The translations under genes were made by a program, and so were the position numbers. Positions 1-64,000 of a stretch of DNA of 64,000 nucleotides are shown here, piece after piece. The notes beneath the pieces are model-generated. The model saw nothing but the letters and a program-made list of their open reading frames with translations. It was not told the origin of the DNA and did no database searches. The DNA lies in the NCBI RefSeq assembly GCF_015689175.1, contig NZ_CP065047.1, positions 1,054,001 to 1,118,000 of the forward strand. Direction: 5' to 3'. Each line of letters opens with the position of its first letter. The first letter of the stretch is position 1. Source of the DNA: Mycobacterium kubicae. GTDB taxonomy: Bacteria > Actinomycetota > Actinomycetes > Mycobacteriales > Mycobacteriaceae.

Positions 1-318
1 CTTGTGCACCTCGCCGGTGTCGGCCGGCGGCACCCGGTCGAGCAACCCGCGGAACTCGCGGGACAGCGACTCCCCGAACGCCCCGGGGCTCGACGCGATG
101 ATTTGTCCGAACTTGACGTAGGTCGGCCCGAGGTCGGCGAAGGTCTGCGGAATTTCCTTGATGACTTTCTGCTGCCAGGGGCCCTTCGCCGTCAGCTTGG
201 TGAGGACGCGGGCGGCCCCGCGGGTCGCCTGCCACCCTGTCACTGCCACCCGGGCCGCTTCGACCGGCAAAGGCACCCGGTCCAGCTTGGCTACGTCGCG
301 GTGTTTGGTGGAACTCAT
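1..318 (-). CDS. UbiB/ABC1 (ADCK) atypical kinase-like protein, N-terminal part only
   Basis: The reading frame starts at an ATG at 318 and runs left off the window, leaving 106 codons. About residues 65-80 contain LGPTYVKFGQIIASSPGAFG, the KxGQ motif that marks the ABC1/UbiB/ADCK atypical kinase-like family; in that family the motif folds over the nucleotide pocket. Relatives act in quinone or lipid metabolism at membranes, but the substrate of the mycobacterial member is not known to me. The order here (this gene leftward, then an alpha-mannosidase rightward) matches Rv0647c-Rv0648, which supports orthology to Rv0647c. The catalytic core and any C-terminal membrane segment lie outside the window, so function cannot be judged further. 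Confidence 0.85.
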   Translation of the reverse strand, partial: MSSTKHRDVAKLDRVPLPVEAARVAVTGWQATRGAARVLTKLTAKGPWQQKVIKEIPQTFADLGPTYVKFGQIIASSPGAFGESLSREFRGLLDRVPPADTGEVHK

Positions 319-370
319 TCCAGCAGTGTGCCAAATGTGTGGAGTCAAGAACCAATTGCTGTGAGGTCAC

Positions 371-967
371 TCACCGGCCCGGGCGGCGCCACGGCGTCAC
401 CCACCCGCCCGGCTCCCATTCCTCCACGGCGGCGATCAATTCGTACATGGTGGCGCCGTCGATGCTTTCCCGCACGATGTCGGCATGCCCGGCGTGACGG
501 GCCAACTCGTTGATCACCTGCATGATCACCCACCGCACCGACGTGGTGCGGAGGTTCTCCTGAAACCATGGGACGTTCTGCGGAAGCCGCACCGGGGCAT
601 CGAGGTCCGCGGTCTCCACCAGCCGCAACGACTTCTCGTTCTGCTCTCTCAGCGCACCCAGCAGCCCGTCGAGGGTCTCGTCCGGCCGCATCACATGCTC
701 ATCGGCGAGCCGCCGGGCGACCTCCGGCAAGGGTGGGTCGGCCGGCGCTGCGTCTGCCGCGGCGCTCGCCCGGGTGATCCAGGTGCGCTGCATGCCGGTG
801 GCGTGCTTGACCAGGCCGCCGATGGACAGCGCACTGACCGTCGGGGTGGCGCGAGCCTGCTCGTCGGTCAGGCCGTAGGACACGGCGAAGTAAGCGCTTT
901 GGTGGTAGGCGAGAAACTCCCGCAGGGCGCTGCGTTCGTCGGCTACCGGCGGGGCCAGCGCGGGCAT
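371..967 (-). CDS. DinB-family protein (DUF664-type four-helix bundle)
   Basis: 198 aa from an ATG at 967 with a good ribosome site (GGGAGG) just upstream. A longer frame extends to 1165 but overlaps the preceding gene, so the shorter start is preferred. The sequence has the DinB/YfiT layout: a conserved start (SALREFLAYHQ), a central helix with GGLVKHATGMQRTWI whose His is a typical metal ligand, and a late helix with ELARHAGHADIVRESIDG supplying the other His residues. These metal-binding bundles include mycothiol-dependent enzymes and many of unknown function; RHAGHADIVRE is typical of the mycothiol-related group, so a mycothiol-dependent transferase is possible but unproven. The gene begins 2 bases after the stop of another DinB-type gene, so the two are probably co-transcribed. 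Confidence 0.8.
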   Translation of the reverse strand: MPALAPPVADERSALREFLAYHQSAYFAVSYGLTDEQARATPTVSALSIGGLVKHATGMQRTWITRASAAADAAPADPPLPEVARRLADEHVMRPDETLDGLLGALREQNEKSLRLVETADLDAPVRLPQNVPWFQENLRTTSVRWVIMQVINELARHAGHADIVRESIDGATMYELIAAVEEWEPGGWVTPWRRPGR

Positions 968-969
968 CC

Positions 970-1502
970 TCAGTCCTCCCTTTCGGCGGCGTGGTGGTGT
1001 GAGTACAAGTCGCGCAGACAAGCGATTTCGGCGCCATGGTGAATCGCTTCCCGGTTGATGTGCAACACCAACTCGCTCAGCGAGTACTGGGCATAGGGCC
1101 CTTCGGCCGGACCGCACGGCCGGTCCAGGTCCGCCCCGGACAGCGACCGCACGCCGCCGATCCACACCGCGTCGCCGCGTCGAGCTGGGCCAACGCGGTC
1201 GCCGCGTCGGTGGCGTAGTTCCAGGTCTGGTAGTCGGCGGGTGGGCCGCCGAAATGGTGGTGGTTGCGCATGGCGAACACCCCGACGATGACGTGCGCCA
1301 GGCGCCAGGCGATGGTGGTGAAAGGTGTTGGAGTGGGTTCGGGGTACGCGAAGTCCACCGATCCGTCCGGATGCACCGTCCAGCAGTCGGGTACCGGCTG
1401 CCAGAAATATTCGTCGTCGGTGAGCCCCTGCAGGCGGGGGCGTAACTGGTTCTGCCAATGCCAGTCGAGCTGATCGGCCAGTTGGGTGGTCAGGTCTGCC
1501 AT
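970..1502 (-). pseudogene. DinB-fold protein gene broken by a one-base frameshift
   Basis: The frame opens at an ATG at 1502 and reads as a DinB-type protein (TTQLADQLDWHW, WRLAHVIVGVFAMRNHHHFG) through the codons for AQLDAA near 1170. It then becomes nonsensical, while the neighbouring frame continues sensibly with AVWIGGVRSL and ELVLHINREAIHHGAEIACL to a stop at 970-972. Restoring a single base near 1165-1172 gives exactly 178 codons (177 aa plus stop), a normal DinB length, and puts the stop 2 bases before the next gene. The cause may be a real inactivating deletion or a sequencing error; the sequence cannot tell which. The His-rich segments of both halves are intact, so the lesion looks recent. 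Confidence 0.8.
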
Positions 1503-1543
1503 AGCACCGAGCTTTCCAGGAAACGACGCCGTAAGGTGCGGTC

Positions 1544-4500
1544 ATGCAGCTGGTTTCGGCCGTGTCGACCGAACTTTTCGTCGGCCCGCCCGACGCGCCG
1601 GTGCAGCTGGCGCGCATCGCGGTCACCGGCTGCGAGCAGCCCACCAAGGTCCGCATCGACGGCGAGGGTCTGCGCGGCGCAGCAGTCGCCGCGCCCGGTG
1701 TCCAGGCCGTCGATATTCCCGTCGCAGTCCAGGCGCCCGTCGTCGGTCAGCGGCGGGCGGCGTGGGTGGCGGCGGGCGCCCAACGCGTGCCGTTCGACTT
1801 CACCGTGGCCGAGCCCGGCTGGACCATGTTCATGGTCAGCCACTTTCATTACGACCCGGTGTGGTGGAACACCCAGGGCGCCTACACCAGCCAGTGGAGC
1901 GAAGACCCGCCCGGGCGAGCCCGGCAGACCAACGGCTTCGAGCTGGTGCACGCGCATCTGGAGATGGCGCGTCGCGAGCCGGAGTACAAGTTCGTGCTGG
2001 CCGAAGTGGACTACCTCAAGCCCTATTGGGACACCCGTCCCGAGGATCGCGCCGACCTGCGCCGGTTCATCGCCCAGGGCCGGGTCGAAATCATGGGCGG
2101 GACCTACAACGAACCCAACACCAACCTCACCGGCCCGGAGACGACGATCCGGAACTTGGTGCACGGCATCGGGTTTCAGCGTGAGGTGTTGGGCGCCGAC
2201 CCGGCCACCGCCTGGCAGCTCGATGTGTTCGGTCACGACCCGCAGTTCCCCGGAATGGCCGCCGCTGCCGGGTTGACGTCGAGTTCCTGGGCGCGCGGAC
2301 CACACCACCAGTGGGGTCCGGGCCAGGGCGGTGAGGTCACCCGGATGCAGTTCTGCAGTGAGTTCGAATGGATCTCCCCGTCGGGCGCCGGGCTGCTCAC
2401 CCATTACATGCCGGCGCACTATTCGGCGGGTTGGTGGATGGATTCGGCGGCCTCGCTGGCCGACGCGCAGGCCGCCACGTATGCGTTGTTCGAGCAACTC
2501 AAAACGGTGGCGTTGACCCGCAACGTGCTGCTGCCGGTGGGCACCGACTACACCCCGCCGAACAAGTGGGTCACCGACATCCATCGGGACTGGGCGGCGC
2601 GGTACACCTGGCCGCGATTCGTGTGCGCGCTGCCGCGGGAGTTCTTCGCCGCCGTGCGCGCCGAACTGGCCCAGCGCGGCCCTGAGCGGGGCGGGGCGCC
2701 GTCGCCGCAGACCCGCGACATGAACCCGATCTACACCGGCAAGGACGTGTCGTACATCGACACCAAGCAGGCCAACCGGGCTGCGGAGAATGCCGTGCTG
2801 GACGCCGAGCGGTTCGCGGTGTTCGCCGGGGTGCTGACCGGCGCCGAGTATCCACAAGCGGCGCTGGCCAAGGCGTGGGTGCAGCTGGCCTACGGCGCTC
2901 ACCATGACGCCATCACCGGTTCGGAATCCGATCAGGTCTACCTCGACCTGCTGACCGGCTGGCGCGACGCCTGGGAGTTGGGCCGCGCGGCGCGCGACAA
3001 CTCCCTGCAGCTGCTGTCGGCCGCGGTGGCGGATTCGGCGGGCCAGGTCGTGGTGTGGAACCCGCTGGCCCAGCTGCGCACCGACATGGTCACCGCCACG
3101 GTGGACCCGCCGCTGCGTGGTGGCGTGCGGGTGCTCGACTGCGACGGCAGGCAGGTTCCGGCGCTGGTCGAACATGACGGGCGGTCGGTGACGTGGCTGG
3201 CGCGTGCGGTGCCGTCGCTGGGCTGGCGGGTGTATCGGCTGGAACCCGCCGACGCGGTCGCAACCTGGGAGCTGGCCCCGGGTACTGAGATCTCCAACGA
3301 GCATTACCGGCTGGCGGTCGACCCGGCGCGTGGGGGTGGCGTGGCGTCGCTGGTGCACCTCGGTCGGCAGCTGATCGCGGCCGGCCGGGTCGGCAATGAG
3401 CTGGCCGTCTACGAGGAGTATCCGGCGCACCCCCACCAAGGCGAAGGGCCGTGGCATCTGCTGCCCACCGGGCCGGTGATCGGCTCCTCGGAGGCGGCCG
3501 CCGCTGTGCAGGCCTACCACAGTGCGCTGGGCCAGCGGCTCGTCGTGCACGGTCGCATCGGCACGCTGCTGCGCTACACCCAGACGCTGACCCTGTGGCG
3601 CGGGGTGGCCCGGGTGGACTGCCGCACCACCATCGACGAATTCACCGGTGCCGACCGCCTGTTGCGGCTGCGCTGGCCGTGTCCGGTGCCCGGCGCTATG
3701 CCGGTCAGTGAGGTCGCCGACGCCGTCGTCGGGCGCGGCTTCGCGTTGCTGCATGACGGCGACCGCTCGGTGGACACCGCCGAGCACCTGTGGACGTTGG
3801 ACAACCCGGCCTACGGCTGGTTCGGGTTGTCCTGCGCGGTACGGGTCCGCGTGGGCGACGCGGTGCGCGCGGTGTCGGTGGCCGAGGTGGTGTCGCCGGC
3901 CGCGGCGCTGTCCGGTCCGCTGGCCCGCGACCTGATGGTCGCGCTGGTGCGCGCCGGCGTCACCGCGACCTGCGGCGGTGCGGACAAGCCCCGCTACGGC
4001 CACCTCGACGTCGACTCCAATCTGCCGGACACCCGGATCGCCCTCGGCGGTCCTGGCCACAACGCCTTCACCAAAGCCGTTCTGGCCGAAGCTGATCCGT
4101 CCTACACAACCGACCTGCAGCGACAGCTCGCCGCGACCGGGCAAGCTCGGGTGTGGGTGCCCGCAATAACGCCCCTGGCGCAGGTCTGGGTGCCCAGCGC
4201 CGATCTGCGGGCACCGCGCGCACTGCCGGTGCTGATCATCGACGGTTCCGACGACGAGCACCTCGCCGCGGCAATCGCCTCGGTGGTCGACGATCTGGGC
4301 CGCGCCGAGATCGTCGTCGACCAACAGGCACCGTCGCGCATGGAGCCGTTCGAATCCCGCACCGTCGCGCTGCTCAACCGCGGCGTGCCCAGCTTTGCGG
4401 TCGACTCCGACGGCACGCTGCACACGGCGTTGCTGCGGTCGTGCACCGGCTGGCCCTCCGGCATCTGGATCGACGAACCCCGCCGCACGGCACCGGATGG

Positions 4501-5728
4501 TTCGAGTTTCCAGCTGCAGCACTGGACCTACCATTTCGACTACGCCCTGATCTGCGACGACGGCGACTGGCGAGACGCTCGGCTCCCGGCGCGCAGCGCG
4601 GAATTCGCCACTCCGCTGCTGGCTGTGACCCCGCAACAGGCCGGGGGCACGCTGCCGTCGGCCGGTTCCTTGTTGCGGGTCGATCCACCCGATTCGGTTC
4701 AGGTGGGGGCGCTGAAGGCGGCCGGCAACCCGCTGGCCGCCGGCAGCGCGCGGTCCGTCGACCCCGCCGAGGTGACGCTGCGGGTGGTGGAAACGACCGG
4801 CTCCCGCACCCGCATTGCCCTCACGTCCCCGCTGGGCGAGGTCGGTGCCCTGGGCCTGACCGACCTGTTGGAAACCCCGCACCCGCACTCGCGAGCGATC
4901 GACCTGCACGGCTACCAGATCGCCACGGTGCTGACCCGCCTCGAGAAGTTCCCGAGAGCCGACCCGGTTGCCGACGGCGTCGCGCTGGCCCCGCATGCCG
5001 AGGCGGCGCAGCCGCTCTATGCCCGTTACTGGCTGCACAACCGCGGACCGGCGCCGTTGGGCGGATTACCGGCCGTCGCCCATCTGCATCCCGAGCAGCT
5101 CGTGGCTCAGCCCGGCGATGAGGTGGCGGTGCGGCTCACCGTGGCCAGCGATTGCACCGACGCCGAGCTGACCGGCGCCGTGCAGCTGTTGTCACCGCAA
5201 GGCTGGTCGGTCGCTCCGGTCGAATTGCCGTTCACCGTGGCCGCCGGAGAGCACCTGGAAACCGATGTCGTCGTGACGATCCCCGCCGATGCACCCGCGG
5301 GCCTGTACCCGATCCGGGCCCAGTTGCAGGTCACCACCTCGGCGGTGCCGGCTGCCTGGCGGCAGGTCGTGGAAGACGTCTGCATGGTCGCCATCGACTG
5401 CGACTTCACCGACCTGATGTACCTGGTCGACGGCCCCGCCGAGATCCAGCTGGCCGCCGGGGAGTCGACCCGACTGGCGGTCACCGTCGGCAGCAACGCG
5501 CGAGCCGATCTCACCCTGGAGGCGCACCTGATCAGCCCCTGGGGCACTTGGGAGTGGATTCGGCCCGCCGCGCTCGGTGCGGTGCTGCCCGCCCGCGGCA
5601 CGGCCGAGGTCGTCTTCGAGGTATGCCCACCGGCCGGGCTGGACCCGGGCCAGTGGTGGGCTCTGGTGCGGGTCGGCTGTGCCGGTCGGCTGCTGTACTC
5701 ACCGGCAGTGCAGGTGCGGGTGACATGA
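1544..5728 (+). CDS. Glycoside hydrolase family 38 alpha-mannosidase
   Basis: 1394 aa, starting at the ATG at 1544 behind a weak AAGGTG site. GH38 landmarks are present: HFHYDPVWW at about residues 100-108 (zinc-binding His and Asp), WQLDVFGHD at about 224-232 (the Asp is the expected nucleophile, as in the QIDPFGH motif of characterised members) and AHHDAITGSE at about 452-461 (zinc-binding His). Beta-sandwich domains follow, and a NEW3/CARDB-like module lies at about 1185-1265 (PGDEVAVRLTV). It should cleave terminal alpha-mannose from glycans such as mannan, lipomannan or glycoprotein; the exact substrate is unknown. I see no signal peptide, which suggests a cytoplasmic, turnover-type enzyme. 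It corresponds to Rv0648 but is annotated longer at the N-terminus. The stop overlaps the next start by 4 bases (ATGA), so it heads a three-gene operon. Confidence 0.9.
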   Translation: MQLVSAVSTELFVGPPDAPVQLARIAVTGCEQPTKVRIDGEGLRGAAVAAPGVQAVDIPVAVQAPVVGQRRAAWVAAGAQRVPFDFTVAEPGWTMFMVSHFHYDPVWWNTQGAYTSQWSEDPPGRARQTNGFELVHAHLEMARREPEYKFVLAEVDYLKPYWDTRPEDRADLRRFIAQGRVEIMGGTYNEPNTNLTGPETTIRNLVHGIGFQREVLGADPATAWQLDVFGHDPQFPGMAAAAGLTSSSWARGPHHQWGPGQGGEVTRMQFCSEFEWISPSGAGLLTHYMPAHYSAGWWMDSAASLADAQAATYALFEQLKTVALTRNVLLPVGTDYTPPNKWVTDIHRDWAARYTWPRFVCALPREFFAAVRAELAQRGPERGGAPSPQTRDMNPIYTGKDVSYIDTKQANRAAENAVLDAERFAVFAGVLTGAEYPQAALAKAWVQLAYGAHHDAITGSESDQVYLDLLTGWRDAWELGRAARDNSLQLLSAAVADSAGQVVVWNPLAQLRTDMVTATVDPPLRGGVRVLDCDGRQVPALVEHDGRSVTWLARAVPSLGWRVYRLEPADAVATWELAPGTEISNEHYRLAVDPARGGGVASLVHLGRQLIAAGRVGNELAVYEEYPAHPHQGEGPWHLLPTGPVIGSSEAAAAVQAYHSALGQRLVVHGRIGTLLRYTQTLTLWRGVARVDCRTTIDEFTGADRLLRLRWPCPVPGAMPVSEVADAVVGRGFALLHDGDRSVDTAEHLWTLDNPAYGWFGLSCAVRVRVGDAVRAVSVAEVVSPAAALSGPLARDLMVALVRAGVTATCGGADKPRYGHLDVDSNLPDTRIALGGPGHNAFTKAVLAEADPSYTTDLQRQLAATGQARVWVPAITPLAQVWVPSADLRAPRALPVLIIDGSDDEHLAAAIASVVDDLGRAEIVVDQQAPSRMEPFESRTVALLNRGVPSFAVDSDGTLHTALLRSCTGWPSGIWIDEPRRTAPDGSSFQLQHWTYHFDYALICDDGDWRDARLPARSAEFATPLLAVTPQQAGGTLPSAGSLLRVDPPDSVQVGALKAAGNPLAAGSARSVDPAEVTLRVVETTGSRTRIALTSPLGEVGALGLTDLLETPHPHSRAIDLHGYQIATVLTRLEKFPRADPVADGVALAPHAEAAQPLYARYWLHNRGPAPLGGLPAVAHLHPEQLVAQPGDEVAVRLTVASDCTDAELTGAVQLLSPQGWSVAPVELPFTVAAGEHLETDVVVTIPADAPAGLYPIRAQLQVTTSAVPAAWRQVVEDVCMVAIDCDFTDLMYLVDGPAEIQLAAGESTRLAVTVGSNARADLTLEAHLISPWGTWEWIRPAALGAVLPARGTAEVVFEVCPPAGLDPGQWWALVRVGCAGRLLYSPAVQVRVT

Positions 5729-6336
5729 CCGTGGTCGCGATGGTCGCCGGCGCCCCGATCGCCGAAGCCGAGGTCGACGCCCGGGAAGCCGCGTTGCGCA
5801 GCGGTCCGCGGGCGGCCGCGCTGCCGGCGAGCGGCACCAGTGAGGGTCGGCAGCTGCGCCGCTGGCTCACCCAACTGATCGTGACCGAACGCGTGGTGGC
5901 GGCCGAGTTCGCCGCCCGCGGCTTGTCCGCCTCGGCCGCCCCGTCCGAATCCGAACTGCTGCCCGATCTGACCGCGCGGATGGAGATGGGCAGCGTGGCC
6001 GCGGCGGCCCTGGCCGATCCGCGCGCCCGGGCGCTGTTCGTATCCCTTACCGCCGCAGTGCACGTCACCACCGAACAGGTCGCCGGCTACCACGCCCGCA
6101 ACCCGTTGCGATTCGCCCCGCCGCGTACGCTGGGCTACGGCTGGCGGGCACCCGCGGCCACCGCCCCGCCGCTCGACCGGGCTGGGCCGCTGATCGCCGA
6201 GCACCTGTTGGGGGTGGCGCGCCGCCGCGTCTTTCGGGACTGGCTCGACGCGCGGCGCGCCGCGCTGGTCCAGCTGGCGCCGGGCTACGAGCATCCCGGT
6301 GATCCCCGTCAGCCCGACAACACCCACCGGCACTGA
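5725..6336 (+). CDS. SurA/PpiC-like (parvulin-type) protein, Rv0649-like
   Basis: 203 aa from an ATG that overlaps the mannosidase stop. The N-terminal 75 residues (GAPIAEAEVDARE, then LRRWLTQLIVTERVVAAEFAARGL) resemble the N-terminal helical chaperone segment of SurA/PpiC proteins. A later stretch (VTTEQVAGYHARNPLRF) resembles the start of a parvulin region, but the remaining length is too short for a full isomerase domain. The M. tuberculosis gene in this position is annotated fabD2 (malonyl-CoA transacylase); I see no GHSxG nucleophile motif or acyltransferase fold signature, so that name is not supported here. There is no signal peptide. Coupling to a mannosidase and a sugar kinase suggests a helper role in the same process, which is an inference. 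Confidence 0.65.
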   Translation: MTVVAMVAGAPIAEAEVDAREAALRSGPRAAALPASGTSEGRQLRRWLTQLIVTERVVAAEFAARGLSASAAPSESELLPDLTARMEMGSVAAAALADPRARALFVSLTAAVHVTTEQVAGYHARNPLRFAPPRTLGYGWRAPAATAPPLDRAGPLIAEHLLGVARRRVFRDWLDARRAALVQLAPGYEHPGDPRQPDNTHRH

Positions 6337-7259
6337 TGCTGACCCTCTGCGTGGATATCGGCGGCACCAAGATTGCCGTCGGCTTGGCCGACGCCGCGGG
6401 CCGCCTGGCGTGGTCGGGCGTGCGCCCCACCCCGCCACACGGCGACGCCGAACAGGTCTGGGCGGTGGTCGCCGCGCTGATCGCCGAGGCGCTGGACTTC
6501 GCCGGCGGCGCGGTGGATGGCGTGGGGATCGGATCGGGCGGCCCCGTCGACCTGCACGCCGGCACGGTCAGCCCGATCAACATCGGCGGCTGGCGCCGGT
6601 TCCCGCTGCGGGACAAAGTGGCGCAGGCCGTGCCCGGGGTGCCGGTCCGCCTGGCCGGTGACGGCGTCTGCATGGCGCTGGGCGAGCACTGGGTCGGAAT
6701 CGGCCAAGGCGCCGATTTCCTGCTGGGCATGGTGGTGTCCACCGGAGTGGGCGGGGGACTGGTGCTCGACGGCGCCCCGTACGACGGGCGCACCGGCAAC
6801 GCCGGCCACGTCGGTCACGTCGTCGTCGAACCCGACGGGCAGCGCTGCGCGTGTGGTGGGCGTGGCTGCGTCGAGACGGTCGCATCGGGTCCCTCGCTGG
6901 TGCGGTGGGCCCGGGCCCAGGGCTGGTCGGCACCGCCCGGCGCCGCCGCCAAGGAACTGGCCGACGCGGCGCTGGCCGGTGATGCGGTGGCGGAGCAAGC
7001 ATTTCGCCGCGGCGCGCACGCGCTGGCGCGCATGATCGCCTCGGTAGCCGCAGTGTGCGACCTGGACCTCGTCGTCGTCGGCGGGGGAGTCGCCAAGTCC
7101 GGTGACCTGCTTTTCACGCCGTTGCGCGAGGCGCTGACCGACTTCGCCAGGCTGGATTTTCTGGCCGGCCTGCGCGTCGAGCCGGCCCAACTCGGCGGCG
7201 AGGCCGGGCTGATCGGCGCTGCCAGGCTGATCACCGGCACTGCACAGCGGAAACCGTAG
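6336..7259 (+). CDS. ROK-family sugar kinase
   Basis: 307 aa; the ATG overlaps the preceding stop (TGATG). Recognised by the N-terminal phosphate-binding VDIGGTKIAVGLAD, by GIGSGGPVD, by the catalytic-Asp region LAGDGVCMALGEHW, by GVGGGLVLDG, and by the ROK zinc signature GHVVVE followed by CACGGRGCVETVASG, where three Cys and the preceding His bind zinc. ROK kinases phosphorylate hexoses such as glucose, mannose or N-acetyl amino sugars at O6. The gene is the last of an operon whose first enzyme should liberate mannose, so a mannokinase or glucokinase that recycles the released sugar is a reasonable inference. It matches Rv0650. The catalytic block reads GDG rather than the commoner NDA; the Asp itself is kept. 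Confidence 0.88.
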   Translation: MLTLCVDIGGTKIAVGLADAAGRLAWSGVRPTPPHGDAEQVWAVVAALIAEALDFAGGAVDGVGIGSGGPVDLHAGTVSPINIGGWRRFPLRDKVAQAVPGVPVRLAGDGVCMALGEHWVGIGQGADFLLGMVVSTGVGGGLVLDGAPYDGRTGNAGHVGHVVVEPDGQRCACGGRGCVETVASGPSLVRWARAQGWSAPPGAAAKELADAALAGDAVAEQAFRRGAHALARMIASVAAVCDLDLVVVGGGVAKSGDLLFTPLREALTDFARLDFLAGLRVEPAQLGGEAGLIGAARLITGTAQRKP

Positions 7260-7293
7260 CCGCACGCTCGCCGCCGCGGCCCACTTCGCCGTT

Positions 7294-7323
7294 TTGGCTG
7301 ATCGCAGGCCGCCGCGCTATGGT
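7294..7323 (+). promoter_or_regulatory. Candidate SigA-type promoter of rplJ-rplL
   Basis: TTGGCT (7294-7299), an 18-base spacer and TATGGT (7318-7323) form a plausible housekeeping promoter about 230 bases before rplJ. It would give a leader of roughly 220 nt, typical of the autoregulated L10 operon. Confidence 0.5.
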
Positions 7324-7329
7324 GGTTGC

Positions 7330-7549
7330 CGATCCACCGAAGACCGTCGGTCACCGAGAAATCGGTTGAAAGCCCGGGGACATCCCGGCGGCCCACGCAG
7401 GAGGACGAGGCTCAGCCGCCGGCGCATGCGTCGGCGCACTTTCAACGCCCCGGCCGCTTCCTGCGCCGGGGCGTTCGTCGTTCCTCCGGGAGATCAGCAG
7501 ACCGTAAGTCTGAACAGGACTTTCATCGACTTCCACCGAGGGGGTAGGC
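7330..7549 (+). promoter_or_regulatory. rplJ leader with attenuator-like hairpin (possible L10 leader)
   Basis: This stretch between the predicted transcription start and rplJ has no convincing gene. It contains a perfect 10-bp inverted repeat, AACGCCCCGG at 7444-7453 and CCGGGGCGTT at 7466-7475, with a 12-base loop, and it ends in a strong ribosome site (GAGGGGG). In many bacteria L10 or the L10-L12 complex binds such a leader and represses translation or transcription of the operon. I infer the same here from position and structure; I could not check the L10-leader covariance model. The hairpin lacks a clear U-run, so it may be a regulatory fold rather than a classical terminator. Confidence 0.5.
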
Positions 7550-8140
7550 ATGGCCAGGGCTGACAAAGCCACTGCCGTTGCAGACATCGCCGAGCAGTTC
7601 AAGGCATCGACCGCGACCGTCATCACCGAATACCGGGGCCTGACGGTGGCCAACCTCGCCGAGCTGCGCCGCTCGCTCGGCGAGTCGGCCACCTACGCCG
7701 TCGCCAAGAACACGCTAATCAAGCGGGCCGCTTCGGAAGCCGGCGTGGAAGGGCTCGACGAGCTGTTCGCCGGCCCGACCGCCATCGCGTTCGTCAACGG
7801 CGAACCGGTGGACGCCGCCAAGGCGCTCAAGACCTTCGCCCGCGAACACAAGGCGCTGGTCATCAAGGGCGGCTACATGGACGGCCACGCCCTCACCGTC
7901 GCCGAGGTCGAGCGAATCGCGGATCTCGAGTCCCGCGAGGTGCTGCTGGCCAAGCTGGCCGGCGCCATGAAGGGCAACCTCGCCAAGGCGGCCGGGCTGT
8001 TCAACGCACCGGCTTCGCAGGTGGCCCGCCTGGCGGCCGCACTGCAGGAGAAGAAGGCAGCCGAAGGCCCCGCAGCAGCCCCGGCGGCCGCCGAAACTGC
8101 GGCTGCAGAACCGGCATCAGAATCCCCAGCAGCCGAATAA
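7550..8140 (+). CDS. rplJ: 50S ribosomal protein L10
   Basis: 196 aa, ATG at 7550 after GAGGGGG. The sequence is typical of L10: [45 protein letters not shown] and the C-terminal helix that carries L7/L12 dimers ([19 protein letters not shown]). L10 anchors the L7/L12 stalk to 23S rRNA and recruits translation GTPases. It ends in an alanine/glutamate-rich tail of about 25 residues, usual in mycobacteria. It is followed 33 bases later by rplL in the same transcript. The order matches Rv0651-Rv0652. Confidence 0.97.
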
Positions 8141-8173
8141 CCCATCGCAGAAGAAACACTAGGAAGGACCATC

Positions 8174-8566
8174 ATGGCCAAGCTCTCTACCGACGAACTG
8201 CTTGACGCGTTCAAGGAAATGACCCTGCTCGAGCTCTCGGACTTCGTGAAGAAGTTCGAGGACACCTTCGAGGTGACCGCGGCCGCTCCGGTCGCCGTCG
8301 CCGCTGCCGGCCCCGCCGGCGGTGGTGCGCCCGCCGAGGCCGCCGAAGAGCAGTCCGAGTTCGACGTCATCCTCGAGGCCGCCGGCGACAAGAAGATCGG
8401 CGTCATCAAGGTCGTGCGTGAGATCGTCTCCGGCCTCGGCCTCAAGGAGGCCAAGGACCTGGTCGACAGCGCCCCCAAGCCGCTGCTGGAGAAGGTCGCC
8501 AAGGAGGCCGCCGACGAGGCCAAGGGCAAGCTCGAGGCCGCCGGCGCCACCGTCACCGTCAAGTAA
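8174..8566 (+). CDS. rplL: 50S ribosomal protein L7/L12
   Basis: 130 aa, ATG at 8174 preceded by AGGAAGGA. The N-terminal dimerisation domain ([19 protein letters not shown]), the alanine-rich hinge at about residues 38-58 and the C-terminal factor-binding domain ([35 protein letters not shown]) are all present. It forms the flexible ribosomal stalk that binds EF-Tu and EF-G, both encoded further along in this window. A strong terminator follows 15 bases after the stop. Confidence 0.98.
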
Positions 8567-8581
8567 GTCAGCACTCGCGAC

Positions 8582-8610
8582 AAGCCCCCGGGAGAAGTCC
8601 CGGGGGCTTT
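8582..8610. terminator. Intrinsic terminator after rplL, shared with the converging TetR gene
   Basis: An 11-bp perfect stem (AAGCCCCCGGG at 8582-8592, CCCGGGGGCTT at 8599-8609) with a 6-base loop is followed by T residues. It sits between converging rplL and the TetR gene and is nearly symmetric, so it can serve both strands. Confidence 0.85.
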
Positions 8611-8617
8611 CGTGTGC

Positions 8618-9304
8618 TCACCCGACGGTGATCGCCCGCTGCGACCGGGCAATGCTTTCGGGTGAATCGCCAAGCGCGACAAGAAGTTTCGTGGTCATCG
8701 AGGTCAACACCGGATCCACCGCCACCCCATCGCCACCGAAGAAGCCGGCAAGTTCCAGCATCACGAATCCGTGGATCAACGCCCAGAACTGGCCCGCGGT
8801 CGACACCACCACCTGATCGTCGTCGGCCGAGCCGACCGTTATCCGGCCGGCCCGCATCGAGCGGTGCACCGCGCGCACCACGTGGGCGAAACTGGGGTAG
8901 CGCCGTTCGATCTCCGCCACCGTCAGCGTCAGCACGTTGGACGTTGGCGCGTTGATGCCGTGGGCGCTGGTGCTGCCGAACATCAGCCGGTACATGTGCG
9001 GTCGCTCGATCGCGTAGCGCCGGTAGGCGATGCCGGTGGCCAGCAGATCGGCGATGGGGTCGTCGGTCTGGGGCGTCGTCAACGCCGCATCGAACTGTCG
9101 TAGCCCTTCCTCGGCGACCTCGGCGATCAGCGCGCGCATCCCGCCGAAATGGGTGTACACCGCCATCGTCGACGTCCCCGCGGCGCTGGCGACCTTGCGG
9201 GTCTGCAAGGCGTCGGGCCCGTCCTCGTGCAACAGGCTGACGGCGGCATGCAGCAACTCGTCGCGCACGCTGCGTTCGATCTGCTCAGTCATCTCGCCAA
9301 ACAT
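8618..9304 (-). CDS. TetR-family transcriptional regulator
   Basis: 228 aa. The N-terminal helix-turn-helix reads RDELLHAAVSLLHEDGPDAL then TRKVASAAGTSTMAVYTHFG, the classic TetR pattern; the C-terminal half (about residues 80-220) is an all-helical ligand/dimerisation domain ending in a WALIHGFVMLELAGFF segment of the TetR_C type. The ATG at 9304 has AGAAGG 5 bases upstream; a second ATG at 9292 is possible. It is divergent from a carotenoid oxygenase gene with only 71 bases between them, which contain an inverted repeat, so it probably controls itself and that enzyme. Position matches Rv0653c. The ligand is unknown. Confidence 0.9.
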   Translation of the reverse strand: MFGEMTEQIERSVRDELLHAAVSLLHEDGPDALQTRKVASAAGTSTMAVYTHFGGMRALIAEVAEEGLRQFDAALTTPQTDDPIADLLATGIAYRRYAIERPHMYRLMFGSTSAHGINAPTSNVLTLTVAEIERRYPSFAHVVRAVHRSMRAGRITVGSADDDQVVVSTAGQFWALIHGFVMLELAGFFGGDGVAVDPVLTSMTTKLLVALGDSPESIARSQRAITVG

Positions 9305-9336
9305 TATTGCCTTCTGCCACCCACCGGCGTAGGGTC

Positions 9337-9366
9337 CCTATAACGCCGTAATAACAATGTTATAGG
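9337..9366. promoter_or_regulatory. Putative TetR operator between regulator and carotenoid oxygenase
   Basis: A perfect 8-bp inverted repeat, CCTATAAC at 9337-9344 and GTTATAGG at 9359-9366, is separated by 14 bases. The spacer holds another ATAAC half-site (9351-9355), which forms a second small palindrome, ATAAC-AAT-GTTAT. The right arm overlaps the ribosome site of the carotenoid oxygenase (start 9376). Its size, position and symmetry fit a TetR dimer or double-dimer site. Confidence 0.65.
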
Positions 9367-9375
9367 AGCTCAGCC

Positions 9376-10878
9376 GTGACCACTCTGCATGACGTCGCAT
9401 CCGCGAACCCCTACCTCGAAGGCTTCCTGGCGCCCGTCAAGAGCGAGGTCACCGCCACCGACCTGCACGTCACCGGTCACATCCCCGAGCACCTCAACGG
9501 TCGCTACCTACGCAACGGCCCCAACCCGGCCGCCGAAGTCGACCCGGCGACCTATCACTGGTTCAGCGGTGACGGCATGGTGCACGGCGTCGCGCTGCAA
9601 GACGGCCGCGCGGCCTGGTACCGCAACCGCTGGGTACGCAGCCCATCGGTGTGCGCCACCCTCGGCGAGCCCGCGCCCACCCGACGGGATCCACGCGCGG
9701 GCCTGCTGTCGCTGGGGTCGAACACCAACGTGCTGGCCCACGCCGGACGAACCCTGGCGCTGGTGGAGGGCGGCGTCGCCAACTACGAACTGACCGACGA
9801 GCTGGACACGGTCGGCACCTGCGACTTCGACGGCACCCTGTTCGGCGGATACACCGCCCACCCGCACCGCGACCCACGCACCGGCGAATTGCACGCGGTG
9901 TCCTATTCCTTCGCGCGCGGACGCACCGTGCAGTACTCGGTCATCGACAACCAGGGCCGGGCGCGACGCACCGTCGACATCGAGGTCTCCGGGTCCCCGA
10001 TGATGCACGACTTCTCGCTGACCGATTCCTACGTGGTCATCTACGACCTGCCGGTGACGTTCGAGGCCCCGCAGCTACTGCCCGTCCAAGCCCCGCGCTG
10101 GCTGCACGGGGCCGCGCGGCTGGTGGTCCAGTCGCTGGTCGGGCGCGTCCGGATGCCCAGCCCGGTCGTCACCATGCTCAACAAGGACGAACGGCACAGC
10201 GACCAGATGCCGTACGCCTGGAATCCGAAGTATCCGGCTCGCATCGGCGTCATGCCCCGCGAGGGCGGCAATGCCGACGTGCGCTGGTTCGAGATCGAGC
10301 CCTGCTACGTGTATCACCCGCTCAACGCCTACTCCGAGGACCGCAACGGCGAAGAGGTGCTGGTCCTCGACGTGGTGCGGTACTCGCGCATGTTCGATCG
10401 CGACCGCCGCGGGCCCGGTGACACTCGGCCCACGCTGGACCGGTGGACGATCAACCTGACCACCGGTGCGGTCGGGACCGAATGCCGCGACGACAGAAGC
10501 CAGGAATTTCCCCGCATCAACGAAACCCGCACGGGGGGCCGCCACCGGTTCGGCTACACCCTCGGCTTCGACGGCGGCTACCTGGCAGCGGGGAAGTCGG
10601 AGATGACGACCTCGCTCTACAAACACGACTACGACGCCGGATCGGCCGACGTGGCACCCCTCGACCCGGCCTTATTACTCGGCGAGATGTCCTTTGTGCC
10701 CAACCCCGGCGCCCGCAGCGAAGACGACGGCGTCCTGATGGGTTACGGCTACCACCGCGGTCGCGACGAAGGCCAGTTGTTGTTGCTGGACGCCCAAACC
10801 CTGGAATCGGTGGCAACCGTGCACCTGCCGCAGCGAGTGCCGATGGGCTTCCATGGCAACTGGGCGGCGTCGGCTTGA
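9376..10878 (+). CDS. Carotenoid cleavage oxygenase (RPE65/CCD family)
   Basis: 500 aa from a GTG at 9376 with AGGAG upstream. The four histidines that hold the catalytic non-haem Fe(II) are in order: YTAHPH at about residue 162, MMHDF at about 211, CYVYHPLNAY at about 314 and MGFHGNW at about 493. The N-terminus has the family block LNGRYLRNGPNP and FSGDGMVHG. Such enzymes split carotenoid or apocarotenoid double bonds with oxygen; the Rv0654 ortholog, as I recall, has been described as a carotenoid cleavage oxygenase. It is cytoplasmic or peripheral at the membrane. Likely repressed by the divergent TetR. No carotenoid synthesis gene is in the window. Confidence 0.92.
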   Translation: MTTLHDVASANPYLEGFLAPVKSEVTATDLHVTGHIPEHLNGRYLRNGPNPAAEVDPATYHWFSGDGMVHGVALQDGRAAWYRNRWVRSPSVCATLGEPAPTRRDPRAGLLSLGSNTNVLAHAGRTLALVEGGVANYELTDELDTVGTCDFDGTLFGGYTAHPHRDPRTGELHAVSYSFARGRTVQYSVIDNQGRARRTVDIEVSGSPMMHDFSLTDSYVVIYDLPVTFEAPQLLPVQAPRWLHGAARLVVQSLVGRVRMPSPVVTMLNKDERHSDQMPYAWNPKYPARIGVMPREGGNADVRWFEIEPCYVYHPLNAYSEDRNGEEVLVLDVVRYSRMFDRDRRGPGDTRPTLDRWTINLTTGAVGTECRDDRSQEFPRINETRTGGRHRFGYTLGFDGGYLAAGKSEMTTSLYKHDYDAGSADVAPLDPALLLGEMSFVPNPGARSEDDGVLMGYGYHRGRDEGQLLLLDAQTLESVATVHLPQRVPMGFHGNWAASA

Positions 10879-10990
10879 GGCGGATCGTTATGTTTGCAAC
10901 CCTGATGTCCTGCCCCAGCCGTGCGCTACAGTGACTCAAGCCACATAAAGGGGCAGGTGGCAAGCACACGCGGGGACGGAAGGATCGACC

Positions 10991-11980
10991 ATGGGCATCG
11001 CTATCGAGGTCAACGGATTAACGAAGTCCTTCGGGTCGACGCGAATTTGGGAAGACGTCACGCTGGAAATCCCGGCCGGTGAGGTCAGCGTTCTGCTGGG
11101 CCCCTCGGGTACCGGCAAGTCGGTGTTCCTCAAGTCGCTGATCGGTCTGCTGCGCCCCGAGCGCGGGTCGATCATCATCGACGGCACCGACATCATCGAA
11201 TGCTCGGCCAAGGAGCTGTACGAGATCCGCACGCTGTTCGGCGTGATGTTCCAGGACGGTGCCCTGTTCGGTTCGATGAACCTCTACGACAACACCGCCT
11301 TTCCGCTGCGCGAGCACACCAAGAAGAAGGAAAGCGAAATCCGTGACATCGTCATGGAGAAGCTGAGCCTGGTCGGCTTGGGCGGGGACGAGAAGAAGTT
11401 CCCCGGCGAGATCTCCGGCGGTATGCGCAAGCGCGCCGGCCTGGCCCGCTCCCTGGTCTTGGACCCGCAGATCATCCTCTGTGACGAGCCTGACTCGGGT
11501 CTGGACCCCGTCCGTACCGCCTACCTCAGCCAGCTGATCCTGGACATCAACGCCCAGATCGACGCGACCATCCTCATCGTCACGCACAACATCAACATCG
11601 CCCGCACGGTGCCGGACAACATGGGCATGTTGTTCCGCAAGCACCTGGTCATGTTCGGCCCGCGCGAAGTGCTGCTGACCAGCGACGAGCCGGTGGTGCG
11701 CCAGTTCCTCAACGGCCGCCGCATCGGGCCGATCGGCATGTCGGAGGAAAAGGACGAGGCGACCATGGCCGAAGAGCAGGCCGCGGTCGACGCCGGTCAG
11801 CACGCCGGTGGTGTCGAGGAGATCGAGGGCGTGCCGCCGCAGATCGTCGCGTCGCCGGGCATGCCGGAGCGCAAGGCTGTGGCCCGCCGCCAGGCCCGCG
11901 TGCGCGAGATGCTGCACACGCTGCCCAAGAAGGCCCAAGCCGCCATCCTCGAGGACCTGGAGAGCTCCCAGTCTCGCTGA
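10991..11980 (+). CDS. mkl: Mce-associated ABC transporter ATPase Mkl
   Basis: 329 aa from an ATG at 10991 with GGAAGGA about 8 bases upstream. Walker A is GPSGTGKS (about residues 38-45), the ABC signature region is EISGGMRKRAGLARSL, Walker B is IILCDEPDSGLDP, and the switch His is in LIVTHN. The C-terminal extension of about 80 residues (SEEKDEATMAEEQ, LHTLPKKAQAAILEDLESSQ) is typical of Mkl. Mkl powers MlaE/YrbE-type permeases of Mce lipid-import complexes, for example cholesterol uptake through Mce4. It is encoded away from the mce operons, as usual (Rv0655). Confidence 0.93.
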   Translation: MGIAIEVNGLTKSFGSTRIWEDVTLEIPAGEVSVLLGPSGTGKSVFLKSLIGLLRPERGSIIIDGTDIIECSAKELYEIRTLFGVMFQDGALFGSMNLYDNTAFPLREHTKKKESEIRDIVMEKLSLVGLGGDEKKFPGEISGGMRKRAGLARSLVLDPQIILCDEPDSGLDPVRTAYLSQLILDINAQIDATILIVTHNINIARTVPDNMGMLFRKHLVMFGPREVLLTSDEPVVRQFLNGRRIGPIGMSEEKDEATMAEEQAAVDAGQHAGGVEEIEGVPPQIVASPGMPERKAVARRQARVREMLHTLPKKAQAAILEDLESSQSR

Positions 11981-15978
<3,998 letters not shown>

Positions 15979-15993
15979 TTAATAAGTTTCTAG

Positions 15994-19968
<3,975 letters not shown>

Positions 19969-19993
19969 CCCCCGCTACTGATCGGCGCACGAG

Positions 19994-20024
19994 AAAAAGC
20001 CCCGGGTTTCCCCCGGGGCTTTTT
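19994..20024 (+). terminator. Intrinsic terminator of rpoB-rpoC
   Basis: A 13-bp perfect stem (AAAAAGCCCCGGG at 19994-20006, CCCGGGGCTTTTT at 20012-20024) with a 5-base loop lies 26 bases after rpoC and ends in five T residues. It marks the left boundary of the accessory island that follows. Confidence 0.92.
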
Positions 20025-20128
20025 CGTGTCTGAAGGCTTTCAGTGATGGCGTCGTCACTTGAGTCACATCTGTACCTGTCTACGCCAACTGGCTTGCGTC
20101 CCTGCGCTATCGCGCGTCTTCTTGAGGG

Positions 20129-20659
20129 ATGGCGGTCAATGGTGGACTGAATGCGGTGCCTGTGGAAGAACTATTGGTCTACCAAGGCGAGGTCTTCATT
20201 AACTTCCGGACAAGCCGGCAATGGGTGGTGATGAAGTTATTCGCTTTGCCGGCAGAGAGCGACGACTACCAGATTCTGGACCTCTTGATTCGTCATCTGC
20301 GCTACCGGGACAGCTACGCCGCCCCAGAGTTCAAGGACGCGAAGACCATTCATGGACCGTATTGGTCGTACGCCATCGCCCCTGAATTGTTCTTTCCCGT
20401 CTCCGCCGTCGATGCCACAGCACTGATTCGTACGTGGGCCGAGTACGACGTGCCGTTAACTGATATTGATCGCGAGGCGATGGAGCGGGAGGTCTACCCA
20501 CGCATTCATGCTGCAACCAGCCGCTACCAACTACCGGACCTGGTGGATACCGCCCAGCACGATTGGGGTTCGACGGTCGGATGCACCGGGTTTCACGAAT
20601 TTGTATTGATTGACCGCCGCGCCGACAGGGTGGCGTTAGTGGTGGCCAGCGATGACTGA
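20129..20659 (+). CDS. Hypothetical protein, unrecognised
   Basis: 176 aa if the ATG at 20129 is used; a GTG at 20156 is an alternative, and neither has a well-spaced ribosome site. The protein is soluble, acidic and has no signal peptide or membrane segment. Aromatic residues are frequent (ILDLLIRHLRYRDSY, GPYWSYAIAPELFF), and it ends with GFHEFVLIDRRADRV, the look of a small alpha/beta cytoplasmic protein. Codon use is more AT-rich than in rpoC. It converges on the leftward EspC-type cassette. Immunity-type proteins often look like this and sit beside such cassettes, but I see no specific domain and make no functional call. Confidence 0.6.
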   Translation: MAVNGGLNAVPVEELLVYQGEVFINFRTSRQWVVMKLFALPAESDDYQILDLLIRHLRYRDSYAAPEFKDAKTIHGPYWSYAIAPELFFPVSAVDATALIRTWAEYDVPLTDIDREAMEREVYPRIHAATSRYQLPDLVDTAQHDWGSTVGCTGFHEFVLIDRRADRVALVVASDD

Positions 20660-20697
20660 CTGGCGCACTCCACGGCATCGGTAGTGGCCAGCGACGA

Positions 20698-21312
20698 TTA
20701 GGCAGTTCGTTCCTTGTCGAAAACGGCTGCAACAAATCCGTCGTACACCGCACCGCTCAGCCAGGCGACGTCTCCGGCAAGCCGGGACCGACTTTCGCCG
20801 TCGACAAAGATGTTCTGCACGATGAGTCGGCTTTCGTGGGGTCGCTTGGATCCGACCACATAGGTGCTGTGCTGGACCCACACGTTTCGGCCACCGATGG
20901 TGGCTATGCCGCTACTGCGGACGGCCGCAACGCGTTCGACGCGAGGAACAGGTAACACCTTGAGGACGACGCCACCGGCGTGAAGATTCCGCAGTATGCC
21001 ATCGGCGTGGTGATACACGTCGTAGAAGACCGGCCAGCCGGTGTAGCCGAAGACGTTCATCGTCTCGGCGGCCTCCCACCGGCCGTCACCTAATGAGCCA
21101 TGGACCGTGAGCCGGGCCATGGGCGACTCCGCATTGTCAGGCAGGTCCTGCGGTTGCCAGCCGGGTGGAACGCCTAATCGCTGGATCCACTGCGGTAATG
21201 AACCTTCTTTTAGGGCGACAAGATCGTGAATCTCTTCGTCCTCGGTCAACACAGCCAGCAGTGTCGTTGGTTGCACAGCCTGCCAGCGGTCAAAGCTTGG
21301 GATCGCGATCAC
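20698..21312 (-). CDS. Hypothetical protein coupled to the EspC-type cassette
   Basis: 204 aa from a GTG at 21312 that overlaps the stop of the upstream (IS-disrupted) gene by 4 bases (GTGA), so the two were translated together. There is no signal peptide or membrane helix. The sequence begins MIAIPSFDRWQAVQPTTLL and has a centre rich in Gly/Val strands (MNVFGYTGWPVFYDVYHHAD, GIATIGGRNVWVQHSTYVVG) and a C-terminal helix (LSGAVYDGFVAAVFD). I do not recognise the family; faint resemblance to the LpqN-like fold is not enough to name it. Tight coupling to a secreted-type WXG protein suggests a chaperone, co-secreted partner or immunity protein. Because the IS cuts the gene before it, its expression may now depend on an IS promoter. 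Confidence 0.7.
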   Translation of the reverse strand: MIAIPSFDRWQAVQPTTLLAVLTEDEEIHDLVALKEGSLPQWIQRLGVPPGWQPQDLPDNAESPMARLTVHGSLGDGRWEAAETMNVFGYTGWPVFYDVYHHADGILRNLHAGGVVLKVLPVPRVERVAAVRSSGIATIGGRNVWVQHSTYVVGSKRPHESRLIVQNIFVDGESRSRLAGDVAWLSGAVYDGFVAAVFDKERTA

Positions 21313-21884
21313 GGCACGGCCGCCTCGCCGCCCTGCCCTTCACCCGTGAGAATTGTCCACACGAGAACCCCTCCGACCAACACCCAACCGAACACCTGCT
21401 TGCCTCCTTCACTGAGATCATGACCGATTTCGGGCAGCCACGAGTGGCTACCAGGCGGTGGCGAAGTCGTATGGGGCACTGGCGGTGCCGGCGTATCGGG
21501 CTGATCCCAGCCGAAGACTGGCGGCGGCTGCGCAGGGCTGACGGTGAATCCGGGCGGCGAGGGGTCCCGCAACCACGGCGGAAGTTCGGATGGATGGGGA
21601 AGTGAGCTGGGCGGGATCGGAGTTGGTGCCGGATGGGGTGCAGCCGGGGCTTCAACAGGCAGCGGAGGGTGACCCAAAACGGGGGGGAGCGCTGGCGGGT
21701 CATCGATGAGCGGCAGCGGCAAGTGCACTTTGGGATTCTTGCGCGAGCCCGGCGTTGTTACCTCAATGGTGGGTCCACCCGACTTGCTGCCCGGTCGAAG
21801 ATCGATTTCAGTTCCATCAGCGAGCTGCTTGCGGCGTGTAGCGCCGCGTGGCGCCAGGTCCTGAGCGCTTCGAGTGAGCCAGTC
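21309..21884 (-). pseudogene. 3' part of IS-disrupted WXG100-like/proline-rich/TM protein gene
   Basis: This is the downstream half of the gene whose 5' half lies at 24051-24806. Removing the insertion element and one copy of the 6-bp target duplication restores one uninterrupted frame of 442 codons. This half encodes the end of a compact domain (DLAPRGATRRKQLADGTEID, then SKSGGPTIEVTTPGS and KVHLP), about 85 residues very rich in proline, and a single hydrophobic helix near the C-terminus (KQVFGWVLVGGVLVWTIL) followed by a short Gly/Glu tail. The GGPTIEV...KVHLP pattern reminds me of tails of actinobacterial secreted-toxin-like proteins; that is recollection, not a domain match. A GTG at 21728 could start a 139-aa fragment, but nothing suggests it is made. 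Confidence 0.8.
21879..21884. repeat. Left copy of the IS target-site duplication (CCAGTC)
   Basis: CCAGTC at 21879-21884 directly abuts the left IS end and is repeated as CCAGTC at 24051-24056 next to the right end. A 6-bp duplication is within the range made by IS21-family elements and shows that this is a simple insertion not followed by rearrangement. Confidence 0.85.
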
Positions 21885-21889
21885 TGTCG

Positions 21890-21935
21890 GCTCCGGTTGA
21901 ATTCTGAGCAGCCTGCTCCGGTTGAAAAGTGAGCA
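21890..21935. repeat. Left-end multiple terminal repeats of the IS
   Basis: Two tandem 21-bp repeats: outer copy 21890-21910 (GCTCCGGTTGAATTCTGAGCA without its last base exceeds no limit here; the variable core is ATTC) and inner copy 21915-21935 with AAAG in that core. They are probably transposase-binding sites. The outer copy differs from the consensus at the AATTC block. Confidence 0.75.
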
Positions 21936-21938
21936 GGT

Positions 21939-23983
<2,045 letters not shown>

Positions 23984-23999
23984 TCTCCAATCAGAAGGG

Positions 24000-24045
24000 T
24001 GCTCACTTTTCGACCGGAACTACCTGCTCACTTTTCGACCGGAGC
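24000..24045. repeat. Right-end multiple terminal repeats of the IS
   Basis: Two tandem 21-bp repeats in the opposite orientation to the left-end pair: an inner copy at 24000-24020 (TGCTCACTTTTCGACCGGAA plus C) and an outer copy at 24025-24045. The outer copy differs from the inner left copy by one base. Confidence 0.8.
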
Positions 24046-24050
24046 CGACA

Positions 24051-24806
24051 CCAGTCCCAGAACCGTTGTATGTCCTGGGGGGTTTCCAATTGCCTATTGG
24101 GTTTATTTTCGCCTCGGGGCAATTGGCGCAACGCCTCCCGAACCTCTTCGAGACTCTTGGGCGGCGGCAACCTCTCCCATGGAGGATCAGCCCCCGGATC
24201 GGGCGGTGTCGGGTCTTGTTTCCAGTGCCGGTCGACCGCGTGCACCCCTGGTTTCCTCGGCGGCGTCCTCGAAGTCGGGCTCGCTGGAAAAGTGTCTCGA
24301 ACCCCGGCCACCGTCGCGGTGATCCTGGCCGCAACTTGTTCGTCGAGGGCCACCAACTGCTCCGCCCGCTGGCGGATATCAGAGGCGAACGCCTCAGCTT
24401 GCGCCTGCCGTGCGGCGCGCTGCACAGCTGATCCACCCGAGAAGCGGTCGGCGACCGACATGTCTTCACGCACCACGAAACCCGCTGCGTGAGCGTCTTC
24501 GACCGCGTACCGCAACCGAGACCGAGCCGCATACAACTCCGAGGCTCCGCTGCGCGCGAACTTGGCCGCGGCGTACAACTGGTCGGCGACGGCGCTGGTC
24601 GCCAACATGTCGGCATGCGTCGCGGCGCGCAGGGCATCGGCCGCCTGGCCCTGCCAGTCGACCGACAGCGCGTCACGCCATACCTGGTTGGCCACCCCGA
24701 AGCTGCGCTCACCGATCGCCTGCCAGCGCTCGGCCGCATCAATCAGATGTTCGGTCTGCCATGCGATTAGCTGCGAGACGTCCGGAATTGTCGCGACCGC
24801 AACCAC
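24051..24806 (-). pseudogene. 5' part of IS-disrupted WXG100-like/proline-rich/TM protein gene
   Basis: Starts at a GTG at 24806, 2 bases after the stop of an EspC-like gene. Residues about 5-115 are helical with a WXG-like turn (ALSVDWQGQAADALRAATHA) and a second helix (LYAAAKFARSGASELYAARS), resembling WXG100/ESX-secreted proteins. A basic, proline-rich linker follows (SRTPPRKPGVHAVDRHWK), then SLEEVREALRQLPRG and the beginning of the domain finished in the 3' part (TPQDIQRFWDW). The IS interrupts after the codon for that Trp; translation would read 17 codons into the IS. Including the 3' part at 21309-21884, the intact protein would be 441 aa. Likely a type VII secretion substrate or effector, now inactivated. 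Confidence 0.82.
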
Positions 24807-24808
24807 GA

Positions 24809-25093
24809 CTACACGCCGATCACACGCGCCGAGGCGCCCGCCGCGTCGGCTTCAGTGGCGAGATATCCCGCGTCGGCTCCATCGACGTGGACGAAGTGCG
24901 TGTTCACCCGCGCGGCCAGGGCGGCGGTAGAGGCTGTGATGTCGACATGAGCGGCATTGACCGCGGCAGCGCTGGAATGACTTGTCCAACCCGCTAGGAC
25001 GGCGGGTGCGGACCCGTTGGACTCCCCGGCGGCGGCCCACCGGCCGGCCATCGTCCGCACCTCAGCACCATCCGCCCGCAGTCGCTGCTGCAT
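24809..25093 (-). CDS. EspC-like type VII secretion protein (DUF2580 type)
   Basis: 94 aa from an ATG at 25093. The pattern LRADGAEVRTMAGRWAAAG, then GWTSHSSAAAVNAAHVDITA and a C-terminal Tyr-containing helix (DAGYLATEADAAGASA) is typical of the EspC/'type VII secretion target' family of short helical-hairpin proteins secreted with ESX partners. A C-terminal YLATE gives the general YxxxD/E secretion signal. It is the first gene of a leftward cassette (this gene, the disrupted 441-aa gene, the coupled 204-aa gene). A TAGACT -10-like hexamer lies 8 bases before the ATG, suggesting a leaderless transcript. Its first codons are duplicated at 25640-25695. Confidence 0.8.
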   Translation of the reverse strand: MQQRLRADGAEVRTMAGRWAAAGESNGSAPAVLAGWTSHSSAAAVNAAHVDITASTAALAARVNTHFVHVDGADAGYLATEADAAGASARVIGV

Positions 25094-25156
25094 GGGACGG
25101 AAGTCTATTGAGATTGCCAGCGTGCGAAAGTCACCACGGTGGTCAATGTGCTCATC
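25038..25156. repeat. Copy A of the EspC/end junction duplication
   Basis: 119 bases that align without gaps to 25640-25758, with about 13 mismatches (about 89% identity). Copy A contains the first 18 codons of the intact EspC-like gene, the intergenic promoter region and the sequence GTGCTCATC, which equals the first three codons of endonuclease IV, then diverges. It is the left scar of a duplication or cassette insertion. Confidence 0.85.
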
Positions 25157-25271
25157 ACGCCCGAAAGGCGATCTCCCGCCGCGATCGATGAGTCGTATCT
25201 TCGACAGGATCGGAGATCTTGTCCTGCTCGGTCAACGCAGCAAGTTCACTGACGCGCAGTCCGGGGCGTTG

Positions 25272-25592
25272 TCACTCAATCTCACGATTCTCTATCTGTT
25301 GTTCGCGTGCATATTGGATTAGCTCGCTGAGTAATGCGTTCAACTCTTGCTGCAACAGCTGGTCGTCCAGAACCGGCGTATTGCCAGGCAAATCGTCGGC
25401 GATGAGATCGACCAGGTGAGCAAATTGTGGCCCGCGAAGGTCGAGCATCGGGATATTGTTTTCGATGAGTTCGGTCAGCATCTCTCTGGCGGACGCGTCG
25501 GCTACGCGGTTGGCCAAGTACTGCAGGACGTAGAAGGTGGCCCAGGAACTTGCCGTCCAATTGTTCTTCAAAAAGAAGATATTGCCAGCCAT
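25272..25592 (-). CDS. Small hypothetical protein in a duplicated-junction cassette
   Basis: 106 aa from an ATG at 25592 with GGAAT upstream; a longer frame to 25673 would run into the EspC remnant and is unlikely. The protein is acidic and helical, without membrane segments or signal peptide: MAGNIFFLKNNWTASSWATF, YVLQYLANRVADASAREML, then DLIADDLPGN and a Glu/Gln-rich C-terminal helix. Base composition is clearly less GC-rich than its neighbours (for example the run around 25570-25582). I do not recognise a family. The only gene between two copies of the EspC/end junction, it resembles the orphan immunity genes left in toxin cassettes; this is an inference from layout only. Confidence 0.65.
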   Translation of the reverse strand: MAGNIFFLKNNWTASSWATFYVLQYLANRVADASAREMLTELIENNIPMLDLRGPQFAHLVDLIADDLPGNTPVLDDQLLQQELNALLSELIQYAREQQIENREIE

Positions 25593-25605
25593 CAGTAATT
25601 CCGAT

Positions 25606-25695
25606 CTAGAACGGAAAATGTCTGTAGCCGAACCGACGCCACCGGCCGGCCATCGTCCGCACCTCAGCACCATCCACCCGCAGTCCCTGCTGCAT
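25606..25695 (-). pseudogene. Truncated duplicate of the EspC-like gene start
   Basis: An ATG at 25695 opens MQQGLRVDGAEVRTMAGRW, almost identical to the first 19 residues of the EspC-like protein at 24809-25093. The homology then ends, and ten unrelated residues lead to a stop at 25606. It lies 13 bases upstream of the small gene at 25272-25592. This is a remnant left by the duplication that produced the two junction copies, although its start and promoter could still drive the gene that follows. Confidence 0.8.
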
Positions 25696-25758
25696 GGGAC
25701 GAAAGTCTATTGAGATTGCCAGGCGGCGAAAGTCACTAGACTGGCCGACGTGCTCATC
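25640..25758. repeat. Copy B of the EspC/end junction duplication
   Basis: The partner of 25038-25156 (about 89% identical, same length). This copy leads into the complete endonuclease IV gene on the right but keeps only the first codons of the EspC-like gene on the left. It retains the TAGACT hexamer for rightward transcription that copy A has lost. Confidence 0.85.
25737..25742 (+). promoter_or_regulatory. Candidate -10 element of endonuclease IV (leaderless)
   Basis: TAGACT ends 7 bases before the GTG start at 25750, the spacing expected when transcription begins at the start codon. A TTGCCA at 25716-25721 could be a weak -35. Leaderless transcripts are common in mycobacteria. No ribosome site is visible before the GTG, which supports the idea. 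Confidence 0.45.
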
Positions 25759-26505
25759 GGTTCCCATGTTCACTCTGACGACCCCCTGGCCGCCGCCCAG
25801 GCCGACGGCGCCGACGTGGTGCAGTTCTTCCTCGGCAACCCGCAGAGCTGGAAGAAACCCAAGCCGCGCGACGACGCCGAGACGCTCAAGGCGTCCAGCA
25901 TGCCGCTGTATGTGCACGCCCCGTACCTGATCAACGTCGCCTCGGCGAACAACCGCATCCGCATCCCGTCCCGCAAGATCCTGCAGGACACCTGCGATGC
26001 CGCTGCCGAGATCAACGCGACCGCGGTGATCGTGCACGGCGGCCACGCCGACGACGACGACATGGAGGCCGGCTTCGAGCGCTGGGTCAAGGCGTTGAAG
26101 TACTTGAAAACCGATGTGCAGGTGTACCTGGAGAACACCGCCGGGGGCGACCACGCAATGGCCCGCCACTTCGACACCATCGGCCGGCTGTGGGACCACA
26201 TCGGGGACACCGGTATCGGGTTCTGCCTGGACACCTGCCACGCTTGGGCCGCCGGCGAGGCGCTGATCGATGCCGTCGATCGCATCAAAGCCCTCACCGG
26301 CCGCATCGATCTGGTGCACTGCAACGACTCTCGGGACGCGGCGGGCTCCGGCGCCGACCGCCATGCCAACTTCGGCGCCGGCAAGATCGACCCCGAGTTG
26401 TTGGTCGCCGTCGTCAAGGCCGCCGATGCACCCGTCATCTGCGAGACCTCCGACGAGGGCCGCAAGGACGACATCGCGTTCCTGCGAGAGAACACCGGCG
26501 ACTGA
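25750..26505 (+). CDS. end: Endonuclease IV (AP endonuclease)
   Basis: 251 aa from a GTG at 25750 ([16 protein letters not shown]). It is a TIM-barrel metal enzyme of the Nfo family: [70 protein letters not shown] and CETSDEG carry the His, Asp and Glu ligands for the zinc ions. It cuts DNA 5' of abasic sites in base-excision repair. It matches Rv0670. It was divergent from the EspC-like gene before the cassette between them was inserted or duplicated. The start codon region is duplicated at 25148-25156. Confidence 0.95.
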
Positions 26506-26558
26506 ACGCAGACGCCAAGGGCATGGTGCTCAGCCCGCTCGGCGCTTACGGTTAGCGG

Positions 26559-27404
26559 ATGCGTCACCGCGCCGTCATCTTGCTCGGCGTTGTGCTGGTT
26601 CTCGCCGGTTGTGCGCACCGGGGAGCGCCACCTCCGGTCGGCTTCGGGCCAGGCACGAGCGTTCACACCATCACGGTCGGCGGGACAGCGCGCACCTATC
26701 GCCTCTACCAGCCCGAAGGTCTGCCCGCGACCGCGCCGCTGGTCGTCATGCTGCACGGCGGTTTCGGTAGCGCCAGGCAAGCCGAAAAGTCCTACGACTG
26801 GGACGATCTGGCCGATTCGGAGAAGTTCGTCGTCGCCTATCCCGACGGCCTCAACCGGGCATGGAACACCAACGGCGGCGGCTGTTGCGGACGGCCGGCC
26901 CGGGACGGCGTCGACGACACCGCCTTCATCAGCGCGGCCGTGGCTGACGTCGAGCAGAACACGCGCATCGACCGCAGCAGGATCTTCGCCACCGGCATGA
27001 GCAACGGCGCCATCATGGCCTACACCCTGGCGTGCAACACCGGCCTGTTCGCCGCCATCGGCCCGGTCTCGGGAACACAGCTGGATCCCTGCCGATCCCC
27101 GCATCCGACGTCGGTCATGCACATCCATGGCACCGGGGATCCGCTGGTGCCGTACTCCGGCGGGCCGGGTGCGGGGATCGCCCGTATCAACGGCCCTCCG
27201 GTGGAGCAACTGAACACGTTCTGGCGCAACGTCGATCACTGCACCGCGCCGTCGGCCACCACGAGCGGGTTCATCACCACGTTGAGCGCCGGATGCGCCG
27301 ACCGGCGCAGCGTCGTCCTGGTCACCGTCGGCGACGGCGGGCACCAGTGGCCGTCGGTCGCTACCGAGATGCTCTGGCAGTTCTTCGCCCAGCACCCGCA
27401 CTGA
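26559..27404 (+). CDS. lpqP: Lipoprotein esterase/depolymerase, LpqP
   Basis: 281 aa. The N-terminus is a lipoprotein signal peptide (RHRAVILLGVVLVLAGC) with lipobox LAGC, so the mature protein is anchored outside the membrane. The alpha/beta-hydrolase core of the PHB-depolymerase/feruloyl-esterase (LpqC-like) family shows LVVMLHGGFGSARQA (oxyanion region), the nucleophile elbow FATGMSNGAIMAY (Ser about 149), HGTGDPLVPYSGG (acid Asp) and GDGGHQWP (His). Expected to hydrolyse an ester substrate at the cell surface; the natural substrate is not known to me. Position matches Rv0671. It lies 53 bases after end and may be co-transcribed with it. Confidence 0.88.
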   Translation: MRHRAVILLGVVLVLAGCAHRGAPPPVGFGPGTSVHTITVGGTARTYRLYQPEGLPATAPLVVMLHGGFGSARQAEKSYDWDDLADSEKFVVAYPDGLNRAWNTNGGGCCGRPARDGVDDTAFISAAVADVEQNTRIDRSRIFATGMSNGAIMAYTLACNTGLFAAIGPVSGTQLDPCRSPHPTSVMHIHGTGDPLVPYSGGPGAGIARINGPPVEQLNTFWRNVDHCTAPSATTSGFITTLSAGCADRRSVVLVTVGDGGHQWPSVATEMLWQFFAQHPH

Positions 27405-27407
27405 GGC

Positions 27408-27445
27408 GTTACACCTCTTGTGCGGTTGTAGGAAAAATGTAACAT
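27408..27445 (+). promoter_or_regulatory. Candidate leaderless promoter and palindrome before fadE8
   Basis: TTGTGC (27418-27423), a 16-base spacer and TAACAT (27440-27445) place a transcription start at or next to the fadE8 ATG at 27453, with no ribosome site in between. GTTACA (27408-27413) and TGTAAC (27438-27443) form a perfect 6-bp inverted repeat bracketing this promoter, a possible operator for the PaaX-like regulator encoded in the same operon. Confidence 0.45.
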
Positions 27446-27452
27446 TGGTGCC

Positions 27453-29081
27453 ATGTCGGACACCCATGTCGTCACCAACCAGGTTCCTCGTCTCGAGAAC
27501 TACAACACCGCCGCGTCTCCGGTCCTCATCGAAGCGCTGATCCGCGAGGGCGGCCAATGGGGCCTGGACGAGGTGAATGAAGTTGGCACGCTGGCGGGTT
27601 CGGCGCGCGCGCAACGCTGGGGGGAGCTGGCCGACCGGCACCGGCCGGTGCTGCACACCCACGACGCCTGCGGCCACCGCGTCGACGAGGTCGAATACGA
27701 CCCCGCCTACCACGAACTCATGCGCGCGGCGATCTCCCACGGATTGCACGCGGCGCCGTGGGCCGACGAGCGACCCGGTGCCCACGTGGTGCGCGCCGCC
27801 AAGATGTCGGTGTGGAACTGCGAACCCGGGCACACGTGTCCGGTGTCGATGACCTACGCCGTCGTCCCCGCGCTGCGTTACAACCCTGAGTTGGCCGCGG
27901 TCTACGAGCCGCTGCTGACCAGTCGCGAATACGACCCGGAACTCAAGCTGGCCACGACGAAACCCGGCATCACCGCCGGCATGTCGATGACCGAGAAGCA
28001 GGGCGGCTCCGACGTGCGCGCCGGCACCACCCAGGCGACCCGCAATGCCGACGGCACCTACAGCTTGACCGGCCACAAGTGGTTCACCTCGGCGCCGATG
28101 TGCGACATCTTCCTGGTGCTGGCCCAGGCGCCCAGCGGTCTGTCCTGCTTCCTGCTCCCGCGCGTGCTGCCCGACGGCACCCGCAACCGAATGTTCTTGC
28201 AGCGCCTCAAGGACAAGCTCGGCAACCACGCCAACGCCTCCAGCGAGGTGGAGTACGACGGTGCCACCGCATGGCTCGTCGGGGAAGAGGGCCGCGGCGT
28301 CCCCACCATCATCGAGATGGTCAACCTCACCCGGCTGGACTGCACCCTGGGCAGCGCGACCAGCATGCGCACCGGCCTGACCCGGGCCATCTACCACGCC
28401 CAGCACCGAAAAGCGTTCGGCGAGTACCTGATCGACCAACCGCTGATGCGCAACGTCTTGGCCGACCTGGCCGTCGAGGCCGAGGCCGCCACGATCGTCG
28501 CGATGCGGATGGCCGGCGCCACTGACGCGGCGGTGCGCGGCGACCAGACCGAAGCACTGCTGCGCCGCATCGGCTTGGCGGCCAGCAAGTACTGGATCTG
28601 CAAGCGCTCCACCCCGCACGCCGCCGAGGCGCTGGAATGCCTGGGCGGCAACGGCTACGTCGAAGACTCCGGGATGCCCCGGCTGTACCGGGAGGCCCCC
28701 CTGATGGGCATCTGGGAAGGGTCGGGCAATGTCAGCGCGCTGGACACGTTGCGCGCCATGGCAACTCGGCCCGAATCCGTCGAGGTGTTGTTCAAGGAGC
28801 TCACCGAGAGCGCCGGTCAAGACGCCCGGTTGGACGCGCACGTCGACCAGCTGCGCGATCAGCTGGCGGACTTCGACGCCATCCAGTACCGCGCTCGCAA
28901 GGTGGCCGAGGACATCTGCCTGGCGCTGCAAGGTTCGTTGCTGGTCCGACACGGGCATCCCGCGGTGGCCGAGGCGTTCCTGGCGACCCGGCTCGGTGGG
29001 CAGTGGGGTGGGGCGTTCGGCACCATGCCCACCGGACTGGACCTGGCGCCCATCTTGGAGCGAGCCCTGGTGAAGGGCTAA
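27453..29081 (+). CDS. fadE8: Acyl-CoA dehydrogenase FadE8 (AidB-like)
   Basis: 542 aa, ATG at 27453. It has the acyl-CoA dehydrogenase layout: an N-terminal helical domain, a FAD-binding beta domain (SMTEKQGGSDVRAGTT, LTGHKWFTSAPMCD) and C-terminal helices (ALECLGGNGYVEDSGMPRLY, with REAPLMGIWEGSGNV). The last pattern and the length place it with the long AidB-type enzymes. It oxidises an acyl-CoA, or an analogue, using FAD; the chain length cannot be read from sequence. It heads an operon with two enoyl-CoA hydratase genes and a regulator, matching Rv0672. Together they look like a short beta-oxidation module. Confidence 0.92.
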   Translation: MSDTHVVTNQVPRLENYNTAASPVLIEALIREGGQWGLDEVNEVGTLAGSARAQRWGELADRHRPVLHTHDACGHRVDEVEYDPAYHELMRAAISHGLHAAPWADERPGAHVVRAAKMSVWNCEPGHTCPVSMTYAVVPALRYNPELAAVYEPLLTSREYDPELKLATTKPGITAGMSMTEKQGGSDVRAGTTQATRNADGTYSLTGHKWFTSAPMCDIFLVLAQAPSGLSCFLLPRVLPDGTRNRMFLQRLKDKLGNHANASSEVEYDGATAWLVGEEGRGVPTIIEMVNLTRLDCTLGSATSMRTGLTRAIYHAQHRKAFGEYLIDQPLMRNVLADLAVEAEAATIVAMRMAGATDAAVRGDQTEALLRRIGLAASKYWICKRSTPHAAEALECLGGNGYVEDSGMPRLYREAPLMGIWEGSGNVSALDTLRAMATRPESVEVLFKELTESAGQDARLDAHVDQLRDQLADFDAIQYRARKVAEDICLALQGSLLVRHGHPAVAEAFLATRLGGQWGGAFGTMPTGLDLAPILERALVKG

Positions 29082-29091
29082 GGTTCGCCGG

Positions 29092-30030
29092 ATGACCCAC
29101 GCGATCAGGCCGGTCGATTTCGACAACCTCAAAACAATGACCTACGAGGTCACCGACCGCGTCGCGCGCATCACCTTCAACCGGCCGGAAAAGGGCAACG
29201 CGATTGTCGCCGACACTCCGCTGGAGCTCTCGGCCCTGGTCGAACGCGCCGACCTCGACCCAGAGGTGCACGTCATCTTGGTCTCCGGTCGCGGGGCAGG
29301 ATTCTGCGCCGGCTTCGACCTGTCGGCCTACGCCGACGGAACCGGCTCGGCCGGCGGTACCGGTGCATATCAGAGCACCGTGCTCGACGGTAAAACCCAG
29401 GCGGTCAACCACTTACCGAATCAGCCGTGGGACCCGATGATCGACTATCAGATGATGAGCCGCTTCGTGCGGGGCTTCTCGTCGCTGATGCATGCCGACA
29501 AACCCACCGTGGTGAAGATCCACGGCTACTGCGTGGCGGGCGGCACCGACATCGCGTTGCACGCCGATCAAGTGATCGCGGCCGCCGACGCCAAGATCGG
29601 TTATCCGCCGACGCGCGTGTGGGGCGTGCCGGCCGCGGGCCTGTGGGCCCACCGGCTCGGCGACCAGCGCGCCAAGCGGTTGCTGTTCACCGGTGACTGC
29701 ATCACCGGCGCGCAGGCTGCCGAGTGGGGGCTGGCAGTCGAGGCGCCGGACCCGCAAGACCTCGACGAGCGCACCGAGCGCCTGGTGGCGCGCATCGCCG
29801 CGGTGCCGGTCAACCAGCTGATCATGGTCAAGCTGGCACTGAATTCTGCTCTGCTGCAACAAGGTGTGGCCACCAGCAGGATGGTCAGCACGGTGTTCGA
29901 CGGGGTGGCTCGGCACACTCCGGAAGGCCACGCGTTCGTCGCCGACGCGGTCGAACACGGCTTTCGCGACGCGGTCAGGCACCGCGACGAGCCGTTCGGC
30001 GACTACGGCCGCCGCGCGTCCCAGGTGTAG
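29092..30030 (+). CDS. echA4: Enoyl-CoA hydratase/isomerase family protein EchA4
   Basis: 312 aa, ATG at 29092, 10 bases after fadE8. Crotonase-fold markers: RITFNRPEKGNAI, the oxyanion-hole segment GRGAGFCAGFDLSAYA and, after an insertion of about 45 residues, KIHGYCVAGGTDIALHADQV. The usual catalytic Glu positions are not clearly kept, so it may not be a simple hydratase. It is probably a hydratase, isomerase or hydrolase acting on the product of FadE8. Matches Rv0673. Confidence 0.88.
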   Translation: MTHAIRPVDFDNLKTMTYEVTDRVARITFNRPEKGNAIVADTPLELSALVERADLDPEVHVILVSGRGAGFCAGFDLSAYADGTGSAGGTGAYQSTVLDGKTQAVNHLPNQPWDPMIDYQMMSRFVRGFSSLMHADKPTVVKIHGYCVAGGTDIALHADQVIAAADAKIGYPPTRVWGVPAAGLWAHRLGDQRAKRLLFTGDCITGAQAAEWGLAVEAPDPQDLDERTERLVARIAAVPVNQLIMVKLALNSALLQQGVATSRMVSTVFDGVARHTPEGHAFVADAVEHGFRDAVRHRDEPFGDYGRRASQV

Positions 30031-30034
30031 AACC

Positions 30035-30757
30035 ATGCCCAACATGACGGCCCGGTCGGTGGTGCTCAGCGTGCTGCTCGGGGCTCATCCGGCATGCGCT
30101 AGCTCCAGCGAATTGATCGCTCTCACAGCGGATTTCGGCATCAAGGAGACCACTTTGCGAGTAGCGCTGACCCGCATGGTCAGCGCCGGTGACCTGATCC
30201 GCTCCGCCGACGGCTACCGGTTGTCAGATCGATTGCTGGCCCGGCAGCGTCGCCAGGACGAGGCGATGCGCCCGCCGACGCGCGCCTGGCACGGGCACTG
30301 GCACATGCTGGTCGTCACCAGCGTTGGCACCGACCCCCGCACCCGTGCGGCGCTGCGAACCACCCTGCAGCACAAACGCTTCGGCGAGCTCCGCGAAGGT
30401 GTGTGGATGCGTCCGGCCAACCTGGAGCTGAACTTGGCGCCCGACGTCACCGCCCGGGTCCGGGTGCTACAGGCGCGCGACGACGCGCCCGAGCAACTGG
30501 CCGCCCAGTTGTGGGATCTGCCCGAGTGGGCGAAGGTCGGCGACCGGCTGTTGGACGAAATGGTGGGCGCACCAGACATTCCCGCGCGATTCGTCGTCGC
30601 AGCGGCGATGGTCCGCCACCTGCTGACCGACCCGATGCTGCCCGCCGAACTGCTGCCGGAGAAGTGGCCGGGTGCCCGGTTGCGCGCGGCTTACCACGAC
30701 TTCGCCACCGAACTGGCGCAACGACGCGACACAACCCAACTGCAGGAGGCGACATGA
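30035..30757 (+). CDS. PaaX-family transcriptional regulator
   Basis: 240 aa from the ATG at 30035. The N-terminus is a winged helix (TARSVVLSVLLGAHP, LTADFGIKETTLRVALTRMV) followed by a beta-wing (AGDLIRSADGYRLSDRLL). The C-terminal part has the PaaX ligand-domain style (GHWHMLVVTSVGTDPRTRAAL, FGELREGVWMRPANL). PaaX proteins repress aromatic or acyl-CoA degradation genes and respond to CoA thioesters. It is sandwiched in the fadE8-echA4-echA5 operon and overlaps echA5 by 4 bases, so control of this operon by an acyl-CoA is a natural inference. It matches Rv0674. Confidence 0.85.
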   Translation: MPNMTARSVVLSVLLGAHPACASSSELIALTADFGIKETTLRVALTRMVSAGDLIRSADGYRLSDRLLARQRRQDEAMRPPTRAWHGHWHMLVVTSVGTDPRTRAALRTTLQHKRFGELREGVWMRPANLELNLAPDVTARVRVLQARDDAPEQLAAQLWDLPEWAKVGDRLLDEMVGAPDIPARFVVAAAMVRHLLTDPMLPAELLPEKWPGARLRAAYHDFATELAQRRDTTQLQEAT

Positions 30758-31527
30758 GCGAACTGGTGCGGGTGGAGCGCAGCGGTCCGGTCACCACGGT
30801 GATCATCAACCGGCCCCAGGCCCGCAACGCCGTCAACGGTCCGACCGCCGCGGCACTGTACGCAGCGTTTGCGGAATTCGACCGGGACGATAGCGCTGCG
30901 GTCGCCGTGTTGTGTGGCGAAGGCGGAAACTTCTGCGCCGGCGCGGATTTGAAGGCATTCGGCACACCGGAAGCCAACGCCGTGCACCGCACCGGCCCCG
31001 GGCCGATGGGTCCGTCGCGAATGATGCTGTCCAAGCCGGTGATTGCCGCGGTGAGCGGCTACGCGGTGGCCGGGGGCCTGGAACTGGCGTTGTGGTGCGA
31101 CATGCGGGTCGCCGCTGAAGACGCGGTGTTCGGCGTCTTCTGCCGCCGCTGGGGTGTCCCGTTGATCGACGGCGGCACAGTGCGATTGCCGCGCCTGATC
31201 GGCCACAGTCGAGCGATGGACATGATCCTGACCGGACGTGGCGTCAAGGCCGACGAGGCGCTGTCCATCGGGTTGGCCAACCGGGTGGTGCCCACCGGGC
31301 AGGCGCGCCAAGCCGCCGAGGAACTGGCCGCGCAGTTGGCCGCACTGCCCCAGCAGTGCCTGCGCTCGGATCGCCTGTCCGCGCTGCACCAGTGGGGCCT
31401 GCCCGAATCCGCGGCGATGGACCTGGAATTCGCCAGCATCGCCCGGGTTTCCGGGGAAGCCTTGGAAGGCGCCGGCCGGTTCGCCGCGGGAGCCGGCCGA
31501 CACGGTGCGCCGGCCCAGGGGGACTAG
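30754..31527 (+). CDS. echA5: Enoyl-CoA hydratase/isomerase EchA5
   Basis: 257 aa; the ATG overlaps the preceding stop (ATGA) with GGAGG 8 bases upstream. Crotonase features: TVIINRPQARNAV, GEGGNFCAGADLKAF (oxyanion hole), [20 protein letters not shown] and FGVFCRRWGVPLIDGGTVRL, where family members usually keep a catalytic Glu; here the block reads RRWGVPLIDGG, a variant typical of isomerase/decarboxylase-like crotonases. Standard crotonase length. It completes the acyl-CoA oxidation operon (Rv0675). The mmpS5-mmpL5-Rv0678 efflux genes that follow in M. tuberculosis are absent here. Confidence 0.9.
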   Translation: MSELVRVERSGPVTTVIINRPQARNAVNGPTAAALYAAFAEFDRDDSAAVAVLCGEGGNFCAGADLKAFGTPEANAVHRTGPGPMGPSRMMLSKPVIAAVSGYAVAGGLELALWCDMRVAAEDAVFGVFCRRWGVPLIDGGTVRLPRLIGHSRAMDMILTGRGVKADEALSIGLANRVVPTGQARQAAEELAAQLAALPQQCLRSDRLSALHQWGLPESAAMDLEFASIARVSGEALEGAGRFAAGAGRHGAPAQGD

Positions 31528-31530
31528 GGC

Positions 31531-32028
31531 TCAGCCCTTGTTGATGGTGTTACCGGTACCGAGGTTTTCTACCTTCGGGTCACCGTTTTTGTACGTGATG
31601 GTGTTGTTGAACCCGACCACGGTGATCCGCTGATCGACGTTGTCCACGGTGATCTTGTTGTTGGTGCCGCCGACCCGGACCGAGGCGCAGGTGCCGGTCA
31701 CCGTCAGCGTGTTGTCCGAGCCCGCCACGTTGAGCGATTTGTTCTGGGCGCAGTCCAGCGTGGCGGTCGTGCCCATCGATCCGTAGTTGAGCGTGTCACC
31801 GACTTCGATGGAGGCGGTGGTGGTTTCGCTGCCCGACGTCGTCGACCCCGCGGTCCCGCTGGTCGTGGTCTTGGTGGCCGACGTCGACGCCGTGGTACTC
31901 GTCGAACTGCCCCCGGGCGGTGGTGCGGTGGAACTGCAGCCGGCGAGCCCGAACGCTACCGGCGCGACGGCCAGGGCCAGGGCGAGCGCCGCCAGGCGGG
32001 ATGGGTCGACACTGAGGTGGGCTCGCAT
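31531..32028 (-). CDS. DUF3060 lipoprotein, Thr/Ser-rich (Rv0679c-like)
   Basis: 165 aa from an ATG at 32028. The signal peptide ends in a lipobox (FGLAGCSS), so the protein should be lipid-anchored at the cell surface. A Ser/Thr-rich stalk follows (residues about 38-75), then the DUF3060 domain with short repeated strands (DNTLTVTGTCASVRVGGTNN, KITVDNVDQRITVVGFNNTI), the look of a small right-handed beta-solenoid with Asn/Thr ladders. Its function is unknown. It converges on echA5 with 3 bases between the stops. A paralog lies upstream in the same direction. Confidence 0.85.
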   Translation of the reverse strand: MRAHLSVDPSRLAALALALAVAPVAFGLAGCSSTAPPPGGSSTSTTASTSATKTTTSGTAGSTTSGSETTTASIEVGDTLNYGSMGTTATLDCAQNKSLNVAGSDNTLTVTGTCASVRVGGTNNKITVDNVDQRITVVGFNNTITYKNGDPKVENLGTGNTINKG

Positions 32029-32077
32029 GGGTCCTCGATTCTCGGGCTCGGTATCGATGGTTGGGGAAACTACTGTC

Positions 32078-32455
32078 TCACGGCCCCACTCGTTGCAGGC
32101 GGTTCACCATGCCGAGTTCGCGGCCGCGGTCCCAGATCACCGGGTCGCCGTTGTGGAAGAACACCGTCTCGTCGTAGCCATAGGCGGTGATGTCGTTGAC
32201 GATGGTGTCGGCGATGACCACGTTGGACGAGCCCATCACCGTTACCGCCCAACAAGACCCCTTGGCGGTGATGGTGTTCCTCGTGCCGTTGACCATCAAG
32301 GTGGCGTCATTGCAGTCGATGGTCTGCTCCACGCCCTGACCGGTGATGTGGGTGTCGCCGTTCTTGGCGTGTGCAGCCGGCGGCGGAGCGGCGAAGGCGG
32401 CAGCGATGGTGACCGCGCAGGTCGCCAGTGATCCGGCGGCGGTTGTTCGTTTCAC
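32078..32455 (-). CDS. DUF3060 exported protein (Rv0680c-like)
   Basis: 125 aa from a GTG at 32455 with GGGGGG upstream; a longer frame to 32569 lacks support and would bury the signal peptide. The N-terminus is a Sec-type signal (AAGSLATCAVTIAAAFAAPP then AHA-K). The mature part repeats the DUF3060 strand pattern (ITGQGVEQTIDCNDATLMVN, TRNTITAKGSCWAVTVMGSS) and ends with NGDPVIWDRG, similar to YKNGDPKVENLG in the neighbouring paralog. It appears to be a soluble or cell-wall-associated form of the lipoprotein at 31531-32028; the pair may work together. Confidence 0.82.
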   Translation of the reverse strand: MKRTTAAGSLATCAVTIAAAFAAPPPAAHAKNGDTHITGQGVEQTIDCNDATLMVNGTRNTITAKGSCWAVTVMGSSNVVIADTIVNDITAYGYDETVFFHNGDPVIWDRGRELGMVNRLQRVGP

Positions 32456-32563
32456 TGCGGCCCCCCTTCGTTGGGCGGGTATTTGCTCGATTGAGATTAC
32501 GTCGTTTTGCCAGTGGAAGGACAGACCCCGGTCCACGAGCGCCGGATCGGGAACATTGGGCTC

Positions 32564-32588
32564 GGTCAACTAGAGTCATTAGTTAACC
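32564..32588. promoter_or_regulatory. Putative operator of the TetR gene at 32608
   Basis: GGTCAACTA (32564-32572) and TAGTTAACC (32580-32588) form a 9-bp inverted repeat with one mismatch and a 7-base spacer, ending 19 bases before the TetR start. It lies between this gene and the divergent DUF3060 pair, so it could control both. Confidence 0.6.
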
Positions 32589-32607
32589 CGACCGAAGGAC
32601 GAGCGCC

Positions 32608-33255
32608 ATGGCAGCCCAGCCGGAAACACCCACCACGGGTGCCCGCCCGCGCACGGGCAGGTCTGGCGCCAGGCCTGCCAAGCTCAGCCGGGACAGCATC
32701 GTCGAGGGTGCGCTGACGTTCCTGGATCGCGAGGGCTGGGACTCGTTGACGATCAACGCGCTGGCCACTCAGCTGGGGACCAAGGGTCCGTCGCTGTACA
32801 ACCACGTGGACAGCCTGGAGGACCTGCGTCGCGCCGTGCGGATCCGGGTGATCGACGACATCATCACCATGCTCAACCGCGTCGGGGAGGGCCGCTCCCG
32901 CGATGACGCGGTGTTGGTCATGGCGGGTGCCTATCGCAGTTACGCCCACCACCATCCGGGCCGCTATTCGGCGTTCACCCGGATGCCGTTGGGCGGTGAC
33001 GATCCCGAGTACACCGCGGCCACCCGCGGCGCGGCCGGGCCGGTGATCTCGGTGCTGTCGTCCTATGGATTGAATGGAGACGACGCCTTCTATGCGGCCC
33101 TGGAGTTCTGGTCGGCGTTGCACGGGTTCGTGTTGCTGGAGATGACCGGGGTCATGGACGATATCGACACCGACGCGGTGTTCACCGACATGGTGCTGCG
33201 ACTGGCGGCGGGCATGGATCGGCGCACCGCCTCGGGCGGTGGCCGGCCCGGCTGA
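32608..33255 (+). CDS. TetR-family transcriptional regulator (Rv0681-like)
   Basis: 215 aa. After a basic, Gly/Arg-rich N-terminal tail of about 25 residues comes the HTH domain (SRDSIVEGALTFLDREGWDS, then INALATQLGTKGPSLYNHVD). The C-terminal domain includes YRSYAHHHPGRYSAF and FWSALHGFVLLEMTG, the WHG-type TetR_C pattern. It probably represses its own promoter at the palindrome just upstream, and possibly the divergent DUF3060 genes. The inducer is unknown. It immediately precedes the str operon but is transcriptionally separate from it. Confidence 0.9.
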   Translation: MAAQPETPTTGARPRTGRSGARPAKLSRDSIVEGALTFLDREGWDSLTINALATQLGTKGPSLYNHVDSLEDLRRAVRIRVIDDIITMLNRVGEGRSRDDAVLVMAGAYRSYAHHHPGRYSAFTRMPLGGDDPEYTAATRGAAGPVISVLSSYGLNGDDAFYAALEFWSALHGFVLLEMTGVMDDIDTDAVFTDMVLRLAAGMDRRTASGGGRPG

Positions 33256-33272
33256 GACGCCGACGCACCGCT

Positions 33273-33302
33273 TTGACCTGCCAGACCGCCGACAGGTATT
33301 GT
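33273..33302 (+). promoter_or_regulatory. SigA-type promoter of the str operon
   Basis: TTGACC (33273-33278), an 18-base spacer and TATTGT (33297-33302). It implies a leader of about 200 nt (33309-33508) before rpsL, in which I see no gene. The -10 hexamer equals that proposed for rpoB. Confidence 0.65.
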
Positions 33303-33508
33303 GGTAGCTCGTGCCTGGCGGCTTACGGCGCCTGACCGTAAGGAAGTGGATGCCGGGCGAATTCGCATGTCCACGACGCATCGGATGGCCCCGGTGTTCG
33401 GCGCGTGCGACACACCCGGACGCGGGGTAACGCGACTGGGAGAACCTCGCAGTACCCGACAGACTCGAAGACAACGTCGAAAGACAGCACAAGACAGAAA
33501 GCCGGTAG

Positions 33509-33883
33509 ATGCCAACCATTCAGCAGCTGGTCCGCAAGGGTCGCCGCGACAAGGTCGCCAAGGTCAAGACCGCGGCTCTCAAGGGCAGCCCGCAGCGCCG
33601 TGGCGTATGCACCCGCGTGTACACCACCACTCCGAAGAAGCCGAACTCGGCGCTTCGGAAGGTCGCACGTGTGAAGCTGACCAGCCAGGTTGAGGTCACC
33701 GCATACATCCCGGGCGAGGGCCACAACCTGCAGGAGCACTCCATGGTGCTGGTGCGTGGCGGTCGTGTGAAGGACCTGCCCGGTGTGCGCTACAAGATCA
33801 TCCGCGGCTCGCTCGACACCCAGGGCGTGAAGAACCGCAAGCAGGCTCGTAGCCGTTACGGCGCCAAGAAGGAGAAGAGCTAA
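33509..33883 (+). CDS. rpsL: 30S ribosomal protein S12
   Basis: 124 aa, ATG at 33509. Typical S12: [34 protein letters not shown] and [20 protein letters not shown]. The two lysines whose mutation gives streptomycin resistance (Lys43 in PKKPNS and Lys88 in GGRVKDLPG) are wild type. S12 is at the decoding centre and controls accuracy. The stop overlaps the rpsG start (TAATG). Confidence 0.98.
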
Positions 33884-34353
33884 TGCCGCGCAAGGGGCCC
33901 GCGCCCAAGCGTCCGTTGGTCAACGACCCGGTCTACGGGTCGCAGCTGGTCACCCAGCTGGTGAACAAAGTTCTGCTGCAGGGGAAGAAATCGCTGGCTG
34001 AACGCATTGTTTATGGTGCGCTCGAGCAGGCCCGCGACAAGACCGGCACCGATCCCGTCATCACCCTCAAGCGCGCTCTCGACAACGTCAAGCCGGCCCT
34101 CGAGGTTCGTAGCCGCCGCGTCGGCGGTGCGACCTACCAGGTCCCTGTCGAGGTGCGCCCAGACCGGTCGACCACGCTGGCGCTGCGCTGGCTGGTCAGC
34201 TTCTCGCGGCAACGCCGGGAGAAGACGATGGTCGAGCGCCTGGCCAACGAGATCCTGGATGCCAGCAACGGCCTCGGGGCCTCCGTCAAGCGACGCGAGG
34301 ACACTCACAAGATGGCCGAGGCCAACCGCGCCTTCGCGCACTATCGCTGGTAA
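33883..34353 (+). CDS. rpsG: 30S ribosomal protein S7
   Basis: 156 aa, the ATG overlapping the rpsL stop by one base. It begins [20 protein letters not shown] and contains [19 protein letters not shown] and [16 protein letters not shown], all typical of S7, which nucleates the 30S head and contacts the E site. In many bacteria S7 represses its operon; no obvious binding structure is visible here because the two genes overlap. Confidence 0.98.
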
Positions 34354-34420
34354 TTGCACCCGGCGGTAGGCGCCGGGCGAAAGCGAATTAACTAAGCAAC
34401 GAAAGAGTGGGAAGACTTCT

Positions 34421-36505
<2,085 letters not shown>

Positions 36506-36526
<21 letters not shown>

Positions 36527-36583
36527 GTGTCAACTCACGAGTGAGGAGCCGAGCAATGTCTTCAGCGAAGGCGACGGGCGAGT
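36506..36583 (+). repeat. Duplicated 3' end of fusA
   Basis: GCGAAGGCGACGGGCGAGT occurs at 36506-36524, inside the last codons of fusA, and again at 36565-36583 in the fusA-tuf gap. The second copy sits in the same codon frame of a small open frame (36556-36585), so both encode AKATGE followed by a stop. Confidence 0.85.
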
Positions 36584-36585
36584 AG
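36556..36585 (+). CDS. Possible 9-codon leader ORF between fusA and tuf
   Basis: ATG at 36556 with GAGGAG 7-8 bases upstream opens MSSAKATGE and then stops. Its last six residues repeat the C-terminus of EF-G. It could be an accidental by-product of a short duplication, or a translated upstream frame that affects tuf. The rest of the gap (36586-36691) contains a GCGGT-TAGC-ACCGC hairpin and an unusually A/T-rich stretch before the tuf ribosome site. Nothing shows that it is translated. Confidence 0.3.
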   Translation: MSSAKATGE

Positions 36586-36691
36586 GCCCGGCGAGCCTAC
36601 GAGTAAGCTGACGCGGTTAGCACCGCGGCAAAAAATTCAAGAAAAATCAACACTGCTTTTTTAAGCACCAACAGTCCAGGAGGACAACAAA

Positions 36692-37882
36692 GTGGCGAAG
36701 GCGAAGTTCCAGCGGACCAAGCCCCACGTCAACATCGGGACCATCGGTCACGTTGACCACGGCAAGACCACTCTCACCGCGGCTATCACCAAAGTGCTGC
36801 ACGACAAGTACCCCGACTTGAACGAGTCGAAGGCGTTCGACCAGATCGACAACGCCCCTGAGGAGCGTCAGCGCGGTATCACCATCAACATCGCGCACGT
36901 CGAGTACCAGACCGAGAAGCGTCACTACGCGCACGTCGACGCCCCCGGCCACGCCGACTACATCAAGAACATGATCACCGGTGCCGCCCAGATGGACGGC
37001 GCGATCCTGGTGGTCGCCGCGACCGACGGCCCGATGCCGCAGACCCGCGAGCACGTGCTGCTCGCGCGCCAGGTGGGTGTGCCCTACATCCTCGTGGCGT
37101 TGAACAAGTCCGACGCGGTTGACGACGAGGAGCTGCTCGAGCTCGTCGAACTGGAGGTCCGCGAGCTGCTGGCCGCCCAGGAGTTCGACGAGGAGGCCCC
37201 GGTGGTGCGGGTCTCGGCGCTCAAGGCGCTCGAGGGCGACGCGAAGTGGGTCGAGTCGGTCGAGCAGCTGATGGACGCGGTCGACGAGTCGATCCCGGAC
37301 CCGGTTCGTGACACCGACAAGCCGTTCCTGATGCCCGTCGAGGACGTCTTCACCATCACCGGTCGTGGCACCGTCGTCACGGGTCGTGTTGAGCGCGGCG
37401 TGATCAATGTGAACGAGGAAGTCGAGATCGTCGGCATCAAGCCGACCAGCACCAAGACCACGGTCACCGGTGTCGAGATGTTCCGCAAGCTGCTCGACCA
37501 GGGTCAGGCCGGTGACAACGTCGGTCTGCTGCTGCGCGGTATCAAGCGTGAGGACGTCGAGCGCGGTCAGGTTGTGACCAAGCCCGGCACCACCACGCCG
37601 CACACCGAGTTCGAGGGTCAGGTCTACATCTTGAGCAAGGACGAGGGCGGCCGGCACACGCCGTTCTTCAACAACTACCGTCCGCAGTTCTACTTCCGCA
37701 CCACCGACGTGACCGGTGTGGTGACGCTGCCGGAGGGCACCGAAATGGTGATGCCCGGCGACAACACCAACATCTCGGTGAAGCTGATCCAGCCCGTCGC
37801 CATGGACGAGGGTCTGCGCTTCGCGATCCGCGAGGGTGGCCGCACCGTCGGCGCCGGCCGGGTCACCAAGATCATCAAGTAG
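36692..37882 (+). CDS. tuf: Elongation factor Tu
   Basis: 396 aa from a GTG at 36692 with AGGAGG upstream. P loop [10 protein letters not shown], switch region [21 protein letters not shown]3 [12 protein letters not shown] (mycobacteria have Ala rather than Cys after Asp), G4 NKSD and complete domains II and III to the terminal [16 protein letters not shown]-Tu delivers aminoacyl-tRNA to the ribosome. Only one tuf is present in the window. A strong terminator follows. Confidence 0.98.
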
Positions 37883-37905
37883 GACTCGCCGAACTCAGCA
37901 TTACC

Positions 37906-37949
37906 CCGAGCCCGGATTGCCAGCACGGCAATCCGGGCTCGGTGTTTTT
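37906..37949 (+). terminator. Intrinsic terminator of the str operon
   Basis: A 16-bp perfect stem (CCGAGCCCGGATTGCC at 37906-37921, GGCAATCCGGGCTCGG at 37927-37942) with a 5-base loop is followed by TGTTTTT. It is the strongest hairpin seen in the window. Confidence 0.93.
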
Positions 37950-38028
37950 CCCCTTGCAACCTGTGATCGGTAGCGCCAGTGTGAGCGTTAATCTGGCACG
38001 ACCGAACCGGATAAGCGAGGAGCAGCAA

Positions 38029-38832
38029 ATGTTGGCGCGCTACATCAAGATGCAGTTGTTGGTGCTGTTGTGCGGCGGACTGGTAGGTCCGATCTTCCTG
38101 GTCGTCTACTTCGCCCTCGGAATGGGCGACCTGATGTCGTGGATGTTCTACACCGGTCTGGCGATCACCGTGATCGACGTGCTGGTCGCGCTGGCCTTGA
38201 CCAATTACGGCCTGAAGACGAGCGCAAAGACCGAGGCACTGGAACGCAGCGGTGTGCTGGCGCTGGCGCAGATCACCGGGTTGACCGAAACCGGCACGCG
38301 GATCAACGACCAGCCGCTGGTCAAGGTGCACCTGCACATCTCCGGGCCGGGCATCGCCCCCTTCGACACCGAGGACCGGGTGATCGCCAGCGTGACCCGG
38401 CTGGGCAATCTGACGGCGCGCAAGGTGGTCGTCCTGGTCGACCCTGCCACCCAGCAGTACTTGATCGACTGGGAGCGCAGCGCGCTGGTCAACGGACTGG
38501 TCCCGGCGCAGTTCACCGTCGCCGAAGACAACCGGACCTATGACTTGAGCGGCCAGGCCGAACCGTTGATGGAGATTCTGCAGATCCTCAAGGCCAACAA
38601 CATTCCGTTGAACCGAATGGTCGACATCCGTAGCAACCCGGCACTGCGGGAGCAGATCCAGGCGGTGGTGCGCCGCGCCGCCCAGCAGCCGGCGGGAACC
38701 GCCGGTGCTCCCTCGGGCCCGCAGCCCTCGATCGCCGAGCGGCTACAGGAATTGGAGTCGCTGCGCGCCAGCGGCGTGCTCAACGACGAGGAATACGCCA
38801 GCAGGCGGGCGCAGATCATCTCCGAGATCTGA
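38029..38832 (+). CDS. Membrane protein with C-terminal SHOCT-like domain (Rv0686-like)
   Basis: 267 aa from the ATG at 38029, preceded by AGCGAGGAG. Two adjacent membrane helices open the protein (LLVLLCGGLVGPIFLVVYFA and MFYTGLAITVIDVLVALALT). A cytoplasmic or external beta-rich region follows (GVLALAQITGLTETGTRIND, PLVKVHLHISGPG), and the C-terminus is a short SHOCT-type helical hairpin (IAERLQELESLRASGVLNDE then EYASRRAQIISEI), often linked to oligomerisation. Function is unknown. It follows the tuf terminator and precedes the mycofactocin-linked dehydrogenase. Confidence 0.75.
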   Translation: MLARYIKMQLLVLLCGGLVGPIFLVVYFALGMGDLMSWMFYTGLAITVIDVLVALALTNYGLKTSAKTEALERSGVLALAQITGLTETGTRINDQPLVKVHLHISGPGIAPFDTEDRVIASVTRLGNLTARKVVVLVDPATQQYLIDWERSALVNGLVPAQFTVAEDNRTYDLSGQAEPLMEILQILKANNIPLNRMVDIRSNPALREQIQAVVRRAAQQPAGTAGAPSGPQPSIAERLQELESLRASGVLNDEEYASRRAQIISEI

Positions 38833-38860
38833 TCTCGTGCGCACCAGCGCAAATCCGAGT

Positions 38861-39724
<864 letters not shown>

Positions 39725-39733
39725 CCGGCCATC

Positions 39734-40963
39734 GTGTATGAATCGCACGTGACCAGTAGCAAAGGTGTCGGCGAAGTCGACAGGCGATTCGACAAAGGAA
39801 TTGTGATCGTCGGCGGCGGTCTGGCCGCGGCCCGGACCGCCGAGCAACTGCGCCGGGCCGGCTACTGCGGTCCGCTGACCATCGTCAGCGACGAAGTACA
39901 TCTGCCTTACGACCGGCCTCCGCTGTCCAAGGAAGTACTGCGCAGCGAGGTCGACGACGTGGCGCTCAAGCCCCGCGAGTTCTACGACGAGAAGAACATC
40001 ACTCTGCGGTTGGGTACGGCGGCCACCGGCCTGGACACCGCCGCGCAGACGGTGACGTTGGCCGACGGGTCAGTGTTGGAATACGAGGAACTGGTCATCG
40101 CGACAGGACTGGTGCCACGGCGGATTCCCAGCTTCCCCGACCTCGAGGGCATCCGGGTGCTGCGCTCCTTCGACGAATGCCTGGCATTGCGCACCCACGC
40201 GGCGGCCGCCAAGCGAGCCGTGATCGTCGGTGCCGGCTTCATCGGGTGCGAGGTCGCGGCGAGCCTGCGCGGGCTCGGCGTGGACGTGGTGCTGGTCGAG
40301 CCGCAGCCACAGCCGCTGGCGTCGGTGCTCGGCGAACAGATCGGCGCACTGGTGACGCGACTGCATCGCGACGAGGGCGTCGACGTGCGCACCGGCCTGG
40401 GAGTGGCCGAGGTGCGCGGTGCAGGGCAGGTCGACACGGTGGTGCTGACCGACGGCAGCGAACTGGCCGCCGACCTGGTGGTGGTGGGCATCGGGTCACG
40501 TCCGGCGACCGATTGGCTGGACGGCAGCGGTGTCAAGATCGACAACGGCGTCGTCTGTGACGAGGCCGGACGCACCAGCGCACCGAACGTGTGGGCGGTC
40601 GGGGATGTGGCGTCCTGGCGCGATGCCACGGGACATCAAGCGCGCGTGGAACATTGGAGTAACGTTGCCGACCAGGCCCGGGTCATCGTGCCGGCGATGC
40701 TGGGCCAAGACGTGCCGACCAACGTGGTCGTTCCGTACTTCTGGAGCGACCAATACGACGTCAAGATCCAGTGCCTCGGTGAGCCGGAAGCCGACGACGT
40801 CGTGCACCTGGTCGAGGATGACGGACGCAAGTTCCTGGCTTACTACGAGCGCGACGGCGTGCTGGTCGGCGTGGTCGGCGGCGGCCTGCCCGGCAAGGTC
40901 ATGAAGGCGCGCGGGAAAATCGCTGCCGCGACACCGATTTCGGAGATCCTCAACCCGGCCTAG
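39734..40963 (+). CDS. FAD/NAD(P)-dependent ferredoxin-reductase-like protein (Rv0688)
   Basis: 409 aa from a GTG at 39734; another GTG at 39749 is possible. Two Rossmann motifs: the FAD site VIVGGGLAAARTAEQL and the NAD(P) site VIVGAGFIGCEVAASL, then NVWAVGDVASW near the flavin. The reductase C-terminal domain ends GKVMKARGKIAAATPIS. These proteins pass electrons from NAD(P)H to ferredoxin or rubredoxin for P450s and other oxygenases. No ferredoxin gene is adjacent. It overlaps the converging VOC gene by 4 bases at the stops. Its coupling to the SDR suggests it is co-regulated. Confidence 0.88.
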   Translation: MYESHVTSSKGVGEVDRRFDKGIVIVGGGLAAARTAEQLRRAGYCGPLTIVSDEVHLPYDRPPLSKEVLRSEVDDVALKPREFYDEKNITLRLGTAATGLDTAAQTVTLADGSVLEYEELVIATGLVPRRIPSFPDLEGIRVLRSFDECLALRTHAAAAKRAVIVGAGFIGCEVAASLRGLGVDVVLVEPQPQPLASVLGEQIGALVTRLHRDEGVDVRTGLGVAEVRGAGQVDTVVLTDGSELAADLVVVGIGSRPATDWLDGSGVKIDNGVVCDEAGRTSAPNVWAVGDVASWRDATGHQARVEHWSNVADQARVIVPAMLGQDVPTNVVVPYFWSDQYDVKIQCLGEPEADDVVHLVEDDGRKFLAYYERDGVLVGVVGGGLPGKVMKARGKIAAATPISEILNPA

Positions 40964-42171
40964 AACTGGCCCAAGTAGAAGCGCGCGCCCTGGTCGTCGA
41001 CGCATTCGGCGGTGATTCCGTAAGGTTGGCGCGCCGGTTCGGCCAAGATGGTGCCGCCGGCCTGGCGCACCCGCGCGACGGCCGCCTCGATGTCGGCCAC
41101 CGTCCACATCGGCACGGTGATCGGCTGGGGGTTGCCGCCGGCGACACCGCCCATCGGGTGGGTCTCGCGCAGCTGCCAGCCGTCCTCGACGCGGCCGGGT
41201 TCGAAGCTCCACCGCAACACCCGGCCGTAGAACTCGCGGAAACTCGCCGAGTCAGGCACCTGGTAGGTCACATACGACAGTTCACCGGGCCCAGATCCGT
41301 TGAGTGCGGGCCGCTTCCGGCCAGGATCGGGTTGGAAGACGGCGAACGCCGCGCCGTGCGGATCGGTGGCGTCCAGGATGGCGCCGTGCTCGGATTCCCG
41401 GGCTTGGCCCGGTACGCCACCGGCCTCGACGATCACCCGGCGAGCGGCGTCCAAGTCGTCGACGGCGTAGCAGCAGAACAGGGTCGGCCCCTCGGTGGTG
41501 GCGAAGATGCCGGTGGGTAGGTCGGTGTTCGTCACGCGGTGAGTCGACGCGTCGTAGGTCCATCCCAGCACGTGTCCGTAGAAGGCGGCGGCCCGCTTAG
41601 CGTCGGCGGTCCACACCGAGATGTATCCGATGTCGCCATGCCGGATTCCGGGGATCAACGTCGGACCGCTGAACATCCAGCGGTGCCCGAACGGGTCGAT
41701 GATGGTGGCGTTGCGGGCGCCGTGGCTCTCGTAGGCCTCCCGCTCGACGGTGGCACCCTGTTCGCGGCTGCGCTGCAAGGCGGCGTCGGTATCGGCCACC
41801 GGCAACATCAGGCTGACCGAGACCGCACCCGGCGCCGGTGCGTTGAGGCCCAGTTCGGGATGCTCGTCGGCCAGATACAGCACACCGTCGCCGATGGCGA
41901 GCTCGGCGTGCCCGATTCGCCCGTCCGCCATGACGATTGGATCACCGACTACAGCTGCGCCAAAAGCGTTGGCGTACCAGTTGATTGCTGCGCGTGCGTC
42001 GCCGACGGCCAGGTAGGGCAACGCCGCAGGGCGGGGCACGGTGCCGGTCACGGCCACTCCTTCCGGTAGGGACATTGCGGCCTCGAGGCGTCGACGCAGT
42101 CGCGCCGCGAAGCCCGGATCAGGTTGCACCGGAAGGTCGTCGGTGTGCAGCACGCCCATTGGGTCGGTCAT
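40960..42171 (-). CDS. VOC-superfamily protein with three glyoxalase-like repeats, sigma-factor partner
   Basis: 403 aa from the ATG at 42171 with GGAGG upstream; a longer frame to 42270 is inside the sigma gene. The first 60 residues form a short helical segment (QPDPGFAARLRRRLEAAMSL) resembling the N-termini of some anti-sigma factors. Three VOC (glyoxalase/bleomycin-resistance) units follow at about 60-185 (ALPYLAVGDARAAINWYANA), 190-300 (DIGYISVWTADAKRAAAFYG) and 310-400 (ELSYVTYQVPDSASFREFYG). Its start overlaps the stop of an ECF sigma gene by 4 bases, so the two are translated together. A role as ligand-sensing partner of that sigma factor is inferred. Confidence 0.82.
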   Translation of the reverse strand: MTDPMGVLHTDDLPVQPDPGFAARLRRRLEAAMSLPEGVAVTGTVPRPAALPYLAVGDARAAINWYANAFGAAVVGDPIVMADGRIGHAELAIGDGVLYLADEHPELGLNAPAPGAVSVSLMLPVADTDAALQRSREQGATVEREAYESHGARNATIIDPFGHRWMFSGPTLIPGIRHGDIGYISVWTADAKRAAAFYGHVLGWTYDASTHRVTNTDLPTGIFATTEGPTLFCCYAVDDLDAARRVIVEAGGVPGQARESEHGAILDATDPHGAAFAVFQPDPGRKRPALNGSGPGELSYVTYQVPDSASFREFYGRVLRWSFEPGRVEDGWQLRETHPMGGVAGGNPQPITVPMWTVADIEAAVARVRQAGGTILAEPARQPYGITAECVDDQGARFYLGQF

Positions 42172-42680
42172 GACGTGCCTCCTCCCGGATACTCTTGTCT
42201 GAACGCCTTGCGAGCCCGGACCAGCAACGCCTCGGTGGCATGCACGCTGCGACCGATCAATTGGGCGCATTCGCCGACAGTGCAGTCGTCCATGTAACGC
42301 AGCACCAGTACCGTGCGCTGCGGTTCGCTCAGCCGGCGCAACACGGCCTCGGCCACCAACCTGTCCAGTTCGGCGTCCCAGTCGTCCGCGGGATCGATGG
42401 GCTCCGGTGGATCTGCCACCGGCTGGTCATGGCGGCGGCGATAGTGGTCGGCCAGTTTGTGCCGTGCCACACCGAGCAGCCAGGGCACCGACACCACGGT
42501 CGGCGCCTTGCGGCGGGCCGCGTCCATCGCGGCCAAGAACGTTTCCGACGTCAGGTCCTCAGCCGTCGCACGGTCTGAGCAGCGCCGGACGAAATACCCG
42601 TACACCACCGGAAGGGCGTCGTCGTAGAGTGCCAGCAGCGCGTGCCGAGCGTCGGATTGGTGCTCGGGTTCCGCGCTCAC
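42168..42680 (-). CDS. ECF RNA polymerase sigma factor
   Basis: 170 aa from a GTG at 42680; upstream in-frame starts are possible, and no ribosome site is convincing. Region 2 is visible at about residues 15-85 (VYGYFVRRCSDRATAEDLTS then ETFLAAM and WLLGVARHKLADHYRR), an acidic linker follows (DPPEPIDPADDWDAE), and region 4 ends the protein (LSEPQRTVLVLRYMDDCTVG, with IGRSVHATEALLVRARKAF). Region 3 is lacking, as expected for ECF factors. It is not part of the corresponding M. tuberculosis interval as I know it. It is translationally coupled to a VOC protein, which may control it. Confidence 0.85.
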   Translation of the reverse strand: MSAEPEHQSDARHALLALYDDALPVVYGYFVRRCSDRATAEDLTSETFLAAMDAARRKAPTVVSVPWLLGVARHKLADHYRRRHDQPVADPPEPIDPADDWDAELDRLVAEAVLRRLSEPQRTVLVLRYMDDCTVGECAQLIGRSVHATEALLVRARKAFRQEYPGGGTS

Positions 42681-42747
42681 ATCCTTATCGTCGTCGTACG
42701 GCGACGATTTCCGACGCCCGTCGGCGATTTTTTTTCCAAGACAGCCC

Positions 42748-43800
42748 TCAACGCCAGTGCACCGGCGGCCCATGTGGATGGCATTCGGCCAGTACCCGCA
42801 CTGCACCGCCGGGCCAGCAGGTGGCGCGGACCAGGAATGTCACCGCGTCACCGGGCGCAGCGCGGGCGGGTTCGAGAAAGACGTGCGCGAATGGGGAGTC
42901 GGTGTCGGCCTGCGCACCGAGCGCCTCGATCCCCGTTCGAACCGCCGCGCGTTCATCGGGCGAGAGGTATTGCCACGTGATCGAATGCCACAGCACCGTC
43001 AGCGCCCCGGTAGCCAGCGGCAGGTCGGCGACCGCGGCACCGGCCGACCGGCGTTCCAGCCGCGCCGGGACCTCGCGTGCGACCGCGATGGCGCCGCGCA
43101 ATCGGTCCAGCCGCTCGCTTTGGTCGGGCCAGACGTAGCTCAAGACCCGCATCTCCCCGTCGACGGTGGTCACGTCGATGGGGGCGATGTCGTAGCCGTG
43201 CCGTTCGACGATCTGAACGCCATCGGCCGGCGGCATCTCGCCCCGCCACGCGTCGTCGACGGTCACCGGCGAATCCGGCGGTCCCCACGACCCGCCGGCA
43301 TATCGGTAGCGGTACCGGTCGGCCCGCAGGTTCAATCCGGCGCTGGACCCGATCTCGAAAAGCCTTATCGGCAGGCGTCTTTCACGATTGATCCACAGTA
43401 GCGCTCCGACCAGCGCTGCCGATCGGCCCACTTCGTTGGTCTGTGGGGGATGGTCGAGAGCCGTGCGCAACGCATCGGGGTGCTCGGCGGCGACGCGCAG
43501 TATCTCGGGCCACGCGGTGTCGGCCTCCCAAGCGCCGCCGGTGCTGGGGTACCAACGGCGCAGTGCCGGTGCCCGGCCGTCGAGCACCATCCGGTGTAGG
43601 CCACCGAGCAGTCGCAGCGGTACCGCGTGCCCCTCCGGATCGGCTTCGTGCCCGGCCAGGATGGATGCGAACACACCACCCGCTTCCACGTCGGCAGCCA
43701 CCAGCTCCAGCAGATCCCCGTACATCGGCGACCCGGATCCCGCGCAGAACCGCCCCTGCGTCCGCAGGGTGCGGGTCAGGTGTTCGGTGCCCTGAGTCAC
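42748..43800 (-). CDS. DUF2332 family protein (Rv0690c-like)
   Basis: 350 aa from a GTG at 43800 that overlaps the mftR stop by 4 bases, so it is co-expressed with the regulator. The domain is recognised by [40 protein letters not shown] and [20 protein letters not shown], a pattern resembling a SAM-binding methyltransferase-like loop; [19 protein letters not shown] is also typical. Function is unknown. It keeps its place beside mftR in mycobacteria, which hints at a role near mycofactocin but does not prove it. Confidence 0.8.
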
Positions 43801-44393
43801 GGCACCAGCCGGTCCAGGCCGCCGCCGATGACGTCGAATGCGTTGCCCAGCGCATCGGGCAGCGGAATGGATTCATCGTCGAGCCAGTGCTCGTAGGCGC
43901 TCAACGCGACGCCCAGCATTGTCCACGCGACGGTCTGAGGCACCAGGTCGGTCGACTTCACGCTCATCCGCCGGGCGACGAACTCGGCGATCACTTCCCG
44001 CCAGCCGGCGTACATGGTCATCGAATATGCCTGCAATTCAGCGGTTTCCAGGATCACCCGCATGCGCTGCCGGTGCCGTGCCGACTCACACTCGTCGAAG
44101 GTGTTGAACGCCAGCAACGCGGCACGCAGGGCTTGGCTCAGCGGAACCCGCGGATCGATGTCGTCGAGCAGATCGCGTAACTGGGCGAGGTGCACATCGA
44201 ACTCACCCCACGGGATGGCGTTCTTGGAAGCGAAGTAGCGGAACAGGGTGCGTCGAGCGATACCGGCCGCCTGCGCGACATCATCGACGCTGACGTCGGC
44301 GAAACCCCGCGCCGCGAACAACTCGATGGCTATGTCGGTGATGTCTTGCGGCGTCGTCGAGCGGCGTCGCCCCACTCGCGGCTGCGGCAGCAT
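43797..44393 (-). CDS. mftR: Mycofactocin system TetR-family regulator MftR
   Basis: 198 aa from the ATG at 44393, chosen because GGAAGGGCGGG lies upstream and because it gives the M. tuberculosis length and start ([15 protein letters not shown]). Longer frames start at 44429 or 44465. [23 protein letters not shown] then [18 protein letters not shown]. The C-terminal domain carries [20 protein letters not shown]. It is divergent from mftA; MftR homologs repress the mft operon and respond to long-chain acyl-CoAs. An 11-bp palindrome lies in the gap. Confidence 0.9.
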
Positions 44394-44444
44394 CAGGACC
44401 CGCCCTTCCATTTCGGCACTCGATGCCATATTCTGACGACGATT

Positions 44445-44455
44445 GTGACCGTCAC
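44445..44455. promoter_or_regulatory. Candidate operator between mftR and mftA
   Basis: GTGACCGTCAC is an 11-bp palindrome about 41 bases before mftA and 52 bases before the mftR start. It is short but well placed for MftR. No clear -10 element could be assigned. Confidence 0.4.
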
Positions 44456-44495
44456 CACCCTTCATTGTCGAGACCTACTGGCGAAAGGCAATCGC

Positions 44496-44585
44496 ATGGA
44501 CCGCGAAAACGAGACCGAGACCGAACTCGTCACCGAAACTCTGGTTGAAGAGGTTTCCATCGACGGAATGTGCGGGGTCTACTGA
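44496..44585 (+). CDS. mftA: Mycofactocin precursor peptide MftA
   Basis: 29 aa from an ATG at 44496 with GAAAGG upstream. The peptide is acidic and ends IDGMCGVY, the invariant MftA C-terminus. Its last two residues, Val and Tyr, are decarboxylated and cross-linked by the radical SAM enzyme MftC with help from MftB, then released by MftE to become the core of mycofactocin. First gene of the operon. Confidence 0.97.
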
Positions 44586-44866
44586 CCGACGTGTTCGACC
44601 CCGACCAGGGCTGGCGGCTGCACCCACAGGTAGCGGTGCGGCCGGAGCCGTTCGGCGCGCTGCTCTATCACTTCGGCACGCGCAAGCTTTCGTTCTTGAA
44701 GAACCGCACCATCCTGATGCTGGTGCAGTCGCTGGCCGACCATCCCAGCGTTCGGTCGGCCTGCCGCGCCGCGGGAGTCGACGACGCCGGGCAAGGTCCC
44801 TACTTGCACGCACTCGGGGTGCTGGCCGACTCGAAGATGCTGGTGCCTCAGGAGGCTCGGAGATGA
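44570..44866 (+). CDS. mftB: Mycofactocin chaperone MftB (RiPP recognition element)
   Basis: 98 aa if the GTG at 44570 is used, overlapping the mftA end; a GTG at 44591 (91 aa, VFDPDQGW) is an alternative, and ribosome sites do not decide. The body [20 protein letters not shown] and [16 protein letters not shown] is the PqqD-like winged-helix fold that binds the MftA leader and presents it to MftC. The stop overlaps the mftC start (ATGA). Confidence 0.93.
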
Positions 44867-46038
44867 CCACAGCTGTTCCTCGTTTGATCGATCAGTTCGA
44901 GCGTGGGCTCGATGCGCCCATCTGTTTGACCTGGGAACTGACCTATGCCTGCAACCTGGCGTGTGTGCACTGCTTGTCCTCGTCGGGCAAGCGAGATCCG
45001 CGCGAATTGTCGACGCGCCAGTGCCGGGACATCATCGACGAGCTGGAACGCATGCAGGTGTTCTACGTCAACATCGGTGGTGGGGAACCGACTGTGCGCC
45101 CGGACTTCTGGGAGCTCGTCGACTACGCCACCGAACACCACGTCGGGGTCAAGTTCTCCACCAACGGAGTGCGGATAACACCGGAAGTGGCCGCGCGGTT
45201 GGCCGCCAGCGACTACGTCGACGTTCAGATCTCGCTCGACGGGGCGACCGCCGAGGTCAACGATGCCGTGCGCGGACCCGGTTCGTTCGCCATGGCGGTG
45301 CGCGCCCTGGAAAATCTGGCAGCCGCGGGGTTCACCGACGCCAAGATCTCGGTGGTGGTCACCCGGCACAACGTCGACCAACTCGACGAATTCGCCGCGC
45401 TGGCAAGCCGATTCGGTGCCACCCTACGCATCACCCGGCTGCGGCCGTCGGGGCGCGGCGCCGACGTCTGGGAAGACTTGCACCCCACCGCGGCACAACA
45501 GGTCGCGCTCTACGACTGGCTGGTCGCCAAGGGGGAGCGCGTTCTCACCGGGGATTCGTTCTTCCACCTGGCGCCACTCGGCCAGTCCGGGGCATTGGCC
45601 GGCCTGAACATGTGCGGTGCTGGACGCGTGGTGTGCCTGATCGATCCGGTCGGCGACGTCTACGCGTGCCCGTTCGCCATTCACGATCGCTTCCTGGCGG
45701 GAAACGTGTTGTCGGACGGCGGATTCGATAATGTCTGGAAGAACGCTCCCCTCTTCCGGGAGCTGCGGGAACCGCAATCGGCGGGCGCTTGCGGCAGCTG
45801 CGGGCACTACGACAGTTGCCGGGGCGGTTGCATGGCGGCCAAGTTCTTCACCGGCCTGCCGCTGGACGGTCCGGACCCAGAATGCGTGCAGGGTCATGGT
45901 GCCCCGGCGTTGGCGCGCGAGCGCGACACCCCGCGACCCCGCGTCGACCACTCGCGCGGCCAGCGGATCAGCACGCCGGTGCCATTGACGCTGTCGACGC
46001 GGCCGCCGGCCAGAATCTGTAACGAAAGTCCGGTGTAG
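44863..46038 (+). CDS. mftC: Mycofactocin radical SAM maturase MftC
   Basis: 391 aa from the ATG at 44863, coupled to mftB. The radical SAM cluster motif is CNLACVHC (CxxxCxxC, about residues 26-33). Fe-S ligands of the SPASM domain follow: CGAGRVVCLIDPVGDVYACP and CGSCGHYDSCRGGCMAAKFF. MftC catalyses oxidative decarboxylation and then carbon-carbon cross-linking of the C-terminal Val-Tyr of MftA. All Cys clusters are intact and the length is normal (Rv0693). A GGG-type motif for SAM binding reads NIGGGEPT. Confidence 0.96.
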   Translation: MTTAVPRLIDQFERGLDAPICLTWELTYACNLACVHCLSSSGKRDPRELSTRQCRDIIDELERMQVFYVNIGGGEPTVRPDFWELVDYATEHHVGVKFSTNGVRITPEVAARLAASDYVDVQISLDGATAEVNDAVRGPGSFAMAVRALENLAAAGFTDAKISVVVTRHNVDQLDEFAALASRFGATLRITRLRPSGRGADVWEDLHPTAAQQVALYDWLVAKGERVLTGDSFFHLAPLGQSGALAGLNMCGAGRVVCLIDPVGDVYACPFAIHDRFLAGNVLSDGGFDNVWKNAPLFRELREPQSAGACGSCGHYDSCRGGCMAAKFFTGLPLDGPDPECVQGHGAPALARERDTPRPRVDHSRGQRISTPVPLTLSTRPPARICNESPV

Positions 46039-46040
46039 CG

Positions 46041-47252
46041 ATGGCCGAACAATGGTTTGAAACGGTAGCGATAGCGCAGCAACGCGCGAAGCGGCGGTTG
46101 CCCAAATCGGTGTACTCGTCGCTCATTTCGGCCAGCGAAAAGGGAGTGACCGTCGCCGACAATGTGGCGGCGTTCAGCGAACTCGGCTTCGCCCCTCACG
46201 TCGTCGGCGCCTCGGAAAAGCGCGACTTGTCCACCACCGTTATGGGACAAGACATTTCGATGCCGGTCATCATTTCTCCGACCGGTGTGCAGGCCGTCGA
46301 CCCGGACGGTGAGGTCGCCGTCGCCCGCGCCGCAGCCGCACGTGGCACCGCGATGGGATTGTCCTCGTTCGCCAGCAAGCCGATCGAGGAAGTCATTGCG
46401 GCCAACCCGAAAGTCTTCTTCCAGATCTACTGGCTCGGTGGGCGCGACGCCATCGCCGCACGCGTGGAACGGGCGCGGCAAGCCGGTGCCGCCGGACTGA
46501 TCGTCACCACCGACTGGACGTTCTCCCATGGGCGCGACTGGGGCAGTCCCAAGATCCCAGAAGAAATGAACCTGCGGACCATCCTGCGGTTGTCGCCCGA
46601 GGCGATCACCAAGCCGCGGTGGCTGTGGAAGTTCGGCAAAACCCTGCGGCCACCGGAGTTGCGGGTGCCCAACCAGGGCCGCCGTGGTGAGCCGGGCCCA
46701 CCCTTCTTCGCCGCGTACGGCGAGTGGATGGGTACCCCGCCACCGACCTGGGAGGACATCGCCTGGCTGCGCGAACTGTGGGGCGGCCCGTTCATGCTCA
46801 AAGGCGTCATGCGCGTCGACGACGCGAAAAGGGCTGTGGATGCCGGGGTTTCGGCCATCTCGGTGTCCAATCACGGTGGGAACAATCTGGACGGCACACC
46901 CGCGTCGATCCGCGCCCTGCCTGCGGTGGCGGCGGCGGTGGGTGACCAGGTGGAGGTGTTGCTGGACGGCGGCATCCGGCGTGGCAGCGATGTGGTCAAG
47001 GCCGTGGCACTGGGAGCGCGCGCGGTGATGATCGGGCGGGCTTATCTATGGGGCCTGGCCGCGGCGGGCCAAGCAGGTGTCGAGAACGTCCTGGACATCA
47101 TGCGCGGTGGCATCGACTCGGCGCTGATGGGTCTGGGGCATTCGTCGGTCCACGACCTGAGTCCGGCCGACATCCTGGTGCCCGATGGTTTCACCCGGGC
47201 GCTGGGCGTCCCGCCCAATGAGCAGCCCGACCGCATTAACCGCATCGGTTAA
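46041..47252 (+). CDS. mftD: Mycofactocin FMN oxidase/dehydrogenase MftD
   Basis: 403 aa, ATG at 46041, 2 bases after mftC. It is a TIM-barrel FMN enzyme of the lactate dehydrogenase/glycolate oxidase family (older name lldD1): ISPTGVQAVDPDGEVAVARA, VTTDWTFSHGRDWG, the catalytic region ISVSNHGGNNLDG and phosphate-binding LLDGGIRRGSDVVKAVALGA with GRAYLWGLAAAG. MftD deaminates the released AHDP intermediate oxidatively to premycofactocin, creating the redox-active dicarbonyl group. Matches Rv0694. Confidence 0.94.
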   Translation: MAEQWFETVAIAQQRAKRRLPKSVYSSLISASEKGVTVADNVAAFSELGFAPHVVGASEKRDLSTTVMGQDISMPVIISPTGVQAVDPDGEVAVARAAAARGTAMGLSSFASKPIEEVIAANPKVFFQIYWLGGRDAIAARVERARQAGAAGLIVTTDWTFSHGRDWGSPKIPEEMNLRTILRLSPEAITKPRWLWKFGKTLRPPELRVPNQGRRGEPGPPFFAAYGEWMGTPPPTWEDIAWLRELWGGPFMLKGVMRVDDAKRAVDAGVSAISVSNHGGNNLDGTPASIRALPAVAAAVGDQVEVLLDGGIRRGSDVVKAVALGARAVMIGRAYLWGLAAAGQAGVENVLDIMRGGIDSALMGLGHSSVHDLSPADILVPDGFTRALGVPPNEQPDRINRIG

Positions 47253-47264
47253 TTGATGCGTTTT

Positions 47265-47284
47265 TGTCCGCGTCGGACATTTTG
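47265..47284 (+). terminator. Short hairpin in the mftD-mftE gap
   Basis: TGTCCG (47265-47270), CGT loop, CGGACA (47274-47279), followed by TTTT. The stem has only 6 pairs, so it is a weak or partial terminator. It lies in an unusual 140-base gap inside the otherwise compact mft operon. Confidence 0.4.
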
Positions 47285-47392
47285 TTGGCACAATCGTCGG
47301 CCTCTCCAGCAAGCCCCGGTTTCGAATCGGCGCATCGGCCAACAGCGCGGAAAAAAATTTCGGTAGGTAGGGCAACAATCGGTGCACGGCAG

Positions 47393-48151
47393 GTGAATTC
47401 GTCTTACCATCACCGAGTGCCCGTACTCGGCGAACTGGGGAGTAAGACGTCGAGCCATCTAGCAATATCAACCTCGCCGTCAATAATGGTTCCGCTGGGG
47501 TCCACTGAACAACACGGGCCCCACCTCCCGTTAGATACCGACACCCGGATAGCGACCGCCGTTGCCCGGGCGGTTGCGGCGCGCATCGATGAACAGCGGC
47601 CAGTCGGTTCGGAGCCGAACTGGCTGGTGGCGCCCGCCGTCGCCTATGGCGCCAGCGGTGAGCATCAAAGCTTCGCGGGAACCATTTCCATCGGTACCGA
47701 GGCGCTGACCGCCTTACTCGTCGAATACGGCCGCTCGGCGGCCTGCTGGGCCGAGCGGCTGCTCTTCGTCAACGGCCATGGTGGCAATGTCGGCGCTCTC
47801 ACCAGCGCCGTCGCCCTGTTGCGCTCCGAGGGGCGCGACGCCGGATGGTGCGCGTGCGCCTCCTCGGGGGCCGACGCCCACGCCGGTCACACTGAAACAT
47901 CGGTGTTGCTGCACCTTTCGCCCGACGACGTGCACACCGACCGGTGGCTGGCGGGCAACGACGCTCCGCTGTCGGAATTGCTGCCGTCGATGCGCCGCGG
48001 GGGAGTGGCGGCGGTGAGCCGGATAGGGGTGTTGGGGGACCCCACCACGGCGACCGCGAGGGAGGGGAAGCGGATTTTTGCCGAGATGGTCGACAACTGT
48101 GTTCGTCGAATCGCCCGGTGGCTGCCCGGGCCCGACGGGATGCTGACATGA
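47393..48151 (+). CDS. mftE: Mycofactocin peptidase MftE (creatininase family)
   Basis: 252 aa from the GTG at 47393, which gives the same start as the M. tuberculosis protein ([11 protein letters not shown]); an upstream in-frame start at 47264 lies in the terminator-like hairpin. Creatininase metal ligands are visible in [46 protein letters not shown] and [13 protein letters not shown]. MftE cleaves the modified MftA to free the cross-linked Val-Tyr product. Its stop overlaps the mftF start by 4 bases. Confidence 0.94.
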
Positions 48152-49560
48152 CCGTTGCCCGATTGCCTGACGGTTTCGCCGTACAGGTTGACCGCCGCGT
48201 GCGTGTTCTCGGCGACGGGTCGGCACTGCTGGGCGGCTCACCGACGCGGTTGCTGCGACTGGCTCCCGCCGCCCAGAACATGATCACCGACGGCCGCCTC
48301 AAGGTTCGCGACGAGCTCAGCGCGCAACTGGCGCGCACCCTGCTCGATGCCACCGTGGCCCATCCGCGCCCGGCCAGCGGCCCCTCGCACCGGGACGTCA
48401 CGGTGGTTATCCCAGTGCGCGACAACCCTTTTGGGTTGCGGCGCTTGGTCAGCTCGTTGCGCGGGTTGCGCGTCATCGTGGTGGACGACGGATCCGCGCA
48501 GCCCGTCAAGGTGGAAGAATTCACCGGCGCGCACTGCGCCATCGAAGTGCTGCGTCACCCGAGCAGCAAGGGTCCGGCCGCCGCGCGCAACACGGGGCTG
48601 GCCGCCTGCACCACCGACTTCGTGGCATTCCTCGACTCGGACGTGGCACCCCGGCGTGGCTGGTTGGAAGCCCTGCTCGGCCACTTCTGCGACCCCACCG
48701 TCGCGCTGGTCGCACCCCGCATCGTCGGGCTGGCCCACAGCGAGAATGTGGTTGCGCGCTACGAGGCGGTGCATTCCTCCCTGGACCTCGGCCAGCGCGA
48801 AGCCCCGGTACTGCCGCTCAGTCCGGTGTCCTATGTACCCAGCGCGGCGATCGTCTGCCGCACCTCGGCGATCCGGGAAATCGGCGGATTCGACGAGACG
48901 CTGCACTCGGGCGAGGACGTCGATCTCTGTTGGCGGCTGATCGAAGCCGGTGCCCGGCTGCGCTACGAACCGATCGCGCTGGTCGCCCACGACCATCGGA
49001 CCGAGCTGCGAGACTGGATCGCCCGCAAGGCGTTCTACGGCGGTTCGGCGGCGCCGTTGTCCGTTCGGCACCCCGATAAGACGGCGCCCGTGGTGATTTC
49101 GGGCTGGGCGCTGACCGCCTGGATCCTCATGTCGTTGGGTACGCGGCTCTCGCAGCTGCTGTCGCTGGTGATCGCGGTGTCCACGGGTCGGCGCATCGCC
49201 AACGCCATGCGCAGCGCCGACACGACGCTGGAGGACGTGTTGGTGGTCGCCACCCGCGGGTTGTGGTCGGCGGCGCTGCAACTCGCCTCGGCCCTGTGCC
49301 GGCACTACTGGCCGGTGGCGCTGCTGGCGGCGCTACTGTCTCGGCACTGTCGGCGGGTGGTGTTGGTCGCCGCGGTCGTTGACGGCGTGGTCGACTGGGT
49401 AGGCCGGCGCAACGTCGCCGACGACGACGTCGAGAAGATCGGCCTGCTGACGTTCCTGTTGCTCAAGCGGGTGGACGACCTGGCCTACGGAATCGGCCTG
49501 TGGTACGGCGTGCTGCGCGAACGCAACATCGGCGCGCTGAAACCACAGATCCGCACGTAA
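48148..49560 (+). CDS. mftF: Mycofactocin glycosyltransferase MftF
   Basis: 470 aa, ATG at 48148 overlapping mftE. A GT2-type domain covers about residues 85-290: [31 protein letters not shown], the DxD-like [12 protein letters not shown] and [20 protein letters not shown]. The C-terminal part holds amphipathic or membrane-associated helices ([26 protein letters not shown]). MftF adds beta-1,4-linked glucose units to (pre)mycofactocin to give the oligoglycosylated cofactor. Length equals the M. tuberculosis protein (Rv0696). Confidence 0.95.
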
Positions 49561-49567
49561 CGCCGCC

Positions 49568-51007
49568 TTGAGCTCCGCCAGCCGGCACAGCGATGTCTTG
49601 ATCGTCGGTGCCGGCAGCGCCGGATCTGTTGTCGCTGAGCGGCTTTCCGCCGATCCCGACCGTACGGTGACCGTGTTGGAAGCCGGGCCCGGCCTGGGCG
49701 ATCCCGCACTGCTGACGCAGACCAGCAACGGTCTGGTGTTGCCGATCGGTGCGCGCAGCCCGCTGGTGTTGCGCTACCAGACTCAGTTGACCGAGCGGCC
49801 GATCCGGCAGATGTCCGTCGTGCGGGGAGCGACGGTCGGCGGTTCCGGCGCGGTCAACGGCGGGTATTTCTGCCGCGCACTGCCGCGGGACTTCGACCGT
49901 GCCCCGATCACCGGCTGGGCGTGGGCCGATGTCATCGACCACTTCCGCGCCATCGAAACCGACCTCGATTTCGACGGTCCGAACCATGGCGACGCCGGTC
50001 CCATCCGGGTGCGCCGGACCCGAGAAATGACGGGCACCACCGAACAATTCATCGCCGCTGCCCAGGCCGCCGGATTGCCCTGGATCGCCGACCTGAACGA
50101 CGTAGGGCCCGATCCCGTCTCCGGCGTGGGCGCGGTCCCGCTCAACATCGTCGACGGCGTGCGCACCGGTTCGGGCGCGGGGTTCTTGCTGCCGGCGCTC
50201 AGCCGACCCAACCTGATCTTGCTGGAGCGAACGCGCGCGGTGCGGTTGCGCCTGTCCGGGAACAAGGTGGTGGGGGTGGACATGGTCGGTCCGGCTGGAC
50301 TGGACAGCCGCACCGCTGACCGAATCATTCTGTGCGCCGGTGCGATTCAGTCAGCGCAGCTGCTGATGCTGTCCGGTATCGGTGACCCCGCGGTGTTACG
50401 GGCAGCCGATTTGCCTGTGGCAGTGGCGCTTCCGGTTGGTCTGAACTGCAGTGACCACCCGGAATGGGTGCTGCCGACGACGTGGAGGGTTGCTACCGGT
50501 CGACCGGTGCTGGAGGTGGTGCTGACCACTACCGACGACATCGAGATCAGGCCCTATACTGGCGGTTTCGTTGCGATGACCGGTGACGGCAGTGCAGGCC
50601 ATCCCGATTGGCCGCACATCGGGGTGGCGCTGATGCAGCCGAAGTCACGCGGACGTGTGACGGTGACATCGCCGGATCCCGATGTCCCGCCCCGCATCGA
50701 GCACCGCTACGACACGGCGCCCGACGACATCGCCACCCTCGAACTGGGCCTGGAATTGGCTCGCGAAGTCACCGGAGACGCAACGGATCTCGGAGAACCG
50801 GCGTGGTCGACGTCGCAGCACCTGTGTGGTAGCGCCCCGATGGGATCCGACGCCGAGGTCACCGCGGTCGTCGATCACCGGTGCCGGGTCCGCGGCATCG
50901 AGAACCTGTGGGTCATCGACGGATCGATTCTGCCGGCAGTGCCCAGCCGGGGCCCGCATGCAACGATCGTGATGTTGGCCCACCGCGCAACGGAATTCGT
51001 TGCCTGA
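49568..51007 (+). CDS. mftG: Mycofactocin GMC-family oxidoreductase MftG
   Basis: 479 aa from a TTG at 49568 (MSSASRHSDVLIVGAGSAGS), 8 bases after mftF; no better start exists. FAD-binding VLIVGAGSAGSVVAERL, GMC signatures GATVGGSGAVNGGYFCR and CAGAIQSAQLLMLSGIG, and the catalytic region STSQHLCGSAPMGS with a final VIDGSILPAVPSRGPHATIV. MftG re-oxidises mycofactocinol and links it to the respiratory chain, allowing growth on alcohols in tested mycobacteria. It is the last gene of the cluster. Confidence 0.94.
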   Translation: MSSASRHSDVLIVGAGSAGSVVAERLSADPDRTVTVLEAGPGLGDPALLTQTSNGLVLPIGARSPLVLRYQTQLTERPIRQMSVVRGATVGGSGAVNGGYFCRALPRDFDRAPITGWAWADVIDHFRAIETDLDFDGPNHGDAGPIRVRRTREMTGTTEQFIAAAQAAGLPWIADLNDVGPDPVSGVGAVPLNIVDGVRTGSGAGFLLPALSRPNLILLERTRAVRLRLSGNKVVGVDMVGPAGLDSRTADRIILCAGAIQSAQLLMLSGIGDPAVLRAADLPVAVALPVGLNCSDHPEWVLPTTWRVATGRPVLEVVLTTTDDIEIRPYTGGFVAMTGDGSAGHPDWPHIGVALMQPKSRGRVTVTSPDPDVPPRIEHRYDTAPDDIATLELGLELAREVTGDATDLGEPAWSTSQHLCGSAPMGSDAEVTAVVDHRCRVRGIENLWVIDGSILPAVPSRGPHATIVMLAHRATEFVA

Positions 51008-51025
51008 CAACGGTTTCCCAGCAGA

Positions 51026-51745
51026 TCAGTCGGCGGTTGCCGCCCGGGCCTGGATACCGTGTGCCTGATTGACCTGTGCCGGCTGTGCCGGCGGCGCCGC
51101 GCGCGTTGCCAGGTTGGCCGGCAGGGCTGACACCGGTGATCCGACAGCGGGCTGCGCGCCCGCCGGCAGCGCTTCAACCGGCGCGTTCACCGGGGACACG
51201 GCAGGGCCGGCAGCCGAAGTGGGCACCGCTGACGTCGCCGCGACGGCCGGGCCGAGGGGTGTCGCTACCGCGGCCGCGGGCGCCGGCGTCACCACGGCTG
51301 GGGTTGCAGCGACGGGCGCGGTCGCGGCCGTGCCCAGGGCGACCGGGTGGGCGGCGGCAAACGGGGCGCTGTTCACGCCAAGGGCCGGCGGCGGGGCCGA
51401 GAGGGCCTGTGCCGGCGCGGTGGCCGCCGCGAGACCTTGCTCAGCGACCTGCAACGTCGAGTTGTTCGCCGCCTCGGACAGCGCGTACTGATCGCCACCG
51501 AATGTCATCAGCTGTACGAACTGGTTGTGAAACGCCTCCGCCTGAGCGCTGAGCGCCTGATACGCCTGGGCGTGTTCGTCGAACAACGCCGCTAGCAGAA
51601 TGGAAACTTCGTCGACGCCGGCCGACAGCACGCTCGATGTCGGGACGGCAGCCGCCGTATTGGCGTCAGTGATCGCAGTGGCGATCCTCGCCAGATCCGC
51701 TGCCGCCGCGGCGACATACTCCGGCGAGGCAATGACATACGACAT
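51026..51745 (-). CDS. PE-family protein
   Basis: 239 aa from an ATG at 51745. The first ~92 residues are a PE domain: MSYVIASPEYVAAAAADLAR with the Pro-Glu pair at residues 8-9, a second helix (YQALSAQAEAFHNQFVQLMT) and the type VII secretion signal YALSE (YxxxE) at residues 87-91. The remaining ~145 residues are low-complexity Ala/Pro/Val repeats (APVAATPAVVTPAPAAAVAT). It is expected to be exported by an ESX system with a PPE partner, but no PPE gene is adjacent. It is not in this place in M. tuberculosis, so it is a lineage-specific insertion. Confidence 0.9.
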   Translation of the reverse strand: MSYVIASPEYVAAAAADLARIATAITDANTAAAVPTSSVLSAGVDEVSILLAALFDEHAQAYQALSAQAEAFHNQFVQLMTFGGDQYALSEAANNSTLQVAEQGLAAATAPAQALSAPPPALGVNSAPFAAAHPVALGTAATAPVAATPAVVTPAPAAAVATPLGPAVAATSAVPTSAAGPAVSPVNAPVEALPAGAQPAVGSPVSALPANLATRAAPPAQPAQVNQAHGIQARAATAD

Positions 51746-51830
51746 TCGGTCCCCCAGTCAGGCTGGATAGCATCCGCCGCCTGTAACGAACCCCGTCCCC
51801 CAATTATGAATCGTATGTCCGCGGGCACCC

Positions 51831-53459
51831 TTACCGAGGCGTTTCGGCCGAACTGTGCGTACCAGATTTCGGTTGGCCGTCGCGCAGGCGCCGGATCGGG
51901 CCGAGTTGGCGCCCGTCGCGCCCGGGTGCCCACAGCCCGATCAGCACGGCGGCAACGGTGGATATCACTGCCATGGCGGCCGTCGACGAGTGCATTGCGG
52001 TCATGAACGCCGCCTTGGCAAAGGCGGACAACTGGGCGCCCTGCGGGCCGAGCTGGTCGGCGACCTTCACCGCCGCGGCCAGCGAATCCGAGGCCGGTCC
52101 GCGCACCGGTGGGGGGAACTCAGCCAATTTCGGCGTGAGCTCTTGGGTGTAGCGCCCGGCCAGGATCGAGCCGGCGACCGCGATTCCCAGCGCGCCGCCC
52201 ATCTCCCTTGCGGTGTCGTTGACCGCCGAAGCCACCCCCTGCTTCTCGTCGGCGACCGCACCCATGATCGCCGAAGTCGTTGGTGCGGTGCAGAATCCGA
52301 TGCCGGTGCTCAAGATCAACGTCGGCCAGGCGAATTCGAGGTACGACGAGTGCACGTTGAGCCCCTGCATGCAAGCGAATCCAACCGCCATCAGCAGCGT
52401 GCCCACGAACAAGACCGTGCGCAGCCCCAGTTTGGGCAGATACCAGAACGACAACGCCGAGAAGATGCCCAGCGGCACCATGAAGGGTCCCAGGGCCACC
52501 GCCGTCATGAGCGGGGAGTAGCCCATGATCTCCTGCACGTACTGCATGCCCAGGTAGAAGAAGCCGAAGGTGCCGGCAAACATGATGACAATGGTCGCGA
52601 CCCCGGTGGCGAAGCTGGTGTCGCCGAACAGTCGCACGTCCAGCAACGGGTGGCGGCGGCCGGCGGCCAGGCGCAGTTCGACGACGCCGAACACCACCGC
52701 CAGCACGGTGCCGCCAGCCAGGCCGCCCCAGACCAGCGGATTGCTCCAACCGCGATGCGGCGCCTCCAAGATGGCGAACACCGCGATCGCCAGCGCCGCA
52801 CCGATCAGTGCTGCGCCCAGCCAGTCAACCCGCGGCGCATCGCTGTCGCGCGAGGGCGCCACGGTGCACGCCAGCGCGAAGATCACGATCGCGGCACCGG
52901 CCAGGGACCAGAAGATGGCATGCCAGTCCCCGAAGTGCAGCATCAACCCCGACCCGATCATCCCCAGCACACCACCGGAGCCCGCGACACCGGCCCAGAT
53001 GCCAACGGCCTTGACGCGCTGGTCTTTTGGATAGGCCACCGTCAGCAACGACAGCGTCGCCGGCATCACGAACGCCGCGCCCAGGCCGGCCACCGCCCGG
53101 CCGGCGATGATCTGGGTCGCGTTGTGCAGCAGTGCCGGGGCCGCCGAACCGAGGGCGAAGATGAGCAGCCCGGTCAGTAGTGCACCGCGCCGGCCATACC
53201 GATCGCCGATGGCGCCGGCCGGCAGGAGCAGGCACGCCAGGGCCACGGTGTAGCCGTCGACAATCCAGGTGAGCTGGGTTTGCGTGGCCGCGGTGGCAAC
53301 CGCGAGATCGGGTAGCGCGGTGTTCAGCGCCGTCATCGACGCAACCACCAGCGCGACGCCCATGCAGGCAACGGTGAGTGTCCACGCTCGTGAGCGAGCG
53401 CTATTGCCGATGCTTACCGCACCAGTACGCTGGTCTGGCCGGGCAAGGGTTTCGACCAT
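51831..53459 (-). CDS. MFS drug exporter, DHA2 (EmrB/QacA) type with 14 helices
   Basis: 542 aa from the ATG at 53459 behind GGGGAGGAGG. Motif A-type loop GDRYGRRGALLTGLLIF lies between helices 2 and 3, and motif C-like AGSGGVLGMIGSGLML in helix 5; NTALPDLA in helix 1 and IVDGYTVALACLLLPAGAIG are DHA2 landmarks. About 14 hydrophobic segments can be counted. Such proton-driven pumps export hydrophobic cations, dyes or antibiotics. It is divergent from a TetR gene with a perfect palindrome in between, the usual arrangement for an inducible pump. Confidence 0.92.
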   Translation of the reverse strand: MVETLARPDQRTGAVSIGNSARSRAWTLTVACMGVALVVASMTALNTALPDLAVATAATQTQLTWIVDGYTVALACLLLPAGAIGDRYGRRGALLTGLLIFALGSAAPALLHNATQIIAGRAVAGLGAAFVMPATLSLLTVAYPKDQRVKAVGIWAGVAGSGGVLGMIGSGLMLHFGDWHAIFWSLAGAAIVIFALACTVAPSRDSDAPRVDWLGAALIGAALAIAVFAILEAPHRGWSNPLVWGGLAGGTVLAVVFGVVELRLAAGRRHPLLDVRLFGDTSFATGVATIVIMFAGTFGFFYLGMQYVQEIMGYSPLMTAVALGPFMVPLGIFSALSFWYLPKLGLRTVLFVGTLLMAVGFACMQGLNVHSSYLEFAWPTLILSTGIGFCTAPTTSAIMGAVADEKQGVASAVNDTAREMGGALGIAVAGSILAGRYTQELTPKLAEFPPPVRGPASDSLAAAVKVADQLGPQGAQLSAFAKAAFMTAMHSSTAAMAVISTVAAVLIGLWAPGRDGRQLGPIRRLRDGQPKSGTHSSAETPR

Positions 53460-53492
53460 GGTGATGCGCCTCCTCCCCGGGGCGATCTGGTT

Positions 53493-53513
53493 TACGAGAC
53501 TAACGTTCTCGTA
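53493..53513. promoter_or_regulatory. TetR operator between MFS exporter and its regulator
   Basis: TACGAGA (53493-53499) and TCTCGTA (53507-53513) are perfect 7-bp arms with a 7-base spacer. The site lies 33 bases from the exporter start and 33 bases from the TetR start, so one dimer could control both. Confidence 0.75.
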
Positions 53514-53546
53514 CATAGACCGATAGTCTGGTGTTCAAACAGGGAG

Positions 53547-54167
53547 GTGGCTCACATTTCCGACGGGACTGCCGATCCCCGTTCGGCGCGGTCACGGGCT
53601 CGCTTGTTGGAAGCCGCAGCCGCACTCTTGGTTGCCGGCGGCCCCAGCGCGGTCACGATCGATGCGGTCACCCGGGCCGCCAACGTGGCCCGGGCAACGT
53701 TGTACCGCCATTTCCCGAGTGTCAACGACCTGCTGGCTGCGACGTTCAACAGCCTGATACCGCCGGCGCCGATGCCGCCTGCCGAGGGCTCATTGCGTGA
53801 TCGGCTGCTGGCCTTGGTACTGGCGCAGGCCGACGTCGTCGCCGAAGCGCCCGCGGTACTGACGGCGATGTCCTGGTTGGCGTTGGGGCCCGACTTGCAG
53901 GGGATGCCGGAACCGCGGCATGCCGGTGGGGAGGCGATCAATTCGCTGCGGGAACGTATCGCTCAGCAGTACGCGGCGCCCTTCGATGCGTTGTTCGACA
54001 GCTCGGAAGCATCCGAACTGGGTGCGGTCGACCGGTCACGCGCGATCGCCCTGCTGATCGGGCCGTTGGTGCTGGGCCGGTTGAGTACGCTGCCCGACTT
54101 CGACTACCGCGAGTGCGCACGAGCCGCGGTCGACGGTTTCCTCTATATACACAGCCGCGGATCGTGA
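53547..54167 (+). CDS. TetR-family regulator of the divergent MFS exporter
   Basis: 206 aa from a GTG at 53547 with GGGAGG upstream. HTH: SRARLLEAAAALLVAGGPSA then IDAVTRAANVARATLYRHFP. The C-terminal ligand domain (residues 70-200) includes LLALVLAQADVVAEAPAVLT and IALLIGPLVLGRLSTL. Predicted to repress itself and the MFS pump through the palindrome at 53493-53513 until a pump substrate binds. Confidence 0.9.
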   Translation: MAHISDGTADPRSARSRARLLEAAAALLVAGGPSAVTIDAVTRAANVARATLYRHFPSVNDLLAATFNSLIPPAPMPPAEGSLRDRLLALVLAQADVVAEAPAVLTAMSWLALGPDLQGMPEPRHAGGEAINSLRERIAQQYAAPFDALFDSSEASELGAVDRSRAIALLIGPLVLGRLSTLPDFDYRECARAAVDGFLYIHSRGS

Positions 54168-54195
54168 GCTCCTCGACGGGCAGTACCGCGTGCGG

Positions 54196-54588
54196 TCAGA
54201 AGCCGGTGCGATCCTTGATCCGCTGCCGAACCGCGGCCTTGCCGTTGGCCAGCGTCGTCAGACCGAACCGGGTGGCGCTCCAGCTGCATTCGTTGTCCGA
54301 GGTCCAACGGATGTACACCAATTCGGAGTGCTCCAGCAGTTGCACGGCTTCATAGATCGATTCGCGCACCGGTCGGGCCTGCACGACGAAGCCCGTTTGC
54401 TTGGGGTAGCGGCGGAACATCCAGTCGCTGAGGTCTCCAACGGCGAGCCACGGCACGCGCCTGGGGGCGTCGGGGCCGAAGGCCGCCATGAGTTCGGGAG
54501 CCAGCTCGGCCGGCGGCGCGGCGTTGATCCAGTCGATCATGGGTTGGGCGGCGTCACCCTCTCCGGGACTTGACCCGACAATTCCCAT
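54196..54588 (-). CDS. Conserved-looking hypothetical protein, unrecognised
   Basis: 130 aa from the ATG at 54588, chosen for its strong GAGGAGG site; a longer frame to 54807 would cross the S10 promoter. It is soluble with no signal or membrane helix. Notable segments are MIDWINAAPPAELAPELMAA, PWLAVGDLSDWMFRRYPKQT and LEHSELVYIRWTSDNECSWS, the last two rich in Trp. I do not recognise the family. It is divergent from the S10 operon and may share that regulatory region. Confidence 0.7.
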   Translation of the reverse strand: MGIVGSSPGEGDAAQPMIDWINAAPPAELAPELMAAFGPDAPRRVPWLAVGDLSDWMFRRYPKQTGFVVQARPVRESIYEAVQLLEHSELVYIRWTSDNECSWSATRFGLTTLANGKAAVRQRIKDRTGF

Positions 54589-54651
54589 GACGACCTCCTC
54601 GGGCACGCGCGAACTCCCGAAACGGAGCGTACTGCAGCCTCGACCAGGGAT

Positions 54652-54682
54652 TTGGCTCAAGCGCTGATCTGAGGCATACTGT
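54652..54682 (+). promoter_or_regulatory. Candidate promoter of the S10 ribosomal operon
   Basis: TTGGCT (54652-54657), a 19-base spacer and TACTGT (54677-54682). The spacer is slightly long, but the -10 is preceded by a GC-rich context usual for mycobacterial SigA promoters. Confidence 0.45.
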
Positions 54683-54689
54683 TCAGGTT

Positions 54690-54979
54690 GCCTTGAGCCA
54701 GGTTTGCGCTTGGCCGGGCATAGACCAGCGCCCAAACGGGCGCGTCCGGTCCCCTCCTTGGAGCGACTAATTTCGGTCGTCTTGAAGGCTGCGTGCGGGT
54801 GACACACCCGAGCGCGGGGGCCGGTGGACCACGACAGGTAAACAGCGGCGCTGTATCCGGCGCGACGCTATCGGCCCCGGGCGATTGGGGCGCCGATGTG
54901 CGCGTCGGGTGGCACTGGGTCAGAAAACGACTCGACGTCCGGACACGGGCTCGAGTGTGGGAGATGAGGTAGCACAAGC
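54690..54979 (+). promoter_or_regulatory. Long leader of the S10 operon
   Basis: About 290 bases between the predicted start and rpsJ, without a convincing gene. It contains a GCGCCC-AAAC-GGGCGC hairpin (54728-54743) and several other GC-rich stems. Long leaders of S10 operons often mediate control by L4 (encoded by rplD here); I see no way to confirm that mechanism from the sequence alone. Confidence 0.45.
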
Positions 54980-55285
54980 GTGGCGGGACAAAAGATCCGC
55001 ATCAGGCTCAAGGCCTACGACCATGAGGCCATTGACGCGTCGGCGCGCAAAATCGTCGAGACCGTCGTACGCACTGGCGCCAGCGTCGTAGGGCCGGTGC
55101 CGCTGCCGACCGAGAAGAACGTGTACTGCGTCATCCGTTCTCCGCATAAGTACAAGGACTCGCGAGAGCACTTCGAGATGCGGACTCACAAGCGGTTGAT
55201 CGACATCCTCGATCCGACGCCGAAGACCGTTGACGCGCTGATGCGCATCGATCTTCCGGCCAGTGTCGACGTCAACATCCAGTAG
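54980..55285 (+). CDS. rpsJ: 30S ribosomal protein S10
   Basis: 101 aa from a GTG at 54980. [37 protein letters not shown] and [20 protein letters not shown] identify S10 (NusE), which also takes part in transcription antitermination with NusB. First gene of the operon. Confidence 0.98.
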
Positions 55286-55299
55286 GAATTCGGCGAGCA

Positions 55300-55953
55300 A
55301 TGGCGAGAAAAGGCATTCTGGGCACCAAGCTGGGCATGACGCAGGTGTTCGACGAAAACAACCGGGTTGTCCCGGTGACCGTGGTGAAAGCCGGTCCCAA
55401 CGTGGTCACGCGGATCCGTACCCCCGAGCAGGACGGGTACAGCGCGGTGCAACTGGCCTACGGCGAGATCAGCCCGCGCAAGGTCACCAAGCCGGTCACC
55501 GGCCAGTTCACCGCCGCAGGCGTCAACCCGCGCCGTCACCTGGCCGAGTTGCGGTTGGACGACCCCGACGCGGCGACCGAGTACCAGGTCGGCCAGGAGC
55601 TGACGGCGGAGATCTTCGCCGACGGCGTCTACGTCGACGTGACCGGTACCTCCAAGGGCAAGGGCTTTGCCGGCACCATGAAGCGGCACGGCTTCCGCGG
55701 TCAGGGCGCCAGCCACGGCGCCCAGGCGGTGCACCGCCGTCCGGGTTCCATCGGTGGCTGTGCCACTCCGGCCCGCGTGTTCAAGGGCACCCGGATGGCC
55801 GGGCGGATGGGTAACGACCGGGTGACCGTGCAGAACCTGGTGGTGCACAAGGTGGATGCCGAAAACGGCGTGCTGCTGATCAAGGGTGCGGTCCCGGGCC
55901 GCACCGGCTCTCTCGTGGTGGTTCGCAGCGCGATCAAACGAGGTGAGAAGTAA
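55300..55953 (+). CDS. rplC: 50S ribosomal protein L3
   Basis: 217 aa from an ATG at 55300. [15 protein letters not shown], the insertion loop [20 protein letters not shown] and [20 protein letters not shown] are typical L3. It is one of two primary assembly initiators of the 50S subunit; its loop reaches the peptidyl transferase centre. The Cys in GGCATP (Cys154-type position linked to linezolid resistance when changed to Arg) is wild type. The stop overlaps rplD. Confidence 0.98.
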
Positions 55954-56609
55954 TGGCTGAGCAATCGTTGACCATCGAGGTCAAGACGCCGGCCGGCTCG
56001 GTGGACGGCTCCATCGACCTGCCGGCCGCGCTGTTCGACGTCCCCGCCAACATCGCGCTGATGCACCAGGTGGTCACCGCGCAGCGGGCCGCGGCTCGCC
56101 AAGGTACGCACAAGACCAAGACCCGCGGCGAGGTGAGCGGTGGTGGCCGTAAGCCCTACCGCCAGAAGGGGACTGGCCGCGCCCGCCAAGGCTCGACACG
56201 GGCTCCGCAGTTCACCGGCGGTGGCACGGTGCACGGTCCCACGCCGCGCGATTACAGCCAGCGCACACCCAAGAAGATGATCGCCGCGGCGTTGCGCGGT
56301 GCGTTGTCCGACCGGGCGCGCAACGGCCGTATCCACGCGGTGACCGAACTGGTGGAGGGTCAGACCCCGTCGACCAAGAGCGCCAAGGCTTTCCTGGGCA
56401 CCCTGACCGACCGCAAGCAGGTCCTGGTGGTCATCGGGCGAAGCGACCAGACCGGCGCCAAGAGCGCGCGCAACCTCCCCGGTGTGCACATCCTGACGCC
56501 CGATCAGCTCAACACCTATGACGTGCTGCGGGCCGACGACGTGGTGTTCAGCGTGGAAGCGCTCAACGCCTACATCGCGGCCAACACATCCGAGGAGGTA
56601 ACGGCGTAG
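55953..56609 (+). CDS. rplD: 50S ribosomal protein L4
   Basis: 218 aa, ATG overlapping the rplC stop (TAATG). The exit-tunnel loop reads [20 protein letters not shown] and [20 protein letters not shown]; the C-terminal domain holds [21 protein letters not shown]4 lines the exit tunnel near the macrolide site and represses the S10 operon in enterobacteria; whether it does so here is unknown. Confidence 0.98.
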
Positions 56610-56912
56610 ATGGCAACCATCGCTGATCCCCGCGACATCATCCTGGCGCCGGTGATCTCGGAGAAGTCCTACGGCTTGCTCGACGACAATGTGTACACGT
56701 TTGTGGTGCACCCGGATTCGAACAAGACCCAGATCAAGATCGCCGTCGAGAAGATCTTCGCCGTCAAGGTCGCATCGGTGAACACCGCCAACCGGCAGGG
56801 CAAGCGCAAGCGCACCCGGACCGGATACGGCAAGCGCAAGAGCACCAAGCGCGCCATCGTCACCCTGGCGCCGGGCAGCAAGCCGATCGACCTGTTCGGG
56901 GCACCGGCCTAG
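56610..56912 (+). CDS. rplW: 50S ribosomal protein L23
   Basis: 100 aa, ATG directly after the rplD stop. [40 protein letters not shown] and [20 protein letters not shown] are typical L23, which sits at the tunnel exit and binds trigger factor and SRP. Confidence 0.98.
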
Positions 56913-56939
56913 CCCGACGAGAGAAAGACCTGATTAGAC

Positions 56940-57782
56940 ATGGCAATTCGCAAATACAAGCCGACGACCCCCGGCCGTCGCGGTGCCAGCGTGTCCGACT
57001 TCGCCGAGATCACCCGGACGACGCCGGAGAAGTCACTGGTCCGTCCGCTGCACGGTCGTGGTGGCCGTAATGCCCACGGCCGCATCACCACTCGCCACAA
57101 GGGCGGTGGCCACAAGCGCGCCTACCGGGTGATCGACTTCCGCCGCAACGACAAAGACGGTGTCAACGCCAAGGTCGCGCACATCGAGTACGACCCGAAC
57201 CGCACCGCCCGCATCGCACTGCTGCACTTCCTGGACGGCGAGAAGCGCTACATCATTGCGCCCAACGGCCTTTCGCAGGGTGACATCGTCGAGTCCGGCG
57301 CCAACGCCGACATCAAGCCGGGTAACAACCTGCCGCTGCGCAACATCCCGGCCGGTACCTTGATCCACGCGGTGGAGCTGCGGCCCGGCGGTGGCGCCAA
57401 GCTGGCGCGGTCGGCGGGTTCGAGCATCCAGTTGCTCGGTAAAGAGGCCACCTACGCCTCGTTGCGTATGCCCAGCGGTGAAATCCGCCGCGTCGACGTC
57501 CGCTGCCGCGCGACGGTCGGCGAGGTCGGCAACGCCGAGCAGGCCAACATCAACTGGGGCAAGGCCGGCCGCATGCGGTGGAAGGGCAAGCGCCCCTCGG
57601 TCCGTGGTGTCGTGATGAACCCGGTCGACCACCCGCACGGCGGTGGTGAGGGTAAGACCTCCGGTGGCCGGCACCCGGTCAGCCCGTGGGGCAAGCCCGA
57701 GGGCCGCACCCGCAACCCGAACAAAGCAAGCAACAAGCTCATCGTCCGACGCCGGCGCACCGGCAAGAAGCACGGCCGGTAG
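56940..57782 (+). CDS. rplB: 50S ribosomal protein L2
   Basis: 280 aa, ATG at 56940 with AGAAAGACC upstream. [40 protein letters not shown] and the C-terminal [20 protein letters not shown], which contains the conserved His needed for peptidyl transferase centre function. L2 binds 23S rRNA domain IV. Confidence 0.98.
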
Positions 57783-57794
57783 GAGTAACCAACC

Positions 57795-58072
57795 ATGCCA
57801 CGCAGCCTCAAGAAGGGTCCGTTCGTCGACGGCCATCTGCTCAAGAAGGTCGACACGCAGAACGAGAAGAACACCAAGCAGGTCATCAAGACCTGGTCGC
57901 GGCGTTCGACCATCATTCCCGACTTCATCGGGCACACCTTTGCGGTGCACGACGGCCGCAAGCACGTCCCGGTGTTCGTCACCGAGTCGATGGTGGGGCA
58001 CAAGCTGGGTGAATTCGCGCCGACTCGGACCTTCAAGGGACACATCAAGGATGACCGAAAGAGTAAGCGGCG

Positions 58073-58076
<4 letters not shown>
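57795..58076 (+). CDS. rpsS: 30S ribosomal protein S19
   Basis: 93 aa, ATG at 57795 with GGAGTAACC upstream. [39 protein letters not shown] and [17 protein letters not shown] are typical of S19, which pairs with S13 in the 30S head. The stop overlaps the rplV start by 4 bases. Confidence 0.98.
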
Positions 58077-59454
<1,378 letters not shown>

Positions 59455-59457
59455 ATC

Positions 59458-59874
59458 ATGTTGATTCCCCGCAGGGTTAAACACCGCAAGCAGCACCACC
59501 CCCGCCAGCGTGGCATCGCCAGCGGCGGCACCACGGTGAACTTCGGCGACTACGGCATCCAGGCACTGGAGCACGCGTATGTGACCAACCGGCAGATCGA
59601 GTCCGCGCGTATCGCCATCAACCGGCACATCAAGCGTGGCGGCAAGGTGTGGATCAACATCTTCCCGGACCGTCCGCTGACCAAGAAGCCCGCCGAGACC
59701 CGAATGGGTTCGGGTAAGGGTTCGCCGGAGTGGTGGGTGGCCAACGTCAAGCCGGGCCGGGTGCTGTTCGAGTTGAGCTACCCCAACGAGCAGACCGCCC
59801 GCGCGGCGCTGACCCGTGCGATCCACAAGTTGCCGATCAAGGCGCGCATCGTGACGCGAGAGGAGCAGTTCTGA
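59458..59874 (+). CDS. rplP: 50S ribosomal protein L16
   Basis: 138 aa, ATG at 59458. [39 protein letters not shown] and [20 protein letters not shown] are typical of L16, which helps place A-site tRNA. The stop overlaps rpmC. Confidence 0.98.
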
Positions 59875-60125
59875 TGGCAGTGGGAGTTTCCCCTGGCGAA
59901 CTGCGTGAGCTCAGCAACGAGGAACTGACCGATCGCCTGCGTGAGTCCAAGGAAGAGTTGTTCAACCTGCGCTTCCAGATGGCGACCGGACAGCTGAGCA
60001 ACAACCGCCGGCTGCGCACGGTGCGTCAGGAAATCGCGCGCGTCTACACCGTGCTGCGCGAACGAGAACTGGGTCTGGCATCCGGGCCCGACGGCTCCGA
60101 CAGCCCCGATGGTAAGGATTCGTGA
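59874..60125 (+). CDS. rpmC: 50S ribosomal protein L29
   Basis: 83 aa from the ATG at 59874, which overlaps the rplP stop (TGATG). [20 protein letters not shown] then [20 protein letters not shown] is the L29 helical hairpin. It sits at the tunnel exit next to L23. A short Asp/Ser-rich tail follows. The stop overlaps the rpsQ start. Confidence 0.97.
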
Positions 60126-60484
60126 TGGCAGAGGCTACGACCGGCGCTAAAAAGGCCGCTCCGAAGGCGGCTTCCGCGAAGGAAGCCCCGTCGCAGGGCA
60201 AGGGCCCCAAGAACACTCCCGCCACGCCCAAGCCGCGCGGTCGCCGCAAGACGCGCATCGGCTACGTGGTGAGCGACAAGATGCAGAAGACCATCGTGGT
60301 CGAGCTCGAAGATCGCGTGCGTCACCCGTTGTACGGCAAGATCATTCGCACCACCAAGAAGGTCAAGGCGCACGACGAGAACAGCATCGCCGGCATCGGT
60401 GACCGGGTTTCGCTGATGGAGACGCGTCCGCTGTCGGCGACCAAGCGCTGGCGGCTCGTCGAGATCCTGGAAAAGGCCAAGTAG
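60122..60484 (+). CDS. rpsQ: 30S ribosomal protein S17 with N-terminal extension
   Basis: 120 aa from a GTG at 60122; an ATG directly follows at 60125 and is equally possible. The first ~40 residues are an Ala/Lys/Pro-rich extension seen in mycobacterial S17. The core is [40 protein letters not shown] and [20 protein letters not shown], an OB fold that binds 16S rRNA helix 11. It is the last ribosomal gene of the window; the rest of the cluster (rplN onward) lies beyond the atsA region in related genomes. Confidence 0.97.
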
Positions 60485-60717
60485 GGCTGTTCGTGTGTGC
60501 GGCGGCCGCCGAGTGTGCGGCTAGGGGCCGCGAGGGTGCGCTGAGGGCGGGGATTCGCCGTAAATCCCGCCCTGGACGCCCACTCGAAGCCGTGAACGCA
60601 CATTCGATTCCCGCCGGCGATCTGGACGCGCGGGAAAACGAGATTCCCGTCCACACTCCGGGTGTAGTCTGCGCGATGTTCGCGCAACTAACTCCACTAC
60701 GGGAGTGAGGCTGGTGT
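60485..60717 (+). other. rpsQ-atsA gap with an imperfect hairpin
   Basis: 233 bases with no convincing gene. An 8-bp stem, AGGGCGGG (60544-60551) and CCCGCCCT (60566-60573), extended by imperfect pairs, may end S10-operon transcripts although no U-run follows. The last 40 bases probably hold the atsA promoter and ribosome site (GGGAGTGAGG), but I cannot assign promoter elements with confidence. Confidence 0.4.
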
Positions 60718-63090
60718 ATGGCTACTGCGGCCGGGTCGCAATCGTCTGAGTTCCACGGCAAGATCGAGCTGGATATTCGCGACTCGGAGCCGGACTGGGG
60801 CCCGTACGCCGCCCCCACCGCACCCGAGAACTCGCCGAACATCCTGTATCTGGTGTGGGACGACACCGGCATCGCGACCTGGGACTGCTTCGGCGGGCTG
60901 GTCGAAATGCCTGCCATGACGCGCATCGCCGAACGCGGTGTACGGCTTTCCCAATTTCACACCACCGCGCTGTGCTCACCGACGCGAGCCTCGCTGCTGA
61001 CCGGGCGAAACGCCACCACCGTCGGCATGGCGACCATCGAAGAGTTCACCGACGGCTTCCCCAACTGCAACGGTCGCATCCCCGCCGACACCGCGTTGCT
61101 CTCCGAAGTGCTCGCTGAACGCGGCTACAACACCTACTGCGTCGGCAAGTGGCACCTGACCCCGCTGGAAGAGTCGAGCATGGCGTCGACCAAGCGGAAC
61201 TGGCCCAACTCGCGCGGTTTCGAACGGTTCTACGGGTTCATGGGCGGCGAGACCGACCAGTGGTACCCCGACCTGGTCTACGACAACCACCCGGTGAACC
61301 CGCCCGGCACCCCCGAGGACGGTTACCACCTGTCCAAGGACATCGCCGACAAGACCATCGAGTTCATCCGCGATGCCAAAGTCATTGCGCCGGACAAGCC
61401 TTGGTTCAGCTACGTATGCCCCGGAGCGGGTCACGCCCCGCATCACGTCTTCAAGAACTGGGCGGACAAATACGCCGGCACCTTCGACATGGGTTATGAG
61501 CGCTACCGCGAAACCGTGCTGGAGAACCAGAAGTCGCTGGGCATTGTGCCCCCGGACACCGAATTGTCGCCCATCAACCCCTACCTGGATGTCAAAGGGC
61601 CACAAGGGGAGCCGTGGCCGCTGCAAGACACGGTGCGACCGTGGGATTCGCTCAACGATGAAGAGAAGAAGCTGTTCGCCCGGATGGCCGAGGTGTTCGC
61701 CGGGTTCCTCAGTTACACCGATGCCCAAATCGGCCGAATACTCGACTATCTCGAGGAGTCCGGTCAATTGGACAACACCATCGTCGTGGTGATCTCCGAC
61801 AACGGCGCCAGCGGTGAAGGGGGGCCCAACGGATCGGTCAACGAGGGCAAGTTCTTCAACGGCTACATCGACACGGTGGAAGAAAGCATGAAGCTGTTCG
61901 ACCACCTCGGCGGCCCGCAGACCTACAACCACTACCCGATCGGGTGGGCGATGGCGTTCAACACGCCCTACAAACTGTTCAAGCGGTACGCCTCGCACGA
62001 AGGCGGCATCGCCGACACGGCAATCGTCTCCTGGCCCAGCGGGATTGCGGCACACGGCGAAGTCCGCGACAACTACGTCAATGTCTGCGACATCACCCCG
62101 ACCGTCTATGACCTGTTGGGCATGACAGCGCCGGAGACGGTCAAGGGTATCCGGCAGAAGCCGTTGGACGGTGTGAGTTTAAAATCGGCACTCGACGACC
62201 CGTCCGCCGACACCGGCAAGACCACCCAGTTCTAGTCCATGCTGGGCACCCGCAGCATCTGGCATCAAGGCTGGTTCGCCAACACCATTCACGCCGCCAC
62301 CCCGGCCGGCTGGTCCCACTTCGAGGCCGACCGCTGGGAGCTGTTCCACATCGAAAATGACCGCAGCCAATGCCACGACCTCGCTGCCGAACATCCCGAC
62401 AAGCTAGAGGAGCTCAAAGAGCTGTGGTTGTCGGAGGCGGCCAAATACAACGGCCTGCCGCTCTCGGACCTCAACCTCATGGAGACGCTGACGCGGTCGC
62501 GGCCCTACCTGGTCGGCGAACGGTCCAGCTACATCTACTATCCCAACTGCGCCGACGTCGGCATCGGCGCGGCCGCCGAGCTCCGCGGTCGGTCGTTCGC
62601 CATCCTGGCCGACGTCACCGTGGACACCACCGGCGCCGAAGGGGTGCTGTTCAAGCAGGGCGGCGCGCACGGCGGACACGTGCTGTTCCTCCAGGATGGC
62701 CGGCTGCATTACGTGTACAACTTTCTCGGCGAGCGCCAGCAGCTGGTCTCCTCCGACGGCCCGATCCCGTTGGGCCGGCACATGTTCGGGGTTCGGTATG
62801 TGCGTACCGGAACAGTGACCAACAGTCATACCCCGCTCGGGGACCTCGCGTTGTACATCGATGATCACCCGGTCGGCACCCTGGCCGAGGTGATCACTCA
62901 CCCGGGTACTTTCGGGTTGGCCGGCGCCGGCATCACCGTCGGGCGTAACGGCGGGTCGGCAGTGTCCAGCCGCTACAAGGCGCCCTTCAACTTCACCGGG
63001 GGCACCATCGCGCAAGTCACCGTCGACGTATCGGGCCGGCCCTATGAAGACGTCGAAGCCGAACTCGCACTTGCCTTTTCCCGCGACTAA
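60718..63090 (+). pseudogene. atsA: Arylsulfatase AtsA, interrupted by an in-frame amber codon
   Basis: An ATG at 60718 opens a type I sulfatase: ILYLVWDDTGIATWDCFGGL (metal-binding Asp pair), CSPTRASLLTGRN (the Cys to be converted to formylglycine), GKWHLTPLEE, and VVVISDNGASGEGG (metal-binding Asp-Asn). At codon 506 (62233-62235) a TAG follows TTC. The same frame then continues with SMLGTRSIWHQGWFANTIHA and a normal sulfatase C-terminal domain to 63090; restored, the protein is 790 aa, close to the 787 aa of M. tuberculosis AtsA. That protein has a Tyr codon at the stop position, as I recall, so one base changed TAC or TAT to TAG. An ATG at 62239 could start a 283-aa fragment, but it would lack the active site. 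Confidence 0.85.
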
Positions 63091-63236
63091 GGCACCGGCG
63101 CGTCGGTTCAGGGCCGCGCCGGTGTACGTGTTGTCGGCGGTGTCGGCGCAAGACTTTGCGGTCGTCATACCCGGAACCGCGCGGTCAAACTGCTAGCATC
63201 TGACGCCTAATCGTCTCGCGAGCTGGGGGTAAACCC

Positions 63237-64000
63237 GTGACTGTGAACCCGACGCCACCGCCTCCACCTCCGACGGCGCCGACGGTGCCGACGAGCAGCG
63301 GCTTCCACGGCCGGCGCTTTGCCATCGGCTTCGGCATCGTACTGGCGGTTGTCACCGTCTATGCGTTGTCACTGGTTGGGGTTCACCTGCTGGCACGATC
63401 GGCGCCGCCGCTTCCGCCGGTGGATTTCAGTCAACATTCGGCGGACGACACCATCGTGCAGGTGCGCCTCAGTGAGGTCAAGACCGTCGCCAATCGGCTG
63501 ATGGTCAATGTCCTTGTCTATCCGAAAGATTCGCTTTACGACAAAGACTTCGGCGTGCTGACCACCAACGCGGTGGTGCGTCTGTATCCGGAGAACGACC
63601 TGGGCGATCTGCAGTATCCGGTCGGCAAGGCCCCTGCGCAGGTCGCGACCAGCATCGAGGCGCACGGGGATGCCGGGAACTGGCCGTTCGACTCCTACAA
63701 GACCGACATCATTGCGGCCGACGTCTTCACCGGGTCCGGTCCGAACCGGGAAAAGGTACCTGCCCGTGTGGAAGTGGTGGGTTACATGGACGGCTGGGAC
63801 GCGACCCTGACCCGCGTGCACGACCCCGACGAATCCGACCCCAATACCCAGGACGACGTCATCATCACGGTGCACCGGTCCAAGAGCTCGCTGATCTTCG
63901 ACATCGGAATCTGCCTGGTGCTGCTTGCGCTGCCGGCCTTGGCGCTGTGGGTGGCCATTCCCATGGCGCTGGGGCGGACGTCGTTCCTACCGCCGTTCTC
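63237..64000 (+). CDS. DUF4436-family membrane protein, C-terminus outside the window
   Basis: Starts at a GTG at 63237 with GGGGGT upstream and runs open to the window end (at least 254 aa). A short Pro-rich N-terminus (NPTPPPPPPTAPTVPT) precedes a first membrane helix (FAIGFGIVLAVVTVYALSLV), then an extracytoplasmic beta-rich domain of about 160 residues (DDTIVQVRLSEVKTVANRLM, LYDKDFGVLTTNAVVRLYPE) and a second membrane helix (IFDIGICLVLLALPALALWV). This layout is the DUF4436 family, of unknown function, matching Rv0713. In M. tuberculosis the sulfatase-activating enzyme gene Rv0712 lies between atsA and this gene; here only 146 bases separate them. Confidence 0.8.
   Translation, partial: MTVNPTPPPPPPTAPTVPTSSGFHGRRFAIGFGIVLAVVTVYALSLVGVHLLARSAPPLPPVDFSQHSADDTIVQVRLSEVKTVANRLMVNVLVYPKDSLYDKDFGVLTTNAVVRLYPENDLGDLQYPVGKAPAQVATSIEAHGDAGNWPFDSYKTDIIAADVFTGSGPNREKVPARVEVVGYMDGWDATLTRVHDPDESDPNTQDDVIITVHRSKSSLIFDIGICLVLLALPALALWVAIPMALGRTSFLPPF

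Follow-up and report, generated by a model that had tools for sequence, protein, structure and literature searches.

Toxin-immunity cassettes with a WXG-100 partner occur in prophages of M. abscessus, according to the available text of PMC8092301 and, for the MabR prophages, of PMC9434293; polymorphic toxins in general are treated in PMC3482391. PMC8092301 describes one of the prophage immunity proteins as LpqN-like. The CDI and Rhs systems are known to include orphan immunity genes and displaced modules (PMC9086364; PMC10539506). In the available parts of these sources, orphan modules of CDI systems are found either downstream of the main locus or in the gap between cdiI and cdiB (PMC9086364), and an orphan immunity gene of Serratia protects against a foreign toxin (PMC10539506). 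Recombination among type VIIb immunity genes has been described for esaG (PMC9484751).

The locus considered here lies in Mycobacterium kubicae within a stretch of 64,000 nucleotides, hereafter the window (G000:C1:1054001-1118000 of a 6.0 Mb genome; 66.4% GC). It resembles the M. abscessus prophage cassettes in combining a small ESX-type partner, a toxin with a WXG-type N-terminus and a variable C-terminus, and an immunity gene behind it. Unlike those cassettes it is flanked by the housekeeping genes rpoC and end, and one of its cassettes keeps only the immunity gene, imm1, intact. The toxin domain paired with the imm1 family in other mycobacteria is similar to that of CdiA-CT/CdiI from Burkholderia pseudomallei E479 (5J4A, a PD-(D/E)XK-type tRNase), with five active-site positions conserved, but in contrast to the E479 CdiA it sits on a type-VII-like N-terminus. 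The topology of CdiI-E479 is given as mixed strand and helix (from a table in PMC9086364), whereas the low-confidence model of imm1 is helical throughout. As in the orphan immunity of CDI, Rhs and type VIIb systems, imm1 stands without its own toxin beside another toxin locus; unlike the CDI orphan modules, it appears to have acquired the promoter region and initial codons of a toxin operon. It is well supported that the window fits the known WXG-100 polymorphic toxin-immunity cassettes and orphan immunity. Literature searches, which covered few subscription journals, found no paper on a cassette locus between rpoC and end.

The rpoC-end locus and its direct repeat

The conserved flanks of the locus are the gene at 16018-19968 (plus strand), which we take, with the initial annotation, to be rpoC, and, on the opposite side, end, encoding endonuclease IV (25750-26505, plus strand; AP_endonuc_2, E = 2.7e-40). 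Between them follow ORF176, ORF204, a protein gene cut by an IS21-family element, espC2, one copy of a direct repeat, imm1 and the other copy of the repeat. ORF176 (20129-20659, plus strand) and ORF204 (20698-21312, minus strand) are cassette-associated and matched no Pfam or NCBIfam family. Many of the cassettes that adjoin end are accompanied by both. The interrupted gene of the second cassette (module 2) encodes a polymorphic protein, presumably a toxin, whose 5' piece (24051-24806, minus strand) has a WXG-type N-terminus at 24297-24806 and whose 3' piece (21309-21884, minus strand), beyond the insertion, has a C-terminal hydrophobic segment. The IS21-family element (21885-24050, 2166 bp; istA 22757-23983, istB 21939-22757; target duplication CCAGTC) is present in six identical full copies in the genome, that of the window included, which suggests recent activity. 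Since the module-2 cassette is cut by this element, no intact toxin-type gene is left at the rpoC-end locus of the window. The adjacent espC2 (24809-25093, minus strand) encodes an EspC-like small T7SS partner of 94 aa in which YxxxE is present.

The initial annotation had described a duplicated espC/end junction around a small gene of lower GC content, and this description holds. The direct repeat, 25037-25156 and 25639-25758, spans 120 nt with 107 of 120 positions identical (89%) and no gaps (BLASTN E = 1.8e-40). Both copies contain the first 19 codons of espC (minus strand) and the first 9 nt of end, separated by the divergent intergenic region; the left copy holds the start of espC2 and a 9-nt remnant, end', and the right copy the start of a truncated espC1' and that of the real end. 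As had also been noted, the full espC extends from the left copy only and the full end from the right copy only. A genome search with the whole stretch returned no second site, only short matches of at most 36 nt. The same duplication does not appear fixed across mycobacteria, the case that had been named as telling against the initial annotation: among the matches listed, from 61 genomes, only that of the window's own genome went beyond the end-side part.

The 13 mismatches between the copies are unevenly spread. In left-copy coordinates, two fall within the 57 nt of espC codons, five within the 42 nt on the espC side of the intergenic region (25094-25135), six within the 12 nt directly ahead of the end' start (25136-25147) and none within the 9 nt of end (25148-25156). 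Because the espC side is less diverged than the bases before the dead end' start, both copies of the putative divergent promoter region (left, 25094-25147; right, 25696-25749) are plausible. The right copy would serve espC1' and imm1 on the minus strand and end on the plus strand, and imm1 would be read from it. On the minus strand it contains TGACTTTCG...AATAGACTT...ATGCAG, a motif kept, with variation, across the cassettes that adjoin end. A mechanical sigma-70 scan of 24700-25900 found no promoter; it is the conservation of the motif that suggests promoter function.

Thirty-two loci were scanned for TGACTTT, and counts were taken from 15 of them. The heptamer lies 321-335 nt ahead of the toxin start at all seven end-adjoining loci among these 15 (the window, G216, G240, G097, G359, G261 and G058) and occurs at one of the eight other loci (G259, contig C70); one of the seven lacking it is cut by a contig edge. 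The G259 occurrence rules out that TGACTTT is exclusive to the rpoC-end site. This second cassette of G259, away from end, bears the same promoter motif as the rpoC-end cassettes, which indicates that a cassette and its promoter can move together.

Between the repeat starts, espC1' (25606-25695, minus strand) is an EspC-like ORF truncated to 29 codons, after which a stop lies 13 nt ahead of the imm1 start codon. Over its first 20 codons it fits the espC family model (E = 2.7e-6), a model that includes the window's own espC2. The small gene imm1 (25272-25592, minus strand, 106 aa) has 52.3% GC and a GC3 of 67%, compared with 91% for end. In the junction segment between imm1 and end' (25157-25271, minus strand), positions 25202-25244 weakly resemble the start of ORF204 (21216-21258; 77%, E = 0.004), a scrap that may fit, if weakly, a former position of imm1 ahead of ORF204.

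The imm1 family and its CdiA-type tRNase partner

Pfam, NCBIfam, PADLOC and PHROGs assigned the imm1 protein to no named family, and the housekeeping family that the initial annotation had counted as contrary evidence thus did not emerge from these collections. Nor was there a match in phage or plasmid collections, or a convincing second copy in the window's genome (best other match E = 0.89). The structure search proposed earlier for the 106-aa protein gave nothing usable: the model is all helix and weak (pLDDT 68.8), no PDB entry matched at E <= 0.001, and the immunity chain of 5J4A was absent among the sequence matches listed and, at this low model confidence, from the best 50 of 142 fold matches. 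Profile matches to designed helical proteins (best E = 1.6e-7) were read as composition. Since the structure search is uninformative, the immunity assignment rests on genomic pairing.

That pairing is consistent. With alignment models, the imm1 family was found in 22 of 396 genomes of the genus and a CdiA-type tRNase domain in 11 of 396, and all 11 toxin-domain genomes also carry the immunity family (hypergeometric P = 8.6e-16). In 10 of the 11 the toxin-model match ends 5-40 nt before the immunity-model match; in the exception, G306, the sole toxin piece lies behind the immunity match with a 6-nt overlap. Sequences from five of the 11 genomes (G047, G077, G084, G107 and G359) went into the toxin model, and the six outside it (G204, G216, G246, G297, G306 and G339) all pair. 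The initial search of 198 genomes had found the immunity family in nine and the toxin domain in four, all four within the nine. Eleven of the 22 immunity-family genomes gave no toxin match at E <= 1e-6, namely the window's own, G009, G021, G119, G124, G213, G299, G300, G337, G340 and G384. From this distribution, a reading of the small gene as an orphan immunity-type gene is supported.

Several arrangements within the family are worth recording separately. In G384 (L157) the immunity-family gene is preceded by a 20-residue toxin tail of lower significance, and in G246 (L152) the toxin is reduced to the last 29 model positions ahead of the immunity gene; both are half-deleted pairs. On contig C37 of G047 (L076 7060-9300), about 100 kb from end, there are two tRNase-domain/immunity pairs together with displaced toxin tails.

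M. palustre (L009) has a homologue of imm1 with 67-68% identity, located likewise between rpoC and end and directly behind espC and a toxin ORF. That toxin ORF is frameshifted, and its last 80 aa, searched separately, match Pfam CdiA_C_tRNase (E = 3.4e-7). In G359 the end-adjoining cassette is unbroken and comprises espC, the gene for a 416-aa protein with the tRNase domain at its end, and the immunity gene. PF18664 scored above its cut-off in three of the four carriers scanned, G359 reaching 26.3 bits against a cut-off of 26.5. A profile of five mycobacterial toxin domains matches PDB 5J4A, 'tRNA nuclease CdiA' (E = 1.1e-10). Five active-site positions are given for BpE479, E204, D229, D243, H275 and D285, in the available text of PMC9086364. 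Their spacing, 25/14/32/10, agrees with the aligned chain and places them at E31, D55, D66, H90 and D100 of the G359 domain; D55, D66, H90 and D100 are invariant in all five rows and E31 in all four rows that cover it. The 5J4A chain has alanine at the last active-site position of the alignment, which may be an inactivating change in the construct. Judged by these residues, the toxin domain probably acts as a metal-dependent tRNase. In M. palustre and G359 the toxin domain and the immunity gene have 50-55% GC, and the N-terminal part has 65-68% in the window and M. palustre (68% for the M. palustre N-terminus). A toxin/immunity end of lower GC content than the N-terminus is a usual mark of an exchanged cassette.

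In the window's own genome, the CdiA-type tRNase domain was found neither by the Pfam model, nor by a single sequence, nor by the alignment model; the same single-sequence query had found four carriers among the 198 genomes. The toxin model run over 24501-26500 likewise gave no match. It is because the toxin domain was not found in this genome that imm1 is called an orphan. The ten codons before imm1 were considered as a residual toxin tail and ruled out by a shuffle test and a model scan. For a toxin tail between espC1' and imm1, the DNA comparison with two relatives scored no better than shuffled sequences did (855 and 1094 of 2000 shuffles as good).

Cassettes at the site in other mycobacteria

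An espC gene and the N-terminal domain adjoin end in eight genomes as well as in M. palustre and the window; in G113 it is espC and 30 residues of the domain that do so. The eight come from 39 stretches chosen for carrying toxN or imm1 relatives, and eight of 39 is no frequency; for G359, G294 and G113 the stretch examined shows the end side of the locus only, the rpoC side lying outside. The cassettes in relatives share espC and a common WXG-type N-terminus followed by variable C-termini and differing small downstream genes, and different C-termini adjoin end in G240, G058 and G359. The N-terminal domain, toxN (170 aa), was found in 245 of 396 genomes of the genus at E <= 1e-5. When the G240 protein was used as query, 675 of 8000 scored candidates proved to be related proteins. 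Among 120 of the 675, none had a precomputed Pfam domain, the names shown were 'hypothetical protein' except for one 'transmembrane protein', and about 45% of the query was common to the later rows at about 80% identity.

The model of the N-terminal domain (pLDDT 93) predicts a long helical hairpin of the WXG type, with W-x-G in the turn. Its fold matches (VIA-align) include EsxEF and PPE proteins, which rank no higher than unrelated helical bundles. By sequence the domain matches two M. abscessus prophage proteins that bear the annotation 'polymorphic toxin protein' (E = 3e-7 and 1e-6); one of these toxins, in the region examined, adjoins an 'ESX complex protein'. YxxxD/E is a motif of small EspC/WXG-like partners, and YxxxE or YxxxD is present in all six espC family members. 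Pfam EspC (PF10824) matches one of the six, weakly (E = 0.0012), and does not match the window's member. The espC family profile resembles the prophage ESX protein with 76% probability; the window's espC alone shows no resemblance to it (E = 0.11). The cassette protein may be secreted via an ESX system.

In a tree of the N-terminal domain, the end-adjoining members cluster, with three changes against a mean of 8.5 for shuffled labels (0 of 500 shuffles as low), and do not form one clade; the label 'other' given to G378 is less sure, its end genes lying on other contigs. The window's genome has a second cassette with an unbroken ORF, again with espC, a WXG-type N-terminus and a variable C-terminus, at C1:2370794-2373142 (L078 6795-9143). 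The 298-aa ORF after it has two similar-looking halves and is perhaps a doubled immunity gene.

Tandem arrangements are found in two relatives. G359 has two tandem espC-toxN cassettes, the second running off the contig, and between them ORF204, ORF176, remnants of another toxin and the immunity gene of that toxin. In G097 an intact cassette adjoins end, and farther in (L072 8330-9640) there is a 33-codon fragment of end, followed by the promoter region, an espC start, a tail of about 80 codons of a second toxin, and the intact immunity gene of that toxin. The toxin-immunity pair wrecked in G097 is unbroken in G058. A third promoter copy stands ahead of ORF204 in G097. Given this structure, duplicated end starts with promoter and espC starts are a scar left by tandem cassettes at this site in at least one genome besides that of the window, and the window would seem to carry the same scar, with imm1 in the gap. 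By eye, an lpqP-like scrap of the next gene, which we presume to be lpqP, lies beside the end fragment of G097.

An end match was obtained in 33 evenly drawn genomes, the window's own excluded, and 31 stretches upstream of end were examined; rpoC was also matched in 25 of the 31, in two only partially. The N-terminal domain was found in none of the 31, and the site is therefore not commonly occupied. The spacing between rpoC and end is below 300 bp in 7 of the 25 stretches, and an ORF of G047, which we take to be ceramidase-like, was matched in 5 of the 31. G010, whose End protein is the closest to that of the window among 54 matched genomes (98%), has an rpoC-end interval of only 167 bp, and this interval is empty. 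A short espC match in the interval of G028 (L088) falls by eye inside a hydrolase-like ORF; it was judged to be due to chance and was not counted.

Proposed history and meaning of the orphan immunity gene

The explanation that, taken as a whole, we hold with considerable confidence is that the window has lost an end-proximal toxin cassette and has kept imm1 under the old promoter, where it would protect against the matching tRNase. The interval between rpoC and end would be a chromosomal site that in some mycobacteria is occupied by a type-VII-type polymorphic toxin cassette subject to loss and exchange. Such a cassette is made up of a divergent promoter region, an espC-like partner, a toxin with a constant WXG-type N-terminus and an exchangeable C-terminus, and an immunity gene. 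An ancestor of the window would have had two such cassettes in tandem, and the repeat would represent the promoter region and espC start of each. A deletion in the end-proximal cassette may then have taken nearly the whole of a CdiA-type tRNase toxin together with the remainder of espC, sparing the promoter region, the espC start and imm1. With these three left in place by the deletion, transcription of imm1 probably continues from the former toxin promoter, and imm1 probably protects the cell against relatives that deliver a matching tRNase. The initial annotation had read the structure as insertion or swap of a cassette of the kind seen where toxin/immunity modules are exchanged. The module context of that reading is borne out by the end-adjoining cassettes of relatives and by the pairing in 11 of 11 genomes; it can be sharpened in that the small gene was probably not exchanged alone and is probably the remnant of a tandem module that lost its espC and toxin through deletion.

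An arrival of imm1 alone remains the strongest rival, and we consider it rather unlikely. A fragment of promoter, espC start and immunity gene would have entered by homologous recombination ahead of a cassette already present, the deletion of espC and toxin having occurred in the donor and the repeat being the insertion scar. With 13 mismatches in 120 bases, the two copies of the repeat are no recent duplication in place, the window shows no toxin remnant, and family members occur in 11 of 22 genomes with no toxin match, all of which would suit this course of events. However, the tandem cassettes of G359 and the tandem units of G097, with a fragment of end between them, allow the structure to arise by deletion alone, and the window's two promoter copies share 89% identity, more than either shares with any further locus examined (at most 77% over at least 95 nt).

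It is quite improbable that imm1 is a decaying leftover, under no selection and with no protective role. Its neighbours are indeed wrecked, espC1' being cut to 29 codons, end' to 9 nt and the other cassette by IS21. Yet imm1 itself is open over the full family length and has the top score to the family model, to which it contributed. It shares 71 of 106 aa with the M. palustre homologue (dN 0.207; dS was not computable, which we read as saturation), and the repeat copies are conserved on the espC side and diverged before the dead end' start. That the small gene is an ordinary one, unrelated to toxins and beside espC by chance, would suit its lack of a named family in the four collections searched but is hardly credible, given a family present in every toxin-domain genome with the toxin match directly before it in 10 of 11, and same-site cassettes in two relatives.

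Beyond the loss of one cassette, the rpoC-end site may, more speculatively, be a repeated device for disarming while staying immune, by which a library of expressed orphan immunities is built up without the toxins; this is possible, and we hold it as doubtful. The divergent promoter and espC start would act as a short homology handle, and deletions starting just inside espC would, time after time, leave a lost cassette's immunity gene directly behind the toxin promoter. The window, with imm1, and G097, with a different immunity gene and its third promoter copy before ORF204, would then be independent products. This repeated take-over of the promoter would be the most unusual trait of the locus.

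These findings give an exchangeable type-VII-type toxin/immunity locus a fixed address on the mycobacterial chromosome, between housekeeping genes. The locus displays intermediate stages in the form of tandem cassettes, tail remnants and a bare immunity gene, and it provides a testable toxin/immunity pair, the CdiA-type tRNase and the imm1 family. The prediction is that strains with a bare immunity gene would resist strains that carry the full cassette.
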